Shown here piece by piece: positions 1-64,000 of a stretch of 64,000 bases of DNA (within the stretch, counting starts at the first letter, position 1; the number at the start of each line of letters is the position of its first letter). The stretch lies in assembly GCF_946187725.1 (NCBI RefSeq), contig NZ_CAMHSK010000014.1, forward strand, positions 1 to 64,000, written 5' to 3'. The translations under genes were made by a program, and so were the position numbers. The notes under the pieces are model-generated. The model searched no databases. It worked only from the letters and a program-made list of their open reading frames with translations, and was not told the origin of the DNA. This stretch comes from an uncultured Treponema sp. GTDB taxonomy: Bacteria > Spirochaetota > Spirochaetia > Treponematales > Treponemataceae.

Positions 1-52
1 CTACGGCCTCCGGGTTATGAGCCCGACGAGCTGCCAACTGCTCTACCCAGCG
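1..52 (-). tRNA. tRNA-fMet (CAT), 3' part outside the window
   Basis: Read on the minus strand the sequence folds as the 5' acceptor strand, the D arm (GAGC/GCTC), and an anticodon loop CTCATAA closed by three consecutive G-C pairs, which is the hallmark of initiator tRNA. The T arm and 3' end lie beyond position 1. A promoter lies just upstream at 70-98. Confidence 0.9.
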
Positions 53-69
53 TCGTTCAATGTTCTGTT

Positions 70-98
70 AGAATAGTATAAATATTTCTTTTTGTCAA
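70..98 (-). promoter_or_regulatory. promoter of tRNA-fMet
   Basis: Minus strand TTGACA (93-98), a 17-base spacer and TATTCT (70-75), about 18 bases upstream of the tRNA 5' end. The match to the housekeeping consensus is good at -35 and fair at -10. Confidence 0.6.
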
Positions 99-207
99 TA
101 TTTATTTGTATTAAAAACAATATTTATTTTTGTACAAATTGATATTGCTTTTGGAACAATTTTCTCATATGCACTTTCGTTTTAGCGGCTGGGGAACTGC
201 GAGAATA

Positions 208-474
208 TTACTCGTCCTTTTCGTATATTGCTTCGAAATCGGATTGTTTTATGATGTAAAAATCGCCTTTTTTGCCACGAACTACATAATCGCCGAGGTT
301 GGCTTTTTCGATTTTTTCTGCGTTTTTGACTTTGAGGACTGCATCAAGGGTGCCGTCTTTGTCCATATCGGCATAGTCGAACATTGCGAACTGACTGGCG
401 AAGGTTTTTATTTCTGACTGATTTTTGCCGTTCCACTGAACAGCCTCAATGATTTCCTTTCTTCGATATTTCAT
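208..474 (-). CDS. small conserved protein of phage-like PGDYxV type
   Basis: An 88-residue soluble protein. It opens with KYRRKEIIEAVQW and ends with LGDYVVRGKKGDFYIIKQ followed by an acidic tail, a layout seen in many short proteins of phages and Gram-positive or spirochaete chromosomes whose function is not known. No signal peptide or membrane segment is visible. No clear Shine-Dalgarno sequence precedes the start. It lies 75 bases after the YcgN-like gene on the same strand and may be its last operon member or an independent prophage relic. The role is unknown. Confidence 0.7.
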   Translation of the reverse strand: MKYRRKEIIEAVQWNGKNQSEIKTFASQFAMFDYADMDKDGTLDAVLKVKNAEKIEKANLGDYVVRGKKGDFYIIKQSDFEAIYEKDE

Positions 475-549
475 GGGGATATTCTAACATAAAATCTTGA
501 ATATTTTTACAATTTTTTTTGATTTGTTGCGTTTTTAGCTTATGGATTT

Positions 550-999
550 TTATGCTTGTCCGTCAATCTCATAGTCTTCCCAGTTTTCTTCTCCGGCATC
601 GCATTCGTGTATGCCGTTTTGGATCATTATTCCGCTTTTTTTTACGCTTTCGAAGCTGCCGATTATAAGAGGATGCCAGTCGGGGAGAGGATTTTTGTAG
701 TATAGGCGGCGGTATGCGCATGTTTCCGGGAGCCAGTCACATTTTCCGACATTGTTTTTTGTGAGGTGGGAACATTCTGGTTGCTTTTTGAAGCGGTTTT
801 CGTAGTCTGTGCAGCGGCAGGTTTTTAAGTCGAGAAGGTCACAGGCGATTCTTGTGAAGTGGATTTTTGTGTTTTTTCCGCGCCCTGTGATGAATTTTCG
901 GAAGCAGCAGAGACCGCATCCGTCACACAAGGCTTCCCATTCTTCTTCCGTCATTTGTGCGAGCGACTTTGTTTTGTAAAAATCGTTTGAAGATGGCAT
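550..999 (-). CDS. YcgN/UPF0260-family cysteine-cluster protein
   Basis: A 149-residue protein with the cysteine pattern of the YkgJ/YcgN group: C25, C28, C31 and C32 near the N-terminus, then C53, C61, C63, C76, C87 and C94. The segment WLPETCAYR around residue 90 is typical of YcgN. Such clusters are thought to bind zinc or an Fe-S centre; the biochemical role is not established. The gene starts 4 bases after the uppP stop, so it is probably translated from the same mRNA. A second, shorter YkgJ-type protein lies at 28621-29103. Confidence 0.85.
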   Translation of the reverse strand: MPSSNDFYKTKSLAQMTEEEWEALCDGCGLCCFRKFITGRGKNTKIHFTRIACDLLDLKTCRCTDYENRFKKQPECSHLTKNNVGKCDWLPETCAYRRLYYKNPLPDWHPLIIGSFESVKKSGIMIQNGIHECDAGEENWEDYEIDGQA

Positions 1000-1003
1000 G
1001 TTT

Positions 1004-1909
1004 TTAGAAGAAAATCAAGCCGAGTATACCGAGAGGAATCAGGTAGCAGGCAAACCATTCCAGCTTGCCTTTGCGGATAAGCTTCATCAAAATCGAGAGC
1101 GAAAGATAGCCCCATGCAAAAGAAGCAATGCATCCGCAGAAAACTGGAAGTGCACCAATCTGACTGCCGACTTCGCCCAAGTCTTTTGCTTCGAGCACGA
1201 ATGCGCCCAAGATTGCCGGAATTGAAACGATGAACGAGAATTCTCCGGCGGCGGCACGGTTTACTCCTGCGAACTGTGCACCGGCAATTGTTGAACCAGA
1301 ACGGCTTATTCCAGGCAGCGTACCGATTCCCTGCATGAAACCGATGAAAAGTGACTGTCGGATTGAGATTCCTTTTGCTTCGAGCGGGCGGTCGTGTTTT
1401 TTTGCCCAGAAAGAGCTGAAAATCAAAAGACAGGCCGTGAAAAGGAAGCCTGCACAAGTGACTTTTATCGGCATTTCTGGAATCAGTTTGCTTGTGACGA
1501 TTCCCATTGCACCGGTTATGACAGTCGCAAAAATCACGGCGAGAATTGTCTTTCGGCCAAGTTCATCCGTGCCTGTGAGCAGGTCTGTTTCCGGGGGCGT
1601 TACGGGGGCGGAGCCACCGTTAGAAGGGGTAGCGGAAAACGCTTGCGTTTGGAGCGAGGGGAAGGCATTCCCCTTTTGATTTTTAAAAATCCAGCGGAAA
1701 AGAATCACGAAGAGGCGGGCGATTTTCTTTCTGAAATAGAGAATTACGGCCGCAAGTGTTGCGAGATGAAGCATTACATCAAAAAGAAGTGGAACATCGT
1801 TTAAACCGAAAAGTTTCTGTGCGACGGCGAGATGGCCGCTTGAAGAAATCGGCAGGAATTCCGCGATTCCCTGCAAAACGCCAAGAATAATTGCTTGAAA
1901 AACAGACAT
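1004..1909 (-). CDS. uppP: undecaprenyl-diphosphatase UppP (BacA type) with inserted repeat-encoded loop
   Basis: An integral membrane phosphatase that recycles undecaprenyl pyrophosphate to the monophosphate carrier used for peptidoglycan and other envelope polymers. The two family signatures are present: LQGIAEFLPISSSGH near residues 12-26 and PGISRSGST in the second half, and the protein is strongly hydrophobic. At 301 residues it is about 30 longer than most homologues. The excess, about residues 78-106 (contains FSATPSNGG), lies in a loop after the first membrane segments and is encoded by a GC-rich palindromic repeat also found inside asnB. The start has AAGGAG 6 bases upstream. The gene follows the esterase gene by 10 bases. 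Confidence 0.93.
   Translation of the reverse strand: MSVFQAIILGVLQGIAEFLPISSSGHLAVAQKLFGLNDVPLLFDVMLHLATLAAVILYFRKKIARLFVILFRWIFKNQKGNAFPSLQTQAFSATPSNGGSAPVTPPETDLLTGTDELGRKTILAVIFATVITGAMGIVTSKLIPEMPIKVTCAGFLFTACLLIFSSFWAKKHDRPLEAKGISIRQSLFIGFMQGIGTLPGISRSGSTIAGAQFAGVNRAAAGEFSFIVSIPAILGAFVLEAKDLGEVGSQIGALPVFCGCIASFAWGYLSLSILMKLIRKGKLEWFACYLIPLGILGLIFF
1592..1678 (+). repeat. palindromic repeat family F, copy 1, in frame inside uppP
   Basis: A GC-rich block whose right half reads AGAAGGGGTAGCGGAAAACG, then GGAG, then GGGGAAGGCATTCCCC. The same order (AGAAGGGGTGGCGGAAGACG, GGAG, GGGGAAGGCTTTCCCC) occurs at 53999-54080 inside asnB, and a third version lies at 52421-52500 in the amt leader. 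In both genes it is read antisense in the same frame and leaves the host ORF open. It resembles, by analogy only, Rickettsia palindromic elements. Confidence 0.8.
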
Positions 1910-1919
1910 TTTATACTCC

Positions 1920-2783
1920 TTAAATATTTATAGACGGCAAACCTTCAAACCAGTTTACAAAAAGTTCGGGCCAGACAGCGCATTCTTTTTCAATGTTGGA
2001 GCTGTCCGCCAGTGCTGATTCTGAATTTGCCAGCGAAAGCGCATGTTTTCCTCTATTAAATAGATGATACTCGAAATCGATATTTTTTTCATAGAGCGCA
2101 TCTGCGAGAAGAATTGTGTTTTTGGCCGGAACTGTTTCGTCGTGAACCGTGTGCCAGAGAAAAGACGGCGGAAAATCAGTAGAAACATTCTTTTCGAGCG
2201 AGACGACATCGCGCATTTCAGTGTGGCCAAGCTCCCGGCAGATTTTTTCTGAATCGGATTTGGAAATTGAACCGATTACATTCTGAATGGAAGCTTCGTG
2301 ACAGAATCGTTTGTCAGAAGTGATTACCGGATAACACAAACATAAATAGTTCGGGCGAATTTCATCGCTTGTGTGATGAACATAATCTTTCAAAAAGCGT
2401 GAATTCCAAAAGCATCCGAGACTTGCTGCCAGATGCCCGCCAGCCGAGAATCCGCACACGATGATTTTTGAAGAATCGATTGCCCATTTTTCGGCATTTT
2501 GACGGATAAGTGCGACTGCATTCGCCAAATCACAGAGAGCATCGGGAAATTTCATTGGTGCGACAGCGTAACTTAGAATCGCTGCATGAAATCCAAGCGA
2601 ATTCATTCGGAGTGCGACAGGTTCACCCTCCCGATGACCAATGTGTTCGTATCCGCCGCCAGGTATTACAATCACGAGCGGGCGTTTTCGTTCCGGGTTG
2701 AAAGTACTTTTTTCTATTATATATGTTTTTAAACAAGCCGACGATTTATCTCGATTCGGAAGCTCAATAGTCTCGTAAATCAT
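1920..2783 (-). CDS. alpha/beta-hydrolase, acetylesterase-like
   Basis: A 287-residue serine hydrolase of the Aes/BD-FAE-like group that removes acetyl or related acyl groups from carbohydrate. Visible are the oxyanion-hole GGGY (42-45), the nucleophile elbow GFSAGGH with S113, an acid at D215 (HDETVP) and the base H247 (GKHALS). No signal peptide is seen, so it is probably cytoplasmic and acts on imported oligosaccharides. It starts 18 bases after the pepF stop with AAAGGA upstream and is followed 10 bases later by uppP. In a pectin-using organism, acetylated pectin fragments are a plausible substrate, which is inference. Confidence 0.85.
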   Translation of the reverse strand: MIYETIELPNRDKSSACLKTYIIEKSTFNPERKRPLVIVIPGGGYEHIGHREGEPVALRMNSLGFHAAILSYAVAPMKFPDALCDLANAVALIRQNAEKWAIDSSKIIVCGFSAGGHLAASLGCFWNSRFLKDYVHHTSDEIRPNYLCLCYPVITSDKRFCHEASIQNVIGSISKSDSEKICRELGHTEMRDVVSLEKNVSTDFPPSFLWHTVHDETVPAKNTILLADALYEKNIDFEYHLFNRGKHALSLANSESALADSSNIEKECAVWPELFVNWFEGLPSINI

Positions 2784-2801
2784 TATGCTTTTCCTTTGGG
2801 A

Positions 2802-4631
2802 TTACGCCAGCTTTTTCAGTAATTCAAGTTCGCGGGAATACATTTCGATTCCGCTTTTCCAGAAATCTTTTGTCGTGATGTCAAATCCGCACTTTTTGCA
2901 TAAATCTTCGCAACTCATGTTACCTGTGTGTGAAAGAAGTTCCGAATAGGTTTTGGCAAATTCTGCACCTTCTTTCTGGTAGAGTGCGTAAAGCCCTGCG
3001 GCAAAAAGCTGACCGAAGGCATACGGGAAATTGTAGAAATCAAGCCCTGTTGAGTAATAGTGTGATTTGACGGCCCACATGTATTCATGGCGTTCTGAAT
3101 TCAAGCCGTTGCCGTAAGATTTTTCTTGTGCTTCCTTCATGAGCCTGCAGAAATCTTCTGAATTAAGCTCGCCATTTTCGCGTTCTTCAAAGACGCTTTT
3201 TTCAAAGTAGAATCGGCAGAGGATATCGACTAAGACCTGGCTAACATCCTGCAAATCCAAATCGAGAATCTGAATCTTTTCGCTGTCAGAACATTTTGAA
3301 ATCATATCCTGCTTGACGATTGTTTCTGCAAAGGTCGAGGCGGTTTCGGCCAGTGTCATCGGGTAAGAGAAGAATGCGGCCGGCTTGCCCTTCATGCATG
3401 AAAAATGGTATGCGTGACCAAGTTCATGTGCGAGCGTTATGATGTCGCTGAAAGCACCCGTGAAGTTGGTCATGATGCGGCTCTGGTGTCCGAGTGCAAA
3501 ATCTTCATCGTATGCGCCGCCGACTTTTCCTGCGCGAACCTCTGCATCAATCCAGTTTTCGGCGAAGGCCTTTTTAGCAAAATCTCCCATTGCCGGACTG
3601 AAAGAAGAATATCGTTCGATTATGTATTCGCGTGCTTCGTCGAAGGACCATTCTTTTGAAAGCAGGGAAGTTCCTGATTTTTCGGAATCTTTTGACATTG
3701 GAGCAAAAAGGTCGTAGAACGCAAGTCCGTTTTTGTCAGTGCTTGCGGTCTGGCCGTTTTTGTGCAGGAAATCTGCCTTGAGCCTGAAATATTCTCGCCA
3801 CATCGGAAGACTGTCTTCGATTGCGCCGATAAGTGCATCCAGTGTTTTTTGAGAAAGGCGTGCCGAAGAAAGTGAGCGGTCGAGTGCCTTCTGCCATTTG
3901 CGGCGGCGGTTCAGCGTGAGGGTTTCGCCTTTGAGGTTTGCAAGGCAGGCTGCGAAGGCAATTTCGTTCTGTTTGAGAAGGGCAATTTCCTTTTCGTAAG
4001 ATGATTTTCGGAGCGAAGAATCTGGTGAATAGGCATCGTTACGAAGTTCGTTGAAAGTTTTGCCTGTTTCTGAATCCTTGAGGTTTGAAATCAGCTGTTC
4101 GTGGAGTCTGTCCCATGCGTCTCCGCCGGTCTGCTGCAGCTCGCCTGCAAGTTTTTCACATTCCGCGCTCATCTGATGTTTGGTTTCTTCGAGTGTTTCG
4201 TTCAGAAGGTAGCGGTAATCTTCAAACTCTGGGAATCGCTTGTAAAAATCTTCAAGACGACCTGAATTGGCAAGCAAAACTGACTTGAAAGTCAAGTCGA
4301 GCTGTTTGTAGCGCAGCGTGAGGTTGTCAATCTGTGTGATATTGTTGAGGTAAGCCGTATTCGTGGTGTCGACTGAATAAATTATGTAAGCGTAGGCGTT
4401 GAGTGTTCCGCAAAGGGCGGCAACTTTATTGTCTGCTTCAAGAAAGCCTTTTAGCCATGTCGGAAAATCAAAATTTTCGTTTGCATTTTTGATGAAAGTG
4501 CGTGCTGCTTCCAGAAGATTTTCAAGATTTTCCATTCCTGCCGTGAAATCAGCAAGAGCGGCCTTGTATTCGGGTGAATTTATAGAAGAAAAAAGTGTGT
4601 TTAGGTTCCAGTGTGGGATTTTGTTATTCAT
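2802..4631 (-). CDS. pepF: M3-family oligoendopeptidase (PepF type)
   Basis: A zinc metallopeptidase that cleaves short peptides in the cytoplasm. The thermolysin-like site HELGHAYHF lies at about residues 401-409, with the third ligand expected in the following LAETASTFAE segment; the length of 609 residues fits the family. I chose the ATG at 4631, not the in-frame TTG at 4667, because that TTG belongs to a -35 element: TTGAAA (4662-4667), 17 bases, CATAAT (4639-4644), leaving only 7 bases before the ATG. It heads an apparent operon with the esterase, uppP and ycgN-like genes. Confidence 0.92.
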   Translation of the reverse strand: MNNKIPHWNLNTLFSSINSPEYKAALADFTAGMENLENLLEAARTFIKNANENFDFPTWLKGFLEADNKVAALCGTLNAYAYIIYSVDTTNTAYLNNITQIDNLTLRYKQLDLTFKSVLLANSGRLEDFYKRFPEFEDYRYLLNETLEETKHQMSAECEKLAGELQQTGGDAWDRLHEQLISNLKDSETGKTFNELRNDAYSPDSSLRKSSYEKEIALLKQNEIAFAACLANLKGETLTLNRRRKWQKALDRSLSSARLSQKTLDALIGAIEDSLPMWREYFRLKADFLHKNGQTASTDKNGLAFYDLFAPMSKDSEKSGTSLLSKEWSFDEAREYIIERYSSFSPAMGDFAKKAFAENWIDAEVRAGKVGGAYDEDFALGHQSRIMTNFTGAFSDIITLAHELGHAYHFSCMKGKPAAFFSYPMTLAETASTFAETIVKQDMISKCSDSEKIQILDLDLQDVSQVLVDILCRFYFEKSVFEERENGELNSEDFCRLMKEAQEKSYGNGLNSERHEYMWAVKSHYYSTGLDFYNFPYAFGQLFAAGLYALYQKEGAEFAKTYSELLSHTGNMSCEDLCKKCGFDITTKDFWKSGIEMYSRELELLKKLA

Positions 4632-4638
4632 AAAAACT

Positions 4639-4667
4639 ATTATGCTGTCTGAAAAAAGATTTTTCAA
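4639..4667 (-). promoter_or_regulatory. promoter of pepF, near-leaderless
   Basis: TTGAAA-17-CATAAT on the minus strand. The gap from the -10 box to the ATG is 7 bases, so transcription should start at or next to the start codon, and there is no Shine-Dalgarno sequence. Confidence 0.65.
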
Positions 4668-4747
4668 CTGTCCGCAGAATCAAATCTTTCAATTTTGAGT
4701 GAATTCATGATATTCTATAGGGAAAGGCTTAGAAATGGGGGCTTTAA

Positions 4748-6016
4748 ATGCAAAATTCCTTTGAATCGGTAAAGACTTGCACCTTGAATCACAAATATGA
4801 GCAGGCTATCAGCAGGGAAATACCAATCTACTCTCGTGGAAATGGAATCCGCTCTGAATTTGAACGCGACTACACCCGTTTGCTTCACTGTCAGGCTTAT
4901 TCAAGGCTCAAGCATAAGACACAGGTCTTTTTTGCACCCCATAATGACCATGTTTGTACAAGAATGGAACATGTGCTTCATGTGGCTTCGGTGGCTTCTA
5001 CGATTGCAAAATATCTTGGACTTAATCAGGAACTTACTCAGGCGATTGCAATCGGGCACGATATCGGTCATGCACCGTTCGGGCATTCTGGCGAGGATAT
5101 TTTAAACGACTTGCTTGGAAAAAAAGAAGGTGCGAATGCTCCCAAAAAATTCTGGCATGAACGGAATTCCCTTTTCTTTGCTGATTTTATTGAGACTCTT
5201 GATGATCCTAACGGAATAAAACGACCGCTGAATCTGACTTACGCTGTGCGTGACGGCATAATCTGTCATTGCGGCGAAATTGACCAGCAGGGGGTAAAAC
5301 CGCGTGATGAAGCAATCAATCTTTACGAAATCAAACGGCCCGGATTTGTTCAGCCATTTACCTGGGAAGGCTGTGTCGTAAAAATCAGTGATAAAATCGC
5401 TTTTTTGGGGCGTGACATTCAGGATGCGCGCTCTTATCATCTTCTTGACATGGGCAGTTACCGTCAGCTTAGGGAAATCGTCACCGAAACGCTTGGAATG
5501 ACAAAATCAGGAAAGACTCTTTCACATCGAAGCGGGCGGGCTGTAAATCCGAGTGTATTGATTAATGATATGATTGTTGATTTGTGCGAAAATTCTAATC
5601 CCGATGAAGGTCTGTTTTTTTCAGAAAGCTACTTTCACTTTATAACCGAACTGAAAAAATTCAGCTATGCGAATATTTACAATCACTGGAGACTTGTTGA
5701 ATTCCAGAAATATGCAAGAAATGTCCTTGAAACGATTTTCAACACACTGATGAGGGCGCAAATCTATGTTCAAAAAGGCACGGTCGAGGTTCATCTTAGT
5801 GCCTATCCAAAATTAGGTGATGAATTTTGCAAGTGGCTTCTTCACTATTCAAATTATGCCGAAAAGACGAATCAAAAAAAGCCCCTTAACTACGAAACAT
5901 CCGCCGTTTTCGACATCACCGACAACGAAAGCTACAAAAAATGCGTCATAGAATTTATCTCAGGCTGCACTGACCAGTTTGCGATAGAATGTTTCACAGA
6001 AATAATAAGCTTTTAG
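4748..6016 (+). CDS. dgt: deoxyguanosinetriphosphate triphosphohydrolase-like HD protein
   Basis: A 422-residue metal-dependent HD-domain enzyme of the dGTPase family, which converts dNTPs to nucleosides plus triphosphate and influences dNTP pools. Family features: RLKHKTQVF near residue 55, then RMEHVLHV carrying the first metal histidine, and GHDIGHAPFGH at about 103-113 with the HD pair. GGGGG lies 6 bases before the ATG. It converges on the phosphoesterase gene with only 4 bases between stops. Substrate range cannot be told from sequence. Confidence 0.92.
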   Translation: MQNSFESVKTCTLNHKYEQAISREIPIYSRGNGIRSEFERDYTRLLHCQAYSRLKHKTQVFFAPHNDHVCTRMEHVLHVASVASTIAKYLGLNQELTQAIAIGHDIGHAPFGHSGEDILNDLLGKKEGANAPKKFWHERNSLFFADFIETLDDPNGIKRPLNLTYAVRDGIICHCGEIDQQGVKPRDEAINLYEIKRPGFVQPFTWEGCVVKISDKIAFLGRDIQDARSYHLLDMGSYRQLREIVTETLGMTKSGKTLSHRSGRAVNPSVLINDMIVDLCENSNPDEGLFFSESYFHFITELKKFSYANIYNHWRLVEFQKYARNVLETIFNTLMRAQIYVQKGTVEVHLSAYPKLGDEFCKWLLHYSNYAEKTNQKKPLNYETSAVFDITDNESYKKCVIEFISGCTDQFAIECFTEIISF

Positions 6017-6020
6017 AGAA

Positions 6021-6587
6021 TCAAACTTCGTTCTTGCGAATCAATTTTCCTTCTATAGAATACAACCCGATTTTCACTTTCTCTTTTTCTGCTTCCAGGA
6101 TTCCGCAGGTTTTGCCGTCGTTGCATTTGGGGAGCGAGATTGAGCCTGGATTAAAATAGAAAAGACCCTTTTCTTCTTTTAACTCTGTGACATGAGTGTG
6201 ACCGCTCAGAACGATTGAACCTTTGGGAAGAAGTGTAGAAAGCTCGTCGTGTGTATAAAGATGCCCGTGGTGCAAAAAGAGCCGGCGAATTCCGTTTGGT
6301 GCGGGAAGTGCGATTGTACTATAGGCGTTGAGACAGGGGAAGGTAAGCATCATTTCGTCAACCTCACTGTCGCAGTTACCGCGCACGCAGATGAGCTTTT
6401 CTTTACGCGCATTCAAAAGCTCCGCGGTGCGCTTAGTATCCCAGCCTTGGGGAAGCGGGTTCCTCGGACCGTGGTTGAGATAGTCGCCCAGGAGGATGAT
6501 TGCGTCAACTTTGCTTTCAAAGGAAGCAAGAGCCGTTTCGAGGCATTCTGCGCTTCCGTGGATGTCGGAGAGGATTAGGAAGGTCAT
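6021..6587 (-). CDS. YfcE-like metallophosphoesterase
   Basis: A 188-residue calcineurin-like phosphoesterase of the YfcE/MJ0936 type, acting on phosphodiesters in vitro. Metal motifs appear in order: DIHGS (7-11), GDYLNHGPR, RGNCDSEV, HHGHLYT, SGHTHVTE and NPGS. The ATG at 6587 is preceded by GGAGAAAAAC; upstream in-frame codons lack any family similarity. It follows argS by 53 bases on the same strand and probably shares its transcript. Physiological substrate is unknown. Confidence 0.9.
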   Translation of the reverse strand: MTFLILSDIHGSAECLETALASFESKVDAIILLGDYLNHGPRNPLPQGWDTKRTAELLNARKEKLICVRGNCDSEVDEMMLTFPCLNAYSTIALPAPNGIRRLFLHHGHLYTHDELSTLLPKGSIVLSGHTHVTELKEEKGLFYFNPGSISLPKCNDGKTCGILEAEKEKVKIGLYSIEGKLIRKNEV

Positions 6588-6640
6588 GTTTTTCTCCAAA
6601 AAAATGCGCCGCACGGAGGCGGCGAAATGTGTTTTTATGA

Positions 6641-8476
6641 CTACATGCGATCCAGATACGGCACGAGAACCAGTCCCATTGCTTCTTTGAGCACCCGTAG
6701 CGTTGCCTTTGCGAGTGTGAGGCGGGCTTCTTTGAGCTCTTTTGTCTCGGCGCTCATAATCGGGCACTGCTGGTAGAATTTTGAGAAGAGTTTTGCGATG
6801 TCGTAGATGTAGTTTGCCATGATTGACGAGTCTTTGGCTGTTGCGGCTCTTGCTATGGTCTCCGGGTACTCGCCAAGGCGTTTTACCAGATCCCATTCTT
6901 CGCCTGCTTTGAGAAGTTTTGCTGCGTTCTCAGGACTTGCCGGGCTTGTTCCTTCGTCTGCGGCCTTTCGCAGGATTGAAGCGATGCGTGCTCCCATGTA
7001 CTGCAAATATGGGCCTGTGTTTCCGTTGAAGCTCAATGATTCTTCCGGATTGAAAACCATGTCCTTAATCGGGCTGACCTGAAGAAGATAGTAGTGGAGG
7101 GCGGCGAGTGCGACTTTTTCTGCGACCTCATCTGCGTTTCCGACTTCTTCTTCGCGGCCTTTTTCTTTGATTGCTTTGAGTGCGTCTGCGTGGAGCGAGT
7201 CAATCAAATCATCTGCGTCAACGACTGTGCCTTCGCGGCTCTTCATTCGACCGTTCGGAAGGTTTACCAGGCCGTAAGCGAGGTGATAGAGTTTGTTCGA
7301 CCAGTCAAAGCCGAGTTTTTTGAGAATATAGAAGAGGACTTTGAAATGGAAGTTCTGCTCTGTTGCGACGACGTAAACTAGCTCGTTGAAAGCCCAGTCT
7401 GAGTGGCGGCTGATTGCGGTTCCGATGTCCTGTGTGATGTAAACGGATGTTCCGTCTTTTCGGAGCAAAACCTTTTCGTGGTCTTCACCGTCTTTTCCTT
7501 TGCCGACTGCTTCTGTTACGTCAACGCGAACGCTTCCGTCCTCTGCCTTGAAGAATACGCCTTTTTCCAATCCTTTCTGGATTTCGTCCTTTCCTTTGAG
7601 GTAGGTTTCGCTTTCAAAGTAGAATTTGTCGAAGCTGACTCCCGTGCGATTGTAAGTTTCTTTTACGCCGTTGAAAGTCCAGTCGTTCATTGTCTGCCAG
7701 AGCTTTCGGGTTTCCTCATCGCCTGCTTCCCATTTTCGAAGCATTTCTTCGGCCATTTCCTGTGCCTCAGGGTGAGCTGTCTCCGGCTTGTCCTTTTCGC
7801 CCTTCAAGTAGCGGTCGAATTCAACATAGCACTGACCTACAAAGTGGTCTCCCTTCATTCCCAGACTTTCCGGTGTGTCGCCGTTTTTCTCGTGGAAGAG
7901 TTTGTATGCGAGCATTGACTTACAGATGTGGATGCCGCGGTTGTTGATAAGGTCAACTTTGCAGACCTCGGCTCCTGCCTTTTTGAGAATGCGTGAAACT
8001 GATTCACCCAAAGCGTCGTTTCGCATGTGTCCCAGATGAAGGGGCTTGTTTGTGTTGGGTGAAGAGAACTCAATCATGATTTTGCTTCCGGCAAGGTGCG
8101 GCTTTCCGTCATTGCCCAAAGTTCCGAAGTTCTCGCCCTCTGTTTCGATTTTTGTAAGGATTGACTTTACGGCACCTTTTTTGTCCATTTTGAGGTTTAC
8201 ATAAGGGCCAACAGCGAGCACTTCACCGATTCCGGCAGCTTTTCCGCTCTCGTTAATGAGCTTTGCCACTTCCTGCGCAATCTGCGGTGGTGCTAATCTG
8301 AGCGATTTCGCGAACATGAACATTGGAGAGCCGATGTCGCCCATCTCTGGATTTGGAGAAGGCTGCACGACGAGCTTTTCTGCCTGTGCTTTTTCTGCTT
8401 CAATATTTTTTTCTTCGATAATTTTATTGACTGCTTCAGCCAAAAGATTCTTAAATTCTGTCTTTACATCTGCCAT
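6641..8476 (-). CDS. argS: arginyl-tRNA synthetase
   Basis: A class I aminoacyl-tRNA synthetase of 611 residues that charges tRNA-Arg. The HIGH box appears as HLGH in NKPLHLGHMRND, the KMSKS region is the usual degenerate GRMKSREGT of ArgS, and the C-terminal anticodon-binding domain ends in MGLVLVPYLDRM. The ATG at 8476 is chosen because a TATAAT box at 8486-8491 lies 9 bases upstream; no Shine-Dalgarno sequence is present, and an upstream in-frame TTG would lie outside the transcript. Confidence 0.95.
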   Translation of the reverse strand: MADVKTEFKNLLAEAVNKIIEEKNIEAEKAQAEKLVVQPSPNPEMGDIGSPMFMFAKSLRLAPPQIAQEVAKLINESGKAAGIGEVLAVGPYVNLKMDKKGAVKSILTKIETEGENFGTLGNDGKPHLAGSKIMIEFSSPNTNKPLHLGHMRNDALGESVSRILKKAGAEVCKVDLINNRGIHICKSMLAYKLFHEKNGDTPESLGMKGDHFVGQCYVEFDRYLKGEKDKPETAHPEAQEMAEEMLRKWEAGDEETRKLWQTMNDWTFNGVKETYNRTGVSFDKFYFESETYLKGKDEIQKGLEKGVFFKAEDGSVRVDVTEAVGKGKDGEDHEKVLLRKDGTSVYITQDIGTAISRHSDWAFNELVYVVATEQNFHFKVLFYILKKLGFDWSNKLYHLAYGLVNLPNGRMKSREGTVVDADDLIDSLHADALKAIKEKGREEEVGNADEVAEKVALAALHYYLLQVSPIKDMVFNPEESLSFNGNTGPYLQYMGARIASILRKAADEGTSPASPENAAKLLKAGEEWDLVKRLGEYPETIARAATAKDSSIMANYIYDIAKLFSKFYQQCPIMSAETKELKEARLTLAKATLRVLKEAMGLVLVPYLDRM

Positions 8477-8485
8477 AATGTACAT

Positions 8486-8491
8486 ATTATA
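8486..8491 (-). promoter_or_regulatory. -10 box of argS, near-leaderless
   Basis: TATAAT on the minus strand, 9 bases before the argS ATG. A TTGTTA lies 15 bases further upstream, so the -35 match is imperfect. Confidence 0.5.
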
Positions 8492-8607
8492 GAAAAAAGT
8501 AGGCTTTAACAAGACAGACTGTGATTTTGTTTTTAACGCAATAATCCTAGGTCTGATAGGAATTTTCCCTTACTATTCCGTTGCTTTCGTATTATTATGT
8601 AATATAG

Positions 8608-9852
8608 ATGAAATTTGCTTGCATAATTACGGCACTATTGTCATTTTTTGCACTTAGTGCTTGTAAAAGTACAAATATTGAAAAAAGTAGGAGCCATATC
8701 GTGGATACAAAAGTAATTGACCAATATATTGATGATTTGATGACAAAATCGACTGCCGAAATTCCTGTCTGGAACATCGAAAAGGCGCGGGCTGGCAAAA
8801 AGTCTGGCTGGGATTACATTGACGGTTGCATGATTATGGCTCTTCTGGAGCTTTACGATACCAGCAAAGACGAAAAATTCCTCAAATTTGCGGATTACTA
8901 CGAAGATTTTAGAATCAGTGATGACGGCACAATCGACGGTTTCAAAAAAGAAGAGTGGAACATCGATTCAATCAACGGCGGAAAGAATCTTTTCCCTCTC
9001 TATGCGCTCACTAAAAAAGAAAAATATCGCCTCGCTCTCGATAAGCTTTACGAGCAGGTAAAATCTCAGCCACGCACAAAAGAAGGCAATTTCTGGCACA
9101 AAGAGATTTACCCGAATCAGGTTTGGCTCGACGGCCTTTATATGGGCTTGCCGTTCTACATGGAATACGATGCAACTTTCAACGGCGGCAAAAACAAGGA
9201 CGACATTTACAATCAGTTCTTCAATGTAGAAAAACTGATGAAAAATCCTGCTGACGGACTTTACTATCACTGCTTCGACAGCTCAAAATCTGCTTTCTGG
9301 TGCGACAAAAACACCGGTCTCTGTCAGAACTACTGGCTCCGTGCGCTTGGCTGGTTCAGTATGGCAATGCTCGACACTTTGAATCATGCTCCTGACAAAG
9401 GAAGCGATAACTGGAATCACTTAAAGCAGATGTTCATCAATCTTCAGGATGCAATGCTCAAAATTCAGGATGAGAGCGGAATGTGGTATCAACTTCCGGC
9501 TTTGCCAGATGTAAAGGGCAATTATCTTGAGACTTCAGGAACTTCAATCTTTGCATATTCTCTTTTGAAGGGCTTGAGGACTGGAATTTTAAGCGGAACT
9601 CCGAACGAAGAATCATACAAATCAGCCGGAATCCGTGCATTTGAAGGAATCTGCAAAAAATATCTCAATACTGATTCTGGAAAACTGAGCCTGGGCGGAA
9701 TCTGTCTCGTTGCTGGCCTTGGTCCTGAGAAAAACCGCCGCCGCGATGGAACGGTAGCTTACTATTTGAGCGAGCCTGTCGTTCAGGACGATGCAAAAGG
9801 TGTCGGCCCGTTCATCCTTGCGTATAACGAATACGCTTTGTTGAAGAAATAA
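8608..9852 (+). CDS. GH105/GH88-type unsaturated rhamnogalacturonyl hydrolase, lipoprotein
   Basis: A 414-residue (alpha/alpha)6-barrel enzyme expected to remove the unsaturated uronic acid that pectate or rhamnogalacturonan lyases leave at the non-reducing end. The N-terminus is a lipoprotein signal with LSAC and C19, so the enzyme should be tethered to a membrane facing the periplasm or surface. The catalytic aspartate is probably D175 in VWLDGLYMG, equivalent to the acid of YteR; the final segment GVGPFILAYNEY is also typical. It fits functionally with the PL9 lyase at 23.7-26.8 kb and KdgK at 13.9 kb although these are not adjacent. Confidence 0.88.
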   Translation: MKFACIITALLSFFALSACKSTNIEKSRSHIVDTKVIDQYIDDLMTKSTAEIPVWNIEKARAGKKSGWDYIDGCMIMALLELYDTSKDEKFLKFADYYEDFRISDDGTIDGFKKEEWNIDSINGGKNLFPLYALTKKEKYRLALDKLYEQVKSQPRTKEGNFWHKEIYPNQVWLDGLYMGLPFYMEYDATFNGGKNKDDIYNQFFNVEKLMKNPADGLYYHCFDSSKSAFWCDKNTGLCQNYWLRALGWFSMAMLDTLNHAPDKGSDNWNHLKQMFINLQDAMLKIQDESGMWYQLPALPDVKGNYLETSGTSIFAYSLLKGLRTGILSGTPNEESYKSAGIRAFEGICKKYLNTDSGKLSLGGICLVAGLGPEKNRRRDGTVAYYLSEPVVQDDAKGVGPFILAYNEYALLKK

Positions 9853-9891
9853 GCAGACTTTGGCCGTTAACAATTTGCTTTAAAAATAAAA

Positions 9892-9915
9892 AAGCTTCTG
9901 TCTGTTCAGAAGCTT
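9892..9915 (-). terminator. intrinsic terminator after tRNA-Thr
   Basis: AAGCTTCTG and CAGAAGCTT pair around a 6-base loop, followed on the minus strand by a T-rich run (9881-9891). The A-rich side makes it also usable for the converging GH105 gene. Confidence 0.8.
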
Positions 9916-9919
9916 TGCT

Positions 9920-9992
9920 AGCCGACTGTCGGACTTGAACCAACCACCTGCACGTTACGAGGGTGCTGCTCTACCGGATGAGCTAAGTCGGC
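9920..9992 (-). tRNA. tRNA-Thr (CGT)
   Basis: A 73-base cloverleaf on the minus strand: acceptor GCCGACT/AGTCGGC, D arm, anticodon loop CTCGTAA (anticodon CGT), T loop TTCAAGT. The CCA is not encoded. The promoter TTTACA-18-TATAAT lies at 10032-10061. Confidence 0.93.
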
Positions 9993-10031
9993 GGGAACGG
10001 ATTGCAATAATCAACCGTTATTGTGGAAGAA

Positions 10032-10061
10032 ATTATATCATTTTTTGGCTTTCGATGTAAA
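10032..10061 (-). promoter_or_regulatory. promoter of tRNA-Thr
   Basis: TTTACA (10056-10061), 18 bases, TATAAT (10032-10037) on the minus strand, between the bacteriocin-like gene and the tRNA. Confidence 0.6.
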
Positions 10062-10080
10062 GCCTCTAATGGTATTTTCC

Positions 10081-10545
10081 TTAGTTTACATTTGAAAGAG
10101 CGCCCGTTCCGCCGAGAACTGCTGTTACAGCACCGCCGATTGCACCTCCGACAGCGGCTCCGATTCCAGTACAAATCAAAGCTGCTCCCACGACAATTGC
10201 AGCTCCAATGGCAATTTTCTTCCAGTTGTTCTTGAACCAGCTGCCAATTCCGCCACCTGAAACCATATCAAGTTCTTTTTCGGTAAGTTCAACTGTCTCG
10301 CCTTTGTTCTGGCCGTTTACGGCAGCTTCAAACTGAGCCTGAACGAAATCCATCTGTTCCTGCAATTTTTCTACTTCAAGTTCAGGATAAAACGCGTGAA
10401 GATTTTCAAATGCTTCTTTTGGGGTTGAGGCTGTTTCTACGATTTCAGTTATTTTCTCTACATCGAATTTTTCTGATACTTTCTCGATTTCTGTCTCTGC
10501 GACACCTGCGTTTGCCAAAACTGTTTTCATCTCTGCGTTTGTCAT
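10081..10545 (-). CDS. bacteriocin-like precursor with double-glycine leader
   Basis: A 154-residue protein in two parts. Residues 1-98 are an acidic, helical leader ending ELTEKELDMVSGG, which matches the double-glycine cleavage site (G97-G98) used by C39-peptidase ABC exporters and resembles Nif11-type leaders. The predicted mature part of 56 residues starts GIGSWFKNNWKK, is cationic, and continues as a glycine/alanine zipper with repeated GxxxG and one cysteine (C125), as in pore-forming bacteriocins. No exporter, modification enzyme or immunity gene is adjacent. A GGAG lies 13 bases before the ATG. It sits between tRNA-Thr and a restriction system, in an accessory block. Killing activity is inferred. 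Confidence 0.75.
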   Translation of the reverse strand: MTNAEMKTVLANAGVAETEIEKVSEKFDVEKITEIVETASTPKEAFENLHAFYPELEVEKLQEQMDFVQAQFEAAVNGQNKGETVELTEKELDMVSGGGIGSWFKNNWKKIAIGAAIVVGAALICTGIGAAVGGAIGGAVTAVLGGTGALSNVN

Positions 10546-10612
10546 AATTTTCTAAAATCTCCTTCTATGACTCGCCATTGCTTTTCCGTAATGGTTCAAT
10601 TTTAAGGAAATG

Positions 10613-10703
10613 CCCTACAGGGATGTAGGGTAAGAGCAAAGAGAGAATTTCGTAAGAAATTCTCGTTTGAACAGGAAATACAAGGATGTATTCCCTGTTC
10701 AAA
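10613..10703 (+). repeat. three-hairpin repeat family A, copy 1
   Basis: Three successive hairpins: CCCTACA/TGTAGGG, GAGAATTTC/GAAATTCTC, and TTTGAACAGG/CCTGTTCAAA with an AATACA/TGTATT extension. Related copies are at 15060-15154 and 62632-62724. All three lie in gaps between consecutive minus-strand genes. Confidence 0.8.
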
Positions 10704-10752
10704 TATTTATACGAAGGAGTTTGAGGGAAGGCTAAAAAAAATCAGAATCTTT

Positions 10753-11754
10753 TTAAATTCTGTCGCTATAAGGCAGTGATTTTATATAATTTTCCATGAA
10801 AATGTAATCAGGCGTGCCGTCTTTTGTGGTCGGAAGTTTTAACACAGTATTTTTGATAATATCCATTTTGAACGCTCTGCCATATGAATAGCGATAACTT
10901 TCTTTTCGGAGCAATGTGACGATGAAAAGACCTGTGAATTTATTTAGCCAATCGGCTCTGATAACAACAATATGGTCTCCGCAAATGAAATCATTTTCTT
11001 GATATGAAACTGTGGCAGTAGTATCTCCAATTACGATTGCATTACCACTTTGAATGCCTGTAAGTTCTTGATTTTTGACGAAAGATTTTACACCATTTTT
11101 TTCATCGGTTCTTGTGATGTATGGAACTGAATCTTTTGAATTTGGATCGGAATTTATCAGATAGTCATCATTATAGGCTTGTGCCTTATTAATAGAAGAA
11201 ATTATATCTCCAAAGCGGAATCGTTGCCATTTGCTTGTATCGGGAGAGGCTGGTTTTTTCGTGATTTTTGTTGTAATCAGCTTGTGGTGCAATGATTTAA
11301 TGAAGCACTCCATGAAATTCCAGTCAGGTGAACCGGTGGTCGTTACAGGGAGTTTGATTTTGGATTCCTTCATTTTTTCGAGCGTCCATTTTCGCCCATA
11401 ACAGAATCTGTATTGTTCCTGCTTGATTATCGTGCATAGAAAAAGAGCGTTGTATTTGTTCATCTCCCAGCCTTTTGCATAAAGGACATTTACATCATCG
11501 CTTGCCCAAAAAGGCTCGTCTTGATGAAAGGCTTCTCCGACACTTCCGTTATAGTTTACAGTTATACAGTTTGGTTCCCAAAGCTCATTTTTTGGAATGT
11601 CAATTTTTTCGCGAATACCGTTGTTTTCGCTAATAGCTCCAAGAAAGTTCACATTTCCAGAAATCATATCTGATTTTGTGAGTCTCTTACCTTTTTGAAA
11701 GTCAAATAAATCTCCGAGAGTAAAATAGTTCCAATTTTTGACATCAAGATTCAT
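10753..11754 (-). CDS. DNA specificity subunit of BcgI-like restriction-modification system
   Basis: A 333-residue HsdS-like protein with two target-recognition halves, each opening with a similar segment (FTLGDLFDFQKGKR near residue 10; FRFGDIISSIN near residue 180) and each followed by GNA/NAIVIGD- and FFC-type conserved blocks. It should form the specificity subunit that directs the adjacent nuclease-methylase to a bipartite site. Its start overlaps the end of that gene by 11 bases. Length and pairing match BcgI B (about 341 residues) better than a type I HsdS, which is usually longer than 400. Confidence 0.87.
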   Translation of the reverse strand: MNLDVKNWNYFTLGDLFDFQKGKRLTKSDMISGNVNFLGAISENNGIREKIDIPKNELWEPNCITVNYNGSVGEAFHQDEPFWASDDVNVLYAKGWEMNKYNALFLCTIIKQEQYRFCYGRKWTLEKMKESKIKLPVTTTGSPDWNFMECFIKSLHHKLITTKITKKPASPDTSKWQRFRFGDIISSINKAQAYNDDYLINSDPNSKDSVPYITRTDEKNGVKSFVKNQELTGIQSGNAIVIGDTTATVSYQENDFICGDHIVVIRADWLNKFTGLFIVTLLRKESYRYSYGRAFKMDIIKNTVLKLPTTKDGTPDYIFMENYIKSLPYSDRI

Positions 11755-13609
11755 AAGCCGCTCCGCATTTTACTTTGTATGCCAAAAAATTATTTATCGT
11801 CTGCTGAAAGTCATCCACTGTGAGTGTCGAATAATCTGTTTTCATGTATGCTTCGCAAAGCCATTCATCTTCCCAAGTGACGCTTTTCCGTGCTGTCAAG
11901 CCATCCTCAATATCACGGTTTCGGTAGAGCGTTACCCATTTTTTCTCGATTTCTGTCCATTTGCTGAAAGCGTCGATTCGACCGAGCTTCTTTCGTTTTA
12001 CAAATCCGTCATTTTTGTAGTACCCGAAGAAAGTTTCCTGTGTGCTGTCGTGCGGAGTATGTGCTTCCCAGACCATAACGCAGACCGTTGTTCCCACCGG
12101 ATAGAAAATATCGTCGGGCATTGAGAAAACTGCTTTGAGGGTGTGATGTTTGAAAAGACGCTCGCGAGTTGTCTTGAACTTTGTGCCGATTGCACAGCTC
12201 ATCGGAACGACTACAACCCCAGTTCCACCGGGAGTGAGAATATCAAGCAGATGTTCTGTGAATTCAAGTTCTTCCTTGTCACCCTGTGAATATGGCGGAT
12301 TTATGAGACCGATGTTTATATTCTTTTTTTTGAGTTCCTGCGTGATTTTTTCGTTGAAGCAGTCACCCTTGTAGATATTCGATTTTCCGTCTTTCCGGAT
12401 AATCATGTTCGCAATTGCGAGCGTGTAAAGCCCGTCGTCAAACTCAACGCCGTACAGACCTTCTTTTCGAATTCGCTCAACTTCTTCAGGATTCGCACTC
12501 TTGAACATTCGGCTCATTGCCGTTACAAGGAACGAAGCCGAACCGCAGCAGATATCCACGACCTTGCTGTTTTTGTTTACGCCTGCCAAATCGCACATAA
12601 ACTCCGTGAGATGCTGTGGAGTAAGAACGATGCCGAGTCCGCTTCCGTCTCCGCCAGAATACTTGATGAATTCGTGGTAGAACACGCCCAAAGCGTCAAG
12701 GGTGCTGTCGGCATAATTCATCATAGGCTTGATTTTCATTTCAAGCTGCTCTATGTACCAAGTGATTGAGTTTTTGTGGCCGAGCGGAATTTCCTGAAAT
12801 TTCGTATTGTCCTGCAAGGTCTTGAAAACCTGCTTTATGTAGCTGATTCGCTCGTTTCTTATGTCGCTTTCGGCAAGAACATTTTCGATTGCCGCCTGAA
12901 TATTCTGCATGACGAGTTTGTAAGATGTGAGCGACTGGTAACTCTTACAAAAATCATCGTCATTCAATGCAATTAAAATTCCTGCGATGAAAATTGGCTT
13001 GTGAGATTCGGTGACTTTGATTTCGCGCAAGGCTTCGTGCATGATGATTGCGGTCTCACGAATCTCATCGAGCGAGTATGATTTTTTGATTTTCTTTCCG
13101 TTTATAAGCTCGATGTAGTTTTTTGGTTCAAGAATCAAATCTTGGATTTTCTTCAATTCTTGAAACGAATCAGCTCCCTTCTGCCAGTAGAAAGTGCTTG
13201 CCTTAATCTCGTTTTTCTTTGTTCCGCTCACGGCAACAGCAATTACATTGTATTCTTCTTTTAGGTGCTTTGTGTAAAAGAGAACTCCGTCTACGGCATA
13301 ATCTTTTGGCTTTGAGCAATCTTCGGACTGGTGAAATTTGACAGATTTTTTGCACTCAACCACAATGATTGTTGAGGTAGCGTCATTAAAAGTGATTACA
13401 TATTCAGGTTTTGCTTTTCCACTTCCTGTAACTGAATAATCACTCAGACTACATTCTTTTGGCTTTCCACCCATTTTTTTGAGAAGATTTTCTATTTTAT
13501 CGAGAGATTCACAATCGCCCTGTGGAAAGACATAACCGAACGAATTTTCGCCGATTGTGCATTTCATTTCGCGAAGAGTAAGACTTTCCGTGTACTGCTC
13601 GATTGCCAT
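11744..13609 (-). CDS. BcgI-like fused restriction endonuclease / N6-adenine methyltransferase
   Basis: A 621-residue polypeptide that combines cleavage and methylation. The N-terminal part shows a PD-(D/E)xK-like core, PE69 followed by IIVVECKK with E85 and K87. A helical linker follows, then the N6-adenine methylase: SAM motif VVDICCGSASF (350-360) and catalytic NPPY (437-440). Size and architecture match subunit A of type IIB enzymes such as BcgI (about 637 residues), which cut on both sides of their site. The start has GAGG 9 bases upstream and a promoter at 13627-13655. No separate HsdR is present, which supports the fused type. Confidence 0.88.
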   Translation of the reverse strand: MAIEQYTESLTLREMKCTIGENSFGYVFPQGDCESLDKIENLLKKMGGKPKECSLSDYSVTGSGKAKPEYVITFNDATSTIIVVECKKSVKFHQSEDCSKPKDYAVDGVLFYTKHLKEEYNVIAVAVSGTKKNEIKASTFYWQKGADSFQELKKIQDLILEPKNYIELINGKKIKKSYSLDEIRETAIIMHEALREIKVTESHKPIFIAGILIALNDDDFCKSYQSLTSYKLVMQNIQAAIENVLAESDIRNERISYIKQVFKTLQDNTKFQEIPLGHKNSITWYIEQLEMKIKPMMNYADSTLDALGVFYHEFIKYSGGDGSGLGIVLTPQHLTEFMCDLAGVNKNSKVVDICCGSASFLVTAMSRMFKSANPEEVERIRKEGLYGVEFDDGLYTLAIANMIIRKDGKSNIYKGDCFNEKITQELKKKNINIGLINPPYSQGDKEELEFTEHLLDILTPGGTGVVVVPMSCAIGTKFKTTRERLFKHHTLKAVFSMPDDIFYPVGTTVCVMVWEAHTPHDSTQETFFGYYKNDGFVKRKKLGRIDAFSKWTEIEKKWVTLYRNRDIEDGLTARKSVTWEDEWLCEAYMKTDYSTLTVDDFQQTINNFLAYKVKCGAAYES

Positions 13610-13626
13610 AAGATTACCTCGAAAAT

Positions 13627-13655
13627 ATTATAGTAGATTTGTATGATAGTGTCTA
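13627..13655 (-). promoter_or_regulatory. promoter of the restriction-modification operon
   Basis: TAGACA (13650-13655), 17 bases, TATAAT (13627-13632) on the minus strand, 17 bases before the methylase-nuclease ATG. Confidence 0.7.
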
Positions 13656-13758
13656 TACAAAAAAAGCGGGGCATATGAAAATCTGATTGCCCCATTTCTT
13701 TTTGTCACAAGAACAACTCTCTGTGCTCTCCATAGCTCTGTGAGGATTTAAAATAAAA

Positions 13759-13786
13759 AAAGACTCTCGTATTACCGAAAGTCTTT
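13759..13786 (-). terminator. intrinsic terminator downstream of kdgK
   Basis: AAAGACT/AGTCTTT stem (with further inner pairs) followed on the minus strand by a T run at 13750-13758. It separates kdgK from the restriction operon. A second hairpin, GATAAAAATC/GATTTTTATC, spans the kdgK stop. The rest of 13656-13872 shows nothing else. Confidence 0.75.
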
Positions 13787-13872
13787 CCTAAATCACATAT
13801 AAACAATCTGTGGGTAATTTCTGTCGCTCGACAACTCGTTAGAATTGCCGTTACGATAAAAATCGAAGATTT

Positions 13873-14898
13873 TTATCGCTGAATTCGTCCAGAACCGTCG
13901 CCGCCTGCGAGCTTGTTAACTTCGTCCTCAGAAACCATATTGTAGTCTCCGATGATTGAGTGCTTCAAGCAAGATGCTGCAACTGCCCAGTTGATTGAAT
14001 CCTGCGTGCTCATTCCTTTGAGCTGTGAGTGGATGAGTCCGCCGCCGAATGAGTCACCGCCACCTACGCGATCAACAATCCACATCTCGTATTTCTTTGA
14101 GAATGCGTAGTCTTTGTCGTCAACGTAGAGAAGAGCCTGCCAGTCGTTGCGGTTAGCGTTGATTGATGAGCGGAGAGTGATTGCGACTTTTTTGAAGCCG
14201 AATTTCTCTTTGAGCTGGCGAGCAACTGAAACATAACCGTCGTTGTTCAAAGTTCCCTTAGTTGTGTCAGTTCCTTCAGATTTGATTCCGAACACGTCGT
14301 TTGCGTCGTCCTCGTTAGAGATACAGACATCGACATATTTACAGATTTCTGTCATTGCTTTGCGGGCTTCGTCTTTTGTCCAGAGCTTTCCGCGGTAGTT
14401 AAGGTCACAAGAAGTTGTGATGCCCATTTCGCGAGCTGTTTTGCAAGCTTCGATACAAGCAGTTACCATGTTTGGTCCCAAAGCCGGAGTGATACCTGTG
14501 ATGTGGAACCATTTTGCGTCCTTGAGGATTTCTTTCCAGTTGAATTCTTCTGGTTTTGCGAGCTGAATTGAAGAGCCTGCTCGGTCATAGATACATTTTG
14601 AACCACGCTGAGAAGCGCCTTTCTCGTTATAGTAGATACCAACGCGCGGACCGCCACGAACGATGTACTCTGTGTGAACGCCGTATTTGCGGAGTGAGTT
14701 TACAGCTGCCTGACCGATTTCATGAGTCGGGAGTTTTGTAACGAAATATGATTCATTTCCGTAGTTTGCGAGAGAAACAGAAACATTTGCCTCACCACCA
14801 CCGAATGTTGTTGTCATTGAATCAACCTGCACGAAACGATAATAATCAGCCGGCTGAATGCGAAGCATCAATTCACCAAAAGTAACTACCTTTGCCAT
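13873..14898 (-). CDS. kdgK: 2-keto-3-deoxygluconate kinase (PfkB family)
   Basis: A 341-residue ribokinase-fold sugar kinase that phosphorylates 2-keto-3-deoxygluconate, the product of uronate catabolism, to KDPG for cleavage to pyruvate and glyceraldehyde-3-phosphate. Conserved features are the N-terminal GELMLRI, the substrate-loop FGGGEANVS near residue 32-41, and the C-terminal VDRVGGGDSFGGGLI with the catalytic aspartate. AGGAG lies 8 bases upstream and a promoter at 14932-14960. It gives the pectin theme a catabolic endpoint. The matching aldolase is not in the window. Assignment as KdgK over another PfkB sugar kinase is by overall sequence pattern. Confidence 0.85.
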   Translation of the reverse strand: MAKVVTFGELMLRIQPADYYRFVQVDSMTTTFGGGEANVSVSLANYGNESYFVTKLPTHEIGQAAVNSLRKYGVHTEYIVRGGPRVGIYYNEKGASQRGSKCIYDRAGSSIQLAKPEEFNWKEILKDAKWFHITGITPALGPNMVTACIEACKTAREMGITTSCDLNYRGKLWTKDEARKAMTEICKYVDVCISNEDDANDVFGIKSEGTDTTKGTLNNDGYVSVARQLKEKFGFKKVAITLRSSINANRNDWQALLYVDDKDYAFSKKYEMWIVDRVGGGDSFGGGLIHSQLKGMSTQDSINWAVAASCLKHSIIGDYNMVSEDEVNKLAGGDGSGRIQR

Positions 14899-14931
14899 AG
14901 TCTAAACTCCTAGAATTTAATTATTTTAGAA

Positions 14932-14960
14932 AGTATATGACAGCAAAGGGCCTTTCTCAA
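14932..14960 (-). promoter_or_regulatory. promoter of kdgK
   Basis: TTGAGA (14955-14960), 17 bases, TATACT (14932-14937) on the minus strand. Confidence 0.6.
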
Positions 14961-15059
14961 TTAAAGATTATGCCATGAATTTGTATTTTAGTGACAGAAA
15001 AAGATGTTGGACGCTACCGTGCTTGCGCACGGTCGGGCTTTTCGCGGTTCTAATAAAAG

Positions 15060-15154
15060 CCCGACAGGATGTAGGGTAAAAGCAAAGAGAGAATTTTCTT
15101 CTAGAAAATTCTCGTACGAATCAGAAAATACAAGGATGTATTTTCTGTTCGAAA
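15060..15154 (+). repeat. three-hairpin repeat family A, copy 2
   Basis: Hairpins CCCGACA/TGTAGGG (one mismatch), GAGAATTTTCT/AGAAAATTCTC and CAGAAAATACA/TGTATTTTCTG. It is preceded by a separate stem GTCGGGCTTTT/AAAAGCCCGAC (15032-15064). Remaining gap sequence from 14961 shows no gene. Confidence 0.8.
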
Positions 15155-15214
15155 CAATCCCTAGCGCATTGAACACCGTGGCTCAAGCCAAGCTTCCATA
15201 CAGGACATTTTCTT

Positions 15215-16174
15215 TTAATATTTTGAATCCCCATTTGTTACAGGTAACCCTACATACATTCCTATCATATAATCGTCTTTATTCAAGTAAGAAAGTTCAC
15301 CCCTTAAAGAAATTTTCTGGAGTATTGCTCGAATACCAACATCCCATTTCCATGTAAAACTTGCACCAGAACCTAAAGGAAAATACGAGTCTTCCATTAA
15401 GCAGCCAATTCCACCGCCACCATATACTCCTAAATCAAAATAATTCCAGCCAAACTGCTCACCAATATTTATATCAAAAAGCAAAGCACTGTTTCCGCTA
15501 AGGGCATAATAATCAATCTGCCACATAAAAATACCACTGTGCCATACATCTGCTGTAATTGGCACACTTTCACAACTTAAGGCAAGACCGATTGTTGAAT
15601 CTGCGAAGAGTTTTTCACGAGGTGTTTGGACACCTACAGACCAGATAAGATACAAATCATCATCACTTGCATAAAACTCTTTACCAGTAATAATGTCTTT
15701 GTAATATCTTCCTGCGTTTCTGATGGTTTCTTCCGGGTCACTGGAATTTGCCGTATCGCTTGGCGGCTGTTTATAGCTCCTTTCTGGTGGCAGAGGTAGA
15801 TTATTCAAATATTCAGGGCATTTCGTCAACAGGGGGGAATCATAATTATGATTTGGCCGACATTGAATTTCCTCACCACTTGTAGAAATATATCCGTACA
15901 CAACATATCCACAATTGTCCGTCCAAGTCGGGTCAATCCAAAACTGAACACCATCATCCCTCTGTATCCAAAGCCATGAGTGATGAACAGCCCTCTCACC
16001 TCTTCCATCTGCATGTCTATGTGTTTTTACGGAACGATAACCACCTGCAGCAGGAATTTTAACATAAACTCCGTTTTGCACTGTTGTATAGTTATTACTA
16101 CTGCCTGGATATTGCAAAATAATTGTGTTTGTATCAGAGTGAACCCCTGCAATCCAAACCTGCTGCTCGTACAT
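15215..16174 (-). CDS. transglutaminase-like protein fragment with beta-rich C-terminus
   Basis: A 319-residue ORF. The first ~85 residues contain HHSWLWI and FWIDPTW, the His and Asp motifs of transglutaminase-like cysteine peptidases, but the nucleophilic cysteine segment that normally precedes them is missing. The last ~150 residues are rich in alternating aromatic and glycine residues like an outer-membrane beta-barrel. The open frame begins directly after the TAA of the upstream ORF in the same frame, with only 21 bases and no ribosome binding site before the first ATG. I read it as a 5'-truncated gene, or as part of a gene split by a stop; it may not be expressed. Confidence 0.5.
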   Translation of the reverse strand: MYEQQVWIAGVHSDTNTIILQYPGSSNNYTTVQNGVYVKIPAAGGYRSVKTHRHADGRGERAVHHSWLWIQRDDGVQFWIDPTWTDNCGYVVYGYISTSGEEIQCRPNHNYDSPLLTKCPEYLNNLPLPPERSYKQPPSDTANSSDPEETIRNAGRYYKDIITGKEFYASDDDLYLIWSVGVQTPREKLFADSTIGLALSCESVPITADVWHSGIFMWQIDYYALSGNSALLFDINIGEQFGWNYFDLGVYGGGGIGCLMEDSYFPLGSGASFTWKWDVGIRAILQKISLRGELSYLNKDDYMIGMYVGLPVTNGDSKY

Positions 16175-16195
16175 TCCTTTTGAGTTGTAATAATT

Positions 16196-16723
16196 TTATG
16201 GATAAATTCCATGTTGCTTAGATATGCTTCCATTAAAACAAAAACCAAAGTATAGTAAATCATTATCAAGAACAACATACTCTGTATCATCATAACCGTT
16301 AAAAACATCATATACTTTCGTTATATACTTATATTTGACACTATAGGTATTTCTATAAGGAAAATTTTTTACTATACTGGAAAAAGAATTAAATATTCTG
16401 TCATCATTTTCTGAATCAGCAGGCAAGAAGTATATTTCTATTATTTTTCCTTTGTCATTAAAATAATAGTTTATATAGTCAAAAAATAAACCTTCATATT
16501 TTACACCTCTTGCTTGAATACAATTTTTGTTTTGTTCAGCAACATTCCATTTTATTCCCCATATTCCTAATTGTTTTTTTACTTGTGTTATTGTAGATGC
16601 TTTTGTAAATCCCATAACATTCAAAGGCTGTTTTGAATAGCTATATCCTTGAGTTGGAACTGATTGTGCATATAACTGTAACAATAGCACCAAGAAGATT
16701 ATTATTGAAAAAACTTTTTTCAT
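16196..16723 (-). CDS. small secreted protein of unknown function
   Basis: A 175-residue protein with a clear signal peptide (KKVFSIIIFLVLLLQLYAQ, cleavage near residue 20). The rest is rich in Tyr, Asn and Lys and I do not recognise a family; a motif such as GFTKASTITQVKKQLG is followed by predicted beta strands. Its ATG overlaps the stop of the upstream ORF (ATGA), indicating translational coupling. Its own TAA is the only thing separating it from the following 319-residue ORF, which continues in the same frame. A+T content is higher than in the surrounding core genes, suggesting acquired DNA. Confidence 0.65.
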   Translation of the reverse strand: MKKVFSIIIFLVLLLQLYAQSVPTQGYSYSKQPLNVMGFTKASTITQVKKQLGIWGIKWNVAEQNKNCIQARGVKYEGLFFDYINYYFNDKGKIIEIYFLPADSENDDRIFNSFSSIVKNFPYRNTYSVKYKYITKVYDVFNGYDDTEYVVLDNDLLYFGFCFNGSISKQHGIYP

Positions 16724-17037
16724 TGATTTTCTCCTGTCGATTTCAAATATCCTGCATTTTCAAGACAGTTTATTAAAGCTTGTTTCGTTTGCTTTGCTGC
16801 GTGTCCAAGCGGTGAAACAGGAATTGTGTTTTCAACTTGCAATTCTTCAATCCAATATTTTATATTTTGAATTCTTTCCTTTATTGATCCAACTTCTCTC
16901 TGATAAATAGACGCGTGTTGCTTTATATTCTCAATACAAGTATTCATATCTATTGAATTCTTTTTAATGACATATTCGTATACACAAACCTCGCAACAGA
17001 TTATGTCTTCTTCTAACTTCCATTCCATATTTTCCAC
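16720..17037 (-). CDS. small protein of unknown function
   Basis: A 105-residue soluble protein beginning MENMEWKLEEDIICCEVCVY, with a following helical segment and IPVSPLGHAAKQTKQAL near the end. Similar N-terminal modules precede endonuclease domains in other bacteria, but that is memory of pattern and unverified. It overlaps the next secreted-protein gene by four bases. A+T-rich like its neighbours. Confidence 0.6.
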   Translation of the reverse strand: MENMEWKLEEDIICCEVCVYEYVIKKNSIDMNTCIENIKQHASIYQREVGSIKERIQNIKYWIEELQVENTIPVSPLGHAAKQTKQALINCLENAGYLKSTGENQ

Positions 17038-17202
17038 CTACGTAAAAACAGATATTTTATCTTCAATACTCTTATTTATACCAAAAATAACGACTATTTC
17101 TCTTACATAATAATGCTAAAATATATTTAAAGCAACTTTTTAAAATTTATTTACAGATAAATAATCAGTTTTTAGAAAGTCATATGAGTCCATATTTATC
17201 GT

Positions 17203-17541
17203 ATGTCTGTAAAAGAAACCTTTATAAGAAATCTGAAGTATTTTAGAAAACAAAGTGGCTTAACTCAGAATCAACTGACTCTAGAAATTGACATGGGGTT
17301 GGGCTACATCAACAGCGTTGAGCAAGGAATCTTTTTTCCGCAGCCAGATGTAATTGATTTGATTGCGAATGTTTTAAAAATCAGCCCGTCAAAACTCTTT
17401 GATGAAAATGCAAGTCCTCAAAATGTTCTTTCCAATTCCGAGGAAAGTTTTGTTGATAAAATAACCGATACGATTTTGAAAAAACTTCGCCCAGTCATAA
17501 AAACTGACATCAATGCTGCAATAAGGGAAATTGTAAAGTAG
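17203..17541 (+). CDS. XRE-family helix-turn-helix regulator
   Basis: A 112-residue DNA-binding protein. Residues 8-62 form an XRE-type domain: NLKYFRKQSGLTQNQLTLEI, then LGYINSVEQG and the closing LANVLKISPSKLF. The C-terminal ~45 residues, with KITDTILKKLRPVIKTDINAAI, look like a short helical oligomerisation part. It is divergent from the small-protein cluster to its left and may regulate it; no operator was identified. About 160 bases upstream are A+T-rich with no further gene. Confidence 0.85.
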   Translation: MSVKETFIRNLKYFRKQSGLTQNQLTLEIDMGLGYINSVEQGIFFPQPDVIDLIANVLKISPSKLFDENASPQNVLSNSEESFVDKITDTILKKLRPVIKTDINAAIREIVK

Positions 17542-17551
17542 AAAAAGCTAA

Positions 17552-17600
17552 TGCGTTAGCGGGTGTAGACGGCGATGTACTGAATCCCTAGCGCAGAGAT
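17552..17600 (+). repeat. partial repeat family B, copy 3
   Basis: GCGTTAGCGGGTGTAG matches the left end of the family B copies at 31915 and 50580, but the rest differs. Lies in the gap between the XRE gene and the histidine phosphatase gene. Confidence 0.4.
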
Positions 17601-17611
17601 CTCCGTACACA

Positions 17612-18163
17612 CTATCGCAGCTGTTTTAGCTTGCAGTTCTCTATCCCCGCTTCCCAGAACTGTGCGAGCGGAATGTTTTTTACCTGACAGATTATGCTTG
17701 AATTCATTGCACCGTGGCCAACAATCAGGACATCCTTGCCGGCTGTCAAATCAGGTTCCACGACTTCTTTAAGAAAATTGCCTGTTCGTGCAAAAAGTTC
17801 TTCAAAAGATTCTCCGCCTTCAGGGGCAATGTAATGTTCCGGATCTGTAAAAAAAGCGAACATCTGGCAGTCACGGTTTTCGTATGCCTTTTCGACACCT
17901 TCAAACACACCGAAAGACATTTCAATGAGGCGATTGTCGATAATGATAGGGATTTCGCGGTCACGGAGCAGGATTTGTGCCGTTTCCCTTGCACGCACCA
18001 GCGGTGAGCAGTAGCAGACATCAAAGTGCACATCTTTGTATTCTGTTCGTGCATCATCTGCCATCTGCCGTCCCTCATCGTTCAGGGGAATGTCAGTGCG
18101 CCCCTGAAGTTTTTTGAGGTTGTTCCAGTCAGTGCGTCCGTGCCGCATGATATAGAGACTCAT
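17612..18163 (-). CDS. histidine phosphatase family protein
   Basis: A 183-residue phosphoglycerate-mutase-like phosphatase. The catalytic signature LYIMRHGRTDWN is at the N-terminus with the phospho-accepting His in RHG, followed by SPLVRARET, an E-rich loop near residue 88 and VGHGAMN with the second His. I start at 18163, where the ATG overlaps the TAA of the slyD-like gene (TAATG); longer in-frame extensions run through the Cys-rich repeat of that gene and are artefacts. Substrate is unknown. Confidence 0.88.
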   Translation of the reverse strand: MSLYIMRHGRTDWNNLKKLQGRTDIPLNDEGRQMADDARTEYKDVHFDVCYCSPLVRARETAQILLRDREIPIIIDNRLIEMSFGVFEGVEKAYENRDCQMFAFFTDPEHYIAPEGGESFEELFARTGNFLKEVVEPDLTAGKDVLIVGHGAMNSSIICQVKNIPLAQFWEAGIENCKLKQLR

Positions 18164-18699
18164 TATTCGCCACAGCCACCGCAACCGCTTCCACAGCCGC
18201 TGCCGCATGATGAGCATCCGCCGCCGCAGCCGCCACATCCGCCGTCTACGAATGGTGCAAGCTCTTCTTCGGTTGCATCGCGGACATCAACAACTTCTAC
18301 ATCAAAGCAGAGTTTTTTGCCTGCAAGCTCGTGGTTTCCGTCAACAGTGATTTTGTCGTCTGTGACTTTTGTGACTTTTACAATCATCGGACCTGTTGCT
18401 GTGTCTGCCTGGAACTGCTGGCCGACTTCAATCGGGAAATTTGCATCGAACTGGCTTCGTGGAACTTCTGCAACGAGTGCTTCATCATATTCGCCATAAC
18501 CCAATGCTGGTTCAATCTCTGAATGAAATTTGTCGCCTGGATTTTTGCCTGTAAGTTCCTGCTCAAGCCCTGGAATGAGCGACCCGATTCCGTGCATGTA
18601 TTCAAGCGGCTCTCCGCCAACAGATGAGTCGAGCTGATTTCCTTCGACATCTTTAAGCGTGTAATGAATTTTTACCATCTTCTGATACGCAATTTCCAT
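18163..18699 (-). CDS. SlyD-like FKBP peptidyl-prolyl isomerase with cysteine-rich tail
   Basis: A 178-residue FKBP-type isomerase with inserted IF-like flap: VKIHYTLKD at the start, EPLEYMHGIGSLIPGLE, and the flap with VPRSQFDAN. SlyD proteins also act as chaperones and nickel carriers through a His-rich tail. Here the C-terminal ~25 residues are Gly/Cys repeats (CGGCGGGCSSCG and similar) with no histidines, so the metal preference may be different. The ATG at 18699 has GGAG six bases upstream. It is cotranscribed with the histidine phosphatase. Confidence 0.88.
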   Translation of the reverse strand: MEIAYQKMVKIHYTLKDVEGNQLDSSVGGEPLEYMHGIGSLIPGLEQELTGKNPGDKFHSEIEPALGYGEYDEALVAEVPRSQFDANFPIEVGQQFQADTATGPMIVKVTKVTDDKITVDGNHELAGKKLCFDVEVVDVRDATEEELAPFVDGGCGGCGGGCSSCGSGCGSGCGGCGE

Positions 18700-18814
18700 A
18701 TTGTACTCCAAAAAATTGTGTCTTCATCGGATTTATCCCGATTTTCTTCCATATAAAAATATAGAAAAAATCACAAATATTCAAATAAAATCTGCAAAAT
18801 CCGGGAAGTTGTGG

Positions 18815-18820
18815 TATAAT
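18815..18820 (+). promoter_or_regulatory. -10 box of GNAT gene, near-leaderless
   Basis: TATAAT ending 12 bases before the ATG at 18833; the -35 region (CTGCAA, 17 bases upstream) is weak. No Shine-Dalgarno sequence is present. Confidence 0.5.
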
Positions 18821-18832
18821 TTTTTAGTCGAA

Positions 18833-19714
18833 ATGCTGATTTTTGAACTTATCGATTGCGACGGACCGGGATTCATGCAGGTTCGCAATCAGGTTTTTGA
18901 TTATCTTCTCGCAAATGAGCACAAATGTGTTTCACTTGTGGCTCACTTTATTAAAAAAGACACAAAAATCCTCTATATTCTCGATGAGCGCAACAGCATT
19001 TGGGGTGTGCTTTCCATTTCTTCTGGCGGGCAAATCCTTCACTGTCTCGAAAGCGATGTTGTTCTTCCCGTTATCGAAGAATACTTTGGTGCGGTCAAGC
19101 CTCAAAAATTGCACAGCATAATCGGTGAACAAAAATACAGTGACGCAATCGCAAAAATCTTCCTTCAAAAGTTCGGTACTGTTCCCAAAATCTCAATCGA
19201 TTACGCTTTAATGGAATACAATGCCGCCTCTGCCGAAGCCGCCGAACTTGCCCGAAAAATCGATTCCAAAAGAAAAGCTTTTCTTTCAGAATGTGAAATC
19301 TTTGACTGCAAGGATTCTGATTTTGACGCCATGTTCCCAATTCATAAAGCCTATGAGCTTGAGGAAGTTGTGACTGACAAACGCCAGTATAATGAGCAGG
19401 CCTCAAGAATCATGCTCCGTCGGTCAATTCAAAGCGGTGAAGTTTTCGGAGTCCGTTACAACAATAAAATCGTTTCAAAGGCATCAATCAATGCCAAAGG
19501 TGAAAACTGCATCCAGCTGGGCGGAATCTTTACTGATACGACCCTTCGTAATCGTGGAATTGCTTCATTTCTCGTAAAAACACTCACCCAGCGATTCAAA
19601 AAGCAGGATAAAATCATCGTCCTTTTTGTTAAAAAAGCGAATGCCATCGCGCTTAAAGTTTACGAAAACTGCGGATTTAATTCTTTTGCAGACTATAAAA
19701 TCTTATATTACTAG
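18833..19714 (+). CDS. GNAT-family N-acetyltransferase
   Basis: A 293-residue protein whose C-terminal ~110 residues carry the acetyl-CoA-binding pattern TTLRNRGIASFLVKTL with preceding beta strands (VSKASINA, CIQLGGIF) and a final KVYENCGF. The N-terminal half is a less conserved helper domain. Acceptor substrate is unknown. I start at 18833 because the TATAAT at 18815-18820 excludes upstream codons. A Nudix gene follows after 8 bases. Confidence 0.85.
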   Translation: MLIFELIDCDGPGFMQVRNQVFDYLLANEHKCVSLVAHFIKKDTKILYILDERNSIWGVLSISSGGQILHCLESDVVLPVIEEYFGAVKPQKLHSIIGEQKYSDAIAKIFLQKFGTVPKISIDYALMEYNAASAEAAELARKIDSKRKAFLSECEIFDCKDSDFDAMFPIHKAYELEEVVTDKRQYNEQASRIMLRRSIQSGEVFGVRYNNKIVSKASINAKGENCIQLGGIFTDTTLRNRGIASFLVKTLTQRFKKQDKIIVLFVKKANAIALKVYENCGFNSFADYKILYY

Positions 19715-19722
19715 GAAATACT

Positions 19723-20247
19723 GTGAAAAACGACTTTAATTTCTGTCCGAATTGCGGCGGAAAGAACATTCAGAATGTAAAAATGCGGAAATGGCTTTGT
19801 TCTGACTGCGGATTTGATCTTTACAACAATGTTGCTGCTGCTGTGGGGCTTGTGATTCAAACCGGAGACGGAAAGGTGCTTTTTGAAAAGCGTGCCAAAG
19901 ACCCCCGCAAAGGATTCCTTGCTCTTCCAGGCGGATTTGTTGACCCTGACGAAAGTGCAGAAGAAGCCTGTATTCGTGAATGTCGAGAAGAACTGGGCGT
20001 GGAGCCTGTTTCGCTCAAATTCATAGCAAGTTTTCCGAACACTTATCTCTACAAGGGCATTCAGTACAAAACTTGCGACATTTTCTTTGAAGCGAAACTA
20101 CCCGAAAATGCAGAACTTCACGCTCAGGAAGGCGAAGTTCTAAGCGTAGAGCATTGCTTTGTGCGCAGCGAGCAGGAACTTTCGGAACTCCCGCTCGCCT
20201 TCGAAAGTGCCAGAAAAACGCTTTCTCTCTGGCTCAAAAATCGTTAA
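19723..20247 (+). CDS. Nudix hydrolase with N-terminal zinc ribbon
   Basis: A 174-residue pyrophosphohydrolase. Cysteines C8, C11, C26 and C29 form a zinc ribbon as in NudC-like and ADP-ribose-type enzymes; the Nudix box runs from G70-G71 through REELGV at 88-93 (GGFVDPDESAEEA then RECREELGV). It hydrolyses a nucleoside diphosphate linked to another group; the exact substrate is not evident, and the protein is shorter than true NudC. The start is GTG with AGGA 6 bases upstream. Confidence 0.88.
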   Translation: MKNDFNFCPNCGGKNIQNVKMRKWLCSDCGFDLYNNVAAAVGLVIQTGDGKVLFEKRAKDPRKGFLALPGGFVDPDESAEEACIRECREELGVEPVSLKFIASFPNTYLYKGIQYKTCDIFFEAKLPENAELHAQEGEVLSVEHCFVRSEQELSELPLAFESARKTLSLWLKNR

Positions 20248-20286
20248 ACTTTATACTCTCCAGAATTTCTAACATCAGGATTTATT

Positions 20287-20826
20287 ATGAGATTTGAATT
20301 AATTGCTTACTTTGGCATGCTTTCGGCTGCTTTGATTGCTTATATTGTGATTTTGTGCTCGATTCCGCGTCGCAGGAAAAAGATTTTTTCTCAGGCGGGG
20401 GAGTGCGTCATGCCGCTCAAGGTGCCTTCTTCAAAAAAATGGGTCTGGATTGCGGTTCTTGCTTTTATATTGATTCTTGTCGTTCCGTTGCGGAATTTCG
20501 GATGGTTCATAAATGTCGTTCTTTTGGGAACTGCTCTTTTTGCCGCTGAACTTGCTGCACGGGAAGCTTCTGGAGTCGGAAAGGCCGGAATTTACGAGAA
20601 CATGTTGATTTCAGGCACGAGCTCAGTTTTGTGGAGTGAAGTTTATTCGCTTCCGACTTTGGCTTATGAAAATGACCCGGAAACTACGCAGGTTGATTTC
20701 AAGACACTTCGTATTATCATGCAGAACGGAACTGAACAACTTATTGTTTTTGAAAGTGAAGAAGAAAGGGCAAAGGCTGTAGAAGAGATTTTACGGCTTG
20801 CACCGAAATTAAAGCCAGCGGACTAA
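20287..20826 (+). CDS. membrane protein of unknown function
   Basis: A 179-residue protein. Residues 1-25 form one hydrophobic segment and two more lie near 55-95 (WIAVLAFILILVVPL and WFINVVLLGTALFAAEL). The C-terminal ~75 residues are soluble with a PH-like beta pattern (SVLWSEVYSLP, FKTLRIIMQNG, QLIVFES), as in DUF5673-type proteins. AGGA precedes the ATG. Function unknown; it follows the Nudix gene by 39 bases. Confidence 0.75.
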   Translation: MRFELIAYFGMLSAALIAYIVILCSIPRRRKKIFSQAGECVMPLKVPSSKKWVWIAVLAFILILVVPLRNFGWFINVVLLGTALFAAELAAREASGVGKAGIYENMLISGTSSVLWSEVYSLPTLAYENDPETTQVDFKTLRIIMQNGTEQLIVFESEEERAKAVEEILRLAPKLKPAD

Positions 20827-20882
20827 TTCAAAAAGATCAACAGGTTAAATAAGGATGGGAGTGAACGCATAAACCCTCAGAG

Positions 20883-20954
20883 CACAGCTCTTCGGGAGAC
20901 TCGCTAAAAACTCACCTCGTGAATTTTTGCCCTGCTACGCAGTGCCGCTCCCTA
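20883..20954 (+). repeat. structured repeat family D, copy 1
   Basis: Shares CACAG, CTTCGG, TCGCTAAAA, a TCAC/GTGA-type stem, a T run and CGCTCCCTAT, in that order, with the reverse complement of 60707-60768. The remainder of 20827-21003 has no gene. Confidence 0.55.
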
Positions 20955-21003
20955 TATAATAATCGAACCCCAGCTTTGCTAGAAAGGTTCGTTGGGCAAA
21001 AAA

Positions 21004-21026
21004 ATGAGCCGCTAAGTGCGACTCAT
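21004..21026 (-). terminator. intrinsic terminator after tRNA-Cys
   Basis: ATGAG-CGC pairs with GCG-CTCAT around a short loop with one mismatch, then a T run on the minus strand (20997-21004). Confidence 0.75.
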
Positions 21027-21034
21027 ACTTTGCA

Positions 21035-21106
21035 AGGCGTCTAGCGGAATCGAACCGCTCAATGATGGTTTTGCAGACCAGTCCCTTACCACTTGGGTAA
21101 GACGCC
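21035..21106 (-). tRNA. tRNA-Cys (GCA)
   Basis: A 72-base cloverleaf on the minus strand: acceptor GGCGTCT/AGACGCC, anticodon loop CTGCAAA (GCA), T loop TTCGATT. CCA is not encoded. The promoter is at 21121-21149. Confidence 0.93.
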
Positions 21107-21120
21107 AAATAAGTGTTAAT

Positions 21121-21149
21121 AATATACAGAAAATCGAAAGATTTGTCTA
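21121..21149 (-). promoter_or_regulatory. promoter of tRNA-Cys
   Basis: TAGACA (21144-21149), 17 bases, TATATT (21121-21126) on the minus strand. Confidence 0.6.
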
Positions 21150-21206
21150 GTGCAATAGAAAAAATATCTTGAATTTGGTAGAATGTCTCCGTTGTCGTGA
21201 CGGTTT

Positions 21207-22895
21207 ATGAAAAAGTTTCTTTCCTTTATTGGCGTTTCTTTAGCATTTTTTAATTTTTATTCTCAGAGCTCATCGATTCCGGCTAATGCTGATTTCTGGA
21301 GCGATTATCCGAATGAAGAACTGGCAGATTTTTTGATTTCCAAGATGAGCGATGAAGAACTTCTGTCTCAGATTTTTATGTTCGGATGGGCTGGTGAAGA
21401 ACCAAGTGCTCTTCTTAATCAGTGGGTTGGTGACAGAGGACTTGGCAGCGTAAAGGTTTTTGGCTGGAACACGGACAACACAGAAAAAGTCGCAAAATCA
21501 GTGGCTTCGTTGCAGGAACTGGCTCAGAAAAGGCGGCTTCGTATTCCGCTGTATGTCGCAACTGACCAGGAAGGCGGCTGGATTCGACATGTCAAAGGCG
21601 ACACTTCTGAAACGCCTGGAAACATGGCGATTGGTGCGTCTCAATATCCTGTTGATTCTTATTACAGTGCTTTCTATATTTCGCGTGAAATCAAGGCACT
21701 CGGAATCAACATGAATTTCGCTCCTACGATTGACTTGTACACAAATCATGATTCTTCTGTAATCGGTTCGCGTTCTTTTGGTGAAGAGCCTGAATTTGTC
21801 GGTCAGCTTGGTTCGGCTTTTGTGGCAGGCTCGATGGCGGCAGGTGTTATTCCTACGGCAAAGCATTTTCCGGGGCATGGCGATACCAGTGCTGACTCAC
21901 ACGGAAAATTGCCAGAAATCTTCGCTGATTATTCAACTTTGGAAGAGCGTGAACTTGTTCCTTTCAAATACTTGATTTCTCAAAAAGTTCCGGCAATCAT
22001 GAGCGGTCACTTGAGTTTCCCAAGAATTACTGGCGGTGAACCTGCTTCACTTTCAAAGACATGGCTTTCTGAAATCTTGCGTGAACGACTGCACTACGAG
22101 GGGCTTATAATCACTGACGATATGATGATGAATGGCGCAACTTTGTATGCAGGAAGCAGTTCTGAGGCATTCAGGCTTGCAATCGAAGCCGGTAATGACA
22201 TCATCATTTCTTCACGAACGGCTGAGCTGGATGAGAGGCTTTGGACATCAAATCTTTCAAGCATGAGAACAAACAAAAGTTTCCGCGAAATCGTTCTCAA
22301 AGCTGCTCATCGTGTCGTGCTTTCAAAACTTGTGTATTTCAAAAATCCGAATGCGGCTCCACTGTACCCGGAAATTTCATCTCTTAAAGACAAAATTCCT
22401 GACAGGGATGGCCAGAAATTCTTCTTGTCACAGGCATGCCGTTCTGTTACGGCTTACAAAGGTGCAAATCTTCCTTACAGGCGCAAATCTGATGAAAAGA
22501 TTTTGCTTGCCGGTCAAAATCAGTTCCCGGAATTCTTTGCCGAAGCAAAAAAGCGGCTTGGTGATTTCGCTCAGTTCAAATTTGATTACGAACTTGGCCC
22601 GATTCAGGCTGACTGGATGAGCAACAATATTGAGGCAATGGCACCGGGCTACGACACAATCATAATCTGCGTGGCAAATGAACGCAGCGCAATGATTGCA
22701 AAAAGGCTTGAACGCTCTGGCAAGCGCGTCATCATCCTTTCTGTGCTTACGCCAGTTCCTCTTTTAAGCGGATTTGATTTTGCGGATACGATTCTTTTTG
22801 GATACAGTTATTCGCCTTATACATTCGCGGCTTTGTTCGCGGCTCTTTGCGGCGATTTCGTTCCCGAAGGAAAAGTTCCTTTGAATTTAAAGTAA
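21207..22895 (+). CDS. glycoside hydrolase family 3, NagZ-like, secreted
   Basis: A 562-residue exported enzyme. A signal peptide covers about residues 1-20 (ending FNFYSQ). The GH3 barrel has IPLYVATDQEGGWI, then AKHFPGHGDTSADSH near residue 218, which includes the NagZ-type His-Asp loop, and the nucleophile Asp in IITDDMMMNG near residue 303. A C-terminal domain of ~190 residues follows. These features point to a beta-N-acetylhexosaminidase active on peptidoglycan fragments or similar glycans; other beta-glycosidase specificities are possible. It stands alone between tRNA-Cys and the DTW gene. Confidence 0.88.
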   Translation: MKKFLSFIGVSLAFFNFYSQSSSIPANADFWSDYPNEELADFLISKMSDEELLSQIFMFGWAGEEPSALLNQWVGDRGLGSVKVFGWNTDNTEKVAKSVASLQELAQKRRLRIPLYVATDQEGGWIRHVKGDTSETPGNMAIGASQYPVDSYYSAFYISREIKALGINMNFAPTIDLYTNHDSSVIGSRSFGEEPEFVGQLGSAFVAGSMAAGVIPTAKHFPGHGDTSADSHGKLPEIFADYSTLEERELVPFKYLISQKVPAIMSGHLSFPRITGGEPASLSKTWLSEILRERLHYEGLIITDDMMMNGATLYAGSSSEAFRLAIEAGNDIIISSRTAELDERLWTSNLSSMRTNKSFREIVLKAAHRVVLSKLVYFKNPNAAPLYPEISSLKDKIPDRDGQKFFLSQACRSVTAYKGANLPYRRKSDEKILLAGQNQFPEFFAEAKKRLGDFAQFKFDYELGPIQADWMSNNIEAMAPGYDTIIICVANERSAMIAKRLERSGKRVIILSVLTPVPLLSGFDFADTILFGYSYSPYTFAALFAALCGDFVPEGKVPLNLK

Positions 22896-22896
22896 A

Positions 22897-22990
22897 TTGA
22901 TGCGCCCGCTATGGAGCTGTGGCGAAGCCAGTCGGGAGCGTAAGCGGACGACCGAGCGGATAGCGAGCAGCGTAACAGCGGGAGACAGTA
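22897..22990. repeat. GC-rich intergenic block
   Basis: An unusually GC-rich stretch between converging genes with short repeated words (GAGCG, GCGGA, CAGCG). No clear second copy was found in this window. Confidence 0.35.
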
Positions 22991-23000
22991 AATTTGCGCC

Positions 23001-23681
23001 CTAAAACTCTGGCATTTCCTTTTTGACTGTGTATTTGTAGTCGGTTGCATGGCTGTTCGGGAGCTTTCCGTCAATGCGGTCATTTTCTTTCTGAATCTGA
23101 AGTTTTACAAGCTCTTTGAAGGCGGTCATCAGGCACTCTGGATTTACGCTCTTGTCAACGATTTCTGCTTCCTGAAGTTCTTTTATGAGGTAATAGCAGG
23201 TTTCAATCGTGGAAACGCACTCTTCGCTCGGTTCTTTTTTGAAAGTGTAGACTGAGCGGTAACTTTTTGCAAAACTCAGCTTTGGAAGTGCCATTATGTT
23301 CGTGCTGAGACGAATCATTTTTTTTGAGCAGAACCATGTCGAATCAATCAGGATTGCGAGGAGCTTTTTGTTGCCGATTTGTGACTTAAATCCTTCTTTG
23401 TGGGCGTTCCATGCGTCATCGCCGGGGTAGAGAAGAACCGGATAATAGCGTTCGTCTGCCAGCAGTTCGCAAAGCCTTTTGTTTTTCGTAAAATCGATTC
23501 CGACAAGAATTTCGGAGTCAATCAGGCCCGCACTTGCGATTCTGCCTGTTCCGGTGCGGTTCCGTTTTGCTTCTTTTGGGTGCATGAGAAAGACGAATTT
23601 GACGCCGGAATCAAAAGGCGGAAGATATTTGCAAAGGCAGGTTTCTGTAGGCCTTAAACATTTAAAACAGATTGTACGCAT
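23001..23681 (-). CDS. DTW-domain tRNA-uridine aminocarboxypropyltransferase (TapT-like)
   Basis: A 226-residue enzyme of the DTW family, which transfers the 3-amino-3-carboxypropyl group of SAM to uridine in tRNA. The family hallmark DSTW is at 113-116; C5, C8, C15 and C17 form a likely zinc site; HPKEAKRNRTGTGRI near 34-48 is the conserved basic stretch. No Shine-Dalgarno sequence is visible, and TAAAAT lies 7 bases before the ATG, so the transcript may be leaderless. Target tRNA position is inferred from the family only. Confidence 0.88.
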   Translation of the reverse strand: MRTICFKCLRPTETCLCKYLPPFDSGVKFVFLMHPKEAKRNRTGTGRIASAGLIDSEILVGIDFTKNKRLCELLADERYYPVLLYPGDDAWNAHKEGFKSQIGNKKLLAILIDSTWFCSKKMIRLSTNIMALPKLSFAKSYRSVYTFKKEPSEECVSTIETCYYLIKELQEAEIVDKSVNPECLMTAFKELVKLQIQKENDRIDGKLPNSHATDYKYTVKKEMPEF

Positions 23682-23717
23682 AGAAGGGATTTTAATTTGT
23701 TTGGGCGTTTATGAAAA

Positions 23718-23739
23718 GAGGGGGCGAAATTGCCCCCTC
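23718..23739 (-). terminator. terminator of the PL9 gene
   Basis: GAGGGGGC/GCCCCCTC stem with a 6-base loop, followed on the minus strand by a short T run. Confidence 0.6.
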
Positions 23740-23750
23740 GAAGTCAGTTT

Positions 23751-26700
23751 TTATTTCTTTTTGCCTTTGCCGCGAACGAGATAGTTGTAATCTGCTCCGA
23801 CTCCGGCAGGAACCTTGTCTGTAAGCTTGAAGAGGTCGCCCAAATCAAACACACCGTCAGCGCTTCGTGGCAGTCTGTTGAAGGTTTTTCCGTCTTCTTT
23901 GAGGCCGTTCGAAATGCCTTCAAAATCAACGCTTACGAAAGAATCTTTCTGGAGTTTTGCTCCTGTTGAATTGACTGCTTCGGCACCATTGTAGAAATAG
24001 TTGTCTTCTGAAGCGAGGCGTTTCTTCAAATCAGGTGCTTTTGACTCATCGAATTTATCCATTCCTGTGCCTGCTACAGAAAGAACGCCCTTAGCTTGTA
24101 CAGTTCTCGGATACTGCTTGCCATCGCCTTTTCCGTAGAGGTTGAGGTTTGTGTCTTTGTTGCCGTAAATCGTACAGTTTTCAACGATGAGTGCCGGGTT
24201 TGAGTTCGTTGTGATTCCGTTCAAATCGTTGTTGAAAGAAACGCTGTTGATGATTCTGTGAGTAACGGCAATTCCGTCGCCACCGAGTTTGAATCCGTTT
24301 CCGTCGCCCTTGCCTGTGTTGTCGATTTTGCGTCCGTTGTTGTATGCGATACAGTTTTCAAGGATTACAGCACCGATTGGGCCTGTTTCGATTTTTGCGT
24401 ACAAATCCCAGCCGTCGTCAACATTGTGGTGTGCAACGCAGTTTCGGAAGACATTGCCTTCGCCGCTTGTGAGTTTTGAAGCGAAACCATCGGCGTTGTT
24501 CTGTGCCGGGTCAGCATTTCCGAATGATTCACAGCCGTAAATCAAGTTGTGGCTTGGCCATTTTGAAGGCGGTTCTGAAGCTCTTCCTGAAATCTGAATT
24601 CCTGTGTCGCCGTTGAGGTAAGTATCAACCATGCGGATTTCATTATAGTTTCCTGCGATTTGAATTGCCTTGCAGTCGTCAGGTGTGCCGGTAATATCGA
24701 TGTTTTCGATTGTCCAGTAGCTTCCGTAAAGCTGGAATGCAGATACGCTTGCTTTTGAGCCTGCGAAGTCAATTATTGCGCGGTTATTCGGGTCTTCTGA
24801 TTTGAGGGTTTTGCGGGCTTTTTTGGTGCCGTCGTTTCCTCGTTCAATCAGAATGTTTTCGTTCGGGTAGTATTTTCCGCCAGCGAGAATAATTGTCTGG
24901 CCAGGTTTTGCGTATTTGATAGCTGAATCAAGGTCAATCGGGTCATCTTTTGTGCCTGCACCAAAGATTGTGCCTTTCTGAGAAACATGAAGTTCTTTTC
25001 CACTGAATGGAACAACTGCGACCGAATGCATATAGGTGACTGACTTGTAGTTTTCTTCATAGTCGTTGACATTGATGTCGCTGTTGAACTGAGCGATTAC
25101 CTCTTTTGGAGAAGGACGCCATCCGTCTTCAGGATCAAAAGTGACGATGAAGTCAGTGATTCCTCTTCCGCCGTCGAGCTTGAGCTTGAGAACCTTTTTG
25201 TAATCCTCATTAGCCTTAACTTTGTCAGCCTTTACATAGACTTTGCCATTGTTGTCTTCAATGTGGATTGTGCCCTGTGCATTTGCCGTGAACACAAACG
25301 GATATTTTGCGTTGTACCAGGTTGAAGGGCAGTCAATCAAAGTTGTGAGCGGAACGAGTGTCGGTGGCTCAGGGATTGCGGCCGGGTCTTTCTTTGGATC
25401 AGTGACTTTGAAATCAACATCGCTGAAAGTTGCGTTACATCCTCGTGCAACGGCAAAACCGACATAAATGTGCTCTTTATCGAGCTGAACGAGCTTTTCA
25501 TTCTCGTTGTCGTACATGATGAATTCTTCGACTGAATCTTCAGAAGCAATTGCCTTTTTGTAAATCGCATGATAGCCAGTGTTGTCTTTTTTGAGGGTAA
25601 TGCGGTAAACATCGCCGGTTTTGATTGCATCTGAACTCTGGTCGTAGCTGAATGCCTTGCTTACGCTCAATGCCTTCTGAGAAATTGCAGCGTCTCCTTC
25701 GTTGATGATTGCATCTGTGATTCCAGAAACAAATCGTGAACCGAGACCGTCTTTGATTTCCTTTTTTGCACCGTTTACATGTGTTGTATATTTGCGTGAG
25801 ATTACGCCAGCTGAATTGTTGTATGCGATGACCATTGCTTCGCCGTCTGTTCCAAGCCTATCGAGTGCCAAAAGACCAAATCCTTCCTGACCGTCTGCCA
25901 TCGGATTGTGGTAATCAACTGTAACGGTTGCAGTAAGCTCAAAGTTTTCTTTGTACGGATCAAGCTCTGTATAATAGAAGGAAATGCCATCGAAGAAGGT
26001 TTCGAATTTGCCGCCCTTGTCGATGATGTTTCCGGTTTTCGGGTCGAATGTACATGAATTGAGTTTTACTTTGAGGTCGTCTGAATCAAGAAGCTGGTAA
26101 TTGTTTCGTTTTGGGCTTGTTGATGTGCCGAATTCGGTGAATTTCCATGTTCGCTCTACTTCTGCGCGGACGGTCTTTTTGATTGAATCAGAATCAAGTG
26201 ATTCATCGCCGCGAATTGCCGATACGGTGAAGTTTGAGACTGTTCCGACCGGAAGAGTGATTTCGGCCTTCAATTCCTTTGTTTTTGGAAGAGAGACCTT
26301 CTTTTTGCTGGCATCAGTGTATGAAAGAACATAGCCGTCTGCTTCTGGAACATCTGTCCATGTGACGAGCATTTTTCCTTCACCAAGATTGCGTACCAGA
26401 ACGGCACTTTTTACGAGTGGAAGAACATATTTGAATGTTGCTGGTGCAGACTCGTGTTTTACGGATTCAGAGCTGCGTTCTGCATAAACGACGAAAGTGT
26501 AATTTCCAGATTTTGTGACTTCGAAAGAAACAGATTTTGCTTCTTTTCTTGTTTTTCCATAAACCAGATTCTTAGAAGAGCCGGTGTCTCCCTTCATGCT
26601 GACGAAACCTTTGTCAGCACCGTCATTTGATGTGAGGCTGTTGAACGAAACCGTGATTTCATTTGCCCCAGTTTGTTCGACCTTTGTGATTGATGGTGCG

Positions 26701-26798
26701 GCGACTTCAGCCCAGGGCTTTTTGTCTGCGAATGCACCAGTCATTGCTGCAAATGAAATTGTTGCGGCACACAAAAGTTTGAAGAGCGATTTTTTCAT
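23751..26798 (-). CDS. secreted multidomain pectate lyase, family PL9
   Basis: A 1015-residue exported enzyme. A signal peptide ends near residue 24 (TGAFA). Two beta-sandwich regions resembling fibronectin type III repeats follow (about 30-215), then a LamG/DUF1349-like region (about 215-470) and a short linker. From about residue 605 a right-handed parallel beta-helix begins (ISQ-type VSQKGTIFGAGTKDDPID). NADGFASK near 769 and HHNVDDGWD carry the catalytic lysine and calcium aspartates known from Pel9A-type enzymes. It cleaves polygalacturonate by beta-elimination. GGAG precedes the ATG. A terminator separates it from the upstream small secreted gene. Confidence 0.9.
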   Translation of the reverse strand: MKKSLFKLLCAATISFAAMTGAFADKKPWAEVAAPSITKVEQTGANEITVSFNSLTSNDGADKGFVSMKGDTGSSKNLVYGKTRKEAKSVSFEVTKSGNYTFVVYAERSSESVKHESAPATFKYVLPLVKSAVLVRNLGEGKMLVTWTDVPEADGYVLSYTDASKKKVSLPKTKELKAEITLPVGTVSNFTVSAIRGDESLDSDSIKKTVRAEVERTWKFTEFGTSTSPKRNNYQLLDSDDLKVKLNSCTFDPKTGNIIDKGGKFETFFDGISFYYTELDPYKENFELTATVTVDYHNPMADGQEGFGLLALDRLGTDGEAMVIAYNNSAGVISRKYTTHVNGAKKEIKDGLGSRFVSGITDAIINEGDAAISQKALSVSKAFSYDQSSDAIKTGDVYRITLKKDNTGYHAIYKKAIASEDSVEEFIMYDNENEKLVQLDKEHIYVGFAVARGCNATFSDVDFKVTDPKKDPAAIPEPPTLVPLTTLIDCPSTWYNAKYPFVFTANAQGTIHIEDNNGKVYVKADKVKANEDYKKVLKLKLDGGRGITDFIVTFDPEDGWRPSPKEVIAQFNSDINVNDYEENYKSVTYMHSVAVVPFSGKELHVSQKGTIFGAGTKDDPIDLDSAIKYAKPGQTIILAGGKYYPNENILIERGNDGTKKARKTLKSEDPNNRAIIDFAGSKASVSAFQLYGSYWTIENIDITGTPDDCKAIQIAGNYNEIRMVDTYLNGDTGIQISGRASEPPSKWPSHNLIYGCESFGNADPAQNNADGFASKLTSGEGNVFRNCVAHHNVDDGWDLYAKIETGPIGAVILENCIAYNNGRKIDNTGKGDGNGFKLGGDGIAVTHRIINSVSFNNDLNGITTNSNPALIVENCTIYGNKDTNLNLYGKGDGKQYPRTVQAKGVLSVAGTGMDKFDESKAPDLKKRLASEDNYFYNGAEAVNSTGAKLQKDSFVSVDFEGISNGLKEDGKTFNRLPRSADGVFDLGDLFKLTDKVPAGVGADYNYLVRGKGKKK

Positions 26799-26829
26799 TC
26801 TTAATCTCCTGTCTAAAAAATTATAAAAA

Positions 26830-26852
26830 AGGCAGACTTTTTTAGTCTGCCT
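26830..26852 (-). terminator. intergenic terminator before the PL9 gene
   Basis: AGGCAGACT/AGTCTGCCT stem, 5-6 base loop, then a T run on the minus strand. It ends the small secreted gene and may let a fraction of transcripts continue into the PL9 gene. Confidence 0.85.
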
Positions 26853-26883
26853 CTCACCTTATCCTGAAATTGAACAGATAAAA

Positions 26884-27387
26884 TTATTTTGTGATTTCGA
26901 TTTTGTAGATGTACATTCCGCCTGAAGTGCTGAATACAGCGTAAGTACCTGCAACGGCAGCTTTTGCTGAATCAACATAAGCAGGACCTTCTTTCATTGA
27001 TGTAACTGCAAAAACCGCAATTTCTTCGTTTGTGTCAAGATTTACGAGATGAAGCGGTCGAGAGCCTGAGCCTGAGTTGTTTGCGATGATTTTAATTGTT
27101 TCGCCTGCTTTTACAGGGAAAGTGATGAGACGCTCGCGTTTTGCAGCGTTTCCTGAACCTTTTGTAGAAATTGCCTGAGTGAATGTGTCATCGCCGACAG
27201 CTTTTGGATCAACTGTTTTGACCTCCATGGCTTTTTCGACAGATGCAACGAGAACGAATCCGTCTTCTTCCTGTTTTACTTCAGTAATTGAAGCTTTTTC
27301 GAGGTCATTTGCGCAGATGTAACCTTCTGCAAAAACAGAAGCACCAAACAAGAGTGTTGCAGCAATAGCAGCCATAATCTTCTTCAT
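26884..27387 (-). CDS. small secreted protein, pectate-lyase-accessory-like
   Basis: A 167-residue exported protein with signal peptide ending ASVFA (residue 20). The rest is beta-rich; the blocks RERLITFPVKAGETIKI and YAVFSTSGGMYIYKIEI resemble the C-terminal carbohydrate-binding-like domain attached to some pectate lyases. Here that domain stands alone, which could be a diffusible pectin-binding helper or a surface factor. GGAGG lies 4 bases before the ATG. It is directly upstream of the PL9 gene with a terminator between them. Function is inferred and uncertain. Confidence 0.8.
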   Translation of the reverse strand: MKKIMAAIAATLLFGASVFAEGYICANDLEKASITEVKQEEDGFVLVASVEKAMEVKTVDPKAVGDDTFTQAISTKGSGNAAKRERLITFPVKAGETIKIIANNSGSGSRPLHLVNLDTNEEIAVFAVTSMKEGPAYVDSAKAAVAGTYAVFSTSGGMYIYKIEITK

Positions 27388-27591
27388 AATATTTCCTCCA
27401 AAGATTGTCTTTTAAAAATAAGAACAGACTTTTTTTGTTAATGTTACAAGCAGAAGTCGCTTGCATGCTAAGTATAATCTGACTTAAAAATAAAAAACAT
27501 ACTAGTATTTTCAAAATTCCGATATTTGCCATGTCCGTAAAATTCATAATGGAGAGCAGTGCGTTCACGGAGTTAACTTCCCTAGTTTTTC

Positions 27592-27620
27592 TTGTTTTTT
27601 ACCTATTAATTCGGTATAAT
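27592..27620 (+). promoter_or_regulatory. promoter of the DUF2156 gene, near-leaderless
   Basis: TTGTTT (27592-27597), 17 bases, TATAAT (27615-27620), ending 13 bases before the ATG at 27634. No Shine-Dalgarno sequence. Confidence 0.65.
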
Positions 27621-27633
27621 TTGGCACAACTTG

Positions 27634-28608
27634 ATGGACTGGTCGATTCTTTCGCTTCATGATTTTCATTTTCTCAAGGATTGTCTGCTTTGCTCTGACC
27701 TGGAAGGAAGCGACACTTCACTTGTAAACATTTTTCTTCTTCAAAAAAAATATGACATCAAAACTGCGGTTCACAAGGGCTTTTTATTCAGATATTACAC
27801 TGGAAAAGAAAATCGCACCGGCTATGGCTTTCCCCTGCGGCTCTGTCCCGAAAAGCTCGGCAATTCCGAAAATCCTTTTTCTTTAAAAGACGCAATTTCT
27901 TCAATTATACACGATTCTGAAGCAAGCGGCCGTAAACTCAAATTCTGCCTTTTGACCGAAAATCAAAAAAATCAGCTTGAAGACTGTTTCAGAAGTGATT
28001 TCCCGGAAATAAAGCTTGAATGGCAGACAAACCGCGATGATTGCGATTACCTCTATGAGCGTGAAAAACTTGCGGCTCTGCACGGAAAAACCTACCATAA
28101 AAAAAAGAATCATGTGTCACGCTTTTTGAGGAATTATGATGGAAACTGGGAATTCCGTTCGCTGAATTTGTGTGCAATCGCCAGCGACATGATTTTTGTT
28201 GCACAGAAATGGCTTGAAGAACGATTTGCCGCTTGTGAAGCCGGTGAAATCACAATCACTGATGATGAAAGAAGGGCACTGATTTTAGAACATGATATGA
28301 TAAAAACCGCCCTTGAAAACAAAGATGATTTTGCGCTTGACGGCGGGGTTTTGTATACAAACGGAAAGCCCGTGGCAATGACGCTTGCATCACGCCTTTC
28401 TGAGAGGATTCTTGATGTTCATTTTGAAAAATGCCTTTCCGAAGCCGCCGCTGCCGGAGCTTACGCCGCAATAAACTGGTGTTTTGCAAATTCATGTGAT
28501 TCTTATGAAATTTTGAACCGTGAAGAAGACATGGGAGTCGAAGGACTTCGAAAAGCAAAGTTGAGCTATCATCCGCAAAAACTTCTTGAAAAATACTATT
28601 CTGTGTAA
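27634..28608 (+). CDS. DUF2156 / LPG_synthase C-terminal-like protein
   Basis: A 324-residue soluble protein with the double-GNAT fold of the aminoacyl-transfer domain found at the C-terminus of phosphatidylglycerol lysyltransferase. Recognisable blocks are LHGKTYHKKKNHVSRFLRNY near residue 150 and EILNREEDMGVEGLRKAK near the end. Without the membrane half it probably acts on a soluble substrate; homologues are common in anaerobes but not characterised. The adjacent YkgJ-type gene starts 12 bases later, and the pair may function together. Confidence 0.85.
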   Translation: MDWSILSLHDFHFLKDCLLCSDLEGSDTSLVNIFLLQKKYDIKTAVHKGFLFRYYTGKENRTGYGFPLRLCPEKLGNSENPFSLKDAISSIIHDSEASGRKLKFCLLTENQKNQLEDCFRSDFPEIKLEWQTNRDDCDYLYEREKLAALHGKTYHKKKNHVSRFLRNYDGNWEFRSLNLCAIASDMIFVAQKWLEERFAACEAGEITITDDERRALILEHDMIKTALENKDDFALDGGVLYTNGKPVAMTLASRLSERILDVHFEKCLSEAAAAGAYAAINWCFANSCDSYEILNREEDMGVEGLRKAKLSYHPQKLLEKYYSV

Positions 28609-28620
28609 GTTGAGAAAATT

Positions 28621-29103
28621 ATGCTGAAATCAATTCTATCTTCTGAAGATTGTGCTGCCTGTAAATTCTGCTGCTCGTTCAGGCGGAAGAGCCTTTGGGA
28701 AACCCCAGTTTTTGACAAGAAAAATAAAGAAAAACTCGAAAAAAAATATCCTGATGCCGTATTCAAAAAATCAGGTTCATCTGGATTTACAGTTGATTTG
28801 ATTCATCTTTACAAAACCGATGATGAAGAAGAGGAAGCCGCATGCCCGTTTTTAGGAAAAAATGGCTGTCTTCTTGAATCCGATGAAAAACCCTTCGACT
28901 GCTCAATCTGGCCGCTTCGTGCCTGTAAAATTGACGGACAAATCAAAGTCATGCTCGAAAACACCTGCCCCGCAGTCAGCAAAGTTCCGCTTGAAAAAGT
29001 CCGGGAACTCGTTGACTCAGGCTTAGGCGCAAAAATAATCTCCTATGCAGAAAAAAATCCAGATTCAATCAAACCGGTTCTGCCAGGATTTGTGGTGTTT
29101 TAG
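28621..29103 (+). CDS. YkgJ-family cysteine-cluster protein
   Basis: A 160-residue protein with the N-terminal CxxCxxCC pattern (C11, C14, C17, C18), then CPFLGKNGCLL, FDCSIWPLRAC and a late ENTCP, all typical of the YkgJ group that is thought to bind zinc or Fe-S. It is cotranscribed with the DUF2156 gene. Role unknown. Confidence 0.85.
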   Translation: MLKSILSSEDCAACKFCCSFRRKSLWETPVFDKKNKEKLEKKYPDAVFKKSGSSGFTVDLIHLYKTDDEEEEAACPFLGKNGCLLESDEKPFDCSIWPLRACKIDGQIKVMLENTCPAVSKVPLEKVRELVDSGLGAKIISYAEKNPDSIKPVLPGFVVF

Positions 29104-29155
29104 GAGAAATACAGACAGAAGATAGAGTGCTATTGAAATAAACTCTATATTAGAT

Positions 29156-29452
29156 TTATTTTTTGCTTTTCTTTGTATCAAAAATATTCGTATGTGAACT
29201 TATGCGATACAGGGTGAGAATCAGAAGTTTTCCTTCTTCACCTTTTTTGTAGACCAGAAGCAAGTCTGGGCGAATATGACATTCTCGGTAGCCGATATAA
29301 TTTCCATGCAAATCGTGGTCGCGATATTTAGATTCGAGAGGTTCGTCTACTTGAAGTTTATCTACAACCGTTTTGACATCAAGCTTTTCTTGCTGATTCA
29401 ATTTTTTAAGATCTGTCTTAAACTTGCTTGACGCTCGAACTTCACGCCTCAT
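29156..29452 (-). CDS. YafQ-family toxin
   Basis: A 98-residue RelE-superfamily toxin expected to cut mRNA on the ribosome. It starts MRREVRASSKFKTDLKKL, and has the typical HDLHGNYIGYRECHIRPDLLLVYK stretch, with His and Tyr residues in the positions of the YafQ active site, and a C-terminal LTLYRISSHTNIF. It overlaps the antitoxin gene by 11 bases. Longer in-frame extensions pass through the antitoxin and are not likely. Confidence 0.88.
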   Translation of the reverse strand: MRREVRASSKFKTDLKKLNQQEKLDVKTVVDKLQVDEPLESKYRDHDLHGNYIGYRECHIRPDLLLVYKKGEEGKLLILTLYRISSHTNIFDTKKSKK

Positions 29453-29693
29453 TGCCAATCTCCGCAAGCAACTCATCAAAAGAGTTATAAGAGCTGTATT
29501 CCCCACGCTCAACCTGCGCAATAGCTTCATCAAGACCGTTTCGTGCCTGTTCATCGCCCTCAAAACCATCTGAAACACTTTCCTCTTGTCGGCGTTTCAT
29601 CAGTTTTATGAGATATTCCATTACTGCAAGTTGTTCTGCATACGAAAGCAAATCAAGCTGGCTTTCAAAATTTCTTAATTCCATCGCTGACAT
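29442..29693 (-). CDS. antitoxin of the YafQ pair
   Basis: An 83-residue acidic protein upstream of and overlapping the toxin gene. The N-terminal ~45 residues are helical (LDLLSYAEQLAVMEYLIKLM) and the C-terminus, with GEYSSYNSFDELLAEIG, is the likely toxin-wrapping tail. The sequence does not look like canonical DinJ, so the antitoxin type is open. AGGAGG lies 9 bases before the ATG, a strong site suited to excess antitoxin. Confidence 0.82.
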   Translation of the reverse strand: MSAMELRNFESQLDLLSYAEQLAVMEYLIKLMKRRQEESVSDGFEGDEQARNGLDEAIAQVERGEYSSYNSFDELLAEIGNEA

Positions 29694-29750
29694 GATACAC
29701 CTCCTCCTGCAAGTTATTTATAGTATAACTCTTTTTGAGGATAATACAAC

Positions 29751-29993
29751 TCACCCCATCACAGCTTTTGCAAGCTGGTCAGCACAGGAAGTGCCTTTGT
29801 TTCCGCAAAGATTTCCGAGCAGCTTTGCGGAGATTTCTTCGGCTTTCATGCCTTCACAGAGACGGGCGATTGCCTTGAGATTGCCGTTGCAGCCGCCTTC
29901 AAATGAAATGTTGTGGATTCTGTTTTCGTCGTCGCGCTCAAAGTGAATGACTTTGGCACAGGTGCCTTTTGTCTGGTAAGTGAACTGTTTCAT
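29751..29993 (-). CDS. TSCPD-domain protein (TIGR03905 type)
   Basis: An 80-residue protein with KGTCAKVIHF near residue 10, ISFEGGCNGNLKAI in the middle and the ending GTSCADQLA, the signature that names the domain and also occurs at the C-terminus of some ribonucleotide reductases. Role of the stand-alone form is unknown. No Shine-Dalgarno; TATACT lies 7 bases upstream, another leaderless candidate. Confidence 0.85.
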   Translation of the reverse strand: MKQFTYQTKGTCAKVIHFERDDENRIHNISFEGGCNGNLKAIARLCEGMKAEEISAKLLGNLCGNKGTSCADQLAKAVMG

Positions 29994-30018
29994 GTGTGAG
30001 AGTATAGCAGAAAAAATC

Positions 30019-31215
30019 CTATCCCGCCAGCGCTTCTACCGGGTCCAGTTTGCTTGCTTTGATGGCGGGGCTTAGGCCGAAGAAAATTCCGACGAACACG
30101 CTGAAAATGAAGGAAATGAAGCAGGCCGAGACTTTGATTGCGTAGGGGAGTTCGGTGGATACATATTCAATTGAAAGGCTCAGTGCGATTCCGAGTGCGA
30201 TTCCTAGTGCGCCGCCTAAAAGAGTGATGCTTGCGCTTTCGACCAAAAATTGACGACAGATGGCAAATGGGCTTGCTCCCAGTGCTTTTCTAATGCCGAT
30301 TTCCTGTTTGCGTTCTGTTACGGTGACTATCATGATGTTCATGATGCCGATTCCGCCGACCAAAAGCGAGATTGCCGCGATTCCTGAAAGCATGAGCGAA
30401 AGGGTGCCCATCACGCTCTGAACCTGTTCAATCATGGTCTGCATTGAATTTACGCTCACGCTGCCTTCTGTTCCGGATTTTTCGGTCATGTAAGAATTTA
30501 TGTCCGTTACGAGCTGAGAGCAATTGCTTGTGTCGGTTGCCTGAACCATGATTGTGTCCGCTGTGGGATTCGGCTTGATTTTTTTTGAGTAAAATCCGCG
30601 CGGAATGTAGATGCCTGTTGTGGTGGATTCCATTCCCGCTGATTGTTCTTTAAGCACTCCGACGACCGTAAATGCAAACGGCACTTTCGAGGCTGTGACA
30701 ATCACGCCCTTGCCAACGGCATTTCCGTCCGGGAAAAGAGAAGATGCGACTTCGCTTCCGATAATCATTTTCTGGCTGCCCGCAACATCATCCGTCACGG
30801 TGAAATAGCTTCCTGTGTCGAGTTCGAGGCTGTACATTTCAAGGTATCCCGGTTCAATCGCCGTTGCATTTGAAGAAACGGTGGTCTCGCCGTATGAAAC
30901 TGAAAAACTCACGGAATTTTTGTACCAGATTTTTTTAATGTTCTTAACGCTGTCGAACATGTCTTTGCGCAGGGATTCGTCAAATTTTACGGTCACGGCA
31001 TCGCGGTTTCGTCTCATCCAGCCGCCCGAACTCACGCTCACCAAATCCAGTCCCGAAGAGCCGAACTGATTCTGAATCTGCTTCGTGGAACTGGCACCAA
31101 TGCTGGTAATGATGATAACGCTTGCCACACCGATAATCACGCCCAGCAAAGAAAGCACCGTGCGTGTCTTCGACCGAGAGAAATTGCGAAGCGAGTCGAT
31201 AAAATCTTCTAACAT
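30019..31215 (-). CDS. MacB/FtsX-type ABC transporter permease
   Basis: A 398-residue permease with one membrane segment at the N-terminus (VLSLLGVIIGVASVIIITSI), a periplasmic MacB core of ~200 residues, and three C-terminal segments after GGIGIMNIMIVTVTERKQEI. MacB-type permeases drive tripartite export of peptides, macrolides or lipoproteins. It overlaps the end of the ATPase gene by 7 bases and lies in a cluster tolC-like, adaptor, ATPase, permease. Substrate unknown. Confidence 0.92.
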   Translation of the reverse strand: MLEDFIDSLRNFSRSKTRTVLSLLGVIIGVASVIIITSIGASSTKQIQNQFGSSGLDLVSVSSGGWMRRNRDAVTVKFDESLRKDMFDSVKNIKKIWYKNSVSFSVSYGETTVSSNATAIEPGYLEMYSLELDTGSYFTVTDDVAGSQKMIIGSEVASSLFPDGNAVGKGVIVTASKVPFAFTVVGVLKEQSAGMESTTTGIYIPRGFYSKKIKPNPTADTIMVQATDTSNCSQLVTDINSYMTEKSGTEGSVSVNSMQTMIEQVQSVMGTLSLMLSGIAAISLLVGGIGIMNIMIVTVTERKQEIGIRKALGASPFAICRQFLVESASITLLGGALGIALGIALSLSIEYVSTELPYAIKVSACFISFIFSVFVGIFFGLSPAIKASKLDPVEALAG

Positions 31216-31895
31216 ATCTTGTCTTCCTGAATTTGACCGTCCAGAATGCGGATGCAGCGTTTGGTGCTGGCACCGATTCCTGGGTCGTGGGTGACGATTA
31301 CGATTGTCGTTCCTGTGCTGTTGATTTCGCCGAAGAGTTCCAGAACTGCTTTGCCGGTCGATGAGTCAAGTGCACCGGTCGGCTCGTCTGCCAGAATTAT
31401 TGCCGGTTTTGTGACTGTAGCCCGCGCGATTGCAACTCGCTGCTTTTGACCGCCAGAAAGCTCGTTCGGAAGGTGATTGATTCTGTCGCTAAGACCAACT
31501 TTTTCAAGGGCTTCAAGTGCCATGTCGCGACGGAGAATGCGCTCAATTCCCTGATAGCGCAACGGAACCATTACATTTTCAAGCACGGTCATTGTGGGCA
31601 AAAGATGGTACTGCTGAAAGACAAAACCGATTGTCTTGTTACGAAGCTCGGCAAGTTCTTTTTCTGTCATTTTTGCCGTTTCCCTGCCACCGATTTTAAC
31701 GATTCCGCTCGTGGGCCGGTCGAGGCAGCCAATCATGTTCATGCAGGTGGATTTGCCTGAGCCGGAAGGACCCATGATAGACATGAATTCCCCTTGCTCC
31801 ACGGAAAAAGAAATCCCGCGCAAAGCATGAACTTCTTGTTCACCCATCGAGTAAATCTTTCGTACATTATCCATCAAAATGACTGGCTCAGACAT
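31209..31895 (-). CDS. ABC transporter ATP-binding protein, MacB/LolD type
   Basis: A 228-residue ATPase with Walker A GPSGSGKST, the signature LSGGQKQRVAIARA, Walker B IILADEPTGALD and the switch IVTHD. The ATG at 31895 has CGGAG 5 bases upstream. It powers the permease encoded downstream. Confidence 0.93.
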   Translation of the reverse strand: MSEPVILMDNVRKIYSMGEQEVHALRGISFSVEQGEFMSIMGPSGSGKSTCMNMIGCLDRPTSGIVKIGGRETAKMTEKELAELRNKTIGFVFQQYHLLPTMTVLENVMVPLRYQGIERILRRDMALEALEKVGLSDRINHLPNELSGGQKQRVAIARATVTKPAIILADEPTGALDSSTGKAVLELFGEINSTGTTIVIVTHDPGIGASTKRCIRILDGQIQEDKIC

Positions 31896-31914
31896 AAAAT
31901 CTCCGAAAAACAAT

Positions 31915-32004
31915 GCGTCAGGGGGTGTAGCATCTTTAGTTGCCGCTTGCGGCAATGAGCGTTAGCGAAGTGCGAAACACCCGACCCGCGAAGCGGGGGA
32001 CGCC
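31915..32004 (+). repeat. structured repeat family B, copy 1
   Basis: Contains TTGCCGC/GCGGCAA, the constant word GAGCGTTAGCGAAG, and CCCGC/GCGGG, closed by GCGT/ACGC ends. The copy at 50580-50672 keeps the constant word but changes both stems in a paired way. It splits the efflux cluster between the adaptor and ATPase genes. Confidence 0.75.
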
Positions 32005-32037
32005 CAAACTTTCCACTCTCAACTTTCCGTTTTCCAC

Positions 32038-33099
32038 TTAAAACGGTGGTGGCCCCATCATTCCGCCCTGAGGCTGATTCTTGTTGTTTTTGCTGGTTTT
32101 TTGACCTTTTTTGCTGATGCTCATTCGGCCGCTCTTTGAAGAATCACTCTGGGCTTTGAGCATTTCGCCGCCGGAAAGACCGCTGATTACATTTACATAT
32201 TCAAGACCGTAAGGCTCGACTGTGACGCTGACTTTTGTCGTTTTTCCGTCACGGCCGATGATTTCTGCAAAAGCGCCGTCTTTTTCGCGCCCGATTGCAT
32301 ATCGCTCAACGACAAGTTTTGCTTCTGGTTCAGTAATCTGGATTTTGCCGGTAAAACTGAAATTCGGAAGCACGCCGGCCGGAACATTATCGATTCGAAC
32401 CTTTGCCTTTACGATTGTTGCTCCACGGCTCGTAACTTCGCCAATCGCGGGGTAGGAGACAAGATAGCCTTCAACAGTGCCATTGTAAGCCGGGAAGGTA
32501 AAATCAACTTTTTGACCGACCTGGAGCTTTGAAACATCGGTTTCGGCAATTTCAACATCGGCGGTAAGATAGCTTGTATCAACGAGCGTGCCGATTGAAT
32601 CTTTTGCTTCAAGATAGTCGCCCGGATCTACATCGAGGCTGGCGATGATTCCGTCAAAAGTCGCGACGATTTTGCGGTTTTCGATTTTTCGCACAAGGGA
32701 AGTTCGCTGCGTTTCCATGAGCTTGAGTTTGCCGGCCGTCTGATTCTGGCGTGCCACGGAAATTTCATAATCAAGGTTCGCAAGATTGTACTGCTGCTCG
32801 GTGTCGTCAAGCTGAACGATTAAATCACCCGCTTTAACATGGTCGCCTTCTTTTTTATAAACACCCACGACCGTTCCGTCATTCAAGGATTTGAGCGTCT
32901 GGGATTTTGCCGCCGCTACGGTTCCGGCAATTTCTATCGCGTTTTCATAAGTTTCTTTTCGGACACGATAAACTGTCTGCGCTGAAGCCGCCGATTTTTC
33001 CATTGCGTGTCGTGAAACTTTAAGAATCGTAATCAGCACTATAAGCGCAATCACCACGCCGAGAATTATTTTCTGTTTTTTAGTTAATTTTACTTTCAT
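32038..33099 (-). CDS. HlyD/MacA-like membrane fusion protein
   Basis: A 353-residue periplasmic adaptor anchored by an N-terminal segment (IILGVVIALIVLITIL). Lipoyl halves are seen at DGTVVGVYKKEGDHVKAGD and FDGIIASLDVDPGDYL, flanking an unusually short helical hairpin of ~35 residues, then the beta-barrel domain. The C-terminus is basic and ends GGMMGPPPF. The ATG at 33099 follows the TolC-like stop by 10 bases with GAG upstream. It should link the MacB-like permease to the outer membrane factor. Confidence 0.9.
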   Translation of the reverse strand: MKVKLTKKQKIILGVVIALIVLITILKVSRHAMEKSAASAQTVYRVRKETYENAIEIAGTVAAAKSQTLKSLNDGTVVGVYKKEGDHVKAGDLIVQLDDTEQQYNLANLDYEISVARQNQTAGKLKLMETQRTSLVRKIENRKIVATFDGIIASLDVDPGDYLEAKDSIGTLVDTSYLTADVEIAETDVSKLQVGQKVDFTFPAYNGTVEGYLVSYPAIGEVTSRGATIVKAKVRIDNVPAGVLPNFSFTGKIQITEPEAKLVVERYAIGREKDGAFAEIIGRDGKTTKVSVTVEPYGLEYVNVISGLSGGEMLKAQSDSSKSGRMSISKKGQKTSKNNKNQPQGGMMGPPPF

Positions 33100-33109
33100 C
33101 TTCTTGCTC

Positions 33110-34660
33110 TCAATTTTCAACTTTTCGTTTAGTGGTTCCAGATTCCCTCACAAACATCAGTTTCACATTATTATTATAGATGATTTTTTCAATCGAATTA
33201 ATCAGTTTGTTCATCTGCGCTTTGTCACGGCTGTTTGCGGCATCAAGATAATCACTTTCGGTTACGCTGCCTGCCTTGAGCCAGTTGTCCATGTCGTATT
33301 CGAGCTGAGAGTACATGTCATATTCTTCGGCATAAGATTTTTCTGACCACTGCAAGTCGCCCCGTTCAGAAAGCTTGTCGATAACCGCCGTTTCGTAATC
33401 ATCTTCGGCACTTTTAATTGCTATCTCATTAATTTGTGAATCAAGCTCGCCCTGCTTTTTATCGATTTTGGCAAGCCTGAATGTGTTGGGATTGAGAGTG
33501 AGCGAAAAGGTGTAAACAGGTGATTTTGAATTTTGCCCGGAACTTGTACCATTTAATGGAAAGAGATTGTTGCTTGTGGGAACAGAAACACCCGCACTTG
33601 CCGTGATTCCGTGCCAGTCAAAAGTAATTCCGCCGTCAACCGTATCATATTTTGAACTTGATTCATTGAAGGTGTAACCCGCATAGGCTCCAAGTTCGAG
33701 CGAATAGTCTGATTTTTGCTTTAACTCACCGATGTATTTTGACCAAACGGCACTCTCTGTTTCTTTATAGTTTTCGGCCTTGTAAGAAAGCGCGTCTTCC
33801 ATTTCGACAGCAGGAATTTCCTGTGGCAAAAAGGCCATTACCTTCTCGAAAGCCTGTCTGCTGATTTCTTCTGCTTTTTCAATATTAAATGTCTTAGGAT
33901 CAAAAACTCGCTCGTAATCAACGCCGCATTTTACCGCAAAGACAGCTGTTTCCCTTTCAAGTTTGCGAAGTGCTTCGTTTACATTCCGGCGGTCGCTCTG
34001 ACATTGAAGGTATTTTTTTCTATATGAAGCACTTGTTTTGCTGTAACCCTGGGCTGTCAGAACTCGTAAATCCAGCTCATCATCATACAAATCATTTCGT
34101 GCTGTAAGAACCTTTGAAACATAGCTGTAAAGATTTTTTAGATTCGTGTAAAACTCGTTTTCGACCGTGAGTGCCTGATTTTGTGCTGCCCGTTCTGCTT
34201 CAATGTAAGCGCGTTCTGCTTCAAGAAGAGAGATTTTTCGTTTGAGCGGGGCTGCCGTAATAATCCCCGTTGAGAGCTTTACATTGCCGTTATCCAAAAA
34301 TGTTCCGTTTTCTTCTATATTATAATTTGATTTTTTGGTCATCGGTAAAGTGGCGGTGAGTTTTGTATCGTTCCATTCCGGGATTCCAAGCGAAGCTGAA
34401 GGGGTGAAAGTGAATTTTGTTCCATCTGAAGACGATTGGATTTTTACGGTCCCTGTCGAAAGAGTGAGTGAAATGCCGTTGTTGATTTTTGAGGCATCGT
34501 AAGAAAGCGCCTTGTTTTGAGCTGTAAGACTTGCCTTTTGAAGAGTGAGGTCGTTTTTGAGAAAGCCGAAAAGCAAGGATGGCAGATTTGATTCAGAAAT
34601 CGAATTTTGAGCCAAAAAGAGAAAGCAGAAAACCGACAGTCCTACACGAACTTTTTTCAT
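33110..34660 (-). CDS. TolC-family outer membrane efflux protein
   Basis: A 516-residue exported protein with signal peptide ending NSIS/ES near residue 23. It has long coiled-coil helices in two halves (LLEAERAYIEAERAAQNQAL; QGELDSQINEIAIKSAEDDYE) separated by beta-strand stretches, the layout of TolC-like trimers. Sequence identity to typical TolC looks low. First gene of the efflux cluster, so the order is outer membrane factor, adaptor, ATPase, permease. Confidence 0.8.
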   Translation of the reverse strand: MKKVRVGLSVFCFLFLAQNSISESNLPSLLFGFLKNDLTLQKASLTAQNKALSYDASKINNGISLTLSTGTVKIQSSSDGTKFTFTPSASLGIPEWNDTKLTATLPMTKKSNYNIEENGTFLDNGNVKLSTGIITAAPLKRKISLLEAERAYIEAERAAQNQALTVENEFYTNLKNLYSYVSKVLTARNDLYDDELDLRVLTAQGYSKTSASYRKKYLQCQSDRRNVNEALRKLERETAVFAVKCGVDYERVFDPKTFNIEKAEEISRQAFEKVMAFLPQEIPAVEMEDALSYKAENYKETESAVWSKYIGELKQKSDYSLELGAYAGYTFNESSSKYDTVDGGITFDWHGITASAGVSVPTSNNLFPLNGTSSGQNSKSPVYTFSLTLNPNTFRLAKIDKKQGELDSQINEIAIKSAEDDYETAVIDKLSERGDLQWSEKSYAEEYDMYSQLEYDMDNWLKAGSVTESDYLDAANSRDKAQMNKLINSIEKIIYNNNVKLMFVRESGTTKRKVEN

Positions 34661-34713
34661 GCCTCTATTTTAGCGAAAAAGGCTTTAGATTTCATTAATA
34701 GAAACATAATTTA

Positions 34714-34845
34714 TTGTTAGATAAGAATTTTTTCAAATATGCAATAACAGGCAATAAAATTGCTTTTGAGGAATACTTCGATGGTAATCTTCCAAGCGAA
34801 CTTGAAGCATACAAAAATAAAGAAGTTACTCTGGAACAGAAGTAA
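34714..34845 (+). pseudogene. C-terminal gene relic, about 43 codons
   Basis: An open stretch ending KEVTLEQK and TAA with coding-like composition (FEEYFDGNLPSELEAYKNK). It has no ATG and is preceded by stops, so it looks like the tail of a deleted gene. It is followed by the inverted repeat TGTCATTGC/GCAATGACA (34854-34899). The rest of 34661-34969 shows no gene. Confidence 0.35.
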
Positions 34846-34908
34846 TAAAAAAAATGTCATTGCGGGCAACGGTCTTCAAACCAGAACCTAGCAATGACAC
34901 ACTAATTA

Positions 34909-34928
34909 GGACGAGCGAAGCGATGTCC
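34909..34928 (+). repeat. short repeat family E, copy 1
   Basis: GGACGAGCGAAGCGATGTCC, a small hairpin (GGAC/GTCC). A second copy with one change lies at 36196-36215; the two flank the TraB-family gene in direct orientation. Confidence 0.6.
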
Positions 34929-34969
34929 AGTATCTAAACTGCTCACCGCTCCCTGCTAACTGTTCTTAT

Positions 34970-36175
34970 CTATTGAAACAATCCCTTAAAAAACGAGACG
35001 ATGCTCACCACAATCGATGAGCCGCCGATGAAGGTTCCTGCGGAGCTTCCGAGGCTTGAAAGGAAGAATACGAGAAGCACGCGGAGAAGGCGGTTTTTGT
35101 AAAATCCTTTGATGCTTGAAACATCATCCATCATGCTTTCCATGTCGGCAACTTTTGGCTTGCATACAAAGGCCTGCACGATTCCGGCAAACATTCCCAC
35201 GCCAACAAGCGGGCAGAGCGAGGTGAACGGAGCACCGACCGCCGCCATCAAAACTGTGAGCGGATGTCCGCCTGCAATCAAAGCACCCAGACCAGCCAGA
35301 ATTGCGTTCCAGAGAACCCATGCACCCAGCAAATCTGCGCCTTTCTTCATGCCGCCAAAGACAAAACCTGCCGCAATCAATGCCACTATGATGACAGGGA
35401 TTGCCCAGCCGATAATCTTTGCGCTGAGCTTTTTTTTCGGCAGTGAAGAAATCTTTTCGGTGTCGCTGCCTTCTTCATTGCGGGCAATTTTTTCAAGATG
35501 AGCCTGAACGCCCGGCAAGTGACCTGCGCCCAAAACAGCAACAACGCTTTTGCGCTCATCTTTCTGAACGGCTTTCCAGATATGCGCCGCAAGATAAAAA
35601 TCCCGCTCGTCAATCAGAACTTCTTTAACGCCAGGCATGAAAGTTGCAAGCTCATTCATCATGCCGTCCATTTCGCTTTTGTTTTTGAGATTTTCGATTT
35701 CATCGCCCGAAACTTCGTCTTTCGTCAACGCACTTGCAAAAAGGGCAGAGAGAAGCTTGACCTTTCCGTAACCAGAGTTTTTTGCCCATGCACGGCGGAG
35801 CGTCGTCTGAATCGGGCGGTCAACCATTTCAGACGGAATGCCGAGGTCTTTTGCCGCTTCAATTCCAGCGCGCATTTCATCACCGGGCTGCACACCGACA
35901 TTTGCGCCCATTCGTTTCTGAAAACTTGAAAGTACAAGGTTTGCAAGTAGCAGGAATCCCTTTTTCTCTTTAAGGATTTTGATTATATCGAGATTTTTCC
36001 AGCTTTCCTTGTCGTTGAGTGCCGCAAATCTCTGTTCATCAAGTTCAATAGCCACGCAATCAGGCTTTTTTTCGGTAATGACAGCCTTTACTTCATCGCA
36101 GCTTGCCTTTGAAACATGAGCCGTTCCCAAAAGCAAGATTTCTTTTCCATCAAGATTCAAATTTATCTGTGACAT
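34970..36175 (-). CDS. TraB/PrgY-family membrane protein
   Basis: A 401-residue protein. The N-terminal ~230 residues form the TraB domain (LLGTAHVSKAS, VAIELDEQRF, VVAVLGAGHLPG), related to the peptide-degrading Tiki/ChaN-like fold; the C-terminal ~150 residues contain four or more membrane segments (IIGWAIPVIIVALIAAGFVF and others). PrgY-type proteins reduce pheromone activity in enterococci, but most homologues have no known role. The ATG at 36175 has GGAG 6 bases upstream. Confidence 0.9.
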   Translation of the reverse strand: MSQINLNLDGKEILLLGTAHVSKASCDEVKAVITEKKPDCVAIELDEQRFAALNDKESWKNLDIIKILKEKKGFLLLANLVLSSFQKRMGANVGVQPGDEMRAGIEAAKDLGIPSEMVDRPIQTTLRRAWAKNSGYGKVKLLSALFASALTKDEVSGDEIENLKNKSEMDGMMNELATFMPGVKEVLIDERDFYLAAHIWKAVQKDERKSVVAVLGAGHLPGVQAHLEKIARNEEGSDTEKISSLPKKKLSAKIIGWAIPVIIVALIAAGFVFGGMKKGADLLGAWVLWNAILAGLGALIAGGHPLTVLMAAVGAPFTSLCPLVGVGMFAGIVQAFVCKPKVADMESMMDDVSSIKGFYKNRLLRVLLVFFLSSLGSSAGTFIGGSSIVVSIVSFFKGLFQ

Positions 36176-36195
36176 TAATTTCTCCATAAAGAACT

Positions 36196-36215
36196 GGACG
36201 AGCGAAGCAATGTCC
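36196..36215 (+). repeat. short repeat family E, copy 2
   Basis: GGACGAGCGAAGCAATGTCC, upstream of the TraB gene; see 34909-34928. Confidence 0.6.
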
Positions 36216-36256
36216 AGTTCCGCAATTGCTAACTTCTCACTGCTAATTGCTAATTT

Positions 36257-37603
36257 TTATATCCCCATTTCTGCCCATTCTGCAAGGCGGTATTCAAAGA
36301 AATCTGCTCCCTTGATGTCCGTGACTTCTGCATAGTATTTGTGTGCAAGATTCAGCTTTCCTTTTATATCCCAGTAAACGGCAAGGTAGTAAAGATATTT
36401 TCCCTTTTTCTTTTTGCTCTCTTCGTTTTGAATTTTGAGAGTGAGCGTTGATTCACCTGTCATGTCATGGAAAAGCCTAAGACTCAGATATTCGTAAGAA
36501 TTCCTGTCGAGGTTTTTCATTGCTTTTTCAGTGAATTTCTTGCAGTCCTGCGGTTTTTTCAGTTTCTGAAGACAGGCTGCGAGCATCAAAGCGTAAGAAG
36601 TGTGTTCAGGATTTGCATTGTAAGCGGCTTCAAAGGATTTTCGGGCATCTTCATAATCTTCTTTGCGCCATGCCAGCATTCCAATAGACTCGTACGCGTA
36701 GTAGTATTTCGGATTTTTCTGAACGACTTTCTGATAGTAATCATAAGCCTCATCAAAACGACTCTGCTCGTCACAAAGACCGGCAAGATAGGCGTAACCC
36801 AAAAAATAATCCGGGTCGAGTTCCGTTGCCTTTTTCCAGGCTTTTTCTGCATCAGCATATTTTCCTGCTTCACGGTTGAAATTTCCCAAATCGAAATAAT
36901 AGTCGCTGTTTGTCGGATCGATTTCAATTGCTTTTGAGACATATTCTACGGCCTTCTTAAAATGGCGTGATTCTGCCTCAAATTTCGCAAGGTATGAGAG
37001 TGCAGGTGCATTCTGCGGGTCAATTTCAAGAATCTTATTAAAGCTCTTTTTTGAATCATCATCGCGCTGAAGATAGTATGACATCTTGCCGTGACCAAAA
37101 AGTGCTTCAATGTTATTCGGATCGCCTTTAATCGCCTTGAGGTAATAATCGCGTGCATTCCTGTAGTTTCGCTTTACGGCCTGCTCGTTTCCAAGCTCGA
37201 TGTTTGCGTCCGGGTTGTTCGGTGCAATCGTAAGGATTTGCTTTAGGTACTGCTGCTTTTTGATTGCGTTTTTCTTTTGCTTGGCAACCATAGCGTTTAA
37301 TAGAAGAATATCGAGATTTTTTGGCTCTTTTGCGAGCAGCGAGACGGCAATCTTTTCGGCATCGTTTGTTTTTCCAGCTGAAAGGAGAAGCGAAGCCTCA
37401 AGCGTGCATAAATCCACATCTTCCTGCAGATTCGCCGGCATCGTCTGAAATAGCTCAAGTGCTTCCGAAAGGCTTCCTTTTGACAGAACCGAATTCAATT
37501 TTTCGACAAAGGCAATTTCTTCTTTTGATGTTGCCGCCATTCCAGAAAAAGCGAAAACGCTAATCAACATGAATACAAGGGCTGTTTTTTTAGTCAGTCT
37601 CAT
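36257..37603 (-). CDS. secreted TPR-repeat protein
   Basis: A 448-residue protein with a signal peptide (KKTALVFMLISVFAFSGMAA) and about nine consecutive tetratricopeptide repeats, for example YYLKAIKGDPNNIEALFGHG and YYQKVVQKNPKYYYAYESIG. TPR arrays mediate protein binding; here probably in the periplasm or at the outer membrane, with no catalytic domain. The ATG at 37603 has AAGG 8 bases upstream; an earlier in-frame codon would add a non-exported N-terminus. Confidence 0.88.
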   Translation of the reverse strand: MRLTKKTALVFMLISVFAFSGMAATSKEEIAFVEKLNSVLSKGSLSEALELFQTMPANLQEDVDLCTLEASLLLSAGKTNDAEKIAVSLLAKEPKNLDILLLNAMVAKQKKNAIKKQQYLKQILTIAPNNPDANIELGNEQAVKRNYRNARDYYLKAIKGDPNNIEALFGHGKMSYYLQRDDDSKKSFNKILEIDPQNAPALSYLAKFEAESRHFKKAVEYVSKAIEIDPTNSDYYFDLGNFNREAGKYADAEKAWKKATELDPDYFLGYAYLAGLCDEQSRFDEAYDYYQKVVQKNPKYYYAYESIGMLAWRKEDYEDARKSFEAAYNANPEHTSYALMLAACLQKLKKPQDCKKFTEKAMKNLDRNSYEYLSLRLFHDMTGESTLTLKIQNEESKKKKGKYLYYLAVYWDIKGKLNLAHKYYAEVTDIKGADFFEYRLAEWAEMGI

Positions 37604-37677
37604 TTTTTTTCCTTTTGAAAGGGCTGATTTCTCTGCCCCCCTTTTAACTTTCCCCGCCGTTTGATAAACTGATTGTA

Positions 37678-39420
37678 ATGTATAGACATCCAATTAGAAA
37701 ATCGTTCGGGCTTATCGTCCTTTATAGTATTATAATTATCGGAATTTTCGTGCTCCAATTTAGAAATGAATCCGTTTTTTCAAAAAATATAGGATTGCTT
37801 TCCGTTTCAATGGCGCAGAGCCAAAGTGAAAGCGGTGAAATTTCCCTCAAAAATTCACTCCAGGTTTCATTCAAAGGCATTTCCTTTACCGCTGATGAAG
37901 TTTCGCCGGCAGTTCTCGTGCAGAAAGGGCAGAGCAAGGAAGAAGGTCAGAATCTTGTTCTTCTTTCTTATGAGCAGCCCACGCCACTCTCTTTTACATT
38001 GAACTTTACTCATGATGTCGCGCTCACTTTTGCAGTTTCTGATACTGATTCAAGTGCGAATCTTTCGATTACCGCAAACATTCCGAATTCGGCGAGCGGT
38101 CTTTATCTGAATTACAAACCAAGTTCAGGCTTCTCGGTTACTGAAAAAACAGGCACAAAACTGATTCTTAATTCAAAGAATCTCACTTATGCTTTCATTG
38201 CACCAAAAATTGACGATAAAAGCATTTACTTCTCTGCAAAGAATTTCGTTTCTTACTATGTCGCATACAATCCGGCGGTTGAATTCAGCTTTGATTCTCT
38301 TGATCCAGATCTTGTCATCGCACAAAAATCTACTTACGAAGCAAATATTCAGAAATTCAGGGCAAATCTTACTGAGTCAGTCGCAGAAGCAATCAGAACC
38401 AGCCAGAGCCTTTCAGAAAAGAGCGTGATTGCCTATGTTGCAGAACTTGCTTCTCAGGGGCGATACACCGAAGCTGTAAATAATGTCCCGGATTCATTCA
38501 AAAAGGGCAACAAGCGCACCTATCTTTCATCAACTTATTTCAATACGCTCGAAGCAATGTATCCGTCTTTGGAAATGCACCGCGAAAACATGGCAGATAT
38601 GCTTGAAAATGCCATGAATTCGCCGAATCTTTCAATTTTCAATGTAGAGGGGCTTGCAGAATACATCGACAGCCTTGCGGACACCACAAGAATCCATGCT
38701 TTCCTGGAGCAGACCGAAAATCTTCTTGATACGGCACATAGTTCTTCACAGGTTAAGCTTTCACAGGCAAGCGGAGTTTTGACCACTTATCTTCATCTTT
38801 CGTCGCTTCATTCTAGCCTTGCTGATTCGCTTCTTCCGGCCGCAAAAAAATGTCTTCCTATAATCGAGTCCAAATGTGTAATGCGCGACTCTTTGCTTTA
38901 CCTGAACGAAAAAGACAATACCGTTTCAAATTTCCTTGCACTCAGCACAGGTATGGCTCTTGTTCGTTGGGGTGAATTCAACAATGACGCAAACTGCGCA
39001 AGAGTCGGTTACACAATTATCAACTCAATTCTTTCTATTAATACGCTCGATACAATCACTCAGGCAGATGTTTATCCTGTTCTTGTTGACAATGTTTTCT
39101 ATCCGCACTACAAGGTTCTTTCACGCAATTCTGGCAAGGTAATCTGGGCATGGACTTGTGCTCCTTCCGTCACCTATTCTGAACAGCTGAATGTTGCCAC
39201 AATTGTCGTCGGCTTCCAGAGCAGCGAATCTAACTATCTGATTATCAACGGCATCCGTGAGTTCAGCGGAATCGAGATTTACGGCCTTTCATACCATTCT
39301 GACCCACGGTTCGAGATTTACAATTCGTCGGGCTTCGTTTATAAGGAAGACCGTAATGTGCTTCTCTTGAAGTCACGCCATCGTTCAAACACCGAAGTCG
39401 TACGGCTCACTTACAAATAG
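37678..39420 (+). CDS. membrane-anchored protein of unknown function
   Basis: A 580-residue protein with one N-terminal membrane segment (FGLIVLYSIIIIGIFVLQF) and a large extracytoplasmic part. Residues ~50-230 are beta-rich (LSFTLNFTHDVALTFAVSD); the rest is mainly helical, ending in a short beta domain. I do not recognise the family; it reads like a conserved spirochaete hypothetical. It is divergent from the TPR gene and followed by the MGH1-like hydrolase after 164 bases, so a link to polysaccharide handling or envelope assembly is possible. Confidence 0.8.
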   Translation: MYRHPIRKSFGLIVLYSIIIIGIFVLQFRNESVFSKNIGLLSVSMAQSQSESGEISLKNSLQVSFKGISFTADEVSPAVLVQKGQSKEEGQNLVLLSYEQPTPLSFTLNFTHDVALTFAVSDTDSSANLSITANIPNSASGLYLNYKPSSGFSVTEKTGTKLILNSKNLTYAFIAPKIDDKSIYFSAKNFVSYYVAYNPAVEFSFDSLDPDLVIAQKSTYEANIQKFRANLTESVAEAIRTSQSLSEKSVIAYVAELASQGRYTEAVNNVPDSFKKGNKRTYLSSTYFNTLEAMYPSLEMHRENMADMLENAMNSPNLSIFNVEGLAEYIDSLADTTRIHAFLEQTENLLDTAHSSSQVKLSQASGVLTTYLHLSSLHSSLADSLLPAAKKCLPIIESKCVMRDSLLYLNEKDNTVSNFLALSTGMALVRWGEFNNDANCARVGYTIINSILSINTLDTITQADVYPVLVDNVFYPHYKVLSRNSGKVIWAWTCAPSVTYSEQLNVATIVVGFQSSESNYLIINGIREFSGIEIYGLSYHSDPRFEIYNSSGFVYKEDRNVLLLKSRHRSNTEVVRLTYK

Positions 39421-39502
39421 CGTTTTTGCCTGATTTTCATAAAGTTTTATATAACAGAAGTACGGGAAAACTAAAAAAAAACTCTAAAAATTAATAATAT
39501 TT

Positions 39503-39533
39503 TTGAGCAATTTTTTAAAATCTATGCTATAAT
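39503..39533 (+). promoter_or_regulatory. possible promoter of the MGH1-like gene
   Basis: TTGAGC (39503-39508), 19 bases, TATAAT (39528-39533). The spacer is long, so confidence is moderate. Leader about 45 bases with a Shine-Dalgarno GGAG. Confidence 0.45.
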
Positions 39534-39584
39534 AAAAGTGATTTTCCTTGAAGGTGTTTTTGCTTTAAGGCTTTGGAGTTTTTT

Positions 39585-41012
39585 GTGAGCAAGAAAGATT
39601 TTCCCAAAATTCATTTTTACGATCAGGATTTTGTCGACATTTATGACAAAACCTGGAGTTGGCTTTCAGATTCGTGGATTAATCCCAAAACGAATGAAGT
39701 CTCTCCAGACGGCTATTTCGTTCATCCCAATGAAGAGCAGATGGTCATTGATCAGTCAGAATCAATTTTCTCAACTTTTTTCTTGGTTTATTCCAACAAG
39801 AATTATACTGCCGAAACAAACCTTGATTATCTCTACAAAAAGCAAGAAGAAAATGGTGCAATCCGCTGGAAGTACGATTTAAAAACAGGTGCACCTGTTG
39901 TAGATAGCGAAAATCCAGAAGGAATCGGTCTGCCTCTTTTCGCATGGGCCGAATTCAATCTTTATCACAAACTCGCAAACAAACGCCGCGTCAAAGAAGT
40001 CATGCCTATTCTTCAGAACTACATGAACTGGATTGACGCAAACTTCAAAAAAGAAAACGGTCTCTACGCTGTTCCGGCAAAAGCCTGCGGTATGGAAAAT
40101 TCTCCGCGTGCAAATGCCTGCTACCCGGTTGATTTTAACGCATGTATGGCAATCAACGCGCTCAACATGAGTTCTCTCGGCGACATCCTCAACGATAAAG
40201 AACTCAGCTTCCAGTACAAGCGAATGTATTTCGGTCTCAAAACCCGCATCAATTCTTACATGTGGGATTCCGAAACAGGCTTCTATCACGATTTAAATGA
40301 TTCCGAAGAAAAGCTGCCACAAAAAACAATCGCCGGCTTCTGGCCTCTCCTTGCAGAAATTCCTAATGCCGACAAAGCCGATGCTCTCGTTGCTCATCTT
40401 TCAAATCCGGCTACTTTTGGCACCGAGCATCCTTTCCCAACCTTGAGCGTTGACAGTGCCGAATTCACCGAAAATGGCGAAGGCTATTGCGGTTCAGTTT
40501 ATCCGGCCATGAACTTCATGGTTATCAAAGGATTAGAGAAATATCAGCGTTATGATTTGGCACGCGAATGTGCAATCCGTCATCTTTATTTCGTACTCGA
40601 AGGCTTACAGCCAGCCGACGGAAGCAAAGGTGATTTGTACGAAGCATATCTTCCGTGCAAAGAAGGTGCTGCCATCAAATCTGGAAACGATTCTTTCCCA
40701 CGCAAGCACTGCATGATTACAATCGGTCTTTCTACAATCGCGCTCATGATTGAAAATGTTATCGGTCTTTCAATTTCTCTTCCTCGCAAGACCGTTGACT
40801 GGATTATTCCAAACCTTGAAATCATGGGTATCGAAAAGCTTTCCCTCAAACGAAACCTCATCACCATTTTGAGCCACAAAACTCCACGCGGATGGGGAAT
40901 TCAAATGGAAAGCGAAAAACTCTACTATTTTACTATCAATATTCTGGATCAAAAGAAAAAGACTTTGCCGATTCCTTCAGGCAAGTGTTCAATGCTTATC
41001 GACAAGCTGTAG
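39585..41012 (+). CDS. MGH1/GH63-like (alpha/alpha)6 glycoside hydrolase
   Basis: A 475-residue cytoplasmic protein with the six-hairpin barrel of the MGH1/GH63/GH37 clan. Visible blocks are WSWLSDSWINP near the start, DQSESIFSTFFLVY, IRWKYDLKTG, GFYHDLND, KTIAGFWPLLAEIP near residue 250 and YCGSVYPAMNFMVIKGL. Members hydrolyse alpha-glucosidic or mannosylglycerate-type linkages; substrate is not predictable. I start at GTG 39585 with GGAG 6 bases upstream. A strong terminator follows. Confidence 0.82.
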   Translation: MSKKDFPKIHFYDQDFVDIYDKTWSWLSDSWINPKTNEVSPDGYFVHPNEEQMVIDQSESIFSTFFLVYSNKNYTAETNLDYLYKKQEENGAIRWKYDLKTGAPVVDSENPEGIGLPLFAWAEFNLYHKLANKRRVKEVMPILQNYMNWIDANFKKENGLYAVPAKACGMENSPRANACYPVDFNACMAINALNMSSLGDILNDKELSFQYKRMYFGLKTRINSYMWDSETGFYHDLNDSEEKLPQKTIAGFWPLLAEIPNADKADALVAHLSNPATFGTEHPFPTLSVDSAEFTENGEGYCGSVYPAMNFMVIKGLEKYQRYDLARECAIRHLYFVLEGLQPADGSKGDLYEAYLPCKEGAAIKSGNDSFPRKHCMITIGLSTIALMIENVIGLSISLPRKTVDWIIPNLEIMGIEKLSLKRNLITILSHKTPRGWGIQMESEKLYYFTINILDQKKKTLPIPSGKCSMLIDKL

Positions 41013-41147
41013 TGGCTGTTTAATAAGAAGTCCGGCTTTTATGCAGGAAACGGTGGTTTCGACTTGGCTCAACCACCGTTTTTTTATGCCTGATGTGGTG
41101 GTTTCGACAGGCTCAACCACCGCAAAAACTTCTTCTTAGACATCCCC
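41012..41147. mobile_element. MITE-like element C, copy 1
   Basis: Left end GTGGCTGTTTAATAAG and right end CTTCTTAGACATCCCC, a degraded form of the terminal inverted repeats seen in the copy at 60627-60809. It holds two hairpins with loop core TCGAC-GGCTC, GGTGGTT/AACCACC. No coding capacity. The left end abuts the hydrolase stop codon. Confidence 0.55.
41051..41078 (+). terminator. terminator of the MGH1-like gene
   Basis: CGGTGGTT/AACCACCG stem followed by seven T. It lies inside the MITE-like element, which therefore supplies the terminator. A second similar hairpin without a T run is at 41097-41121. Confidence 0.8.
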
Positions 41148-41239
41148 TTTTTTTATGAGAAAATCAGGTTTTTGCTTAATATAATGGAAGAAATCGACTT
41201 AAACGCTGATGCTTAGTCTGAGGCGTGAGAATGCTGCCG

Positions 41240-41944
41240 TTAAGCTGCGAGCGGTAGGGAAGCGTCTACTGTACATGACGCGTGAATTCTATACTTGTAT
41301 CCCCCCCCCCCTATTTTTGTGAATAGTGTATGACGGTCGTAAGTCTTGGTTTTGCTGTAGATGTGGGAGATGTGATTTTCTACGGTGCGGATTGAAATGC
41401 CGAGCTTTTCGGCGATTTCGTGATTGTTCATGTCGCAGAGAGCGCATTTTAAGACGATTTTTTCTGTTTTGGAGAGCTGCTGATAAATTTCTTCGACTTC
41501 GGTGAGCTTGTCTTTTAAATTGCCGGAAAAATACTTGTTTCCTTCTAATATAGAATAAATTGCTTCAAAAAGCGTGTTGATCCCGCATTCTTTGGAAATG
41601 AAGCCCATTGCGCCGTATCGTTCGGACATGCTGGTGCGCAAGTGGCCGCAGTTATCTAATGAAGTGAAAACAAGTGCCCTAATATCTTTGCCTGATTCTT
41701 TGATTGCCTTGAGGATTTTGTAGCCTTCCTCGTTTTTCTGTTCGCCGATTCCACGGAAATTCAGCTCCAGAATGGCGATTACCCGCTCGTCTTCTTCGAG
41801 CTGAGCTTGGTCGATTATTTCAATGGCATCTTCTACGGTGTTTGCTGTGGCTGCGATTTGAAGGTCTTTATTTCTGGAAATCCATGATTTTATGCCTTCT
41901 TCGGCGACTTGTTCAGATTCAAAGATAAAAATTAACTTTTTCAT
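41240..41944 (-). CDS. LuxR-type response regulator with atypical receiver and homopolymer tract
   Basis: A 234-residue regulator. Residues 1-125 are receiver-like, but the phosphoacceptor position reads ILELNF with E60 in place of Asp, and the acidic pair is ES; the conserved Lys in GFISKE is kept. Residues ~157-211 form a LuxR helix-turn-helix (LSKTEKIVLKCALCDMNNHE, ISIRTVENHI). Codons 212-215 are encoded by eleven consecutive G (C on the plus strand, 41301-41311), so slippage would swap the C-terminal tail. It is divergent from the giant lipoprotein gene with ~195 bases between. No kinase gene is adjacent. Confidence 0.85.
   Translation of the reverse strand: MKKLIFIFESEQVAEEGIKSWISRNKDLQIAATANTVEDAIEIIDQAQLEEDERVIAILELNFRGIGEQKNEEGYKILKAIKESGKDIRALVFTSLDNCGHLRTSMSERYGAMGFISKECGINTLFEAIYSILEGNKYFSGNLKDKLTEVEEIYQQLSKTEKIVLKCALCDMNNHEIAEKLGISIRTVENHISHIYSKTKTYDRHTLFTKIGGGGYKYRIHASCTVDASLPLAA
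41301..41311. repeat. homopolymer (C)11 inside the LuxR-type gene
   Basis: Eleven C on the plus strand. With 11 the protein ends after 234 residues; by my reading 12 gives a short ending IGGGGIQV and 10 gives a different tail ending RHVQ. A candidate contingency locus. Confidence 0.85.
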
Positions 41945-42140
41945 AGCTACGATTTATTCTAACACAGAAAATCTAAAAATAAATAGAGAAACTAGAGAAA
42001 AAATCAAAAAATGTTAAGAAAAATATAAGAATTTCCTAAATTTTTGTGAGTCACACGCTTATTTTCAGATTTTAAGGTAGTTTATAATTTTCGCTGTCTC
42101 TGTCAGGGATATAACAAAAAATTTCATAAAGGAGATTTTT

Positions 42141-45100
42141 ATGAAAAAAATTTTGGCTTTGATGGCAGGAGTTGCATTGCTCTTCACATCAACAATTTTT
42201 ACTTCATGTTCAGACAGTGATGATGATTCTAGTTCATCTGGCTCATCATCATCTAACAAAAACGGCTCCCTCGTCGGTGTTGTTCTGGACAACAAAGGTG
42301 AACCGGTAGAAGGTGCTACCGTTACTCTCGGTTCAAAATCTACAAAAACGAACTACGGCGGTGAGTTCGAATTCACTAATGTTGCTGTAAACGACTTGAA
42401 AAAGGTTACAGCCGCAACTACATCTGGTGGTGCAAATTATTCAACAGATGTCACTGGCACTGGCTATACTTTGACTGCAAAGAAAGACGGTTATCTTTCT
42501 TCAACAGTTGCTGGTATCTATGTAACATACCGGGACACAGAAAATCCAGAAGATACACGAATGAATGGTCTTGTTAACTCATTGCAGACTACTTATTCAA
42601 GTATTTTAACAGCTTATGCTGGTGCTTTGAATCCTGCTTCTTCTGTAGCTGAAGGTGCTGTTGCTGCTGGTACTGCAGGTTCTACTGCTACAACAAATAC
42701 AACTCAGATTGCTGGTTCTGACTCAGTTGTTACAACAACAACTCAGACTGGTTCTGATTCTGCAAAAGTATTCAAGGACATTTCTGAAGCAATTTCTGCT
42801 TTGAAGACAATGTATGACTCTGACTACTACACAGAGTATTTCTCAGATTTCGCAGGCTTGGGATTGGTTCCGCTCGATGCTTCTCTCAAAGGTAAGATTA
42901 AGCTCAACCTTAAGACTCAGAACGGTTCTACTTATGATGCAGAAACATACATTCCAACATCAAAACCGAAAGTTCATGTATCTTACACTGCTGGTACAAA
43001 TGCTCTCACAACTACAACAACTGGTACAACTGTAACAACTATAGGAATCGGTGGCACTGATTACACTTGGGAAGCAACTGTTGACGAGAAAGGAAACTTC
43101 TCATTCGACAAGAACCTTCCTTCTGGAGTTCCTCTCACAGTTACAGTTGATATGTTCTTTGAAACAATCAACGGAACTGAGTACTGCTTCTCTTCACAGT
43201 CATCTGTAATCTCTGCTCAGAACACTGGTGCAGCTACAACAACTACTACTGCTGGAACGACAGTTGTAAACAACACATTGAGTGCTATCACTCTCGGAAG
43301 CGGCGATGTCAATGACGAGAGCATTCTTCTCATGCTCTTCGCTCAGAACGACAAATTCTGGGTTACAGATACAAATGTTGACAGCACAGCTACAGGCGTA
43401 TTGCTCAAGACAACAGACGAACTCACATTCACATTCAACAAACCGATGGTTCGTGCTGATTTCAAAGCTAAAGACAGCAAAATTGCTAACCTCAAAGATA
43501 CTGAGTACACAGCTACTTGGAGCGAGGACAAAAAGACTGTTACACTCAAACCTGTAATTGGTTACTGGATTCTTAGTGATGCTTCAGATGAAATCACAAT
43601 TACTGGTGAAGCAGAAGACGGTGCAACAGCTGTTTTGGCTACAAAAGCTCTTACTGCTTACTTCGATACAAAAGTTTGGGTATCTGTAAAAACAGAATCT
43701 CTCTCAGACTTCAACGGCGGTATCCTTTTGAGCGACCCAATCGTTCTTGAATTCTCTAAGCCAATGAACGAGCAGATTGCACTTACTGTAACTGGTTCAA
43801 GCACTGCTTACACAGAAACATGGAACACTGAGAAGACTCAGCTTACACTCACACCAAACGGTGGATATTGGGATGTAACTGGTACAGCTCCTGGTGGTGT
43901 TGCTGGAACCGCAACAGTTGCAAATCTTGTTACTGTAGTTGTAAATACTAACGGCGGTAGTTCACAGACTTATCACAACACTAAATTCGGTTACTGGAAA
44001 GACGGTGCTATTGATACATCTACAATTGCTGACGCTGTAGCTGATAAACTCGCAGTTTACTTCGACAGCTACATTGATGTTGAAACCGCTAAGGCAACTG
44101 CAACAGGACACGAGGCATTTACTGTAACATTCAGCAAGGCTCTCAAGTCATTCACAAAAGACAATAACATCACTAAAGTTGAAGCATACGATGGTACTAG
44201 CTATGTTCAGATTTATGACTTTGATGCTTCTATCGATGCAGCAAACAAGGTTGTTACAATCACTTCAAAAGGTTCTATCTTCAACAAGAAGGGTTCTAAA
44301 TACAAAGTAACCTTCAAAAATCTTGAAGTAGTTGACGGCTCTAAGATTTTCCGTGAACTCGGAACAAAGGGCGGAACAACTTCTTCTAACAAAACTTATG
44401 CTGCTGAAACAAAATTTGGTTTCGACGGTCTTGAATTCAAACCTTCTAAGATTGAAGTTGTTGATTCAATCCCGACAACAGCACAGCTTTCACGAGCACT
44501 TGTAAATGTAACAACTGCAAAAGTTCTCAAGATTACATTCACAAAAGCTATTCAGAAAGCTAACATCATTGTAACTGTTAACAGCAAAGCAACAGACGGT
44601 AAGAACAACTATATCGATGGAAATGTTGTTTACATTCCTCTTGATGCAGTTAAAGCTGTAAATGATACTATCGTTCTTTCTGGCAATGTACTTTCAGTTG
44701 ATTATGTAACTGGAGCTGCAAACGCTACTGACGAAACAGCTACATTCAGCACAGATAACATCAAGAAATGGTTCGACTATGCTGCTGATGAATTTGTCAT
44801 CACTGCAGCCCTCAACCTTACAGGCACAAGCCTTGTTGACGGTCTTGACCATGTAACAGGAAAAGCAGAGTACAAATCTGCTAACACAATTGCAGTTGGT
44901 ACACCAATCACATTCACATTCGATGCTGATTTGTCTGGCTACAAAGCAACATACAAGATTTTCGGTCTTAAAGATGTTGACAATGATGCTACAACAGACA
45001 TCGTTATCCTCAAAAAAGACGGTGAAGCTTCTGTTGCTGGAAACACTGTAACAATCAACGACAACACATTCAAAGCAAAGAAAGTTGTCGGAGACAAATC

Positions 45101-47648
45101 TACATATTATGTAGAACTTCGCGTTGACAATGCTGCTGGCATTAAAGTATTCTCTACAACAAGTCCATACTTTGGTTCTACAGCTAAGAGCTTTGAAGAA
45201 ACTGTAAAGGGATTCACTGGCGACGATCAGATTTATGACAAGCCAAATACAGGAACTACTTCAGCTCCTGTTGATCCAGATACAACTCCAAATACAAACA
45301 AGAACTACGGTTCATTCATTGTTAAGGTTGCTGAAAAGGATATCCTTGTAGACACAAGCCTCATCGAAACAACAACTGCTGCCCTTTCAAAGGCAACATA
45401 CAAAGCAGCTAAGGCAGTTCCTGCTAAATCTGCAATCACATTCACATTCGCAAACGAACTCGCAGCTGACACAACTGCAAGCTACGAATTGTATGATGTT
45501 TCAGCAAAAGATTCTCGCAAAGTAGTTTCTTCTGGAGCTGCTACAATTGCAGGCAAAGTTGTTACTGTTCAGGACAACCTCATGGTTGCTGGCCAGCCGA
45601 CCGTAAACGGCAAAAAAATTACAACAGTTACTCAGGACGCTGATACAGGTATCACATCTTACTTCTTGAAACTCGAAGTTAAGGATGCTGCTGGTACAGT
45701 AATCTTCTCTTCTGACAACAACCTTTGGACTGCTCCTTCAAGTGGTACTGACAAACGAACTGCCCTTCAGAAGGCACTCGTTGGCCTCGTTGCTGACGGA
45801 TTGTTCAAGGTAGAAGTTGCTCCATTGGCAATCGAAAACCTCAGCTTCGTTGAAGAAGACAAAGACAACTTCAATGTTGGCTTGAAGACTTACAAAGCAA
45901 CTGGAATCAATCCAAAGACTGATGTAAGTGTTAAATTCAATGCAAGCATCCCTGCTGGCGCTAAATACACTTATGCAATCAACGATGGTTCAAAGGATGT
46001 TGCAAAATCTGCTGAAGGTGGAGTTGCTGTTGCTGCTGCTACAGACACAATCACTATCCCAGGTGAAAAACTTGTTGCATCAACAACTAAGATCAACTCA
46101 TACAAGTTGACTCTCAAAGTTAAAGAGGGCGACAATGTTCTCTTCGACACAGAAAATGCTTGGCTCGGTAAAGTTACTGACTATGAGAAGAAACTTACAG
46201 ATTTGCAGGATGATAATTCATTTGGTACAAATGCTGTAAAATTTACTTCAGGTACAGATGTCAGTGTAATTACTACTAAGGCACTTAACATCCCGGTTAT
46301 TAAGACTCAGATTGTCACAAAAGACGATGCAAAGGGTAACAAGAGCAAGACAACAAAAGACGATGATAAAGACTTCAAGAAGTCTTATAAGTCACCAATC
46401 GTTCTTCAGTTCTCACACCCAGTAGAGAATTATACAGTTAAGCTTTATAAGGCAACTAAGCTTTATACAGCTAAGAAGGATCCTTATAGTGGTACTGCAT
46501 CTACTGATTTCTCAGCTTATGCAAAAGAAGCAGTTGGTGCTAATGAAGCAACAAAACTTGCTGACTTTGTAAAAGATGGTGCTGAGTATATCTTCGAAAG
46601 TGCACAGACAATTTCTGAAGACAAGAAAGTTATCACAGTTACTCCTGCAAACTTCTTTGACATGGATACAAAAGTAAATATTGCTGTGTTCAACGAAAAG
46701 GGTGAATATGTTGCAGTTAGGGATGATTCCGACAATGCATATGATTCTGCTCACGTTGTAACATTCACAACTTCAAATGTAGCTGCTGACTACGCTCAGA
46801 AGTTGGCTGACAGTGTTACAGAAGCTGTTACTGTAGATAATTCTGCTGCTTCAACAACTCTTAAGATTAAGACTGATAAAGCAGAAATCGGTAACAATGC
46901 TGCTGTTGAATTAACAATTCCAACTGAATGTTCAACACTCTCTGGTGAAATGCCAAAGTATACTGTCTATGTTAAACCTGCTGACGGAGTTTATGCTCAG
47001 AGCGGTACTAATAACGATTTTGGTAAAGATACAGACGGTGCTGCTATGTCTGCTGCAAACTTCAACCTTGGTCGTGAAGCTGCAAAGACTACAGTTCTTG
47101 CTACTGATACATTGAATGCAACTACATCACCAGTTGTATATCCATTCAAATATAACGGTACTGTAGAAGGTATTGTTGTAAAAGTTCTTGATGGTAAACA
47201 CACTGTATACAAGTTTACATTAACAGACCAGAAGGAACCAGTTCTTACTGTTGCTGATGATGCTACTACTAATCCTATTGTCCTTACTGCATTTGTTAAG
47301 AATAAGACAACTGGTGTATGGCAGGCTGATATTGCAGAGGGTTCTAAATTTGGTGCTGACAAAACAACTTCAGAAGCTGCTCGTAAAGACTTTACATTGA
47401 AAGTTACTGGCGATGAATGGCTTAAGAGCGTAACTGTTGCTGTAAGTGAAACAACTTCTACTGCTACAGGACTTGCAGAAAATGCCAAGAAGAAGACTGA
47501 ACAGAAGAAGGCAATTAAGTACTTGACAGGTGAGACATCTGCAACAATTGCATTCACTGAGGCTTACTGGTTCATTGATGATACAATTACTATTAAAGCA
47601 ACTGATGCTTCTGGTAATGAATCTACATATGAAATCAGAATTAAATAA
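42141..47648 (+). CDS. giant repetitive surface lipoprotein
   Basis: A 1835-residue exported lipoprotein: signal with IFTSC and C23, then an acidic Ser/Asp linker. Residues ~38-115 form a carboxypeptidase regulatory-like domain (GVVLDNKGEPVEGATVTLGS), followed by many Ig-like or SbsA-like modules (TFTFNKPMVRADF, VLEFSKPMNEQIAL). Three tandem modules of ~150 residues between ~870 and ~1370 share ITFTFDADL / ITFTFANEL / VKFNAS cores and an ending of the type YFGS, NLWTAPS, AWLGKVTDYEKKL. Low-complexity Thr/Ala content and biased codons (ACA, GCT) suggest high expression. AAGGAG is 8 bases upstream. No catalytic domain seen; an adhesin or structural surface protein is plausible. Confidence 0.85.
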   Translation: MKKILALMAGVALLFTSTIFTSCSDSDDDSSSSGSSSSNKNGSLVGVVLDNKGEPVEGATVTLGSKSTKTNYGGEFEFTNVAVNDLKKVTAATTSGGANYSTDVTGTGYTLTAKKDGYLSSTVAGIYVTYRDTENPEDTRMNGLVNSLQTTYSSILTAYAGALNPASSVAEGAVAAGTAGSTATTNTTQIAGSDSVVTTTTQTGSDSAKVFKDISEAISALKTMYDSDYYTEYFSDFAGLGLVPLDASLKGKIKLNLKTQNGSTYDAETYIPTSKPKVHVSYTAGTNALTTTTTGTTVTTIGIGGTDYTWEATVDEKGNFSFDKNLPSGVPLTVTVDMFFETINGTEYCFSSQSSVISAQNTGAATTTTTAGTTVVNNTLSAITLGSGDVNDESILLMLFAQNDKFWVTDTNVDSTATGVLLKTTDELTFTFNKPMVRADFKAKDSKIANLKDTEYTATWSEDKKTVTLKPVIGYWILSDASDEITITGEAEDGATAVLATKALTAYFDTKVWVSVKTESLSDFNGGILLSDPIVLEFSKPMNEQIALTVTGSSTAYTETWNTEKTQLTLTPNGGYWDVTGTAPGGVAGTATVANLVTVVVNTNGGSSQTYHNTKFGYWKDGAIDTSTIADAVADKLAVYFDSYIDVETAKATATGHEAFTVTFSKALKSFTKDNNITKVEAYDGTSYVQIYDFDASIDAANKVVTITSKGSIFNKKGSKYKVTFKNLEVVDGSKIFRELGTKGGTTSSNKTYAAETKFGFDGLEFKPSKIEVVDSIPTTAQLSRALVNVTTAKVLKITFTKAIQKANIIVTVNSKATDGKNNYIDGNVVYIPLDAVKAVNDTIVLSGNVLSVDYVTGAANATDETATFSTDNIKKWFDYAADEFVITAALNLTGTSLVDGLDHVTGKAEYKSANTIAVGTPITFTFDADLSGYKATYKIFGLKDVDNDATTDIVILKKDGEASVAGNTVTINDNTFKAKKVVGDKSTYYVELRVDNAAGIKVFSTTSPYFGSTAKSFEETVKGFTGDDQIYDKPNTGTTSAPVDPDTTPNTNKNYGSFIVKVAEKDILVDTSLIETTTAALSKATYKAAKAVPAKSAITFTFANELAADTTASYELYDVSAKDSRKVVSSGAATIAGKVVTVQDNLMVAGQPTVNGKKITTVTQDADTGITSYFLKLEVKDAAGTVIFSSDNNLWTAPSSGTDKRTALQKALVGLVADGLFKVEVAPLAIENLSFVEEDKDNFNVGLKTYKATGINPKTDVSVKFNASIPAGAKYTYAINDGSKDVAKSAEGGVAVAAATDTITIPGEKLVASTTKINSYKLTLKVKEGDNVLFDTENAWLGKVTDYEKKLTDLQDDNSFGTNAVKFTSGTDVSVITTKALNIPVIKTQIVTKDDAKGNKSKTTKDDDKDFKKSYKSPIVLQFSHPVENYTVKLYKATKLYTAKKDPYSGTASTDFSAYAKEAVGANEATKLADFVKDGAEYIFESAQTISEDKKVITVTPANFFDMDTKVNIAVFNEKGEYVAVRDDSDNAYDSAHVVTFTTSNVAADYAQKLADSVTEAVTVDNSAASTTLKIKTDKAEIGNNAAVELTIPTECSTLSGEMPKYTVYVKPADGVYAQSGTNNDFGKDTDGAAMSAANFNLGREAAKTTVLATDTLNATTSPVVYPFKYNGTVEGIVVKVLDGKHTVYKFTLTDQKEPVLTVADDATTNPIVLTAFVKNKTTGVWQADIAEGSKFGADKTTSEAARKDFTLKVTGDEWLKSVTVAVSETTSTATGLAENAKKKTEQKKAIKYLTGETSATIAFTEAYWFIDDTITIKATDASGNESTYEIRIK

Positions 47649-47698
47649 AAATCTTTACCCCGCTGGTTAACCCCAGTGGTGTAATGTCACACTAAACC

Positions 47699-47736
47699 AA
47701 AACAGCCACCTTGTATTGCTACATGGTGGCTGTTTT
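47699..47736 (+). terminator. terminator of the giant lipoprotein gene
   Basis: AAAACAGCCACC/GGTGGCTGTTTT with further inner pairing around TTGC; the T tail is short. A weaker hairpin lies just upstream. Confidence 0.75.
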
Positions 47737-47835
47737 GTTGTAAGTACAGTTTTTAAGGGGATCCTGTTCATCAGTTTGAATTAGACCGTTGAATAGTGCA
47801 TTTAATGACAGTTGCAGCGTATCAAGCGTCATTTT

Positions 47836-48810
47836 TTAAGAGAGCCGTTTGATTTCCTCAGCAGAAAGCCCAACTCCTTGGGCAATTTGTTCTACAGGTA
47901 AGCCCATTTGAAGAAAACGCCTTGCAGTTTCAAAAGCCATTTCGCGTTTACCGCGGGCTTCTCCTTCTGCAAGCCCAGCAGCTCTTCCGCGAGCTTCGCC
48001 CTCAGCAAGTCCATTGTTAAAAGCGTATTTTTCGCGGGAGATGCAGTCGTGGACAAATCTTTCGTAGCCGAACTGGTTTTCCCATTCCTGCTGGTTGCGG
48101 CTCATTTTGTTTAAGAGTGCCTGTGCCATGTCCATTTCCTCCTGCATTGCGGTAAGTTTTTGTAAAAGGGATTGTGTCTGCGGATTTCCGCCCATCTTTA
48201 TCAGAATAGACCAAAATTCTACTTCTGACAACTCTTTCGCCCCGTCTGCGAGTTTCTTTAGAATCTCGTTGATTTTCGGCAATTCGATGTAGTGAATCTG
48301 CATAATATCACTTAGTTCCGTGTTGTCCTCGCGTTCCTTGAAGGTATACGCGTGATGCAATTTCTTGTCTTCGATTTTCTGGAAATCCATGAACATGATT
48401 TGATAAATGTGCGGAAGTTGCGAGTACGGCTCGCCTGACGAGAGCGCGTTGTGTGTTAGGGTGGCGGCGTAGTAGATTGAGCGCTTGATTTGGTCGTCCT
48501 TGTACATCGAGTTTTGTAGCTCGACATCGACTTCACTGCCGTCCGCCAGCTTGCAGTGTATGTCGAGTCGCGGAAATTTGCCGTCTGTGCGGGTGGGAAG
48601 GAGTTCGGGGTTCAGGACTTTTGTTTCCTCGACTTTCTGCCCGATTACCGCCGAAAGCATTTTGCGTCTGCAATACGCTGATTCCTTGCACTCTTTTGAG
48701 AAGAAGGATTTGAATACGATGTCGTTTTTTAGGTTGAGAATCCTTCCTTCTGCGACAGCGCGTGCGGCCTGTTCCTTGACTTCATCGTCGATTATGATTT
48801 GATATTTCAT
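47836..48810 (-). CDS. Rpn-family PD-(D/E)XK nuclease/transposase-like protein
   Basis: A 324-residue protein of the Rpn/PDDEXK-transposase group, linked to recombination and defence. The N-terminal blocks ILNLKNDIVFKSFFS and LDIHCKLADGSEVDVELQ contain the nuclease core (Asp, Glu and Gln of D...ExQ). The C-terminus has a degenerate repeat LAEGEARG twice before a helix and the typical ending LPVEQIAQGVGLSAEEIKRL. The ATG at 48810 has AGG upstream. Such genes are often multicopy in spirochaetes; it may be mobile or domesticated. Confidence 0.88.
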   Translation of the reverse strand: MKYQIIIDDEVKEQAARAVAEGRILNLKNDIVFKSFFSKECKESAYCRRKMLSAVIGQKVEETKVLNPELLPTRTDGKFPRLDIHCKLADGSEVDVELQNSMYKDDQIKRSIYYAATLTHNALSSGEPYSQLPHIYQIMFMDFQKIEDKKLHHAYTFKEREDNTELSDIMQIHYIELPKINEILKKLADGAKELSEVEFWSILIKMGGNPQTQSLLQKLTAMQEEMDMAQALLNKMSRNQQEWENQFGYERFVHDCISREKYAFNNGLAEGEARGRAAGLAEGEARGKREMAFETARRFLQMGLPVEQIAQGVGLSAEEIKRLS

Positions 48811-48966
48811 ATCGCCACCTTTTTTACAAATAAAATTGAGTGAAAGAAAAGAATTGTGTTCCCTTTTCACTACACTTATTTATTTGAAAAAAAAGTCACT
48901 TTTCGGCAATGTCTACAGATAATATTTTGTTATAATTGACGAAAAAGGCCGCTCCGCCGTGGAACG

Positions 48967-49007
48967 AAAAAAAATGCCTGCATGAAGGATTATCGCTTCA
49001 TGCAGGC
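48967..49007 (-). terminator. terminator of the phosphofructokinase gene
   Basis: GCCTGCATGAAG/CTTCATGCAGGC, 12 perfect pairs with an 8-base loop, then eight T on the minus strand. Confidence 0.92.
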
Positions 49008-49029
49008 GTTTTATCATAGGGGAGCGGGC

Positions 49030-50433
49030 TTATTTACCTGCTTTTTCCTGTGCTTTTTTTTCTTCTTCTTCAGCGTTTTTCTTCATGTGTTCGATGACTG
49101 ACTGAATGTTGTTGACCATGAGAATTGGCTGACCGGTAGCGTCGAGAGCGTCACGCCAGAGTGCTCCTTCTGGATCGACTGTGTTTCGCTTGCGTGTTAC
49201 CATTTCGGTCGGGATGATGACATATTTGTCATGAACAAGACCAACTACGCACTTTGTTTTGCCTGCCATTGCTGCATGAACGGCATTGTTACCCAATCGT
49301 TCACAGTAGATTGAGTCGTTTGCTGTTGTGACTGCAGAACGAACCTGATAGCTTGGGTCAACATATTTGAGGTTGACATGGATGTTTTTATTTGCGAAGT
49401 ATTCGTTGATTTTGTTACAGATGAATACACCGATGTCAGAAAGCTTTTTGTTTCCTGAAGCATCCGTTTCGTTTGTAGACTGCAAATGCTCCTGTCCAGC
49501 ACCTTCTGCAACGATTACAACTGCATGACCGCGTTTTTCGAGGCGTTTTTCGAGATGTGCAAGGAATCCGTTTGGACCGTCCATATCGAACGGAACTTCT
49601 GGAATAAGACAGAAGTTTGTTTCGTGGCTTGCGAGAGTTGTTGATGTGGCAATGAAGCCTGATTCACGGCCCATGAGTTTTACAACACCGATACCGTTAA
49701 TCTGTGACTCAGCTTCCATGTGGATAGCGTCAACTGCCTGACGAGCCTTTTCTACAGCTGTTTCGAAACCAAATGAACGGTCGATGAAGAGAAGGTCGTT
49801 ATCGACTGTTTTTGGGATTCCGACGACTGCAACTTTGAGACCGCGTTTTTCGATTTCGCGGGCGATGTCGAGGGCACCACGCTGAGTACCGTCACCACCA
49901 ATGATGAAGAGCATGTTAAGGCTGAGTGATTCAACTGCATCAACGATGTCTGCAACACGGTTTCCGCCGCCACGGCTTGTTCCGAGGAATGTACCGCCGT
50001 TTTTGTGGATATCATCAACTACTTTTGGAGTGAGTTCGATTGTGTCATATTTTGACTCCGGGAAGAAGCCCTTGAAACCATAGCGGAAGCCACGGATTCT
50101 TTTTACACCATAGCGATACCACAAGCATCGTACTACAGCACGGATAACATCGTTGAGACCTGGACACAGACCGCCACAGGTACAGATACCTGCATTTACA
50201 TGTGCCGGGTTGAAATAAATGAACTCGCGGGGACCTGCCTTCTGCATGAGGTTCCCTTTTGTTTTTTCATTTTCTGTTGAATTTGCATCAAATACATTTA
50301 CTCTGTAGCGAACAAAAGATGTGTCACGAACATAATTAGCACGGAATTCTCCATGTTCTTTTGAGAGCTCGATTGGTGACGGAACTTTACATTCACCAAG
50401 CTGCTCAACAGTAAAATCGAATTTTTCTTCCAT
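49030..50433 (-). CDS. pfkA: 6-phosphofructokinase
   Basis: A 467-residue phosphofructokinase of the longer, PPi-PFK-like clade that phosphorylates fructose-6-phosphate in glycolysis. Motifs: [13 protein letters not shown] near residue 90, [11 protein letters not shown] near 180, [10 protein letters not shown] near 205, and MGRESGFIA. The Gly in GGDG is the residue usually found in ATP-using enzymes; PPi-dependent ones have Asp there, so ATP is the likely donor, although related spirochaete enzymes need assay. AAGGAG lies 6 bases before the ATG at 50433. Confidence 0.9.
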
Positions 50434-50555
50434 TGATAGCTCCTTAAAAATAAACGCGAATATGCGAAAAGCTAACATCCATTTTATGCTGAATTCAATG
50501 AATTTTCAATACAAAAATGCTCTACTTTTGCACTTTTACGCACGATAAAAAAAAG

Positions 50556-50573
50556 CCACTCAAAAGCGAGTGG
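50556..50573 (-). terminator. terminator downstream of amt
   Basis: CCACTC/GAGTGG stem with a run of eight T on the minus strand (50547-50554). It isolates amt from pfkA. A possible pfkA promoter (TTGAAA-16-ATAAAA, 50482-50509) follows. Confidence 0.85.
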
Positions 50574-50579
50574 ATTTTT

Positions 50580-50672
50580 GCGTTAGCGATTGTAGCCCCG
50601 AAGTTGCCAGCGTGCTGGCAATGAGCGTTAGCGAAGGGCGAAAAGCGCGACCCGCCGAAGGCGGGTAACGCC
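50580..50672 (+). repeat. structured repeat family B, copy 2
   Basis: TTGCCAGC/GCTGGCAA, the constant word GAGCGTTAGCGAAG, and CCCGCC/GGCGGG, closed by GCGT/ACGC. Compared with 31915-32004 both stems differ by paired changes. It lies between the amt stop and its terminator. Confidence 0.75.
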
Positions 50673-50696
50673 ATTTTCTTCTATTATATTGTCCCC

Positions 50697-52394
50697 TTAG
50701 TCCTGAAGGGCTTCATATCCTTCTTCGCCAGTTCGGACTTTGATTACATTTTCTACATCGTATACGAAAATCTTTCCGTCACCGATGTTTCCTGTGTAAA
50801 GGACTTCCTTGGCTGCTGTTACGACCAAATCAACTGGAACTTCGCTTACAACGATGTCAACCTTGATTTTTGGCAGCAGTGTCATATCCATTGCGACACC
50901 ACGATACTTCTGGACATTTCCGTGCTGAACACCGCATCCAAGTACATTTGCAACTGTCATACCTGTAACATTGATGTCGTTCATTGCTGACTTCAACTCG
51001 TCGAACTTGCTTGGTCGTGTGATGATTGTGACCTTGTGGAACTTAGCATCAGGACGCTCTGTTGCCTTTGTAACTGGAATTGCCTTTTCAACTGGAACAG
51101 AACCCTTGACTGTTGGTGCAAGTGCTGAATCTGCATCTCCTGGAAGACCCGCATTCATTACCTGTGGAGCCATGATGAATCCGCCGTAAGCAGAATCGAT
51201 TCCGTGTTCAAGTTTATCAAGACCGATTACTTCTTCTTCGCGGCTTGCACGGAGACCGTGGAACTTTTTGATTGCCGCAAAGACGATTACCATACAAACT
51301 GTTGTCCAAAGAACAATTGTACACTCACCGAGAGTCTGAACTCCCAAGTGCTTGAATCCGCCGCCGTAGAATACACCGCTTTCAACATTGAAAAGACCGT
51401 CTGCCAAAGTACCCCAGATACCGTTTGCAAGGTGAACACCAACTGCACCAACCGGGTCATCGATGTGGCACTTCAAATCAAGACCTTCAACTACGATTAC
51501 TACAAGGAAACCTGCCACGATACCGATGATGCTTGCACCCAAAGCGTCAACTGTCGCACATGGAGCAGTGATTGCAACCAGACCTGCAAGTGAAGCGTTC
51601 AAAGTCATTGAAACATCTGGTTTACCGTTTTTGAACCATGTGAAAAGCATTGTTGTGACACAGGCAAGTGCCGGAGCGATTGTTGTTGTTGTGAATACTG
51701 CTGCGAGACCGCCGACACCGAGCAATTTTGTACAAGCTGCACCGTTGAATCCGTACCATCCGAACCAGAGGATGAATGTTCCCAAAGCACCCAAAGTGAG
51801 CGAATGACCAGGAATTGCGTGAACCTTTGTTACCTTTCCGTTTTTATCATAATCATATTTTCCAATTCGTGGACCGAGGAACATTGCACCGATTAAAGCT
51901 GCTGTACCACCGACTGAGTGAATTGCTGCAGAACCTGCGAAATCGACGAATCCGAGCTGAACAAGCCAGCCGTTTGCGTTCCAGACCCATCCTGCTTCGA
52001 TTGGATAAACAACTGCTGAAATTACAGCCGAATAGATACAATATGAACTGAATTTTGTTCGTTCAGCCATTGCACCAGAAACGATTGTTGCCGCTGTTGC
52101 ACAGAAAACAAGGTTGAATACAAAAGCCGACCAGTCCAATTCAGCAAAAATAGTGAAAAGCTGCAAGTGCGGTTTTCCGATTACGCCAAACAGATAGTTT
52201 TCGCTCATCATAAGACCAAAACCAAGCAGCATGAACATAGGCGTTCCGATACAGAAATCCATCAGGTTTTTCATGATGATGTTTCCTGCGTTTTTAGCCC
52301 GTGTAAATCCCGTTTCAACCATTGCAAAGCCGCACTGCATAAAGAATACAAGTGCCGCACCAATAAGGAACCAAACTCCCCAAACTTCGTTCAT
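50697..52394 (-). CDS. amt: ammonium transporter fused to a P-II signalling domain
   Basis: A 565-residue fusion. Residues 1-400 are an Amt channel with eleven hydrophobic segments and the pore histidines H159 (AAIHSVGG) and H321 (VGVHLANG). After a linker, residues ~452-565 are a complete P-II protein: FHKVTIITRPSKF, a T-loop around GNVQKYRGVAM, LPKIKVDIVVS, TGNIGDGKIFV and the ending VRTGEEGYEAL. At the place of uridylylated Tyr51 of GlnB there is M502, so classical uridylylation is not possible; Y497 (Tyr46 position) remains. The fused domain probably gates the channel by ATP/ADP and 2-oxoglutarate. ACGGAGGT lies 9 bases upstream. Its leader carries three tandem terminators. Confidence 0.93.
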   Translation of the reverse strand: MNEVWGVWFLIGAALVFFMQCGFAMVETGFTRAKNAGNIIMKNLMDFCIGTPMFMLLGFGLMMSENYLFGVIGKPHLQLFTIFAELDWSAFVFNLVFCATAATIVSGAMAERTKFSSYCIYSAVISAVVYPIEAGWVWNANGWLVQLGFVDFAGSAAIHSVGGTAALIGAMFLGPRIGKYDYDKNGKVTKVHAIPGHSLTLGALGTFILWFGWYGFNGAACTKLLGVGGLAAVFTTTTIAPALACVTTMLFTWFKNGKPDVSMTLNASLAGLVAITAPCATVDALGASIIGIVAGFLVVIVVEGLDLKCHIDDPVGAVGVHLANGIWGTLADGLFNVESGVFYGGGFKHLGVQTLGECTIVLWTTVCMVIVFAAIKKFHGLRASREEEVIGLDKLEHGIDSAYGGFIMAPQVMNAGLPGDADSALAPTVKGSVPVEKAIPVTKATERPDAKFHKVTIITRPSKFDELKSAMNDINVTGMTVANVLGCGVQHGNVQKYRGVAMDMTLLPKIKVDIVVSEVPVDLVVTAAKEVLYTGNIGDGKIFVYDVENVIKVRTGEEGYEALQD

Positions 52395-52420
52395 TTTTTA
52401 ATACCTCCGTTTTTTAATAA

Positions 52421-52500
52421 AGGGGGAAGTCTCCCCCTCGCTACAAAGCGTTGCTTTTTCGCTACCCCTTCGCCTAGGGCTGCCGCCCTAAAACCCGCTG
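52421..52500 (-). repeat. palindromic repeat family F, copy 3, in the amt leader
   Basis: Minus strand reads GAAGGGGTAGCG, then GCGAGGGGGAGACTTCCCCC, the same word order as the copies in uppP and asnB. It separates the last leader terminator from the amt ribosome binding site. Confidence 0.65.
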
Positions 52501-52513
52501 GCAGCAAAAAAAA

Positions 52514-52558
52514 GGCGATGACATCAGACACTGTGCACTCGTGCCCGACATCATCGCC
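52514..52558 (-). promoter_or_regulatory. amt leader terminator 3 (attenuator candidate)
   Basis: GGCGATGA/TCATCGCC extended inward by wobble pairs to about 18 base pairs with a 9-base loop, then eight T on the minus strand. Third hairpin in the leader RNA; its 5' arm CGGCGATGATGTCG resembles the others. Confidence 0.75.
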
Positions 52559-52571
52559 GGTTATAAAAAAA

Positions 52572-52603
52572 GCCGAAGATTCTTGTTAAGAAAAATCTCC
52601 GGC
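52572..52603 (-). promoter_or_regulatory. amt leader terminator 2 (attenuator candidate)
   Basis: GCCGGAGATT/AATCTTCGGC (one G-U pair, inner pairs added, 6-base loop) followed by seven T on the minus strand. Its 5' flank reads GGCAATGGAGCCG. Confidence 0.78.
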
Positions 52604-52627
52604 TCCATTGCCAATTTTAATAAAAAA

Positions 52628-52655
52628 AGGTCGCAAGAAGTGAATCCTGCGACCT
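52628..52655 (-). promoter_or_regulatory. amt leader terminator 1 (attenuator candidate)
   Basis: AGGTCGCA/TGCGACCT, then seven T on the minus strand, beginning about 13 bases after the predicted transcription start. The 5' flank ACAATGAGGTCG is closely similar to the asnB leader hairpin. Confidence 0.8.
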
Positions 52656-52674
52656 CATTGTCGTGTGATAAAAA

Positions 52675-52703
52675 CTTATATCTTAAAATTAAGATTGTGT
52701 CAA
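52675..52703 (-). promoter_or_regulatory. promoter of amt
   Basis: TTGACA (52698-52703), 17 bases, TATAAG (52675-52680) on the minus strand, a near-consensus promoter. Predicted start near 52668, giving a leader of about 270 bases that contains all three hairpins. Between it and the asnB stop are two palindromes without T runs (52775-52790, 52796-52814). Confidence 0.8.
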
Positions 52704-52821
52704 TAATCCGACACTTGATTTTACAAAAATTAATGGACTTTTTTATGCCTTGTAAGCATCGTTATGAACACGTCGCACGCTAACGCGTGCTTAACGAGTT
52801 TGCTTTGCAAACTCGCAGGGC

Positions 52822-54666
52822 TTATTTTGCTTTATAAGCATCTGTGTGAACACCGCTGATAGCTCTTCCAGATGGCTCGTCCATGTTCTTCCATGTGGCA
52901 TCCCATTCCAATGCTTTTGCAGTAGAGCAGGCAACTCCGGCTTCGTGCGGAACGCAGCGGGCTGCACTGTCGCTTGGGAAGAGGCGGCTGTAAATCTCGC
53001 GGTAGTAGTATTCCTCTTTTGTTTTTGGCGGATTGACCGGGAATCGGTTTTCGCGGCGGGCAAATTCTGCGTCGCTTACCTTTTCTTCGGTCATCTTTTT
53101 GAGAGTGTCAATCCAGTTGTAGCCTACGCCGTCAGAGAACTGCTCTTTCTGACGCCATGCAATGCTCTCTGGGAGCAAATCTTCAAAGGCCTTGCGCAAA
53201 ATCCATTTTTCCATGCGCTGTTTGCCGTCCGGGAGCTTGATGTTCATTTTATCGCTCGGATTTAGGCTCATCGCAATGTCGATGAAATCTTTGTCGAGGA
53301 ACGGAACGCGGCCTTCAACGCCCCATGCCATGAGTGATTTGTTTGCGCGAAGACAGTCGTAAAGATGGAGCTTGCTCATTTTGCGGACAAGTTCTTCGTG
53401 GAATTCCTGTGCGTTCGGTGCCTTGTGGAAGTACAAATATCCGCCGAAAAGCTCATCACTTCCTTCGCCCGAAAGAACCATTTTGATTCCCATTGATTTG
53501 ATTACGCGTGCAAGAAGGTACATCGGTGTTGAAGCACGCACGGTCGTAATGTCGTATGTTTCAATGTGGTAGATTACATCAGGCAGGGCATCCAATGCTT
53601 CCTGAATCGTGAAGTGAACTTCATGGTGAACGGTTCCGATATAGTCAGCGGCTTTCTGTGCTGCAATCAGGTCCGGGCTTCCTTCAAGACCGACTGCAAA
53701 TGAGTGAAGACGAGGCCACCATGCACTTTCTTTTGAATCGCTTTCAACTCGCTTTTTACTGAATTTCTGTGTGATTGCCGCGATGATTGATGAGTCCAAA
53801 CCACCCGAAAGCAAAACGCCGTAGGGAACATCGCTCATGAGCTGTGCTTTTACCGCACTTTCAAGGCCATTTCGTACTTTTTCGATTACGCTTGGATTGA
53901 TTACTTCGCCTTTTTCGTCTGTAGCACGCGGATTGTTTTTAACGGCATCGAACGATTCCCAGTCACGCTTGTACCAGCGAACAGGAGCAGGGGCTGTCGG
54001 GGCGTTGCGGGGTGTCCCCGCAGAAGGGGTGGCGGAAGACGCGTCAGCGGCTGGAGACAGGGGAAGGCTTTCCCCTCCTGAATACAAATAATGTCCGGTC
54101 GGGAATTCTTCGATTGTCTGGCATTCGCCTTCAAGGGCTTTAAGCTCGCTTGCAACATAGTAGCGGCCTGCCTTGTCCCAGCCCTGATACAGCGGGATTA
54201 CACCGATTTCGTCACGGGCAATCAGATAGACATCATTTTCTGAATCGTAGAGGGCAAATGCAAAGATTCCGCTCAATTTTTCAATCATTTCGGTAAAATT
54301 TCCGCTTTCACGGTACTTCTTGTAAAGAGGAATGATTGCCTCACAGTCGCTTCCTGTCAAAAAGTTATAGCTTCCGTTGAATTCGGCACGGATTTCTTTA
54401 TGATTGTAAATTTCTCCGTTTGCCGCAAGAATGATTTTTCCGTCATCGCTGACCAGAGGCTGCTTTCCAGAAAGAGGGTCAACGATTGAAAGTCGTTCGT
54501 GGCTCAAAATTGCATTGTCACCAGTGTAAACGCCGCTCCAATCCGGGCCACGGTGACGAATCTTTTTGCTCATTTCCAAGACTTGTGAACGAAGCTCGTC
54601 TTTCAAGCCCTCCGCAACCGGCTTCCCGCCTGAAGCCAAATCAAATGCACCTACAAAACCACACAT
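52822..54666 (-). CDS. asnB: asparagine synthetase B, glutamine-hydrolysing
   Basis: A 614-residue enzyme making asparagine from aspartate, ATP and glutamine. The N-terminal glutaminase domain starts MCGFVGAF with the nucleophile C2 and has KIRHRGPDWSG; the synthetase domain has the PP-loop GVLLSGGLDSS. The C-terminus (CSTAKALEWDATWKNMDEPS) is that of E. coli-type AsnB. The protein is longer than usual (554 in E. coli), partly through residues ~196-222 (SSATPSAGTPRNAPTAP), which are encoded by the palindromic repeat shared with uppP. AGGAG precedes the ATG. A promoter-terminator leader controls it. Confidence 0.94.
   Translation of the reverse strand: MCGFVGAFDLASGGKPVAEGLKDELRSQVLEMSKKIRHRGPDWSGVYTGDNAILSHERLSIVDPLSGKQPLVSDDGKIILAANGEIYNHKEIRAEFNGSYNFLTGSDCEAIIPLYKKYRESGNFTEMIEKLSGIFAFALYDSENDVYLIARDEIGVIPLYQGWDKAGRYYVASELKALEGECQTIEEFPTGHYLYSGGESLPLSPAADASSATPSAGTPRNAPTAPAPVRWYKRDWESFDAVKNNPRATDEKGEVINPSVIEKVRNGLESAVKAQLMSDVPYGVLLSGGLDSSIIAAITQKFSKKRVESDSKESAWWPRLHSFAVGLEGSPDLIAAQKAADYIGTVHHEVHFTIQEALDALPDVIYHIETYDITTVRASTPMYLLARVIKSMGIKMVLSGEGSDELFGGYLYFHKAPNAQEFHEELVRKMSKLHLYDCLRANKSLMAWGVEGRVPFLDKDFIDIAMSLNPSDKMNIKLPDGKQRMEKWILRKAFEDLLPESIAWRQKEQFSDGVGYNWIDTLKKMTEEKVSDAEFARRENRFPVNPPKTKEEYYYREIYSRLFPSDSAARCVPHEAGVACSTAKALEWDATWKNMDEPSGRAISGVHTDAYKAK
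53999..54080 (+). repeat. palindromic repeat family F, copy 2, in frame inside asnB
   Basis: GGGGCGTTGCGGGG, AGAAGGGGTGGCGGAAGACG, GGAG and GGGGAAGGCTTTCCCC in order, nearly identical in layout to 1592-1678. It encodes a Pro/Ala/Ser loop between the glutaminase and synthetase parts and keeps the frame. Confidence 0.8.
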
Positions 54667-54691
54667 ACTTTTCTCCTATTTTGAAAAAAAA

Positions 54692-54737
54692 AGGTCGTAG
54701 ACAGTGCCTCGCTTTTACGAAACATTATCTACGACCT
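54692..54737 (-). promoter_or_regulatory. asnB leader terminator (attenuator candidate)
   Basis: AGGTCGTAGA/TCTACGACCT with an inner wobble-paired stem and a 6-base loop, then nine T on the minus strand (54684-54692), directly followed by the asnB ribosome binding site. It starts about 10 bases after the predicted transcription start. Flank GGCAAAGAGGTCG matches amt hairpin 1. Confidence 0.82.
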
Positions 54738-54753
54738 CTTTGCCGTTTTTGAA

Positions 54754-54783
54754 GTTATACAGCAAATGGAATATTTTTGTCAA
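54754..54783 (-). promoter_or_regulatory. promoter of asnB
   Basis: TTGACA (54778-54783), 18 bases, TATAAC (54754-54759) on the minus strand. Predicted leader is about 80 bases and consists mostly of the terminator hairpin. Confidence 0.75.
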
Positions 54784-54795
54784 TATTAGCGGATT

Positions 54796-55479
54796 TTACT
54801 GCTGCTCCTGTTTGGGAATGGATTTCGCGGCTACATAGAAAATGCGACATTCAACCGCCGCAAACAGGATTGCGACGATTGCAAGCCAGTGATAAATCGA
54901 TGTAAAACTTGCGAAGAAATTGTAGATTCCGTGCAGAAGAACCGCGTAGATGAATGGCATTGGATTTTTATGCTGATTTCGGAAATTCCAGATGTAAAGA
55001 CCGCTCAAGCCCGCTGCGAATACATGGATTGCCTGTGCGGAGAAAATGCGGTCAATGAGAAGGTGGATTACGATTTCTTTTCCGCCCTGATTTTGAATTT
55101 CCTGGAATTTTTTGACGATGTAGATGACCGATTCAAAACCGCCCACGGTGAGGCCGTAAAGGATTACACAGCAGAAAAACGCTCCCAAAACCTGATTTTT
55201 CTGCGGAATCAGGCACATGAAAAGCATCTTCATTGATTCTTCGATGAGGCCGTTGAAAAGGATTGCCGTAATCATGAGGGATGCGAAAGTGTATGCCGTG
55301 AAAATGGGGAGACTGAGGACATAAAACTGAAGCATCGAAGTGGGAAGAACGGTAATGAGTGCCAGAACACAGGCAACAAGGCAGTATTTGATTTTAAGGT
55401 CTTTATTGAGGATTAGCGCAAGCGCGAAAAAAAGTGCGGAAGGAATGAAGCAAATTCCTAAAAGTGCGTACAAATTCAT
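54796..55479 (-). CDS. PrsW-family intramembrane protease-like protein
   Basis: A 227-residue polytopic membrane protein with about seven hydrophobic segments. The PrsW signature appears as GLIEESMKMLFM (EExxK, near residue 80), with conserved histidines in AIHVFAAGL and VLLHGIYNFF. PrsW cleaves anti-sigma factors in Bacillus; substrate here is unknown. No Shine-Dalgarno; TACAAT lies 7 bases before the ATG. Confidence 0.85.
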   Translation of the reverse strand: MNLYALLGICFIPSALFFALALILNKDLKIKYCLVACVLALITVLPTSMLQFYVLSLPIFTAYTFASLMITAILFNGLIEESMKMLFMCLIPQKNQVLGAFFCCVILYGLTVGGFESVIYIVKKFQEIQNQGGKEIVIHLLIDRIFSAQAIHVFAAGLSGLYIWNFRNQHKNPMPFIYAVLLHGIYNFFASFTSIYHWLAIVAILFAAVECRIFYVAAKSIPKQEQQ

Positions 55480-55523
55480 GGCAAAGATTGTATCATTTTT
55501 TTGCGTGAAGAACTATAAGGTTG

Positions 55524-55812
55524 AATGTCGAGTTTTGAAATTTACTGAGTGCATAAAAAACGGCTCCCAGTCGTGATAACGGCTTATCGAAACCGCAGGC
55601 TAGCCTGCTACACGCGTTTTGTGCTTGTAACTATATACATTTGCCGCTTGCGCGGCAGCACAAAACGAGTGTTTTCGTAAGCCGTTTCGCTCCCTCGCGC
55701 CGTTTTTGCCATATCCGGTAAGTTCAAAACTCAACATTAGACGGCTATATCGGCATAGAATGGAAAAATGTCGAGTTTTGCATCACTCAGAGGATTTGCA
55801 AAACTCGACATT
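55524..55812. repeat. four alternating copies of a 14-base word
   Basis: AATGTCGAGTTTTG occurs in plus orientation at 55524-55537 and 55767-55780, and reverse-complemented at 55725-55738 (one mismatch) and 55799-55812. The last pair forms a 14-base-pair stem; its right arm sits between the -35 and -10 boxes of aroK, so it could be an operator or the end of a mobile element. Confidence 0.75.
55555..55707. repeat. nested inverted-repeat element upstream of aroK
   Basis: A 150-base imperfect palindrome with nested arms: AAAAAACGGC/GCGCCGTTTTT, ACGGCTTATCGAAAC/GTTTTCGTAAGCCGT, ACACGCGTTTTGTGC/GCACAAAACGAGTGT and GCCGC/GCGGC. No coding capacity; probably a cruciform-type non-autonomous element. 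Confidence 0.7.
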
Positions 55813-55823
55813 TGACCTATAAT
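55796..55823 (+). promoter_or_regulatory. promoter of aroK, leaderless
   Basis: TTGCAA (55796-55801), 16 bases, TATAAT (55818-55823), ending 7 bases before the ATG. No Shine-Dalgarno sequence. Confidence 0.7.
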
Positions 55824-55830
55824 CTTTTTC

Positions 55831-56433
55831 ATGAACTCGATAATTCTTTTGGGGATAAAGCACTGCGGGAAATCTACGCAGGGGAAGCTGCTTTCAAAGC
55901 ATTTTGGCTGTCCTTTTTTTGATACGGATGATGAAGTTACTGCTCTTACTGGAAAGACTCCGCGCGAAATTTATTCTGAGCAGGGAAAAGATGCCTTTAT
56001 TGAGGCTGAACGGAATGCTTGTGAAAAACTTGCCGAAAAGATTCTGAATCAATCTCAAAATGAAGGGGAGTGCGTGTCTTCTGACGGTATTGCCTGTGTG
56101 ATTGCAACAGGCGGCGGAATCTGCAACAATCCGGCTGCACTTGAAGCCCTTCATAAAACCGGAAAATTTGTTTTTCTGAACGCTGATGAAAAAACTGCCG
56201 CCGACAGGATTGTCCGTGAAATAAAATATGACGGCGTGGGCGTGATGAAAAATCTTCCGGCATACATTGCAAAGGAAAATCCAGAGAATGTAGCCGATGT
56301 ACGGGCGATTTTCCATAATTTTTACGAAGAACGCCAGAAGATTTACAAAGATTTGTGCGACATCGAAGTAAAACTCAATTACACTGCAACAAAAACCGAA
56401 AACATGGAGAAAATCATAAAAGCACTAGGGTAG
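55831..56433 (+). CDS. aroK: shikimate kinase
   Basis: A 200-residue P-loop kinase that phosphorylates shikimate in the chorismate pathway. GIKHCGKST (8-16) is the ATP loop; FFDTDDEV carries the shikimate-binding Asp; VIATGGGICNN near residue 92 is the GGG substrate motif. Somewhat longer than AroK of E. coli (173), with an insertion before ATGGG. It stands alone, with a leaderless promoter inside an inverted repeat. Confidence 0.92.
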   Translation: MNSIILLGIKHCGKSTQGKLLSKHFGCPFFDTDDEVTALTGKTPREIYSEQGKDAFIEAERNACEKLAEKILNQSQNEGECVSSDGIACVIATGGGICNNPAALEALHKTGKFVFLNADEKTAADRIVREIKYDGVGVMKNLPAYIAKENPENVADVRAIFHNFYEERQKIYKDLCDIEVKLNYTATKTENMEKIIKALG

Positions 56434-56466
56434 TGCCCAATTGCTAACTGATAATTGCTAATTATT

Positions 56467-58209
56467 TTACCCTTCCATTTTTGCCAGTTTGTGCTCAAGT
56501 TCTACGATTTTTGAGTGGATGTAATGGTCGACCGCAAACTTTTCCAGCATTCCAAGCGGGTCGTTCTGCTCGTTGATTATGCAGATTGCGTCCGTGTCGT
56601 AGTCAGAAAAAAGCTGGTAGGCGTCGGGGAGTGAGGCTGTGACCGGGCATGTAACCGTGGGCTTTTCCATGAGGTCCATCGCAAGAAGATTTTCGCCCAT
56701 TTCTCCGATTTGCATTGCTTCCTTGAGATGTTCTGTTGAAATCTGACCGACGAGCTTTCCTTCTTCCGCGCCGTCATTTCCGCGCACCTCATAATTTGTG
56801 TTTTCATGGTGAGTGAAGTTTTTGATGATGTTTCCGACCGTGTCTGTGTCGTTGACGATTGTGTATGAATTCGGACGGCAGAGAACATGTCCCTTTATGC
56901 TGATGTCGCTGACTTTTGCCGTTTTCATCAAATCTTCGGCGGTGACATTTAAGCCGACTTCACCGGCCTTGCTTACGCCGTATTTTACGCAGATTGGACC
57001 AAGAATCTGAACGATGAAAGTTGTGGCCGTAATGATGAGCATGATTTGAGGCCCGATTGAGTCCTGAAAATCATTCCCGGCAGCGATAGACAAACCAATT
57101 GCAACACCTGCCTGACTTAAAAGACAATATGGGAGATATTTTCGTACTGATTTAGGGGCATTCGTGAGCCTTGCGCCAAGTCTGCTACCGATTGTTTTTC
57201 CGAGCGTGCGTCCACCGACATACAAGAGCGCGATGATTGCTATGAACGGCGTGACAATCCAGATGTTGAGCTTTGCGCCGACTGTTACGAAGAAAAGAAC
57301 ATAGACTGGCGGCGTGAATTTTTCGACCAGCTTGAACATTGCGTTTGTCTTTTTATGGGCAAAATTCGTCATGAAAAAGCCGATGAACATGGCCGAAAGA
57401 ATGTTGTCGAGGTTAAGCGCGTTGCATATTCCCGTACAGAGAAAAAGGGTTCCGAGCGAGAATCCAAGGACGCGGTCTTCGTTGTGCATGATGTTCTTTA
57501 AAATCAGGTTCAAGATGAAGCCGAAGCCAAGACCCAGCGCGACAGATCCAAAAATGTCGTAGGCGATTGCTCCAAGCTGAGAGAGAAGTGAAACGGAATG
57601 TCCGCCTAAAAGTGGTGCTGAAATCGTGGCGGCAATTGCGTACAGGATGAGGGCAACTGCGTCATCCATTGCGACAATTCCAAGAATCGTTGTGGTGAGA
57701 GGACCTTTGGTGCGGTATTCTTTAAGAACATCCGTTGTGGCGGCCGGAGCTGTTGCGGCACAGATTGCACCCAAAATCAGACCGAAAGAAACTGACTGTG
57801 CCGTGGATTTTGTAAAGAGATATGTGACGGTGCCAGTGAGGATTCCGACGACGAAAAATGGCGTTATTGACTCGCCAAGCAGAATTCCGACGAACTGCTT
57901 TCCGTATTTTTTGATTACTTCGATTTTAAGCTCTGCACCGACCAGAAAGCCAATCAGGGTGAGTGAAGCGGTTGAAATCGGGTTGAGTGCGGCAACGGTC
58001 TCTTTTCCGAGAATCAAAAAGCCCGAAACGCCTATGATGATTCCTATGACAATATATCCGACAACCTGAGGGATTTTGAGCTTCTGAAAGATGCGGCCAC
58101 CAAAAGACCCGAAAAACATCATGATTCCGACCAGAAGCATGAACTGCGTGCCGTTCAAAGTCATAAAATGACATGCAGACGGTAAAAGAGTAGACAAAGG
58201 ATTTTCCAT
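56467..58209 (-). CDS. Kef-type cation:proton antiporter (CPA2) with C-terminal CBS-like domain
   Basis: A 580-residue membrane protein. Residues ~15-400 contain about twelve membrane segments in the CPA2 pattern (LIGFLVGAELKIEVIKKYG; GAICAATAPAATTDVLKEY, GIVAMDDAVALILYA with the ion-binding Asp pair). The C-terminal ~150 residues form a CBS pair (DLMKTAKVSDIS, DLMEKPTVTCPVTASLPDA), a likely nucleotide-sensing gate. It exchanges K+ or Na+ for protons. TATAAT at 58219-58224 lies 9 bases before the ATG at 58209, with no Shine-Dalgarno sequence. Confidence 0.9.
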   Translation of the reverse strand: MENPLSTLLPSACHFMTLNGTQFMLLVGIMMFFGSFGGRIFQKLKIPQVVGYIVIGIIIGVSGFLILGKETVAALNPISTASLTLIGFLVGAELKIEVIKKYGKQFVGILLGESITPFFVVGILTGTVTYLFTKSTAQSVSFGLILGAICAATAPAATTDVLKEYRTKGPLTTTILGIVAMDDAVALILYAIAATISAPLLGGHSVSLLSQLGAIAYDIFGSVALGLGFGFILNLILKNIMHNEDRVLGFSLGTLFLCTGICNALNLDNILSAMFIGFFMTNFAHKKTNAMFKLVEKFTPPVYVLFFVTVGAKLNIWIVTPFIAIIALLYVGGRTLGKTIGSRLGARLTNAPKSVRKYLPYCLLSQAGVAIGLSIAAGNDFQDSIGPQIMLIITATTFIVQILGPICVKYGVSKAGEVGLNVTAEDLMKTAKVSDISIKGHVLCRPNSYTIVNDTDTVGNIIKNFTHHENTNYEVRGNDGAEEGKLVGQISTEHLKEAMQIGEMGENLLAMDLMEKPTVTCPVTASLPDAYQLFSDYDTDAICIINEQNDPLGMLEKFAVDHYIHSKIVELEHKLAKMEG

Positions 58210-58218
58210 AAGGCGAGT

Positions 58219-58224
58219 ATTATA
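58219..58224 (-). promoter_or_regulatory. -10 box of the antiporter gene, near-leaderless
   Basis: TATAAT on the minus strand, 9 bases before the ATG; no good -35 match. Confidence 0.5.
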
Positions 58225-58264
58225 CAACTTTGCGCTGACTTATGGGAGTAGGTTGAATGCTGGC

Positions 58265-60601
58265 CTAATACATAATTTCACGGACGGTTTCGCCGGGGAG
58301 CTTGTTTTCGTACAGATATGCGTACATCGCGGCGGCGGAAATCACCTTTCTGCCATATTCTCTTGTTTCCGCGAATGGAAGTGATTCAAGGAAGAGATCC
58401 ATGCTGATTCCGACCGGCTGGTGCGGTGGCTTTCCGGTCGTTTCCCAGTCTTTTTTGAATCGTGAAACCCAGTTTCGCACATTCGTAAGGCCCGCATTGT
58501 AAGCGTAGAGGGCCAGAAGCTCGTTGTTGCCGGCAGTCCGTCCAATCAGGCTTGAAAGGTAATGCGTTCCCATTCTTACATTCGTCTGTGCGTCAAAGAT
58601 GTCGTATTCACCGTTTTTACCGATTTTGAGCTTTTTTGCCTCATCGTCGGCAGTTGCTTCCATGAGTTGAGTGAGGCCGTTTGCTCCAGCCTTGCTTGTC
58701 ACTCCCGAATCAAAAAAACTTTCGCTTCGGATAAGCGCGTACATCAGATATTTTGGAACAGAGAATTCTTCACAGGCCGAGTCGATTATCGGCTTGTAGA
58801 ACTGCGGAAAATTCAGAAGGGCAAGTTCACGCGGAATCTCTTCGTTCGTGTTTTCAAAAGTTCTTGCCGCGATTCTAAGACTCTGGACATTATACGCGTT
58901 GTCATTGCTGTTTTCGGCACAGCGGCTTAAAAATTCTGCGGTTTCGATTGCATCATGAACAGTGAGTTTTTTTCTATTTAAAAGCCATTCTGAATAAAGC
59001 CTTTGCGGAAAACCGAATGCGGCATATCCGCTCAAAAGTTTGCCCGCGCCGTCGTCAGGGAGATTTTCGTCATTTTCTTCTGATTCGTGGTTGCCGTTCT
59101 TCTTAAAAAGGTATGATTCAATCAATGCCTGGTCAGTGATATTGAGCCTTTCGAGTGCGCATACTTTGTAATATATAGAAGAATTTCCGTTCAGGACCTT
59201 AGAGAACGCTTCTACGGCTTGTCTGGTCTGCAAGTCCCGGTCGCCTTCAGCAAGGCCTTCTTCAATCAATCTTCCTGAAATGTAAGCGTATTTTCCTGCC
59301 GTGTATTCGGAAAAATTGGAATCCGTCTGTTTCCAAACCTTGAAAAAATCCTGCCAGCGATGACTTGAAAGAAGCAAAATTGAAAGCGATTCAAAAAAGT
59401 CGTCAAAGTATTCAGAATTATGAATCCGTGAGCCATATTCGGTAAGCGTCGCGATTATGTCATCTGTGGAAGTGCGCAGCTGAAAATTCAAAAGATACCA
59501 CAGACAGTTGTCGAATTTGAGCGCGTCTTCTGTTGAGGCGAGTGCATTCCTGAATCTGGAGACCGTCTGACGCGGGTAGCGGCCTGCCTTGTCGTAGAGC
59601 CGTGCGGCATAAAAGTGTGCGAAATATGCTTTTTCGGGACTGAGGGTTTTGGCAAGAGTGTCGAAAGTGCGTGCCGAGGCGTAAAAATTGTTCGTTGCGT
59701 AGAGAGTTGCCTTGCCGATGTCCGAAAGAATCTGCGAATCAAGCTCTTCATCGCGATTTTTGTAGATTGTCATGATTTTGCCGGTTTGACTGAGCGCAGC
59801 CTTATAATTGCGATGAAAAACAGCGATTCTGAAATCAATTATGACTTTCTGCGGAATTTCTGCTTCCTGGAGTGCTTCAAAAAGCGGTTCAAATCCTTCT
59901 TCCGGTGAGATTGAAAATTCTGAGTCAGACTGTGCTGCGGAGTTTTCGTCATTTTCTGATTTGAAGTGATAGTCCGGGGCAAGCTGACTTTCCAGAAGGC
60001 TTCGTTTGTTCAGATTTTTCTGAAATTTCTCGCTTTCCTGCTGAATCTTCATATTGTTTTCGCTGAGAAAAGCAAGATAGGCGGCGTAAGTTTCAAGGTG
60101 CTCGCTGGAAACCGGGCGTGAAATGAACCAGGTGTAAAATTCGTTTTCAAAGCGGCTGTCTTTTTTTTCTGCAAGGGAAAGAAGCCTGTATTTTACGATT
60201 TCATTCTTTGTGGTTTCAAGGGAGATTTTTTCTGTGAGACTGATGATTTTGACGAATTCGCCGTGCGAAAACAATTCGCGGCATGAGACAGCAAGGGATG
60301 ATTCGTCATCGTAGGCTTGTGCGAAATATTCTGCCGCCTCGATTCGTTCACGGACGCTGCCAAGCTGAGTGAGGGCTTCTGCGCTCTTTTTTGCAATCAG
60401 CGGACTTCCTTTCTTTTTGGCGATGGAAAAAAGCCTGACCGCTTCTTTTTCGTTTCCGTTTTCAGCGGCCTGCAATGCGAGATAATAATTTGTATCATTG
60501 CCGAATTTTTTTTGTGCTGCGTTTCTTGAACCAGATGTTCCTGCCCGTGTACAGGCAGAAAACAATACTAAAAAAATAAGGGCAGGAAAGACTTTTTTCA
60601 T
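58265..60601 (-). CDS. soluble lytic murein transglycosylase-like lipoprotein
   Basis: A 778-residue envelope enzyme that cleaves peptidoglycan to 1,6-anhydromuropeptides. Lipoprotein signal with LFSAC (C17). Residues ~30-590 form a long helical superhelix as in Slt70; the C-terminal ~170 residues are the lysozyme-like domain with the catalytic Glu in ALIRSESFF (near 626), GLTQLME, a metal-like MGTHYLSSL and YNAGLTNVRNW. The lipobox would anchor it, unlike Slt70 which is soluble. It is followed by the antiporter gene on the same strand. Confidence 0.9.
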   Translation of the reverse strand: MKKVFPALIFLVLFSACTRAGTSGSRNAAQKKFGNDTNYYLALQAAENGNEKEAVRLFSIAKKKGSPLIAKKSAEALTQLGSVRERIEAAEYFAQAYDDESSLAVSCRELFSHGEFVKIISLTEKISLETTKNEIVKYRLLSLAEKKDSRFENEFYTWFISRPVSSEHLETYAAYLAFLSENNMKIQQESEKFQKNLNKRSLLESQLAPDYHFKSENDENSAAQSDSEFSISPEEGFEPLFEALQEAEIPQKVIIDFRIAVFHRNYKAALSQTGKIMTIYKNRDEELDSQILSDIGKATLYATNNFYASARTFDTLAKTLSPEKAYFAHFYAARLYDKAGRYPRQTVSRFRNALASTEDALKFDNCLWYLLNFQLRTSTDDIIATLTEYGSRIHNSEYFDDFFESLSILLLSSHRWQDFFKVWKQTDSNFSEYTAGKYAYISGRLIEEGLAEGDRDLQTRQAVEAFSKVLNGNSSIYYKVCALERLNITDQALIESYLFKKNGNHESEENDENLPDDGAGKLLSGYAAFGFPQRLYSEWLLNRKKLTVHDAIETAEFLSRCAENSNDNAYNVQSLRIAARTFENTNEEIPRELALLNFPQFYKPIIDSACEEFSVPKYLMYALIRSESFFDSGVTSKAGANGLTQLMEATADDEAKKLKIGKNGEYDIFDAQTNVRMGTHYLSSLIGRTAGNNELLALYAYNAGLTNVRNWVSRFKKDWETTGKPPHQPVGISMDLFLESLPFAETREYGRKVISAAAMYAYLYENKLPGETVREIMY

Positions 60602-60626
60602 AGAAGAGATTTTAATAAAAAAAATA

Positions 60627-60809
60627 GGGGCTGTCTAATAAGTTCAGTTGATTACGGTCATTGAGCTTGTCGAAATGACTATTCACACTATATGTGTGGT
60701 TTCGACATAGGGAGCGTTAAAAAATCGCACTGCGATTTTAGCGATTCTCCGAAGCAACTGTGTTGCGCAGGGCTCAACCACCACATTTTTTACTTATTAG
60801 ACAGCCACC
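60627..60809. mobile_element. MITE-like element C, copy 2, with nested repeat D
   Basis: Bounded by inverted repeats with 14 identical bases, GGCTGTCTAATAAG (60629-60642) and CTTATTAGACAGCC (60793-60806). Inside are a GTCATT/AATGAC hairpin and a second hairpin GTGGTTTCGACA ... GGCTCAACCAC interrupted by ~60 bases that match repeat family D. No transposase gene. A shorter, more degraded copy is at 41012-41147. Confidence 0.7.
60707..60768 (-). repeat. structured repeat family D, copy 2
   Basis: On the minus strand CACAG, CTTCGG, TCGCTAAAA, a CGC/GCG stem, T run and CGCTCCCTAT, parallel to 20883-20954. It interrupts a hairpin of the surrounding element C. Confidence 0.55.
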
Positions 60810-60814
60810 AGGGA

Positions 60815-62593
60815 TTATTCAGCCGGAATCAAAATATCTGTGCCGGAAATGATTAAATCCGGGTTTTTGATTTTGTTGTATGTCGCGATTTTCGGATATT
60901 TCCACGGTGTCTTGTAGTAAGACTCTGAAATGTCCCAAAGAGTGTCGCCCCAGCGAATGTGGTATTTTACATCAGAAGTCTTTTTGACTTCAGGCTTTTT
61001 CTGCTCAACAGGAGATGGCGGCGGAACCGGAACGACTTTTTCTGGCTCAGGAGCGATGATGATTTTGTCTTCAACTGCTTCCGGGGCTGGTTCTTCTTCA
61101 ACCTCGACATCAATGAATTTTGTGCCTTCTTCTGCTTCTTCAACCGGCTTTTCAACGACAGTCTTTTCTTTTGAGAAGAACTTATCAAGGATTGAAACGC
61201 CGTTGGTATTTCTTGATGCGATGAGATTGTATTTTGACGGTACGATAAAGAGCACGAGAATTGTCGCAATGACACAGATAATCGCACAGATAATGCAGAT
61301 GATTACAGGTGTGCGGGTTTTCTTTGTTTCTTCTTCTTCGTCATAGAGAGAAGCGTGTTCACCGGCAAGAGTTTCTTTGTCGTAGAGGTCAGAGAAATCC
61401 ATTGCAGAACCGCTCATTGTTGTTGCACTTGATGTTCCGAAAAGGTCATCGTCAGAGATTGAGCTTGAATCATCTGTGGCCGGTTTGTCGAGGTCATTGA
61501 AATCATCGAAGTTGAGGCCAGTTGCTGTTCCTGAAGTTTTTGTGTCTGAAAAATCAGAATCAAAGTCAGGTAAATCAAATCCCTCTGGTTCAGATGATGA
61601 GTCGAAGTCAGAATCTGATTTTGTCGTTGCAGTGAAATCATCGTCAAAATCAGGGAGTGTAGAATCTTCGGTCTGGCTTGAGCTTGTGCTGTCAAATGAG
61701 TCAAAAGAAGAATTGTCTTCGATGTCAGGGAGAGAAAAATCTTCTGTTGAGAAATCGTCGGCTACACTTACAGAATCGTCTGCAATCGTTGTGTCGTCTT
61801 CGATTGTTGTCGTGTCGGTCTGAATTTCAGAACCAGCGTCAAAATCAGGAGTTTCTGTTAAATCGTTGTTCTCAGTTAAATCATTGGTTTCGTCGGAATG
61901 TTTTGCAGAAAAATCAACTGATTCCAATGTTTTGTCTTCTACTGGAACATCATTGTCGAGTGCAGAGAAATCTGGTTTTGCACCTTCAAAACCGTCATTC
62001 AAATCAATGTTTGTTTTTGGCGGTTCAGAATGGTCAAAATGGAAAGGCATGTCTTCAAGCACGCTCGAATTTAGCTCTGGAAGTTCCTGTGGCGGGAAAG
62101 TTGATTCTGAGGCATCTTTTGCAAGATTTTCTTCTGTGATTTCAGCAGTTTCTGTTACGGCACTTTCCTCTGCTTCTGGGGCAGGTTCTTCAACCGTTTC
62201 TTCCGATGAAGATTCTGATGAAGATGAAAGGGCGAAATCTGCCGGTTCTGCGCGCTCTTCAGCGGTTCGTGAAACCAAAGTGACTTCAGTTTCGCTTTTT
62301 TTGCCTGTTTCAGGGTCAACGACTTCCGCTGTGAGATGATTTTCTTCGTCCAGGCCTACGGAAAGATGAAGTTCCGGCTCTCCGTTTGGATGAGGGTTAA
62401 GCTTTGTGACTTCGAGCGTATCGACATATTCAGCATCGTCCATCGTGCCGTTTTCTGAGCGATACAAGTCAATCTGAACTTTTGTCTGATTATCTTTAGC
62501 TGTCGTCAAATCCAGCATTCTCTTTTTTGCTTCGCCTTCTTCGAGAACCGGATAGAATGTTCCGTCAGCAAGTTTTATTCCGATTGTTTTCAT
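60815..62593 (-). CDS. LysM-domain membrane protein with acidic low-complexity region
   Basis: A 592-residue protein. Residues 1-115 form a small beta-rich domain (KTIGIKLADGTFYPVL). Residues ~120-420 are extremely rich in Asp, Ser, Glu and Thr with repeated words such as LPDFDDDF and FDLPDFDSDF. A single membrane segment (TPVIICIICAIICVIATILV) follows near 440, then a Pro/Glu linker and a C-terminal LysM (YHIRWGDTLWDISESYYKTP) at ~542-592. The LysM should bind peptidoglycan in the periplasm while the acidic part stays in the cytoplasm. No enzyme domain. Confidence 0.85.
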   Translation of the reverse strand: MKTIGIKLADGTFYPVLEEGEAKKRMLDLTTAKDNQTKVQIDLYRSENGTMDDAEYVDTLEVTKLNPHPNGEPELHLSVGLDEENHLTAEVVDPETGKKSETEVTLVSRTAEERAEPADFALSSSSESSSEETVEEPAPEAEESAVTETAEITEENLAKDASESTFPPQELPELNSSVLEDMPFHFDHSEPPKTNIDLNDGFEGAKPDFSALDNDVPVEDKTLESVDFSAKHSDETNDLTENNDLTETPDFDAGSEIQTDTTTIEDDTTIADDSVSVADDFSTEDFSLPDIEDNSSFDSFDSTSSSQTEDSTLPDFDDDFTATTKSDSDFDSSSEPEGFDLPDFDSDFSDTKTSGTATGLNFDDFNDLDKPATDDSSSISDDDLFGTSSATTMSGSAMDFSDLYDKETLAGEHASLYDEEEETKKTRTPVIICIICAIICVIATILVLFIVPSKYNLIASRNTNGVSILDKFFSKEKTVVEKPVEEAEEGTKFIDVEVEEEPAPEAVEDKIIIAPEPEKVVPVPPPSPVEQKKPEVKKTSDVKYHIRWGDTLWDISESYYKTPWKYPKIATYNKIKNPDLIISGTDILIPAE

Positions 62594-62631
62594 CTCTTAC
62601 CCCTATAAAAATCCCGTAGTTTCCAGAAAAT

Positions 62632-62724
62632 CCGCCACAGGAGGTGGCGTTTTAGAAGAGAGAGAATTTTCTGAAAGAAAATTCTCGTGCGAATCGGAAA
62701 TTACACGATGTAATTTCCGTTCGA
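62632..62724 (+). repeat. three-hairpin repeat family A, copy 3
   Basis: CGCCAC/GTGGCG, GAGAATTTTCT/AGAAAATTCTC and CGGAAATTACA/TGTAATTTCCG. The first and third stems differ from copies 1 and 2 by paired changes. It fills the gap between the LysM gene and the YD-repeat gene. Confidence 0.8.
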
Positions 62725-62725
62725 G

Positions 62726-63604
62726 TTATTTTGCGTCAAAAGCTGCGCCTGCAGGTGTTGTTGTGGCAGCTGGCCTTGCTCCTGCTCCGTAAGCATATTC
62801 TGCGATTCCTGTAAGTTCGTTTACAGTTGTGCCGAATTTTTCTGCAACATTGTAGCTTGTTCTTTTGATGATGTTGCCGCTTCCGTCATATTTGTAGATG
62901 ATTCGTGTGATGAGCTTGTTTTCGGCATTGTAAGTCTGTTCTTCTGAAATCTGATATGCTGCATCGAATCTGAAGACGACCTTTTTGGTCTGGCTTCCGA
63001 CTGCATTGAAGTAAGCAATTTCTGAGAGCTTGCCTGCATCATTGTAATTGTAAACAGCTTTCTGCTCAAGTTTGCCTGTGTTGAGGTACTGTGCGATTTC
63101 TGAAGTTCTGCCCTGATCATCGAGCTTTGTGATGATTTTTGAAAGAAGCGAGCCGTCTGCATTGTAGTAAGACTCTTCAATCTGTTTTCCGTTGATTTTC
63201 CAGATTGTGCGGTTTACGAGGTTGTCGCTTGAGTTGAACTCTGATTCGTCGATTTTGTTTCCGTCTGCATCGTATGTTTTTGTCATTTTCCATGCGACTT
63301 TTCCGTCTGCATCGGTGCAAACTGTTTCAACGAGATTATTTCCTTCATATTTATAGGTGATGTGGTCTACGAGAGAATCTTTGCTTGTGAGTTCAGAAGA
63401 TTCAATTTCGCGTCCGTTTGAATCAAAAACATGAACGAATTTTGCGCGTGGAGAGCGGTAGTAATCTCCGAATTTTTCTGTAATCTGATAGTCGATTTTT
63501 GTGTATTCGTTTTCTCCGATCGGTTTAAGAGAAGCCTCCGGATCGAAAGCAAAGAGTTGAGTTGCAAGAGCTGCACCTGCCAATACAAATAATGATTTTT
63601 TCAT
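62726..63604 (-). CDS. secreted YD/RHS-like repeat protein
   Basis: A 292-residue exported protein with signal peptide ending LFAFD near residue 20. The body has eight or so short repeats of the form YDADGN / YNADGSL / YNDAGKLSEI / YDGSGN, as in RHS or MORN-like YD modules, and a Pro/Ala/Thr tail. YD repeats often bind carbohydrate; no toxin domain is present. The ATG at 63604 is preceded closely by GGGGGA. Confidence 0.82.
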   Translation of the reverse strand: MKKSLFVLAGAALATQLFAFDPEASLKPIGENEYTKIDYQITEKFGDYYRSPRAKFVHVFDSNGREIESSELTSKDSLVDHITYKYEGNNLVETVCTDADGKVAWKMTKTYDADGNKIDESEFNSSDNLVNRTIWKINGKQIEESYYNADGSLLSKIITKLDDQGRTSEIAQYLNTGKLEQKAVYNYNDAGKLSEIAYFNAVGSQTKKVVFRFDAAYQISEEQTYNAENKLITRIIYKYDGSGNIIKRTSYNVAEKFGTTVNELTGIAEYAYGAGARPAATTTPAGAAFDAK

Positions 63605-63711
63605 ATATTCCCCCAAAAAATTATCGCATTTAATACTTTGTTTTTAATATCGGATTGTTACAATTATAACTAAAGATTTTTTATTTTTCTGTACTTTAAG
63701 GCGAGTTGTGT

Positions 63712-63717
63712 TATAAT
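63712..63717 (+). promoter_or_regulatory. -10 box upstream of dctP-like gene
   Basis: TATAAT 46 bases before the ATG; -35 not clear. Confidence 0.4.
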
Positions 63718-63763
63718 TTTTAAAATAACTTGATTTTTTAGACGAATTTAAGGAGATGTCAAC

Positions 63764-64000
63764 ATGGGGAGTACGAAAAGCAAATTTTTCATTTTTATGG
63801 CTTTTAGCGCCATGCTTACATTGTTTCCGTCATGTAAAAAATCTTACTTAAAACTTCATACCCTCTCACCAAAAACTGCCGTAAAACCTGATTTCGTCAT
63901 GCATGTCGGTCATGCCCAGACTGAAGAATCCGTTCGGCATCGTTCTCTTCTATATTTTAAAGAACAGGTTGAAGTGCAGTCTGAGGGTAAAATAGGCGTA
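63764..64000 (+). CDS. TRAP transporter solute-binding protein (DctP type), N-terminal part
   Basis: The first 79 codons of a gene cut by the window edge. Lipoprotein signal with FPSC (C24), then PDFVMHVGHAQTEESVRH and LLYFKEQVEVQSEGKIGV, the conserved start of DctP-type binding proteins that pass carboxylates or uronates to DctQM permeases. AAGGAG lies 8 bases upstream. Substrate unknown; a uronate or KDG-like acid would suit the pectin genes. Confidence 0.88.
   Translation, partial: MGSTKSKFFIFMAFSAMLTLFPSCKKSYLKLHTLSPKTAVKPDFVMHVGHAQTEESVRHRSLLYFKEQVEVQSEGKIGV

Follow-up and report, generated by a model that had tools for sequence, protein, structure and literature searches.

A conserved long-leader double-glycine peptide gene of an uncultured Treponema, predicted cargo of an unlinked NHLM-type exporter

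The window analysed here is the 64,000-nucleotide stretch at positions 1 to 64,000 of contig NZ_CAMHSK010000014.1, from an uncultured gut or rumen Treponema sp. (assembly GCF_946187725.1), and it contains a gene for a small double-glycine precursor, here called P0001 (Table 1). The gene begins with ATG on the minus strand; the original prediction, made from the letters alone, had given no strand. That the reading frame is real is borne out by 69 relatives, a leader dN/dS of about 0.1 and a ribosome site. The proposed division into a double-glycine leader and a 56-residue core likewise agrees with the sequence and with a GG site in 66 family members. The neighbours are a tRNA-Thr gene and hsdS/hsdM-like genes, confirming that no exporter is adjacent.

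Table 1. Features of the P0001 locus, in window coordinates
Feature	Coordinates	Strand	Evidence
Gene for the 154-aa precursor P0001, stop included	10081..10545	minus	ORF, translation, relatives in other genomes
Acidic leader of P0001 (residues 1-98), predicted to fold into five helices, ending in LTEKELDMVSGG	10252..10545	minus	sequence, AlphaFold2
Core of P0001 (residues 99-154), with GIGSWFKNNWKK preceding a Gly/Ala-rich hydrophobic helix	10084..10251	minus	sequence, family-wide start
Shine-Dalgarno-like AAGGAG of P0001	10559..10564	minus	sequence
ECF-type promoter of P0001, TAGCCTT-N13-TCGTATAAA	10706..10734	minus	perfect match, also upstream of relatives
Structured 5' UTR of P0001, three hairpins (10666-10703, 10643-10664, 10613-10630)	10613..10703	minus	fold z-score

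The leader has a net charge of -14, ends in ELTEKELDMVSGG and carries L-12, E-8 and L-7, the recognition consensus for the C39 peptidases of PCAT exporters as quoted in PMC6363468. An AlphaFold2 model from eight sequences contains five helices within residues 3-78 (pLDDT mostly 75-90, and about 75-90 over residues 1-70), followed by an uncertain linker and two core helices, the first (100-124) moderately confident and the second not. This small, helical model (mean pLDDT 68) gave a best E of 5.9 in Foldseek and Z of at most 4.5 in VIA-align.

The core, with one Cys and few Ser/Thr, lacks the Cys/Ser/Thr richness of modified peptides, as had been noted originally. The description of a cationic stretch followed by a Gly/Ala zipper stood in part: the core has a net charge of +3 and is Gly/Ala-rich and hydrophobic (maximum hydropathy 2.31), but its GxxxG spacing is not above composition (3 versus 2.6 in shuffles, p ~0.52). 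Over its C-terminal region P0001 shows a weak likeness, under cut-off, to the models of microcin V and class IIc bacteriocins (for the MccV model, E 5.6e-4 and 20.9 bits against a cut-off of 27). Several relatives, for example L113 and L117, do have GxxxG counts well above shuffles. The two paralogues at L113:4734-5782, with 10-12 GxxxG motifs in their cores against 3-5 in shuffles, are better candidates for glycine-zipper aggregation than P0001.

P0001 marks a previously undescribed family of export peptides, on which our literature search found no paper. Relatives are present in 9 of the 148 genomes of the related set, its own genome counted in; a profile search of 394 genomes of the order located the family in 16, of which 15 belong to the same genus, and 69 distinct proteins were collected. 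Phage and plasmid collections held no relatives at E<=1e-5. Identity to P0001 is 43-68% in other genomes and 66-69% in L054 and L055. The former is Treponema sp. UBA3813 and forms one contig with L109; the latter, one contig with L048, is a Spirochaetaceae MAG that may come from the rumen, judging by its isolate name RUG13083. A GG site is present in 66 of the 69 members; of these, 63 have L-12, 65 have L-7, all 66 have V/I-4, and 63 have a Trp among core residues 1-11. The core start [GS]xGSWxKKN is conserved through the family; the core C-termini diverge strongly, and many array members combine just one hydrophobic helix with a tail of hydrophilic residues. By the Nei-Gojobori method, dN/dS of P0001 against L054/L055 came to 0.07-0.13 for the leader and 0.11-0.65 for the core, with dS near saturation. 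These comparisons indicate that P0001 is a real, conserved gene whose close relatives are under purifying selection.

The original prediction had likened the leader to Nif11-type leaders, a view that the relatives support weakly and P0001 itself does not. For P0001, TIGR03798 and PF07862 both gave no match at E<=10, whereas TIGR03798 was found in 9 of 23 relatives, below its cut-off (best E 7.6e-5, at most 22.9 bits against 32.3). A profile match to the Nif11 chain 9zn4 (E 6.5e-4) was driven by the GG end, and alignment of the family profile with two genuine Nif11 precursors was confined to 16 residues at the GG site. The NHLP leader model TIGR03793 gave no match for P0001 and weak ones for 5 of the 23 relatives (lowest E 0.063). 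Any relation to Nif11 leaders thus appears remote and weak, and we file P0001 as neither Nif11 nor NHLP.

An unlinked C39 exporter had been predicted, and the genome proved to contain exactly one C39 peptidase hit (135 bits), on contig C5 and unlinked to P0001. The protein (L034:9176-11338, its C39 domain being about the first 150 residues) scores 1012 bits against TIGR03796 (cut-off 853), is flanked by matches to TIGR03797 (757 bits, cut-off 709) and TIGR03794 (271, cut-off 156), and has Gln16, Cys22, His95 and Asp111 all present in its C39 domain; by these matches, the C5 system is a complete NHLP/NHLM-type exporter (ABC1, ABC2 and HlyD). The cluster further includes a substrate-binding-type lipoprotein, a PBP4B-like hydrolase, a precursor remnant, a TolC remnant, a 72-aa NAAG peptide and an ECF sigma factor (L034:18635-19114). 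The remnants show decay in the linked part of the system: the precursor, of the same family as P0001, stops after 37 codons, and the TolC gene (L034:17018-18400) is a pseudogene in two frames with internal loss. The export system of this genome may therefore be decaying. Other TolC-like genes include two intact candidates, on contigs C10 and C1. Beyond the decayed remnant, no convincing paralogue of P0001 emerged in this genome, and P0001 is the sole intact precursor found.

In relatives, precursors and exporter stand together. The order on the L109/L054 contig is HlyD-ABC1-ABC2-lipoprotein-six tandem precursors-TolC-NAAG peptide-ECF sigma, and the L047 cluster is similar, its precursors being two, the one intact and the other partial. 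In L110, L111 (a different genus), L112, L113, L114/L115 and the G004/G024 arrays, an exporter stands no more than about 10 kb from the precursors; tandem arrays are frequent, with many precursors per genome and one or two exporters. Of the 16 family genomes, 13 encode the exporter, compared with 33 of all 394 (Fisher 4e-13, uncorrected for kinship), and co-occurrence within the genus (89 genomes) remained marked (Fisher ~8e-6). In another genome of the genus, genuine Nif11-leader precursors (L090:5915-6283 and 7851-8222; TIGR03798 over cut-off), with Gly/Cys-containing cores, adjoin a related NHLM exporter.

P0001 is also tied to the C5 cluster by its promoter. Upstream alignment revealed TTTAGCCYTT-N13-TCGTATAAATA before P0001, the decayed C5 copy, the relatives' precursors and the NAAG-peptide/ECF-sigma pair. 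A scan of the 3.27-Mb genome with the form TAGCCYT-N13-TCGTATAAA gave exactly three perfect matches. One precedes P0001, another the truncated precursor on C5 and the third the ECF sigma gene linked to the exporter; the exporter operon lacks this promoter in the genome. Across 148 genomes there were 27 matches versus 1 for the reversed control, and 9 of the 10 genomes with the promoter carry the P0001 family (Fisher 1e-12; family genomes being those of the 148-genome count plus G016 from the profile search). Only perfect matches were used, because allowing two mismatches gave 16 reversed-control matches; a fourth site, on C7 with two mismatches, was dismissed as chance, its surroundings containing two lipoprotein-like ORFs but no precursor.

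The promoter also precedes Nif11-like long-leader precursors (L133-L135), another NAAG/ECF pair (L127), other types of secreted protein (L129, L136) and some loci that have no evident precursor. In L130 (G013:C3) it is directly followed by a gene for a short-leader GG peptide (LNDEVLNEVVGG, with a non-hydrophobic core), so that the regulon may export different cargo types. The NAAG peptide itself, of 66-80 aa and the form MNDxRLKxLFDFQKF...LSxDELxMVNAAG (L034:18404-18622 on C5; also L047, L054, L092, L112 and L127), is encoded directly before the ECF sigma gene behind the same promoter. As its end looks like a GG-type cleavage site, the peptide could be the precursor of a signal or else act as an anti-sigma peptide.

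P0001 had been called an orphan, which is true of its position; since its promoter is shared with the exporter cluster, it is an orphan only physically and a member of the regulon, and its relatives lie inside exporter clusters. The unlinked location is conserved rather than a recent accident, as the L055 orthologue adjoins the same sugar kinase as that at 13873-14898 of the window, where an hsdM/hsdS-like pair stands between kinase and P0001. This pair (10753-13609; an hsdS-like gene of 333 aa and an N6 DNA methylase-like gene of 621 aa, named from their sequence) is absent from the L055 locus. The 5' UTR of P0001 folds far better than shuffles (z -6.65), and L054 keeps the three hairpins through paired substitutions, one being CCCTACA/TGTAGGG to CCCTGCA/TGCAGGG, with only four sequences in support. 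The 5' UTR matched no family in an Rfam scan, in which only tRNA exceeded the cut-off, and is possibly an RNA control element. Neither near P0001 nor between the L054 tandem paralogues was there a Shine-Dalgarno-preceded small membrane ORF of the immunity type. This is a point against a textbook bacteriocin; immunity could be encoded elsewhere.

Based on these observations, we think it fairly probable that P0001 gives rise to an unmodified peptide that is secreted and acts on membranes, with export by the C5 system and regulation by an ECF sigma factor. The sigma factor beside the exporter would transcribe both P0001 and its own gene, a reading suggested by its apparent autoregulation; the long leader would dock on the C39 domain and be cut after Gly98, and the 56-aa cationic and hydrophobic peptide would leave the cell, probably via a TolC-like channel. 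Most likely, then, P0001 is cargo of the C5 exporter. Precursor anatomy, a conserved family, intact exporter genes, clustering of precursors with exporters in relatives and a shared promoter can all be read from the DNA itself, and the proposed export and regulation draw on strong comparative evidence. For the mature peptide, action on competitors' membranes in the manner of class II microcins is the most likely role, and the chances that it is antibacterial appear about even, judging by composition and the weak likeness to microcin V and class IIc bacteriocins.

With its leader motif, GG site and C39 exporter in the genome, P0001 has the marks of a PCAT-exported double-glycine precursor, and with relatives in or near TIGR03794/03796/03797 clusters those of an NHLM substrate, its own linked copy being decayed. 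Functionally, we predict a peptide of the class II microcin type that has a larger leader and leaves the cell through an NHLM exporter. P0001 shares with class II microcins (microcin V, PF17508) a GG leader, a C39 exporter with HlyD and TolC, and an unmodified hydrophobic core, and differs in its 98-aa leader, two ABC subunits, unlinked exporter and the lack, near P0001 or in the L054 array, of the adjacent immunity gene expected of that class. The Treponema denticola proteins TDE_0416, TDE_0422 and TDE_0424 likewise combine a GG-type signal with a nearby ABC exporter in Treponema (PMC11879956). They were rejected as relatives, with GG at residues 17-18, lengths of 167-614 aa and a different family. 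Supernatants of T. denticola with such secreted bacteriocin-type signal proteins did not kill (PMC11879956).

The missing immunity gene keeps two alternatives alive. Prochlorosins are lanthipeptides made by ProcM from scattered precursors with Nif11 leaders. Their layout is comparable, with many unlinked precursors served by one maturation/export system (PMC10783134), although prochlorosins are modified by ProcM and the P0001 system has no evident modification. By analogy, P0001 could yield a secreted signal, or a peptide for host or community interaction, that does not kill; arrays of many precursors with one or two exporters, the strongly conserved core start and the lack of immunity genes near P0001 or in the L054 array would fit. 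The composition is nevertheless typical of membrane-active peptides, and the core C-termini diverge strongly, so we hold this possibility to be a minor one. The other alternative is a surface aggregate like CdzC/CdzD of Caulobacter, whose Gly-rich peptides stay outside and kill or adhere by contact. Both systems pair type I export with small, hydrophobic, Gly/Ala-rich proteins and lack modifying enzymes (PMC5380434), and the GxxxG excess of L113 and L117 points the same way. P0001 itself lacks this Cdz hallmark, however, many array members have one hydrophobic helix and a hydrophilic tail, and no counterpart of the immunity protein CdzI, which accompanies the two-component CdzC/CdzD, was seen near P0001 or in the L054 array; an aggregate is unlikely.

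A core modified before export would be expected from the general association of NHLM exporters and Nif11-like leaders with RiPPs, and P0001 shares with the NHLP/Nif11-leader systems of Haft et al. 2010 (PMC2887384) a long conserved GG leader, paralogous expansions and the exporter family. It differs in matching neither leader model, in a core that is not Cys/Ser/Thr-rich and starts with conserved instead of hypervariable residues, and in its ECF-type promoter; its genome has no YcaO and the P0001-type exporter clusters that were examined encode no modifying enzyme, so modification is improbable. It is just as doubtful that P0001 is a relict, be it a defunct precursor left over as its system decays or a membrane protein that stays uncleaved inside the cell: the truncated linked precursor and broken TolC are consistent with decay, but the ORF, promoter and leader motif of P0001 and the C5 exporter genes are intact, and selection against L054 and L055 is purifying.

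Our literature search yielded no gut or rumen Treponema with a bacteriocin demonstrated by experiment. More speculatively, and with little confidence, we propose that host-associated Treponema possess a self-contained ECF-sigma regulon, in which scattered long-leader, unmodified membrane peptides use one NHLM exporter without dedicated immunity and the NAAG peptide is perhaps a sensing or autoinducing partner. An apparently orphan precursor could here be tied to an exporter and a sigma factor through a searchable promoter, and such promoter searches offer a way of listing the cargo of these systems. Our observations suggest that unmodified, microcin-like peptides, too, are carried by NHLM exporters, a group usually associated with modified ones.
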